Positions 1-27,541 of a DNA stretch of 27,541 nt are shown here, one piece after another. How positions within the stretch are numbered: position 1 is the first letter of the stretch; every line of letters starts with the position of its first letter. The notes beneath the pieces are model-generated. The model ran no database searches, was not told the DNA's origin, and was given only the letters and a program-made list of their open reading frames with translations. A program made the translations under genes and the position numbers. Source of the DNA: Parvularia atlantis (lineage: Eukaryota > Opisthokonta > Rotosphaerida); NCBI GenBank assembly GCA_943704415.1, contig CALSCO010000515.1:1-27541 (forward strand), given 5' to 3'.

Positions 1-522
1 CCCCCCGGCGACACGGCGCTGAGTCGCCCCGCGACTGGCCGCAAAGAAACTGGCCGTGATTGAGCTGCACAACAACAAGTTTGAGGGCCTGCCCGCGGTC
101 GTGTCAAAGCTGGTCGAGGTCGAGGAGCTCAACTTTATCGACTGCGCGCTGATCGCGCTGCAGCCGCACGTGCTCATGGCCATCGCGCAGATGCCCAAGC
201 TGCGCATCCTCAACGTGAGGTGCGCAGCGGCGCGCGGGCGGGCGGGGCGCGTCCTCTGCTGCTGCTGACCGGCGGCCCGCGGCTGTGCAGCAAAAACAAG
301 CTCACGTTCCTTCCCGAGGAGGCGACCGAGCTGTTCATGCTGCGCGAGTTTGACTGCAGCTACAACCCGATCAAGAAGTTCTCGGCCAAGGTCACCGCGC
401 TGCCGTGTGCGTCGCTGAGCGCGATCGCTGCCGCCCCCCGCGCACTTACACACGTGCTGTCGCGCGCGCGTGCATGCACAGCACTCAAGTTCAACTGGGC
501 CGACTACCACGAGGGCTCGTGA
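1..522 (+). CDS. Leucine-rich-repeat protein, 3' part only
   Basis: This is the C-terminal end of an LRR protein whose start lies left of the window. An acceptor probably ends at 46, and the first visible exon reads from 47 in the frame KLAVIELHNNKFEGLP. Exons are about 47-219, 291-406 and 482-522, with introns 220-290 and 407-481, both opening GTGCG and ending CAG. Splicing joins LRILNVS to KNKLTFLP, a textbook LRR strand/turn (LxxLxVSxNxLxxLP), then CSYNPIKKF and a final TALPSLKFNWADYHEGS before TGA at 520-522. The repeats are the short Ras-suppressor/Shoc2-like type (LxxLPxxL), usually a protein-binding scaffold. No other domain is visible in this fragment, so partner and pathway cannot be named. 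The MBL-fold gene starts only 90 bp downstream. Confidence 0.8.
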
Positions 523-612
523 ACTGCCGCAGACTGTCTCGCTTGCAAACCTGGGCTTGTGCACGCTCGCGCCACTTTTGCCGCGCTCGCACGCACACAC
601 ACACACCTGACC

Positions 613-1518
613 ATGGTCGTCGACGCGCCGCACGTCCGGGCCGCGGGCCTCAAGCTGGGCGCGCACGGCGGGCTCGCGCTCGACGAGCTGACCGAGGTGC
701 GCGCGCTCGACAACGTCGCGGCGGGCGTCCACGGCCTGAGCGTGCTCTTTGTCAACATCTACGGCATCCGCTGTGAGACCGACGCGGCCGACTGGGTGCT
801 GGTGGACGCGGGCGTGCCGCTGTCGGCGTGGCGCATCCGGCGGTGGGCGCACGCGCGCTTTGGCGAGACGCCGCCGCGGGCGATCCTGCTGACGCACGGG
901 CACTTTGACCACACGGGCGCGCTGGTGACGCTGGCGGACGAGTGGGACGTGCCCGTGTACGCCCACCGCGACGAGTTCCCGTTCCTGACCGGCCACCAGT
1001 CGTACCCGGCGCCCGACCCGAGCGTCGGCGGCGGGTTCATGTCGCGCATCTCGCCGCTGCTGCCGGTCACCAAGCCGATCGACGTCACCGAGCGGCTGTG
1101 CGCGCTGCACGGCGAGGGCGGGATGCTGCCGGCCTCGGTCCTGCCCGGGTGGCGCTGGCTGCACACGCCCGGGCACACGGCTGGCCACGTCAGCTTCTTC
1201 CGCGAGTGGGACCGCACGCTCATCGCCGGCTGCGCCCTGTGCAACACCAAGTTTGAGTCGTTCTTCGCGCTCGCGCAGCAGACGCCCGAGCTGCACGGGC
1301 CGCCCGCGTTCAACACGGTCGACTGGACCGCCGCCAAGCACTCGGTCGACGTGCTCGCCTCGCTCCGCCCGCGCACCGTCGCCGCCGGCCACGGCCCGTG
1401 CATCGCCGGCCCGGACGTCGCGCGCAAGCTCACGCTCTTCGCCGCCGACTTTGAGCGCCTCGCCATCCCCGCGCACGGCAAGTACGTGGCCGAGACCGCG
1501 CCGCACGCGCCGGCGTGA
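613..1518 (+). CDS. Metallo-beta-lactamase-fold hydrolase with altered metal site
   Basis: Single-exon gene of 301 residues. The start at 613 (ccATGg) is preferred; an in-frame ATG at 559 would only add a repetitive leader. The protein has the MBL signature THGHFDH (residues 94-100), the second metal histidine in HTPGHTAGH (H188) and the last histidine in AAGHG (H260). Its pattern after the third motif (ALCNTKFESF, then a GPPAFNTVDW-like stretch) resembles small bacterial YflN-type MBL proteins. Members hydrolyse thioesters, lactones or similar bonds with a dinuclear metal; the substrate here is unknown. Oddly, the usual Asp that bridges both metals, in an AGDA context in relatives, reads AGCA (Cys207). 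No signal peptide is seen, so it is probably cytosolic. The next gene begins within about 33 bp. Confidence 0.88.
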   Translation: MVVDAPHVRAAGLKLGAHGGLALDELTEVRALDNVAAGVHGLSVLFVNIYGIRCETDAADWVLVDAGVPLSAWRIRRWAHARFGETPPRAILLTHGHFDHTGALVTLADEWDVPVYAHRDEFPFLTGHQSYPAPDPSVGGGFMSRISPLLPVTKPIDVTERLCALHGEGGMLPASVLPGWRWLHTPGHTAGHVSFFREWDRTLIAGCALCNTKFESFFALAQQTPELHGPPAFNTVDWTAAKHSVDVLASLRPRTVAAGHGPCIAGPDVARKLTLFAADFERLAIPAHGKYVAETAPHAPA

Positions 1519-1551
1519 GGACGCGTGAATCACAGTTCTGTTGAGTCTCGA

Positions 1552-3329
1552 ATGGCTGTCACCGAGCACCTGCGCGCTCGCGCTCTCGCGGTGCGCCGGG
1601 GCGACACGGCGGGCGCAGAGTCGCTGCTGGCGCGCTACGCGGTGCGCATGTGCGGCGTGCACGCGCTTGTCGTGGCTGAACGAGGCCGCGTGCACGCGCA
1701 GGAGCTCGAGCGCGCGTACAAGCTTTCAGACACCACACTCGCGACGGTGCGGCCGCTGCTGCAGAGCGAGCGCGTCGTCGTGCCGGCGCCCGCGGACGGC
1801 GCGCAGGTGCTGAAACGCGCCCGCGACGCGCGCGAAACGCTGACGGCACGCTGCGTCGCAACTCCTCCGGCCCCCACTGGCACGTGCAGGTCAATCTGCT
1901 CGTGGTCAACGTGCGTCATCACACGCCCGGCGCAGTGCCCGTGGCGGACGAGATCCGCCTGATCGCGTGGCTGATGGACCTGCTGAGCCGGCGGTGGCGT
2001 GCGCGGCCGTCGTTGCGTGGCGCCTCGGCTCACGGGTGCCGCCGCAGGGATCCCGCCCGGCCGGAAATAGGTCTGCAGCTGGTGATTGACCTGCAGGGCG
2101 TGGCGTACGCGCAGCTCGACACGGCGCTGCTGGAGCAGCTCGTGGACGCGCTGCAGGCGCGGTGCTGCCCGTTTGCGATCGTGACTGCGCTCACCGTGCG
2201 CCGCCGGTAGAGCGCCATCCCGGCGACGGTCAAGGGCGTGTACCTCGTCAACGCGAGCTGGTATTTTGCCCTGCTGCTGCGCGTGGTCTTGCCACTGCTC
2301 CGGCCCAAGATCGCGTCGCGAGTGCGCTGTCTCCTGTGCGCTTTCTTGTCATTGTGCTGACCGCCTGCGCAGCTCACGATCGTCTCGTCCAAGGAGCAGC
2401 TGCTCACCGCCATCCCCGCCGCATGCCTTCCGGTCTCTCTCGGCGGCTCGCTCGTCCACAACCACGTCGACTGGCTGCGTTACGTGGACGCGCAGGCCTC
2501 AGCAGCTGCGGTGGAGGTCAAGCCTGTCGCTGCCGCTACGGTTTTGGCTGCCGCAGCTACCCCTGCGGCTGAGGTCAAGCCTGCCGCTTCCGAGGTCAAG
2601 CCTGCCGCTCCCGAGGTCAAGCCTGCCGCTCCCGAGGTCAAGCCAGATGAGCCAGCGTCCGAGCCAGTGCCTGCACCCGCCACCGACGAGCCGGCTGTCG
2701 ACGAGCAGGCCATCGACGAGCTGGCTGTCGACGAGCCAGCCGTGCTGCGGTCGGGCACGAAGGGACGCGTCGCCGGCCCGTCCAACCGCCGCAAGCCCAC
2801 GGTCAAGCCGACCGCGACCGATGTGTTTGCCGCAGCCGACGAGTCCGAGCCGTCCGCTCACAGTGACGAAGACGAGGACCCCGAGCAGCTCACGCTGGCG
2901 CAGAAGCGCGAGCGAGTCGGTGCGTGCGCTTGGTGTACGGCGTGTGGTGGCTCAAACGCGCGCGAGACCAGCTGACAAGACCAAGTACGCGGCAATGACG
3001 CCCGCCGTCGCGGCCAAGATGTTTGCCCAAATGTGCGTCATGCCAACGGTCAGACGGCGCTGACGGCTCGACGCGCCAGGAATACGCCCGAGCGCGACGC
3101 CGGCGGCGACGGCAGCGCGAGCACGAGCACCGACGCGTCGCCGCAGAGCAGCGGCAAGAAGCCCAAGGGCGGCCGTATGGTGCGCCGCGTGCTGCAATGC
3201 CACGCCTGTGCTGACAGGGCTCGGCAGCTCATGCCCGGTGGCTTCGACCCGTCCGCCGTCAAGCTCAAGAAGCGTGGCGCGCTGTCGCAGGACCTCTTCA
3301 CGAGCCCCGCCAAGGCGGACGAGCCGTGA
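1552..3329 (+). CDS. CRAL-TRIO (Sec14-like) lipid-binding protein with acidic, repetitive tail
   Basis: Multi-exon gene. The secure part begins near 1890 (VNLLVVNVRHHTPG). Introns at 1999-2070, 2162-2212, 2322-2372, 2920-2971, 3033-3079 and 3180-3227 all keep frame. The core LQLVIDLQGV, VKGVYLVNASWYFALLL, LTIVSSKEQLL and LPVSLGGSL is the CRAL-TRIO hydrophobic lipid pocket, which carries or senses a small lipid such as a phosphoinositide or tocopherol-like ligand. The tail holds a 7-residue EVKPAAP repeat, a DEPAV-type acidic repeat, an SDEDED cluster and basic patches, so it is likely disordered. The 5' part (about 1552-1889) has reading frame and possible introns (1642-1701, 1747-1806 or a longer one) but I could not fix one chain; an upstream in-frame ATG lies at 1525. 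It converges on the UBX gene, 70 bp apart. Confidence 0.72.
2571..2645 (+). repeat. 21-nt coding tandem repeat (EVKPAAP units)
   Basis: About 3.6 copies of a 21-nt unit encode EVKPAAS, EVKPAAP, EVKPAAP and EVKP inside the tail of the CRAL-TRIO gene. A looser EVKP copy lies just upstream near 2511, and a second proline/acid repeat (DEPAVDEQAIDELAVDEPAV) follows at about 2685-2745. Near-identical codons point to recent slippage or unequal crossing over. Confidence 0.85.
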
Positions 3330-3399
3330 CCGAGTTGTGGAAGGATGGAGCTGTACCGCATCAGCAGAAAGCAACCTCACGACGCACACAGCAGGCGCG

Positions 3400-4744
3400 T
3401 CACTTGCAGATGAACGCGACCGACGGCAGCAGGCCCAGCTCGCGGAGCGACTTGCCGTAGTCCTCGGCCGTGTACGTCTTGCGGTTGAACGTCGTGACGA
3501 GCGTGACGCTCGGCAGGCCCTTCTCGAGCTGCACACGGTCGATCACCTGCGCGCATCGGCGAATGTAAGCCATCCGCGCAACGGCCGACCGGCACGCAAC
3601 GCACAGCCGAGAGCGGGTCGTCCGCACCAAACGTGCCGTTGAACGTGCCCGCGTTGTTGGGCAGGCGCACTTGCACGCGGCACTCGGTGTAGTTGGCCGT
3701 GGACGCGGTGGGCGCGGCGGCCGGCGCGGCAGCAACCGGCGCGGGCGCCTGGACGGCTGCTGCGGCGCCGCCTTGTGCTGCACACCCATCAGCGCGGCAC
3801 GGCAAGAAAGAGCGGTCGCGGCGCACCCTGCTGCTTCCTGGCCAGGCGCTCGAGCTTGTCCTGCTCGAGCTGCTGCCTGCGCGCGTGCACACACGTGAGA
3901 TGGCGAGCGCGCGTGCGTGGGTAACGACGCACTTGAGCTTGGCCTTGTACGCGTTCTCCTCGGCGCGCTTGCGCTTCTCCTCCTCAACCAGCTTGAGCTG
4001 CGCCTGCTCCTGGAACTTTTGCTGCACCTCCTGTCCGACGCGGCCCTGTTTGCGCCGGTCCGTCTCCTTCTTGAGCTGCTCCTCCTGCTCGGCGCGCTGC
4101 CGCTCCTCGCGCTTGGCCGCGAGCTTCGCCTTGAGCTTCTCGAGCTGCTCCTGCTTGCCCATCCCTCCGCATTCAGCCCATCCACGCGCACGGGGCGCAC
4201 TGCCGCACACGCCTTCTTCTCCTCCTCCGTTAGCGGCTTGATCTCCTCCGTCGACTCGGCAAAGTTCTCATGCTGCGTCCGCGCTGCGTGCAGCTGGATC
4301 GCCGCCGCGTCGCGCAGCACCTTGCCGCAGCTGCGTCACCAGCAGGTGAGTCTAATCGCGAGATGAGGCGCGACGCACTCCTCGCAACGGTACGACTTGG
4401 CGCCGACCTCGACCGGTGCGTCCTCGCCGCTGGCGCCACCCGCCGCAGTGCCTTCATCCGCTTTTTTTCCCCGGTGAGCACAGCACGGTTGAGCAGCGAG
4501 CGATCGCACTGAGCCGGTGCCCCGTGTCCTCCTTCATCGGCTCGTCAATGTCGACGTCGTCCTGGTGCTCGACGAGCCTTTGCCGGTCGGTGGCCGCGTC
4601 AGCACATCGCGCGGTGCTGATCGCCGCGCCGCACCAGTCGAGCGCCACCTGCATCCCGCGGTGCTTCGTGCGCGCCAGCGCCTTCTGCGCGCGGTTCTCG
4701 GGGAATCCCATGTCGACGAGCGCCTGCAGGTCCGTCTGGCCCAT
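3400..4744 (-). CDS. UBXN1/SAKS1-like UBA-UBX adaptor of the p97 segregase
   Basis: Eight exons (4744-4635, 4577-4510, 4460-4379, 4330-4209, 4164-3933, 3876-3827, 3777-3605, 3546-3400) give 327 residues with frame kept across seven introns of 44-58 nt. The order is typical of the family: an N-terminal UBA domain (LQALVDMGFPENRAQKAL, then DWLVEHQDD and IDEPM); a C2H2-like finger (YRCEDCGKVL, then QLHAA and TQHENFAEST); the PLTEEEKK motif; a long charged coiled coil (residues about 130-220); an Ala/Pro linker; and a C-terminal UBX domain (CRVQVRLPNN, TLVTTFNRKTY, LLPSVAFI). Such proteins bind ubiquitin chains by UBA and p97/VCP by UBX to regulate substrate extraction and degradation in the cytosol. 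It shares a divergent promoter with the ROCO-lipase gene. Confidence 0.93.
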
Positions 4745-5065
4745 GGTCGATGCGATGCCGCTGCGGCTGCGCGTCAGCGTGTCACCATTCGCCGGCACAG
4801 CGTGTCTCGCCTGATAGCGAATGATGCGCTTGTAGTAGCGTTGAAGCGTACGACGCCATGGTGTGAGTGGTGTGGCCCGAGGGCGCGGCCAGACTTCGAC
4901 TCTGATTCGTAACAAGTCATTGCCAATGTGGAAGCAACTGAAACACGTCTCCAGCCAATCAGGGCTGAGCGGGCTGATTACGTCACGGCGCATGACACTG
5001 ATTGGCTGCTTCCAAATATGGCTAATTGCCGGAAGCCGGCGGAAACGGCTAGTTCGTCGCGACTG
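4745..5065. promoter_or_regulatory. Divergent promoter: CCAAT inverted repeat around a CRE, plus CArG and ETS-like sites
   Basis: This 321-bp gap separates the start codons of the UBX gene (-) and the ROCO-lipase gene (+). It is markedly less GC-rich than its surroundings. AGCCAATCAG (4953-4962) and its exact reverse complement CTGATTGGCT (4998-5007) bracket TTACGTCA (4978-4985), which sits almost at the centre of symmetry. Another CCAAT lies at 4923-4927. On the ROCO side are CCAAATATGG (5012-5021, a perfect CArG match) and CCGGAAG (5029-5035, an ETS-like core). In other eukaryotes these bind NF-Y, CREB/ATF bZIPs, MADS-box factors and ETS factors. Only the motifs are seen here; use in this organism is inference. 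Confidence 0.6.
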
Positions 5066-6528
5066 ATGAGTGACATCCTCGTGCTGCGCGAGCTGGACGG
5101 AGCCGCGGCGGCCGCCGTCGCCGCCGCGCCGCGCGAATGGCCGCTGCGGCTCGTGCTGCGGCCGCCGGTCGCGGATAACATGCTGGCGCACACGCGCGAC
5201 GTCGAGCGGATCGTCGCGGCGATGGCGGCGCACGGCGCCGTGACCGCGCTCGAATGCGGCTCTGGTGCGCCTCGTCCCCCGCTCGCCGTGCGCCCGCGCG
5301 GTCTGACGCTGTGCCGTGCGCGTCGCAGGGATCGCCACGAGTGACGTCGAGCTGCTGCTGGCCGTGCCGACCGTGACGGCGCTGCGGCTCACGGACTGCA
5401 ACATGCAGCAGCCGCTGATAGGCACCGTCAACAACAGGGCGGCCGCGCTCGTCGCCATCGAGCTCGACTGTGCGTGCGCGTGCTGCATCCCGCGCTTCTC
5501 GCGGTCGCGCTCAACATGCGCATCGTCAGGGTGCCGCTTCCTTGAAGGCGACCCTAGCCGTCTTGGCGCGATTGCGGCGCGCGCCACGGCCCTGCGCACG
5601 CTCAGCCTCTCGCGTGCGCGCGCCGCACCCTGCAAGGCCGCGCGCTCCTCATGGTGCGCGCAGACTGCTCTGCGCTTGGCGATGGTGGCGTCGTGGCGAT
5701 CGCGCCGCTCGTGCGCCACTTGACGACGCTCAGGCTGATCGGTGCACTGCCTCAATCTGCTCGCGACATGCGCTGATATCGCGAGCGCAGGATGCGGCGT
5801 CGGCACGCCGGGCCTCGAGGCGATCGTGGGCGCACTGCCCGACAAGACGGCGCTGCAGCACGTCTGCCTCGCCCGTGCGCTGGGGGCTTTTTTTTTCACA
5901 TGCCACCGTTCGCTCACGTGCGCTCGCAGTGAACCAGATCGACCGGGGCGGCGCGGCCGTGCTGGCCAGCATCGTTCGTCGCAGCACATCGCTGGTCGAG
6001 CTTGAGCTGCGTGGTGCGTAGTACCGCACGTGAGTGGAGATATAGATTTCCGTGTGGCTGACGAACTGCGCGTGCAGGCAACGCCGTCGGCGACGATGGC
6101 GCAGCGGCGGTCTGCGCGGCCGTGCAAGGCTCGTCCATTCGCCACCTGGGCCTCGCGAGCAACAAGATCGGCGTGCAGCCAGGCTCCCTCGCTGCCGTCA
6201 GCAGCCTGCTCGCGGGAAGCGCCGAGCTGGCGTCGCTCGATCTCTCGCGTGCGTCAACTGCTGAGGCGCGATGTTGCCGACTGACCTGCTGCGCACAGTG
6301 AACAGCATCAACAGCGATGGCCTGCAGTACTTTGCGGACGCTCTCGGCGCGAGCACGACGCTCCAGTCGCTCGACCTCTCCAGTGCAGTTGCTTGCCCCA
6401 CCCTCGCGCGTGCTCACGGGCTGGCCAGGCAATCAGCTGGGCGCAACCACCGGCGACGTCCTGTTCAACATCCTCTCGCGCAACAAGAGTCTGCGCACGC
6501 TCGACCTCTCGAGTGCGCGCGAGCGCTG

Positions 6529-6563
<35 letters not shown>

Positions 6564-9500
6564 GCGCTGAGTACGCTGCGCGCGACCAGGCAACGACCTG
6601 CACAATAGCGTGCACAACGTGTTCAATGCGATCGCTGGACATCAGGGCTGCCGCCTCGAGATGCTCGCGCTGCGCAGTGCGTCCGCGTGCGCGCGGCTGT
6701 ACGCTGTCTCACTGATCGCGGCGCAGACAACGGCATCGACCGCACGGGCGTCCAGGCCGAGACCGAGATGCTGCATCATCTGTTCATGCGCAACCAGACC
6801 CTGTGCTCGCTGGACCTGTCCGGTGTGCCCCGCCCATGTGCTGTGTGCAGTGAACGCGCTGACCCTCGCGGGGCGCGCAGTCAATCAGCTTGGCCGCCAG
6901 GGCGTGCGGGACGTGCTCCTGGCACTGCGCGAGAACCGGACGCTGACGACGATCAACCTCGCCTGTGCGCTCTCGCCGCGATGCGCGGTGCGGCCCGCTG
7001 ACGCGCGGCGCGTGCGCAGTCAACGTCAACACGTTCCACACCCTTCACGGCGTGCTCCGCTTCGACGGCGAAGACAGCATGCGCGATGGCGTGGACGCGG
7101 CGCACGACGATGTGGTCGCGGCACTCGAGCTGCTGCGGCACAACTTCACGCTCACGAAGATCGACATGACTGGTGCGTGCTGACTGGTCTGCCGGGCTTG
7201 TGCGCGCCCTGACGCTTGCGGCTCCAGGCCGGTCGCCGCCGCTCGTCGAGGCCGTCGAGCGTGCACTCGGCGTGAACCGCATCCTGTGCGACGCGCTGCC
7301 CGATCTGCTGCAGCATGCGACCAAGGCCGGCGCGCTTGAGGCGCTGTTGCAAGCAGGCGATCGCAGCGCTGGCGACCTGCTGGGCCTACGTGACGGCGAC
7401 CTGGCGGAGGCGCTGGCGCAAAGCAACGGCAAGCTCGCCAATGTCGTGCTGCTGCCAACGAACGTGCAGAGCGTCGCCACCTTTGTCAAGCAGCTCTCAG
7501 GCCCGGGCCAGATCTGCTCGCTATCGGTCGTGGCCGAGTACATCAGCCTGCAGAGCCTGGGTGAGCTCCTGCAGGCGTGCGTCGGGGTCTTGCGCAAGAT
7601 CGAGCTGCCGACGCTGGCCAACCGCTCGGCGCGCGACCTGGTGCTACAGCACGCCAACAAGAGCGTTCACGTCACCTGCGGCGTCACCAGCTTTGACCTC
7701 AGCAGCCGCGTGGACACGACCAACGTCTTTCTGCTCGGCTACGGCGGCGTGGGCAAGTCGTCGCTGCGTGCGTCACTGCAGGGCGGCGTGGCCGAGCGCT
7801 TCACACACCTGCTTGAGTGTGACTACGACGTACAGCTAAGCGCGAAGGGCCGGCAGTTCAACCTGTTTGACGTGGGCGGCCAGGAGCACTACCACAGCGG
7901 CTGGCACCTTGCGCTCGAGTCAAGCCGGTCGATCTTTGTGATCGTGATCGACAGCCGCCGCGAGACGTACAAGTCGCACCTGCAGTACTTCCTGCGCCTC
8001 GTCGCGTCGCGGCGCCAGGCGAGGCGGATGGGCTCGGGCGTGGGTCTGGCGACGGAGCCGCGCGTGGTCGTGGTTTTCAGTTACAAGAGCGAGGCGTCGC
8101 GGCAGCACGGGCTGCAAGCGCGCACCAAGCAGCTGCAGGACTTTGTTGTTGAGCAGGAGGTGCTGTTCAGGGGTCAGCTCAGCATCGAGCGCATCTTCCA
8201 CTGGATGGACTGCAACAACGTGGCCGACGGGGGCCTGCCGCTCCTCAAGAAGAGACTTACCGCCATCGCTGACGAGCTCGACAAGATTGAGCCCGTCCTC
8301 GGCAGCACCGAGGTGCTTCGCAAGCTCCGCGCGGTCGTACATGCCCCGACCAAGCCCATCTTCATGTCGCGCGACGGCGTCGCGGCGTGCGCGCAAGAGG
8401 CCATGGTCAACATGACGGTGGACCACGTCATCGACACCTGCTGCGACATGGGCCTGTTCCTGCGCGTCGCGGCCACGCCAACGGGTGACGAGCTGTTCTG
8501 CGTGAACCTGCAGCGTTTTGGGCAGGAGATCCTGGCGCGCCTGTTTGAGGGAGACGTCGCCGATGACAGGCTGTTTGGGCTGCACCGATACGAACGCGCG
8601 GCGCAGCGTTGGACGCACACCCAGCTGGCGCAGCTACTGCGCAGTCACACAAACACGGGTGGCGAGCGCATCGAGGTGCTCATCCAGGCACTGCTGCGCC
8701 TCAAGCTGTGCTGCACCGTAGGCGACCGCGACAACCTGTACATGTTCCCTGCGCTCGCGCATGCCGCGCTGGACGTGAACGCGGCACGGCAGCTGGTGGA
8801 CAAGATCAAGCCGACGCCTGCCGAGGCCCAGGACGCGGGGGCGCGAGGCGAGGCTCCGCGGGCACCCACCCTCGCCATGCGCTTCAGCACGTTCATCTCG
8901 GACCCGATGGGCATGTTTTCGCCGCTCCTGCTGCCGCAGGTCGTATGCCAGCTCCTCAACAGCATGTGCACACGCAAGGACCAGCTGATCGTGTGGCGCG
9001 AGGGCCTAATCGCGGCGGTCTACGCCGACGTGCCCGCCGGCGTGACGCCACCGTCGACGCCGCTGGGAGTGGTCATCGTGCACATGCACGGCATGCAGGA
9101 GCCGCAGCGCTCGCGCGAGCGGGCAACTGAGGCGCCGCGCATGTCCATCCTCGATCTGGTCGTCTGTGCGTCCAGCACAACGGACGCAAACGACCTCATG
9201 GTCCGCGCGCACGAGGAGGTGGTGCGCGTCCTCGCAGAGTACTGGTGTGACGTGCTGTACGACGCCCTGTTGATCAAGGCCGACGTTAAGGTCGCCGAAC
9301 TGCTCAGCACGCGGCCTATCAGCGACGAGCAGCAGCGCGAGCTCGTCGTGTCCAGCATCGCCGGGCTCATGCAGCACGGCCCGTCCCTGGGACACGCGCT
9401 ACGGTGGCTGTGGAGGCCGAACCCGCTCGACAGCGAGCTGCGTGTCACGCTCACGGCCGGCCGTTTCGTGGCGGAGCTGCACGTGGTGGGCCTGCTCGGC

Positions 9501-10829
9501 AACAGCTGGTTTACCGCCGACGAGCACTTCCGCCTCGTGGTGAGCGACCACGCAAGGACCGGCGCTGTGCAGCCGGACGCGACCAGTGCCGCGATTGACA
9601 TGCTGCCGAATGAGCGGCTGCAGGCGTACACGTGCGAGCTGCCGAACGTGCGGAGGGCCGACCGAGTCTTCCTCTACACGTTCCATCGGGACGGCCGCCC
9701 GTTCCTTGCCCAGCCGCGGGTGTACGACCGCGCTTCGCTGCAGCCTGGCCCGCGGCCGTACCAGGACCCGACGTGCGTCGTGGTGCAGCCCTCTGCACAG
9801 CTGCGCATGACGGTCGCCGGCGCCGTGGTCCACGCGGGCAACACGGTCGTGGCAGCGGTGTACCGGTCGCAGCAGCTCATGCATCAGCGAGTGCAGGAAC
9901 ACAGGCAGCAACTCATCCAGCGCGAGTTGCAGGCCAACGAGGCGCGCCGCGACCTTCTTCTGCGCTCGTTCGACGGCGTCCAACTGTGCAAGGCGTCGTA
10001 TGCCCAGGGCGACTACCGCACAGGCACGCGGCTGTGGGCGTTCATGCGCGACTGGCAGAGCGGCATGATCCAGTGGCGTGACGTCGCGACAACGCAAACG
10101 AGCCTGAGCAACGCACAGCCCGTCTACTGCTACGTGCAGCGCGGCCCCGAGCTGTGGATCGCCGTGCGTGGCTCGCGGACGGGCACCGACTGGCTGCACA
10201 ACTTCAGAATGGTGCTGACGAAGCTGGACGATCTGCCGGGCAAAGTGCATACCGGCTTCAAACTGTTTGCGCTCTCCGTCCTCCACGACATCATCGACGA
10301 GAGGCTGCTGCCGGGCGACGGCCGGCCGCACTGCCCGCTGCACCTGTGCGGCCACAGCCTCGGCGGCGCGACGGCAATCGTGCTCGCGCTGCTGATCAAG
10401 ACGCGCCTGCAGTGGACCGCGCCGATCCACGTCACGACGGTCGGCGCGCCGATGATCGGCGACCCGGATCTTGTCAAGGAGTCCGACCGGCTCCTGCCCA
10501 ACGTGCACCAGTTTGTCAACGTGCTCGACCCTGTGCCGCAGCTCCTCGCCCGCGACGGTGTCGGCTTTGCTCGCCCCAGCTGCGTCCACGTGCTCGACGG
10601 CTCGGGCGAACTGCGCACGATCCTTTCGGAGAACCACCTGCGCAACGTGCTCAGCGGCGTGCGTGCGTTGTTCGTGGCGCCCTTGTCGTTCGTCGCGTGG
10701 CACTCGGTCAACACGTACTACCAATACTTCATCACCTGCACGCGCGACCTGATGGACGGCATCGATACGAAGCAGCTGATGCGCGACCAGGGCGAGGGCA
10801 TGGGCGAGGCTGCGCCCGCACGCGCCTGA
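5066..10829 (+). CDS. LRR-Roc-COR (ROCO) GTPase fused to a class-3 lipase
   Basis: Fourteen exons (5066-5264, 5329-5469, 5530-5613, 5664-5741, 5791-5874, 5930-6013, 6078-6248, 6299-6382, 6429-6512, 6590-6676, 6727-6822, 6881-6964, 7020-7172, 7228-10829) encode 1676 residues; all 13 introns are phase 1. Residues about 60-480 are ribonuclease-inhibitor-type LRRs (NxIxxxGxxxLxxxLxxNxxLxxLDLS). A Roc GTPase follows: P-loop GYGGVGKS (647-654) and switch DVGGQE (691-696); the usual G4 (N/T)KxD reads SYKSEAS. A COR-like module (about 790-985, ending near NLYMFPAL) and about 400 unassigned residues come next. Residues about 1390-1640 are a lipase_3 domain: GHSLGG with Ser1520, Asp1577 in NVLDPVPQ and His1613 in SENHLRNV. 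Roc-COR units dimerise and couple GTP turnover to an output domain, normally a kinase; here the output appears to be acyl-ester hydrolysis. No signal peptide is seen, so it is probably intracellular. Confidence 0.88.
6530..6561 (+). repeat. T32 homopolymer within an LRR intron
   Basis: A run of 32 T lies in the ninth intron (6513-6589) of the ROCO-lipase gene, between a GTGCG donor and an acceptor CAG at 6589. This intron is 77 nt while its neighbours are 46-64 nt, so the tract accounts for most of the extra length. A shorter T-rich run lies in the fifth intron (5888-5896). Confidence 0.95.
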
Positions 10830-11051
10830 TGAGCATTCGTGTGGGAAATGTGTCGATCATTTTTTGTCAGCCACGCGCACGCTCGGGGCTTCGATCTTGT
10901 TGTCTGTGGGGCATCGTCGGCGCACGCCAGCGCCACGACGTCAGTGCGACGGCGACGGCGAGCGCACTGTCGATCGCGAGCACGCGCAGGACGTCCGTGT
11001 CACTGAGGAGGGATACCATGCAGTGGTCGAGAGATACTGTGAAGTATATAC

Positions 11052-11624
11052 ATGTCATGGACTTGTCACGGCTGGGCGAGGCACGCGGCGGCGGCGGCGG
11101 CGGCGGGCGAGGCGCGCGGCGGCGGCACGCGGCGCACGGCGCCCCAGGACGACCGCGACGAGGTGGATGCGAAGCGCAACGCGGTCGAGAGCGACGCGCC
11201 GCCGGGTGCGCAGTGCTCTGGTCGCGAACAACTCGGATGACGCGCCAGCGTGCCCGTTCTGCCTGGATGCGCTGGGCGCGGACGCGGGGCGAACGCCGTG
11301 CCTGCACCCGATCTGCGCAGTGTGCGTGCGCAAGACGACCGACGCGCGCCTGTACCTGCTCGGCCTGACGTACTGCCACGCCGAGTTTGCCCGCGCCGAC
11401 CTGCTCGAGCCCGCCGCTACTGCGGCCGATACGGCGAGCACGGCGACAATGTGCCAGTCGTGCGAGGAGGTGTCCGCGACGTGTCGGCGTGGACAACGGC
11501 GGACGAGCGCGTTCACGTCTGGGCCGAGACGGCGGTGCAGACGGGCTACGGCGTGGCCGTCTCGCGCGTGGACGGCTCGGTAGCCGTCGTGAGCCACGCG
11601 ACGCACCAAGTACTCCTGTTCTGA
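11052..11624 (+). CDS. Small RING-type zinc-finger protein (model uncertain)
   Basis: The recognisable core is CPFC, then about 12 residues, then CLHPICAVC at about 11251-11325: the first six ligands of a C3HC4 RING in correct spacing. A 43-nt intron (11206-11248, GTGCG to CAG) joins an Ala/Gly-rich, acidic N-terminus (APQDDRDEVDAKRNAVES) to the RING in frame. The final C-x2-C pair could be CQSC about 42 residues later in the same frame. A different frame, ending at 11624, carries a protein-like tail (VHVWAETAVQTGYGVAVS, HQVLLF) resembling a beta-propeller strand, so another intron may lie at about 11326-11438. A TATATA at about 11045-11050, very close to ATG 11052, makes the start doubtful. 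If real it is probably a ubiquitin ligase, but partial decay is also possible. Confidence 0.4.
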
Positions 11625-11885
11625 CCCTGTGTCTGTGGTTGACCGCACCTGTCACTGCGCATTGTGCACGCGCGGGGACACGCAATGACAAAGAGCGGAG
11701 AGCGTTGACGAGGAAGACGGCTGGCGCGGGTCGACAGCACCATGGAACGAGGCAGCACACATCAGATGCAGAACGACGGGCTGGCCCACTGCACACAGGC
11801 GCAGCGCGCGCGTGTTGACCTCTTCTCTTCGTCTATGTATGTTCTCGCGCTCGTTCCCATCTTACGCTTCCGTATCTAGTGCGCA

Positions 11886-13827
11886 TCACCCGCCTGCGAC
11901 CCCGCTGCACAGCACCACCACGTCGCCCGCGCGCCTCTGGTCGTCGCTAAAATACGAGTTGAAGAAGCGCGCGCACTGCGCAAACAGCGTCAGCGCACTC
12001 ACGGCGGCGGCGCTCTGCGCACCTCGGCGTAGCCGTGCCGCGCCAGCACGACCGCGGCGGGCCGAGTGAGTGCGTCAAAGAGCACGAGATGCGTGGGCTT
12101 GCTGGGCGCGCCCGCGAGCCACTCGTCCGTCGAGCGCACCGGGTTGTCGTAGAAGACGTCCGACTCGTCCTGGTGCCCCTGGAGCGGCGTGCCGCTGCGG
12201 CGGGTCAGCATGCGCCGCGAGGGGGGACGCTTACAGACGCACGGCGGTGGCGGCTCGCAGGTGATGAAGCGCAGGGTTGCGTCGGGCCGATGCAGGTGCG
12301 CATGGTACGGCGTCGAGTGGCACGGCATGAGGAACCACACGTGCAGCTGGTCGCGGAAACCCGTCAGCGTGCACACTCCCGCCGCTGCACCGCACAACGC
12401 ACCGGCTCGGTCGTCTGCAGTCCACGCAGGTGCTGGACGACGTCGACGACGCCGCGCTGGTGCACGACCGTAAGCGGCAGTCCTAGCAGCACCTGCGTCC
12501 CCACGACGCCGACCACCAGGATCCGGAAGCGCCCCGTCGGCAGCGTGCGGGACAGCGAGGCCGCGCCCACGCCTGCGTAGACGCAGATGACCGGCAGGAC
12601 CGGGTGCACAAAGCGGAACTCCTTGTGGCTGAGCAGCGAGTAGAGCGCGACGGTGCCCAGCGCGGCGTACGCGAGGCGGCGCGACGACGCTTGCTTGACG
12701 CCCGTGCGTACAAGCACGAGCAGCGTGTGCGCGATGAACGGTAGGCCTGCGCCCGCGGCGCGCACGTCAGCGACCGCGCCGGCGCTTAGGCATGCACGCA
12801 CCCTGGCTAAAGTACCAGTGCCACGGGTGCGCGCCGTAAAAGACCGAGACGCCCTCGAGCACATTGACGCACAGGAAGCGCCAGGGTGTGAACGTGGGCC
12901 AGCCGTAGTACGCCGAGTCGATCGTGAGGGCAGCGAGACACGCGGCTGCGCTGCGCACCGTGCTGTGAGCGACACTGCGTGCAGCAGCAGGGCGGGGGGC
13001 GCACCCGACGGGCACAACAGTGCCAAACAGCCAGCGAAGACGCGCCGCGCCGTCGGGCAGGCGCGTGAGCAGGTCGATGCCGAGCGGGATCCAGATGAGC
13101 ACGGCGGTGGGGCGCACGACGGTCGAGACGGCGGCGATGGCGAGCGCGGGCAGCGTGCGGCGGCCGACGTCGTGCGCGAGGCGCTCGTCCCACGGCCACA
13201 GGTCGAGTGCGATGGCGGTGAGGGCGGTCTCGAGCGAGTTGGCGAGGGTGCGCGTGAGCATGAACATGTTGAACATCGACGTGGCGCTAAACACGACCTG
13301 CGGCGCCGCGGTTCAGTGCGTGTGCACAAACACACGCGCACGCGCACAGACCGCCCATCGCCCGACATTGGCGCCAAACAGCCGCGTCGCGAGGCGCCCC
13401 GTGCACCAGTCGCAGAGCGCGGCGAGCACGGCCATGACGAGCCGCGGCGCGATCGTCTGTCCCCCCCACGCACGTGACGCGCGTCAGCCGCCGCTCGGCC
13501 GCTCGCCGCCCCGCGATCGGCCCGCACCAGCAGCGGCGTCGCGTCGAGGCCGGTCGCGGCGAGCAGCGCGTAGACGGGCGCGACGAGGCCGAGCGCGTGC
13601 ACGGGGCTGCGGATGCGCGCGTGCCACTCCCACGTCAGGTGCCCGTAGCCAAACACGGCCCGATGCGCCGGCTCGAGCGCCTGCCAGTACTCGTCCGGGC
13701 TTGCGGCCGTGCGCAGCAGCACCGCGTTCGCGACGCGCCACGCCAGCAGCCACGCGAGTTGCATCATGGCCGGTTGTGTGACGCGCCGGGTCCCGCCGGG
13801 TCCCGCTGATCTGCTTGCCTGCCGCAT
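11886..13827 (-). CDS. PIGB: GPI mannosyltransferase 3 (PIG-B/GPI10-like, GT22 family)
   Basis: Eight exons (13827-13528, 13456-13352, 13297-13005, 12962-12802, 12746-12403, 12346-12243, 12194-12023, 11975-11886) give 522 residues. The enzyme adds the third mannose, from dolichol-phosphate-mannose, to the GPI-anchor precursor in the ER lumen. Diagnostic motifs in order are SPDEYWQALEPAHR and GYGHLTWEW (lumenal catalytic loop with the acidic residues), LTRTLANSLET, SHKEFRFVHPVLP and VWFLMPCHSTPYHAHLH, the last specific to PIG-B rather than other GT22 enzymes. Many hydrophobic segments fit a polytopic ER protein of usual length. An in-frame ATG at 13767 (MMQLAWLL) may be the true start, since promoter-like sites sit only 7 bp upstream of 13827. 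The second intron appears to use a GTCTG donor. It diverges from the trypsin-like gene. Confidence 0.92.
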
Positions 13828-13935
13828 GGGATGTGAGTCAGTCGCGCCGTCTGACTCAGGATGAGTGTGCTTGCGCTCGCCGGCCTTTCATAAGCGCGGC
13901 CCTGCACCGCCCGCACCACCTGCACCGCCCGCACC
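13828..13935. promoter_or_regulatory. Short divergent promoter with paired TGASTCA (bZIP) sites
   Basis: Only 108 bp separate the PIG-B and trypsin-like start codons. TGAGTCAG (13834-13841) and its exact reverse complement CTGACTCA (13851-13858) form an inverted repeat with a 9-nt spacer. Each contains the TGASTCA core bound by AP-1/Gcn4-class bZIP proteins in fungi and animals. The GC-rich 13901-13935 stretch has repeated GCACCNCC. Function is inferred only. Confidence 0.5.
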
Positions 13936-14957
13936 ATGGCCAAGCCCGTCACGGCCGACGACCTCGACCTGTTTGTGCGCGAGCACCTGGGCCAGTACTT
14001 TGCGATCGGCTACGAGGACGACCCGCACGGCACCAAGTTCACGGGCGCATCGGGCTTCTTCGTGACGGCGGCCGTACGCAACGACAAGGCACGCCACGGC
14101 TGCGCACGCCCGCGCGCGGCTGCGGCTGACGCGTCCGTCGCACGCGCAGCGCATCTTCTTCGTCACGACGGCGCACAAGCTCGGCGCGGGCGTGTCGGCG
14201 CACCGCGCGCGCTTCATCAAGATGTACCTGCACTGGCCGCACTCGAACAACTTCTCGCCGCTGCTGCTGCCGCTCGAGCGCTGGGACATTGGCCACGCGA
14301 CGCTGCAGCCCGAGTGGCTGTACGACCGCCACAGCGACGTCGCCGTCCTGCCGATTCCCGGTGCGGCCCCTCTCGGCTGCGCTGGCGCGCGCGTGGCTGA
14401 CCCGGGCGCAGAGGACGTTGCGCGCCAGCTCGACCCGCGCGAGGTCGCGCAGGTGCCGCCGTTCGACCTGCGCGTGCCGTTCTACATGCCCGGCCAGCGC
14501 ATGCTCGTCGCGGGCCAGCAGGTGTTCCTGCAGGGCTTCCCGGGCCAGTTTGGCGGCCACGAGCTGCCGTGGGAGGTGCGGCACCCGATCTGGTCGCACG
14601 GTGCGTTCGTGCCTCATCCTGCCGTGCGCACGTCTCACGCGCGCCTCAGCCATGATCGTCTACCCGCCCAACGACGACTTTGCGGGCCTGCCGACGGTGC
14701 TCGTGCACGGCCACGGCCTCGCTCCGCTTTCGGGCGCGCTCGCCTTCACCGCCACGGGCGACGGCCAGAGCGCGTACAAGATCCAGCCCGTGGGCGTGTA
14801 CTCGGGCGAGACGCACTACGGCCATGCCGGCCTGACCGGCCCCAACATCTCCAACGTGTGGAAGTGGTCGTGCCTGACGCGCCTGATCAGCAACTTTGCC
14901 GGCCACGACGTCAAGGACACGGACGTGAAGATCGTCGGCATGTTGCCCCTCTTCTGA
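13936..14957 (+). CDS. Trypsin-like serine protease-fold protein
   Basis: Four exons (13936-14073, 14150-14360, 14412-14600, 14650-14957) encode 281 residues. The fold is suggested by GASGFFVT and RIFFVTTAHKL (His55 in the TAH context of chymotrypsin-like enzymes), RHSDVAVLPIP (Asp109 in the classic DVAVL context) and APLSGALAF (Ser207 followed by Gly, the usual place of the nucleophile). The GxSGG signature is imperfect: no Gly two residues before the Ser and no second Gly after it, so activity is uncertain. Bacterial-type trypsin_2 domains are the nearest likeness I can name. There is no signal peptide: the N-terminus MAKPVTADDLDLFVREHLGQ is polar, implying a cytosolic protein. The first intron opens GTACG. 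It ends 78 bp from the convergent PP2C gene. Confidence 0.65.
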
Positions 14958-15035
14958 GCCCGCAGCGAGCCACCCCCCTCTGTACATGTACAGCGTCGGC
15001 TGTGCGTCACGACGAGCTCGTCCACGCCCGTGCAC

Positions 15036-15949
15036 TCACACCAGGGAGCAGACGGCGACGGCAAGGTCGTCGTCGTGCCCGCCGAGCTCGTCCACAGCCG
15101 CACGCAGGCTGTCGAGCAGCAGCTGCGGCGTGAGATCGCGTCCCGGCGCGGTTGTCGGCGTCAGCGCGCGCCACGTCTCGCACAGCGCGGCTGGCTCGCC
15201 CACGAGGTCCCACAGGCCGTCCGACGCGACGACGAGAAAGCGCAGCCGCCCGTCGACCGCCGTGAGCGGCACAGCCGCCGTCTCGGCCTCGCGCAGCACG
15301 CCCGTCCGCGCCGTGTCAAAGCTGAGGTCGCCCAGCACGCGCGTCACGCCGAGCACGCGCGGCCAGTCGCTCCCCGCATCGTCCGGGTGCACGACGTACG
15401 TCGCGTCAACGTCGGCGGGCAGACGCGCGCGCGCGCGCTCGGCCGCGTTTGACAGCCGGTGCGGCGGCGTCACGCTCGTCAGCGTCCAGTCGCCCGCGTC
15501 CGTCGCATGGGCGTGCAGCAGCATCGCCTGCGAGTCGCCGACGTGCGCCGTGTGCAGCACGCCGTCGCCCGCGGTCCACGCGCAGACCGTCAGCGTCAGA
15601 CCCGACTCGATCGCCGCCGCGCCGGCCGCATGCACCGCCTCGTCACGCACGGCGTGCAGCAGCGCCAGCGGCAGCAGCGCCGCGTCGAGCGCCGCGAGGG
15701 TCTCGATGCGCGCGTGCAGCACCGTCTGCGCCGCATCGACGAGCCGGACCGCGTCCGCGCCGTGCCCGTCGCCCGCGATCGCCAAACGCACGCCCGCGCC
15801 CGTCGTCGTGACCAGCACGAGGTCCTCGCACGGCGCGCCGTGGCTCGCGTGGGTCTCGCCCGCGGCCTGCGTCGGCCTCGTTCAGCATCTGCGCGGCAGA
15901 TCAGGCGCAGCGGCGGCATCACGATCAGCGTCGCGGACCACTCGACCAT
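15036..15949 (-). CDS. PP2C-type (PPM) Ser/Thr protein phosphatase
   Basis: Two exons: a 27-nt first exon (15949-15923) and 15866-15036, joined across a 56-nt intron whose branch-like CTGAAC precedes the GCAG acceptor. The product is 285 residues, the size of a minimal PPM catalytic domain. Motifs in order are PCEDL (the ED motif), AGDGHG (metal-binding Asp42), HVGDSQAML, TRVLGDLSF, VVASDGLWDL and a final DDDLAVAVC. These supply the acidic ligands of the dinuclear Mn/Mg site, so the enzyme is probably active and dephosphorylates phosphoserine/threonine. No targeting signal or regulatory domain is visible. The tiny first exon is the least certain part. The polyQ protein gene lies directly upstream on the same strand, its stop 57 bp before this start codon. 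Confidence 0.88.
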
Positions 15950-16006
15950 GATGGAACACGCAAAAGTACAGCGGGTGGGGGCGCCAGGGAAAGAACGAGA
16001 AGGAGG

Positions 16007-16849
16007 TCAGGGCGCGAGCTCGTCGTCGTCCGCGGCTGTCGCGGGCGGGGTGAGGGCGAGCGCGCTCGGGACGGACGGGCGCCGCGACGCAATGCGCCCG
16101 CCAAAGCCGAGGCCGAGGCTGCTGCTGCTGTTGCTGCTCATGCTGCTGCTGCCGACGGCAATGTCTTCGCCGGCCATCGACGCGCGACGCGAGCTCAGGC
16201 GCCCGCCCAAAGGCTCGTCGCCCGCCATCGACGGCCGGCGCGACGACACGCGCGAGCCGTCGTCGCCACCCATCGTCGCGGCCGCGAAGCGCAGCAACTG
16301 CGCGAGCATCGCCGAGGGCGGCGTGGACGAGAGCGGCGAGGTCGAGCAGAGCCAGCTGGACCCGGACGCGCTGCCGCCGCCGGCCGTGTCGGTCGCGAGG
16401 CCCGGCGGCACGCCGCTGGCGCGCATCGGCAGCGTGTTGAAGGCGCGCACGGGCGGCGTGTCTGCGGGCGGCGGCGCGTGTGAGGCACGTGCGTGATCGA
16501 TGGCACGTGCAGCGCGCGCACAGGCCGCGGCGGGGCGGTCGACGTCCATCTCGGCGTCGGCCCACGCGGCGCCGGCCGTCTCCTCGGGCGGGACGGAGAA
16601 GGAGCGGAGGATGGCGTGCAGCTCGTTGTGCGCTTCGGCGACGTCGGCGCCGAGCAGGCGCCTGCGGGTGCGCGGTGCGCGCGGTGTCAGCGTCACTGTC
16701 ACGAAAAGGGGCAGCGGACGCACGACGCGCGGCCCAACGTCATCGCCAGCCGCGCGCGCTTCTCGTTGGGCGTCTCCTCGTCCATCGCCTGCTGCTGCTG
16801 CTGCGCCGCCGGCTTGGCCACGAAGAACACGGCCGAGTCGTCCTCGTCG

Positions 16850-16921
<72 letters not shown>

Positions 16922-17130
16922 GTCGTCGCCGTCGTCATCTGCGCCTCGTCGGCCTCGCTCAGCTGCTCCAGGTGTGCGCGCAGCTGCAGCTGGCGCTGGC
17001 GCGCGGCCAGCAGCGGCAGCGCCGAGTCGGACGCCGACGCCGTGATCGCGCCGGCCATCGCCAGCGCCGCGCCGCCGGGGCCGTGGAGGTGGCCGGGGCG
17101 CAGCGGGCGCGGCGCTGCGTACGCCGCCAT
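16007..17130 (-). CDS. PolyQ, serine-rich protein with RRxS motifs, function unknown
   Basis: Three exons (17130-16724, 16661-16522, 16461-16007) give 333 residues. I recognise no domain. Visible features are an Ala/Gly-rich N-terminus; an amphipathic helix (ARQRQLQLRAHLEQLSEA); a run of 23 Gln followed by HDEDD; a shorter Q5; PNEKRARLAM, which could be a nuclear-localisation or cyclin-docking-like RxL site; and a second helix (EAHNELHAILRSFS). The disordered C-terminal third contains SSRRPSMAGD, SSRRASMAGE and ASRRPSV, three near-copies of a basophilic kinase/14-3-3-like site, around a serine-rich stretch. It could be a transcriptional or scaffold regulator, which is inference only. It diverges from the zinc transporter gene across a 215-bp promoter. 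Confidence 0.7.
16852..16920 (+). repeat. (CTG)23, coding for Q23 on the minus strand
   Basis: Twenty-three perfect CTG units on the plus strand are CAG codons of the polyQ protein on the minus strand. There is no synonymous CAA interruption, so the tract should be unstable. A second group of five CTG lies at about 16789-16803. Confidence 0.97.
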
Positions 17131-17345
17131 TAGCACTTGATTCTAGCGACGTGCCACCACTGCGTGATGACAGCGCTCACACCATGGAGGCCTACACGTC
17201 GTGTGCACGCCTCATCTGATATGACAGCAATCACACCAAGGCGGCCTACGCTCATCCGAGCAACGGTAATTGTCTCATAAGCTGTGGATGTGCGCAGGGT
17301 GTGGAGGGGTGCGCGTCATGAGGGTACTGGGATTTCGCAGTCGCA
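17131..17345. promoter_or_regulatory. Divergent promoter with a 27-nt imperfect direct repeat
   Basis: This gap lies between the polyQ gene (-) and the zinc transporter (+). A 27-nt block starting GACAGCGCTCACACC (17169-17195) recurs starting GACAGCAATCACACC (17223-17249), matching at 23 of 27 positions with period 54. Each copy is followed by CTCATC. A TGCACGC between them fits the loose metal-response consensus TGCRCNC, but that heptamer is common in GC-rich DNA. The region is less GC-rich than the genes on either side. Confidence 0.45.
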
Positions 17346-18958
17346 ATGCAGGCCGTCGCGGCGGTTCGCCAGCGGCGCATCGCGGCGTTTGCGGCGCTGC
17401 TGGCCGTGTTCGCGCTGGGCGAGCTCGGCGTGGGGCTGTACGTGGGCAGCCTGGCGCTGCTGACCGACTCGATCCACCTCGCGAGCGACGTCGTGGCGAT
17501 GGGCATCGGCTGGATGGCGATCCAGGTCGAGCCGTGATCGGCCCGCGCGCGCTCGGTCTCGGTCTCTCATCCGCACGGTGCGCGCGCAGTACGCCAAGCA
17601 GCCCGCCAACCACGTCTTCACGTACGGCCTGATCCGCTACGAGACGCTGGGTGGCCTGGCCAATGCGTGCTTCCTGCTGGCCGTGTGCCTCTTCATCGCG
17701 ATCGAGGCCGTGCAGCGCCTGATCAACATCAGCGGTGCGCGCGGGCTGATCGCGGCGCGCGCGCACGACGCTGATCGCGCGCGTCACAGAGCTCCGCGAC
17801 ACGCAGTTGATCATCTACACGGGCTGCGCCGGCCTCCTCGTCAACACGGTCGGCCTCGTGCTCTTCGGTGTGCGACCGACGGCGCGCGCACGTGTGCTGA
17901 TCGTGGTGCCAGGCGGTCACGGCCACGGCCACGGCCACGGCCACGGCCACGGCCACACGCACGCACACAACGAGGAGCATGGCCACGCACACGACGGCGA
18001 CAACAACGACGACGACGAGGGCGAAGACGACAAGATGACGCGCGACACTGTCGCCCGCACCCCCGTCCGCAACATCAACATACAGGTGCGACACCGCTCG
18101 CAACACACTGCTGCTGCCGTGGCTCATGCGCGCGCTCAACAGGCCATCTTCCTGCACATCCTCAGCGACTTTCTCGGCTCGGTCGGCGTGATTGTTAGCG
18201 GCCTACTCGAGACGTTCCTGACGACGCCGCTGCGCTTTTACTTTGACCCGGCCGTGAGGTGCGCGGCCTCTGCGCGACTGTGCGGCGCTCACTTGAGCGC
18301 GGCCGCAGCGTCTTTATCGCCGTCGTCATCGCCTTCTCGACCGTGTCAATCATCCGCGCCACCGCCCGTATCCTGCTGCAGTCCGCACCGGAAGAACTCG
18401 GGCTGCCGATGCTGCGCCGCAAGCTGCTGCAGGTGCGCCCTCGTGTGCACTCCCGTGTGCGCGTGCTGAAGCCGTGCAGATCGAGGGCGTGCGCCAGCTC
18501 GGCAACGTGCACGCGTGGCTGTTGAACGAGCGCGTGCTCGTTGGCACGGCCCAGCTGCGCGTCGTCGAGGGCACGGACCGCGCAGCCGTGCTCACGGCAG
18601 CCAGGGTGCGTGGATGCTACTTGGCCTGCGTTGCTGATGCGTACGCGCACAGGGCCTCTTTGAGCGCTTCGGCATCCACTTCCCGACGATCGAGGTTGAC
18701 GCGTACGTGCCCGGCACGCCCGGCGCACCCGGCACGCCGCAGCGCGAGCCTCGCCACAACGAGTTCCACGACGACGACCACGACGACCACGACGACCACA
18801 GCCACAGCCACGGCCACGGCCACGGTCACGGTCACGGCCACGGCCACGGCCACGGTCATGGCCACATCGACCTGCCGATAGAGTCAAGCTTGTACGACGA
18901 CCTGGACGTGGAGGACGCGACGGAGCTGTACGACCTGCGTGAGGACGACCTGCATTGA
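17346..18958 (+). CDS. CDF/ZnT-family zinc transporter with two His-rich tracts
   Basis: Eight exons (17346-17525, 17590-17734, 17790-17867, 17913-18085, 18143-18258, 18309-18432, 18480-18605, 18653-18958) give 415 residues. Cation diffusion facilitators exchange cytosolic Zn2+ for H+ into organelles or out of the cell as dimers. Six membrane segments are visible; the metal site is present in helix 2 (LLTDSIHLASD) and helix 5 (LHILSDFLGS), both HxxxD. TYGLIRYETLGGLAN is the conserved helix 3 region. The helix 4-5 loop carries a (GH)8 tract and an acidic patch, as in many ZnTs. After the cytosolic ferredoxin-like domain (VHAWLLNERVLVGTAQLRV) a second, longer His/Gly tract precedes the acidic C-terminus. 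The first intron appears to have a GTCGAG donor. Confidence 0.92.
17915..17974 (+). repeat. His-Gly coding hexamer repeat, loop tract
   Basis: About eight copies of GGYCAC encode (GH)8, followed by THAH, in the cytosolic loop between helices 4 and 5 of the zinc transporter. The tract sits at the start of its exon, immediately after the acceptor at 17912. Confidence 0.95.
18800..18865 (+). repeat. His-Gly coding hexamer repeat, C-terminal tract
   Basis: A second GGYCAC array, with leading AGCCAC units, encodes SHSH followed by about nine GH pairs near the transporter's C-terminus. It follows a DDHDDHDDH stretch, so Asp/His and Gly/His repeats adjoin. The hexamer matches the loop tract, suggesting shared slippage or gene conversion. 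Confidence 0.95.
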
Positions 18959-19007
18959 TGTCATTGTCACAGCCGTGCCCCTTGCTGAACAAATCGTACA
19001 CAGCGCC

Positions 19008-22000
19008 TCACGCCCAGCTGGCCGACAGGCGCACCAGCACCGACATCTCCCAGCTGCAGTTGAGGTCCTCCATCAGCTGCTGTGCGCGATCGGCCATCGC
19101 GCGGGCCTTGGACGCCTGCGCGGCGCAATCACGCGTCAGCACAAGTGCCCTGCGCAGCCAGCGTGCAGCACGCGCCTTGGCCGCCTCACCGAGCAGCAGC
19201 GCCTGCAGGTATCGCGCGTCGTTCTGTACGCACGGGAGCGCGAGCGCCTGGCGGTGCGGGACCGTGAGCCGCGAACACTCCGTGAGGGCGCAGGGCGCAG
19301 GGCGCACCCGCTGGAACACGGGCGCCGCGCGCGGCCGCTTGTTGCCGCAGATGAGCAGCGCGCCCTCGGCCAGCGCGAGCAGCGGCTCGGTCATCGCAAA
19401 CGGCCGCGCCTTGGTGAGGCACTGAATCGCGCCCCTGTGCACGCGGCCGACGTCAGCACAGGCAGCGGTCAGCGCACGCGCGCACGCACCGGATGTACGA
19501 CGTGCGCATGCCGTACATGGCCTCGCTGCTGTCCGACGGCGACAGCTGGTGTTCCTCGACCATGTGCATCACGCACAAGATCAGGTGGAACTGCGCGCCG
19601 AAAACGCGTCAGCGGGCGACCGGGGCGACCGGTGCACACGCGCGCTCGCACCATCGCCGTCGTCAGCAGCGGCTCGACGGCCGCGCCAGTGCGCACGCTC
19701 GCGGCGTACACGAGCGTCTCCTCCAGGTGCGTCTCCGTGTCCTCGTCCTCGCGGATGCGGAATGACGCGCACGCACACACGGCGTGGAATCTGTACGCGC
19801 GTCAGCCCACACAAAGGCGGAGTGCGCGCAACGCGAACGCACAGCGCCGCCGTTGCCGCCGAGGCCGTGTCGCGCGCACGCGGCCACAGGCCCGTCACGC
19901 GCTCGAGCCATACGGGCAGCTCGTTGATGCGGTCGATCGCTGGCACATGCTACGCGGTGAGCAACTAGGCGCGGAACACACCGCGGCGCACCGATGAGCG
20001 CTTGGATCGACTGCAGGCCGTGCAGCACGGCCGAGTTGATGTCGTCGTGGTCCAGCGCGTCCTGTGTGGCGCGCAGAGTAAGCACGAGTTTCACACCGTC
20101 GCACCGTCAGCCGCACGACCTGGTAGACGTGCGTCGACGTGAACAGCGCCTCCTCAAAGTCGCCGTTGAACGTCCACAGCTGCTCGATCATCAGGTGCGC
20201 GTCCTGCCACGCCACTGCGACGGGCCAATCCATGGGCGCGACGGCAAAGCAAGGCCACACGGGCGCACCGCGCTGGCCCGTCCGTTCCGCCAGCAGCACG
20301 ACGTTCTCGAAGCACTCTAGCGCCTTGAGCCAGTTGCCGTCGAACCAGCACACGTTGCCGTGGTTCTGCGCAAGCGCGTCAGCGTCGGCATCGGCGGCAC
20401 GGCGCAGCACACGCCACGCACCAAGTTGACCTTGAGCTCCTGCAGCACCGGCGCCATCACGAGCAGCCGCTCGGCCTCGGTCAGGTACTCGTAGCACAGC
20501 GCCTTCTTGCCGGTCAGGTAGAGCACGCAGGCAAAGCGGCTGACCCGGCAGAGTCAGCACGCTTGCACGTGCGCATCAGCCGTCGCACGCACCTCAGCAG
20601 CGCAGGGTGCTCCTTGGCGGTGCCGTCGCCCGACTCGCAGTACTTGAGCGCCATCAGCATCGCCGTAATCGAGTCGTCGGTGCGGCTGCGCGCAACACCA
20701 CCATGTCAGCAACGGACGTCGCTGGTAAGCGCACGCGCATACCCCTGCGACCAGAACAGCTCAAACAGCGCAAACAGCGTCGACACGAGCTCGTCCACGA
20801 CCACGCCGGAGCTCTCCTGGCTGTGCTTGCGCGCGCTCGAGCGCCGCCGGCCCGCCAGCGGCCCCTCTGACTGTTTGCTGCTACTCCGCGAGCGCCTGCG
20901 CGCGCTCAGCCGCTCGGCCAGCAGATCGTCCGATACGCCGCTGAACGCGAGCGACTCCGACTGCAACCATCACGTGTGAGCACGGTCTCGCGCAAGGCAC
21001 GCGACGCACCCGCGCCCGGTCCGTCTTTGGCGAGCGCTTGTGCGCCCCGCCGTGCTGGTCGCCCATGAGGAAGCTGCGACGACGTAAGCCGCACGGCGCG
21101 CACGCTGCTGTCACGCACCTCGATGTGCTCTCCTCGATGCCGTTGGCCGTCACGCGCCGCGCCGACCACGCCGCATTCTGCTGCCGCCAGAGCTTCCAGC
21201 GCGCCCACGACTGCTTGAACGAGCCCGCGGGCCACTTGATGCCGAGCATCTCGAGCACTGCGCGGCGAGCGCGCGGTCAGACACGAGGCACAGTGGCACG
21301 CGACGGTCGCACCCTTGATGTTCTCGTAAATCGCGTCCTCAAACAGCCGCTGGCCGGCCAGGGCGAGCGCGAGCTTGCGGCGCCACCCGCGCTCGCGCTG
21401 CGGGCTGAAAACGACGCGGTGCGCCTCCTGCTGCGTGTGCGCAAACTGTGCGCCCGCAAGTGTCTGCGCGCAAAAGCAACGCCACAACACGACACGCACC
21501 TCGATCAGCGCCGTCAGGTTAGAGATGGCCTCGAGCATGCTAAAGACGTCGATGTTGCAGAACGCGACCGCCTCGAGGTACTCGACCTGCAGCGCGGCGC
21601 CGCGCGTTCGGTCGCGGCAGCGGCGCAAGGCCGGCTGCGCGCACCTTCTTGTCCACGATCGGCGTCTGGTTGTAGTGGTACGAGATCTGCGGCAGGAGCA
21701 GGAACCGGTTCTGCTCCTGGAAGCGGCTTTCGTAGTGCCGCGCGACGCGCTCGTGGACCTTCTCGCGGTGCTCAAACAGCATCACGTTGTAGATGCTCTG
21801 GCGGCCCATGGACGACTGGAAGCCGAGCATTCCGCGCCGGTCGCCACCGTGGTCGCGGTGCTGCGCCAGGTTGAGCACCTCGCTCAGCACGCGCTGCTGG
21901 CCTGTGGGGAGGTTAGAAACCGTGCGCGGTCGTCGACAACAAGCGCGCACCGGTCTGCTGCGGCGTTAGGAAGCCAAATCTGTCGCGCTCGGCCAGGAAG

Positions 22001-24971
22001 TCGTACAGCTCTTCGGGCTCGTACAGCCGGCCAAGGTCCCTGCGCGGCACAGTCAGCCCATCTGGTCGACCGCAGCAGCACGCGCACTTTTCAAGCACGG
22101 CTGCGAGGTCGACCGTGGTAAAGTACTGGCCGATGACCGCGGCCACACGCAGGACGAGCTGCATCTGCTGGTCTGCACAGGGTGCGCGTCAGCCGTCGCT
22201 GCAGCACGTGTAAGGCCGTACCAAGCTTGTCAAACTGCACCAGGATCGCGCTCTCGACGTCGGCCGGCAGCACCTCGTCGAGCACGCCCTGCGCCGTGTT
22301 CTTGTGCTGGCGGCGGACGCGGCGTGAGCGGCGACCCCCCTCGGCATCCCGCTCACAGCACGCGGTACCTTCAGCCGCAGCTCGCCCGCGATGACGTCCA
22401 CCAGCGATGACTCGCGCAGCGACACGGCCACGTTCTCAACAAACAGCGCGCGGCCGTGCGTGCGCGCGTAGCTGCCAGACAGGCGCAGTGAGAGGCGGCG
22501 GTCACGCACACGGGACGGACGCACATCTTCTCGGCGAGCTCCTTGCTGATCGCGCGGGCACCGCTGCCAAACTTCTGCAGGATGAGGTCGATCGAGTCCT
22601 TCGCGCATCGCGGACGCAGTGAGCGGCGGCCGCACGCGCGGGCGCACAAAGGCACCTTGAGCGAAAGGCCCTCGAGCATGAGCCGCTTGCACGACTTCAT
22701 CGCCTTGATCTCCTCAAACTGCGCCTGCAGCAGCTTCTCCTGCACGGTGCCGCGCCGAAAGGGTCAGCGGCGCTGCCCACACGGCGCACGGTGGCGTGCG
22801 TGCCTCAAAGTCCTTCGGCGGGCGCGAGATGACCGCAAACAGGCACCGGAACGGGCTCTGGCGGATCAACTTCGAGAGGATGAACCAAGACAGCGAGTCT
22901 TGCCAGTGGCTGTCTTCAAACACGATAACCTGCGCTACCGTGAGCCACGACGCGGCCGCACAGCAAATGGGAGGCGCACCATCGGCCCACGCGAAGCGAC
23001 GATCTTGAGCACGAGGCGCGACAGCAGCATCGTCAGCGCCTCGGTCTGTGCCTGCTGCGTGCGGTTGAACGGCAGCGACGACTTGGGGAACGTCATTGGC
23101 AAGACCTGGCGCAGCGCGTCAGCCACGACCCTAGGCGTACGCGTCGCGCACCAGGTTGAACAGCGACAGCAAGTTGTCGCTCTCGCCCAGCCGGCGCATC
23201 GCGAGCACGACCCGGCGCTCCGCCTCGCTCAGCGCGTCCATGTCAATCTTGACGACGGCTTCAAAGCCAGCCGGCCTGGGCGCCGCAAACGTGTGAGCCA
23301 GCGCAGCATGCAAGACACGGCTGCACAGTACATCGCCGCGGCCGGGTCGGGAGCGCTCGCGTGCTCGGCGGCAGACGCGGCGGGCGGCGACGATGCCGAG
23401 CCCGTGTCGGCGCCCTCCTTCAGCACCGTGACCTCGTCGGCCGTCTCATCCTCCTCAGGGATGACGTCGCTGGTCCAGCGGCTCGACAGCGCCGTCTCGT
23501 GCGCCGCGCCGGTCATGTTGGACGGCTTGCCGCGCAGGTTGCGCCGCAGCTGCGTCTTGAGCAGCTGGTCCGACGGCTGCTTCTTGAACGGCGACGGGCG
23601 CGGCACCGCACCCGTTGGCCGCTCAGCGCCACCCGGTGGCCGGAAACCCTACGTGCGCGCTGCTCAGCCCCGCACCAGCAGATCGCAAACAAGCGCGCAC
23701 CTCGTTGACCTGTACACTCAGGCGCCGTGCGCGCTCCTTGAGGTTGCCGCCGGGGTCATTGCGCAGCATCGTCGGCTGTGCGGCGCGCGAGTGAGCGGCC
23801 TGCCTGCATCACTCACGCAAACGCAGCCACGCACGTCGACGCCCTTGATGTTGGGGTCAAAGCGGCCGGCAGCCTTGAGGTCAAACACCTGCGACGGGCG
23901 GCGGAACGACGGCAGCGCCCTGCGGTCGGGTCGGTCAGCGCGCGTCGCAGCAAACGGCCCGCGCACACTTTTGCATCATCACGCTGTCCTTGCGCTTGTC
24001 GATGATCGCGCGCTCCGCTGCGGCGGCGGGTATGGCGGATGCGGAAGCGCCGCCCTTGTCGTCGATCGAGATCTTGCTGCCCATGATGTTGGACGACGAA
24101 ACGCCGAGCCGCGTGAGCAGGCCCATCTTCGGCCTGCACACAGCGGCCGCGCGTCAGCAGCGGCACAGGCGTGTGTCTCGCGCAGGCCGCACTTGATCTG
24201 CGCCACGACCGTCGCCGCCTGCTCGCCGTCCTCAAGCGAGCCGCCCAGCCGCGAGCCGCCGTCGATGACCGAGCCGAGTTTGGACGCGACGCCACTGTGC
24301 ACCTCATCCGCGTCGTCGTCTGCGCCGCGTCAGCTGTGCGTGCGGCAGAGACAGCGCACAAAGCGCACCGTCTCCGATTGCCAGCGACCGCAAACTCTCG
24401 CCCGAGTTTTGCCGCTTCAGCGCCGATTGGCGGCTCTGGTGGAGCTGCGCAGGGGCGTTCAGCGTTCGCACGCGCGTGCGTCCTGCGGCGCACCGTGCGG
24501 TAGACAGACGCGTTGAACTGGAACGCCGGGTCGTTGATGATGTCGATGAGCGAGAGCACGAGCGGGCGGATCGTGTGCGCCGGCGTCTTCTTGTCGACCT
24601 CGCTCGACTGCGACACGCTGCGAGCGGGCTGGCCGTGTGAGCGCAAGAGGGTGCGTGCATGGGCGCCCCACGCACGTGACAATGAGCCCCGATCCGAGCG
24701 CGGTGTTGATCAGGAAGCGGCCGAGGCGCGACTTGCCCTGGCCCGAGTCGCCCTCGATCACGAGCGTGGCCGAGGCGACGTTGATCGGGCCGGTGATGAG
24801 GCGGTCGACCATGTTCTTGATCATACTGAAAGCGCGCAGGGCGCGCGGTCAGTGCCAAAAGGGGGGCGCGCGTGCATGGCCGCCGCGCAGGCGCACGCGG
24901 GCGGTGAAAAGGTGCATGCGCGCGCGGGTGGGGCGTCAGGGAGATGCGCGCACGCGGGCGGGAAAGGGCCG

Positions 24972-25048
<77 letters not shown>

Positions 25049-27191
25049 CATGGGTATCGCATGACACGGTCGTGTGTATGTGTGTGTGTGAAGGGCGAGG
25101 GCGGCTCAGCGGGAGGCGGCGCGAACGGGGTCGAAGGGCGGCGGGCGCGGGGACCGGGGTGGCACGTACTCCCGCTCCATCTGACGGCCGATGAGCGTCT
25201 TTTCCATGTTGGGGTCGAACGCGAGCGAGGGCCGCGCCTCGTGCACGCGCTCACTCTCAGGCTTGTACACGGCGATGGGCACCGACTTGCCCTGCGAAGC
25301 ACGTGCGCGGCGTGAGACCGGCGCGCGTGCGTGCGCGTGGCGGCACGTGCCTTCACGAGGATCGGGTCGGGCGTGAAGAACTGGAACAGGTTGCGCGTGG
25401 CCGTGAAGGTCGACTCGTCGCACAGGATGCTGGCGCGGCGTGTCAATCGCCAGCGCTGTTGTGCGGAGCGCCGCCGCAGCACCTGTTGGTCGCGAGCTTG
25501 GAGCACATGAGGCGCGCAGCCATGTTGACGCAATCGCCGAGCACAGTGTGGTCGCAGCGCAGTTCGCTGCCGACCCTGCCCGTGAACACGACGCCGCTGG
25601 CCACGCCGAACGAGTAGTGCGTGAAGCCAGCGGCCTTCATGTTTTGGTTCATCTGCAGCGCGGCCTTGAGCGCGAACGACGACTCGTTCTCGTGCGACCA
25701 CGGCGGCAGGCCAAACACGGCGAGGATGGTGAGGCCCTGCGCGTTGTTGCGCGTGAGCCAGCCGTCGCAGCGCGTCTCACACGCACCTTGTCGTCCATCA
25801 TCATTTGGCGCAGCGACCCCTCAAACTGCTGCAGCGCGTTGAGCGCAATCGCCAGCGCCTGCTGCGCCATCGGGAGAAAGTTGGGCGAGTCGTAGTCGAG
25901 GTCGCCGATCTTGAGAAAGATGGTCGAGATGTAGCGCAGCTCGTTCAGCATGTCGGCTTGCCCGTGACTCAGGCGGTACACGGCGCTCTCGTTAATGTAG
26001 CGCGTGTGCACGTCCTTGCGCTCCATCTGCGCCGCGCGCTGGCGTCAGTCTAGCACATGCTGGCTACAGCGCAAACGGCACCGTCGCGCTGATCTCGTCG
26101 GCCGCCGGGAGGATCGCAGCCTCGGTGTCGAGCGCGAGGCCGCTGAGGATGCCAAAGTCGTCCGTGACGTTGCTCGTGTACGTCGCGTTGGCGTCGTGCG
26201 AGTCGGCGACGATGCGCATCATGTCGGCCGAGATGGCGAGCTCACCTGCCCAGCGTGCGAGTCACGTAAGCGGCACCAGATGCGCACAGTGCTCGGCGCA
26301 CCGCGCTTGGCCTCGTCCAGGATCGGCGCGACCTTGCGGATGCCCTCGCCCGCGACGAAAAACTCCCCTGCGCGCGCGGCGCTTGAGCGGGCACATGCAG
26401 CGTTCGGCGGGCGCGCGCGCACATCGCCGCCCCGGCAGGCCCACGTGCACGTTGAACGCCTTGCCGCACGCCAGCCCGATGTGCATTGAGAGGTAGATGA
26501 TGTTGAGGTCCTTCTTGTCGTCCTTCTTGTCGCCTGCGGCGCCTGGTTTGCGCGGTGCGGTGAGCGCGTCGTCATCGTCGTTGGCGTGCTGCACGCACCG
26601 ACGGTGAGCGCGCTGCTGCTGCCCTGGCGGTGCTTGTCGTCAGCGGCCTTGATGGCGTTGTCGCCGGGGATGGCCACTGGCGCACGGCAGTGGTGAGCGG
26701 CGACGTCCGCGAGGCAGCCGAGGGCAGGGCGCACCCTCGTAGTTGCCGAGAGCGGCGAGCAGCAACAGCGACGCGCGGCAGGCGCGCAGGGCGGCGTCGG
26801 CGCGGGCGCGGGCCGGGTCCGGGTGGCGCGAGGGCATCCAGTAGACAATGATGGCGTCGCCCGCGAACTTGATGATGTCGCCGCCGTACTTCTCGACCGT
26901 GGCGATCATCTGGGCAAAGTACGGGTTGAGGATGCGCGTGAGCAGCTCGGCGCCGATGTTGCCGCGGGCCGAGAGCGCCGTCGTCTGCGCGCGCCCGTCG
27001 ACGTCGACGTCAGCCCGGCGCACATCCCCCCAGTGCGACCGCGCGCGCACCAGCTTGGAGTAGCCCGAGATGTCGAGGATGCCGAGCACGGCAAAGTCGA
27101 GCTCCTCCATCACGGGCGCGCGCGGCTCGGGCCGGTCGCGGTACCGCTGCCGCACGTGCCGCGGCAGGAACGGCACGAGCAGGTCGCCCAT
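19008..27191 (-). CDS. ADCY10-like: Soluble-type adenylyl cyclase (ADCY10-like), 43 exons
   Basis: From ATG 27191 I can follow 43 frame-consistent exons to TGA 19010-19008: 1879 residues against 1610 in human ADCY10. Cyclase domain C1 has LDISGYSKL (metal Asp40) and IIKFAGDAI (Lys86, metal Asp90). C2 has DDKGLTILAVFGLPP, FGVASGVVFTGRVG, HTVLG (Thr417) and VNMAARLM (Asn424, Arg428), matching catalytic residues of human C2. Then come VKGKSVPIAVYKP, a STAND-like ATPase with Walker A GDSGQGKS (530-537), a putative Walker B VIVFEDSHW (about 962), and a long helical, TPR-like C-terminus. The family makes cAMP from ATP in cytosol or organelles and is activated by bicarbonate and calcium. Exons 12-19 (24617-23152) encode a Ser-rich insert. 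Introns are 42-66 nt except 25169-24826 (344 nt). Intron 25350-25292 seems GC-AG. The exon 29/30 junction (acceptor 21464 or 21446) is ambiguous. Confidence 0.9.
24975..25044. repeat. (TG)35 microsatellite in the one long cyclase intron
   Basis: Seventy bases of uninterrupted TG (CA on the coding strand) lie inside intron 10 (25169-24826) of the cyclase gene. A shorter TGTG-rich stretch follows at about 25073-25090. The intron is several times longer than any other in the window. Confidence 0.97.
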
Positions 27192-27454
27192 CACAGTGTG
27201 TCGTTCGCTAGATTCTGCTTGGTTGTGTCTGCGCTGGGCGTCACGAGCCACACCGGGTGTGGCCGCACAGTGTGGGGTGGTGTGCGGTGGTGTGCGCGGG
27301 GTGGCGGAGGGGTGGCGCGGTGCGCGTGAGCGACGGGCGCGGCGCGCGCAGCAGGCGCGAGAGAGTGCGTGACGAGGTAGTGGGAGCGTGCAGTGCTTCG
27401 GGGGTAAGTGGGGGTGTAGGCTCGGTGAACTCAACAAAGAGCGCGCGGGAGTCG

Positions 27455-27541
<87 letters not shown>
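27192..27541 (-). promoter_or_regulatory. Upstream region of the cyclase gene with palindrome and GA tract
   Basis: The 350 bases right of the cyclase start codon contain no coding sequence I can support. GCCACACC (27247-27254) and GGTGTGGC (27256-27263) form a perfect 8-bp inverted repeat around one base. GTGG/GTGTG-rich sequence follows to about 27310. The region ends in an (AG)40 tract. No TATA box is evident. If this is the promoter, the AG tract would lie about 270-350 bp upstream of the start codon. Confidence 0.5.
27462..27541. repeat. (AG)40 microsatellite at the window edge
   Basis: Eighty bases of perfect AG repeat run to the last base of the window, so the true length is unknown. 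On the cyclase sense strand this is (CT)n. Homopurine tracts of this kind bind GAGA-type factors or form triplex DNA in some eukaryotes; nothing here shows either. Confidence 0.97.

Follow-up and report, generated by a model that had tools for sequence, protein, structure and literature searches.

Passages of PMC6337361 divide ROCO proteins into those composed solely of leucine-rich repeats (LRRs), Roc and COR, those that end in a kinase and those of the DAPK1 type, and many further partner domains have been reported. In CtRoco, binding of GTP swings the LRRs about 135 degrees off Roc-COR and is accompanied by monomerisation; those of LRRK2 remain wrapped round the kinase until activation (passages of PMC11052575). 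A C-terminal DUF900 has been described in three brown-algal ROCOs (group 4, with SM00368 LRRs) and in one diatom ROCO (passages of PMC11378527). Fungi and yeasts lack ROCO genes according to part of a review (PMC4104024). A coupling of ROCO and lipase was not found among the papers listed in searches of the openly licensed literature; PMC8358228 mentions both, in passages that do not couple them.

Such a coupling is present in a gene at positions 5066-10829 (+) of the window, as we call the whole stretch of 27,541 nucleotides analysed, which is an entire contig (C128) of a 16.25-Mb genome in 616 contigs. The gene model comprises 14 exons and encodes 1676 amino acids with no internal stop; the ATG at 5066 is uncertain as the start codon because the genomic frame is open upstream from 4913. 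Exon 1 (5066-5264, +), with a splice site that lacks transcript support, encodes an N-terminal part with no named domain, exons 2-13 (5329-7172, +) encode the LRR region, and the last exon (7228-10829, +), established by its open frame and by the transcript, encodes the LRR-Roc linker, Roc, COR, a middle region, the lipase and the stop codon. From 7170 to 10829 there are 1219 codons without a stop. The 13 introns are 46-77 nt long and all in phase 1; 12 start with GTGC and all finish with CAG, and such short GTGC...CAG introns identify the gene as eukaryotic. Exons and repeats of the LRR region correspond almost one to one, with six of the 12 exons measuring exactly 84 nt. The intron at 6513-6589 contains 32 consecutive T residues (6530-6561). 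Long antisense frames at 4454-6253 (-, 599 codons) and 9399-10856 (-, 485 codons) are probably a by-product of high G+C.

Transcript data bear directly on this model. P0002, a 1316-aa open reading frame from a EukProt transcript with the source label Unigene9122_Nuclearia_a (Nuclearia belonging to Rotosphaerida, Opisthokonta), is 100% identical to the gene across a 1041-residue query (P0001 residues 160-1200) and agrees with model residues 361-1676 at 1315 of 1316 positions. The sole difference, C392R, lies within a transcript-confirmed LRR exon (window 6804-6806; Cys in the genome, Arg in the transcript), and its being single suggests that P0002 was obtained independently, from the same strain or one very close to it. 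The last four introns (6677-6726, 6823-6880, 6965-7019 and 7173-7227, in the stretch 6590-7227, +) are confirmed by P0002; the nine upstream were placed by consensus sites, frame and fit to the repeats. Because of the agreement at 1315 of 1316 residues, the LRRs, the GTPase and the lipase are joined in one transcript, and the fusion is real. The preliminary description of the locus had placed residues 647-1676 in one exon and had named two separate transcripts as the finding that would contradict the fusion; these residues do lie in the last exon, with GYGGVGKS at residue 647 as counted, and a single transcript spans the chain from the LRRs to the protein end. Its coordinates, single long open frame and motifs were likewise found as described. 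Because P0002 already carries PF01764 and PF08477 annotations in the sequence database, the architecture is recorded there, though not described.

The N-terminal LRRs are present, with LRR_6 scoring 94.4 bits, far above the cut-off, in a Pfam search of the spliced N-terminal part. The Roc domain (7716-8264, +; outer limits approximate, from profiles and the structural model) scored 26.5 bits on the protein against the Pfam cut-off of 27, 31.4 bits, over the cut-off, in a six-frame search, and 33.6 bits with our own ROCO profile. The P-loop GYGGVGKS (7737-7760, +), the switch-I Thr and the DVGGQE of switch II (7869-7886, +) are all intact; the place of G4 reads FSYKSE and not the canonical NKxD, and 21 of the 45 positions strongly conserved in prokaryotic Roc are kept.

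Roc is followed by a COR-like tandem, in which COR-A (8265-8804, +) is firmer than the probable COR-B (8853-9269, +; low model confidence), the limits of both being approximate. Pfam gave no match to COR-A or COR-B on the protein or on P0002. This is not unusual, because a Pfam-detectable COR is present in 18 of 111 brown-algal ROCO genes (passages of PMC11378527). A COR-only profile built from 80 prokaryotic ROCOs scored the segment above 2000 of 2000 shuffles, and a COR directly after Roc is also supported by the COR profile against 445 frames. The AlphaFold2 model has ROCO structures as its top match, with the fold partly built in by the alignment, and the COR-B region keeps the Pro, Trp and Gly of prokaryotic COR-B. 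In hhalign the whole chain reached 99.2% over residues 179-691, a value probably driven by Roc, and the tail alone gave 0.2%, with COR not recovered. The middle region between COR-B and the lipase (9402-9833, +) matches no Pfam family and has a pLDDT below 50 nearly throughout; it is followed by a predicted 56-residue helix (9834-10001, +) whose end would form the first part of the lipase fold.

The class-3 lipase domain (9945-10727, +) scored 71.5 bits with Lipase_3, far above the Pfam cut-off of 22, and the model adopts an alpha/beta-hydrolase fold resembling fungal lipases and plant phospholipase A1. The catalytic triad is likely to be Ser1520 (GHSLGG, codon 10356-10358, +), Asp1577 (NVLDPVP, 10527-10529, +) and His1635 (AWHSVNTYY, 10701-10703, +), since these residues are common to 38 of 38 aligned lipases, the invariance of Ser being preset by the search pattern; the RG-S/T motif likewise has an invariant Arg-Gly. 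The complete Ser-Asp-His triad of the preliminary description therefore stands, with a different histidine. That of SENHLRNV (residue 1613) was rejected, because its column holds His in 0 of 38 lipases and that of His1635 in 38 of 38. A pairwise alignment with the viral lipase L115, which has His at both places, runs counter to this rejection; in a 6-row and a 39-row alignment the later His alone is invariant. Judged by the matches alone, the enzyme could be a lipase of mono-, di- or triacylglycerol, a phospholipase A1 or similar to a feruloyl esterase. No lipase relatives were found in viral contigs in the initial scans, before the profiles were widened. Among the profiles named beforehand as a check, Lipase_3 and Roc were thus recovered and the Pfam COR was not, and the LRR-Roc-COR-lipase chain as a whole is borne out by transcript, profiles and models.

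Searches for the same architecture used protein queries that reach relatives sharing exact words, the best-sharing candidates being scored. With P0001 residues 160-1200 only P0002 was retrieved among 7991 scored candidates, and with the Roc-COR part of P0002 only P0002 itself among 7994. The lipase region retrieved only P0002 and P0003 at E <= 0.01 among 1660 candidates; P0003 (1952 aa) combines ankyrin repeats with Lipase_3 (29% identity over 61%). These results point weakly to an absence of other Roc-lipase proteins. In the same genome, tblastn detected no second copy of the gene, Lipase_3 occurs at five places on five contigs, this gene included, and COR-A on one other contig; a DUF900 search gave zero matches, as did its controls. 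In 13 prokaryotic genomes, hand-picked from 80 prokaryotic ROCO loci, COR-A was located at 32 places (E <= 1e-8) and Lipase_3 at 25 (E <= 1e-3); compared by eye, the two occur together on a single contig, where about 162 kb separate the nearest pair. Among plasmid records, the ROCO-lipase protein had four matches, all to its lipase part, and the second ROCO of the genome retrieved three ROCO-like records. A ROCO on a Haliscomenobacter plasmid (L030:2408-5746, +) has a C-terminal EAD11 match of 24.9 bits (cut-off 26) and adjoins DNA-methyltransferase and restriction-subunit genes.

The second ROCO (G000:C58:20486-21517, -; L028:4733-7906, -) is a 1057-codon frame with Roc at 40.5 bits, COR-A at 34.8 bits against a cut-off of 35.3 when the protein was searched and at 37.5 in a six-frame search, and no lipase match. 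A nucleariid, of a lineage near fungi, thus has two ROCO genes, as against the reported absence from fungi. Elsewhere in the window are a metallo-beta-lactamase-fold gene (523-1515, +; 104 bits), a weak UBX match (3403-4335, -; 21.2 bits, cut-off 21), an Alg9-like mannosyltransferase (12367-13887, -; 116 bits), a cation-efflux match (17750-18466, +; 28.4 bits, cut-off 26.6) and, directly downstream of the gene, a weak RING-finger match below cut-off (11251-11343, +).

It is about an even call, in our judgement, that the gene encodes a nucleariid ROCO-type GTPase in which an LRR-Roc-COR switch gates a class-3 lipase output, the gating, the substrate and the GTP cycling being the inferred elements. 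Ligand sensing is one possible role of the LRRs, folding back over the chain another. By analogy with CtRoco, binding of GTP by Roc-COR would shift the LRRs and alter the dimer, and, by analogy with LRRK2, the LRRs would restrain or shield the lipase until ligand and GTP release it. Once free, the lipase could hydrolyse an acyl ester in a glycerolipid of membranes or droplets, releasing a fatty acid and leaving a lipid in its lyso or partly deacylated form. The GTP-gated hydrolysis of a lipid ester proposed in the preliminary description would fit this anatomy, and the interpretation given there is, taken as a whole, partly supported. GTP cycling is the weakest link, because FSYKSE at G4 is not NKxD. 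A version in which Roc no longer cycles and serves as a fixed scaffold or dimer platform, with the lipase controlled otherwise, for example by membrane recruitment, is favoured by that G4, by the retention of 21 of the 45 strongly conserved prokaryotic Roc positions and by a Pfam score at the cut-off. It is opposed by the intact P-loop, switch-I Thr and DVGGQE; the G4 of LRRK2 also departs from NKxD, which is not a strict requirement in ROCO proteins. We regard a non-cycling Roc as distinctly the less likely case.

A purpose like that of NLRs, with LRRs sensing danger, Roc-COR switching and the lipase attacking the cell's own membrane in immunity or cell death, would differ from the gated lipase in purpose and not in mechanism. 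Immune receptors usually occur as variable families, whereas this gene was found in one copy in its genome; its expression is known from one transcript, and the fold match is general to class-3 lipases, so that an immune role is tentative at best. Somewhat more doubtful is the bolder proposal of an LRR-ROCO receptor in the fungal sister lineage whose switch directly unleashes membrane-lipid hydrolysis, combining an LRRK2-type switch with the lipase-armed logic of fungal NLRs. EDS1 and PAD4 of plant immunity are held to be lipase-like without catalysis, and the lipase part here could similarly be a non-catalytic scaffold. The invariant Asp and His, the Ser, fixed by the search pattern, and the Arg-Gly of RG-S/T speak against this, although triad conservation is not decisive because EDS1 and PAD4 are said to retain the triad as well; we consider a scaffold improbable. 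That two genes were read as one through an assembly or splicing artefact is extremely improbable, given that Roc and lipase share a stop-free exon and that an independent transcript covers the LRRs to the protein end.

Among known systems, bacterial and archaeal LRR-Roc-COR proteins (CtRoco, MbRoco2) are without a lipase, and the lipase profile found none in 80 prokaryotic ROCO frames (0 of 80 at E < 0.1, best 0.45). The fold and triad are shared with class-3 lipases such as fungal lipases and the plant phospholipase A1 DSEL; to our knowledge, none of the named solved class-3 lipases has a GTPase ahead of the lipase. DUF900 is an alpha/beta hydrolase, and SM00368 LRRs are of the ribonuclease-inhibitor type, which we take to be the type of the LRRs here. 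As far as they are described, the brown-algal and diatom DUF900 ROCOs resemble this protein in having Roc and a C-terminal hydrolase-type domain and, in the brown-algal group, LRRs. They differ in carrying DUF900 instead of Lipase_3 and in belonging to stramenopiles, and the likeness noted here is one of architecture. Because these ROCOs are published and ROCOs carry many other partners, the Roc-COR-lipase chain is a variant beside known ROCOs with a C-terminal hydrolase-type domain; the novelty first claimed holds for the pairing with a lipase in the literature searched and is otherwise reduced. In LRRK2 and LRRK1 a kinase and WD40 follow COR, where the lipase stands here. How the state of Roc-COR is passed to an attached enzyme is an open question for the Parkinson's-disease protein LRRK2, whose output is the kinase, and a ROCO whose output is a lipase, simple to assay, would make the coupling of switch and enzyme measurable. 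Fungal NLRs with a sesB-like lipase or patatin effector share the logic of repeats, nucleotide switch and lipase, and differ in their NACHT or NB-ARC switch, N-terminal effector and ANK, WD40 or TPR repeats (passages of PMC4986451). Pfam found no NACHT or NB-ARC in P0002 up to E 10, and despite this the ROCO-lipase protein may work like a fungal NLR.
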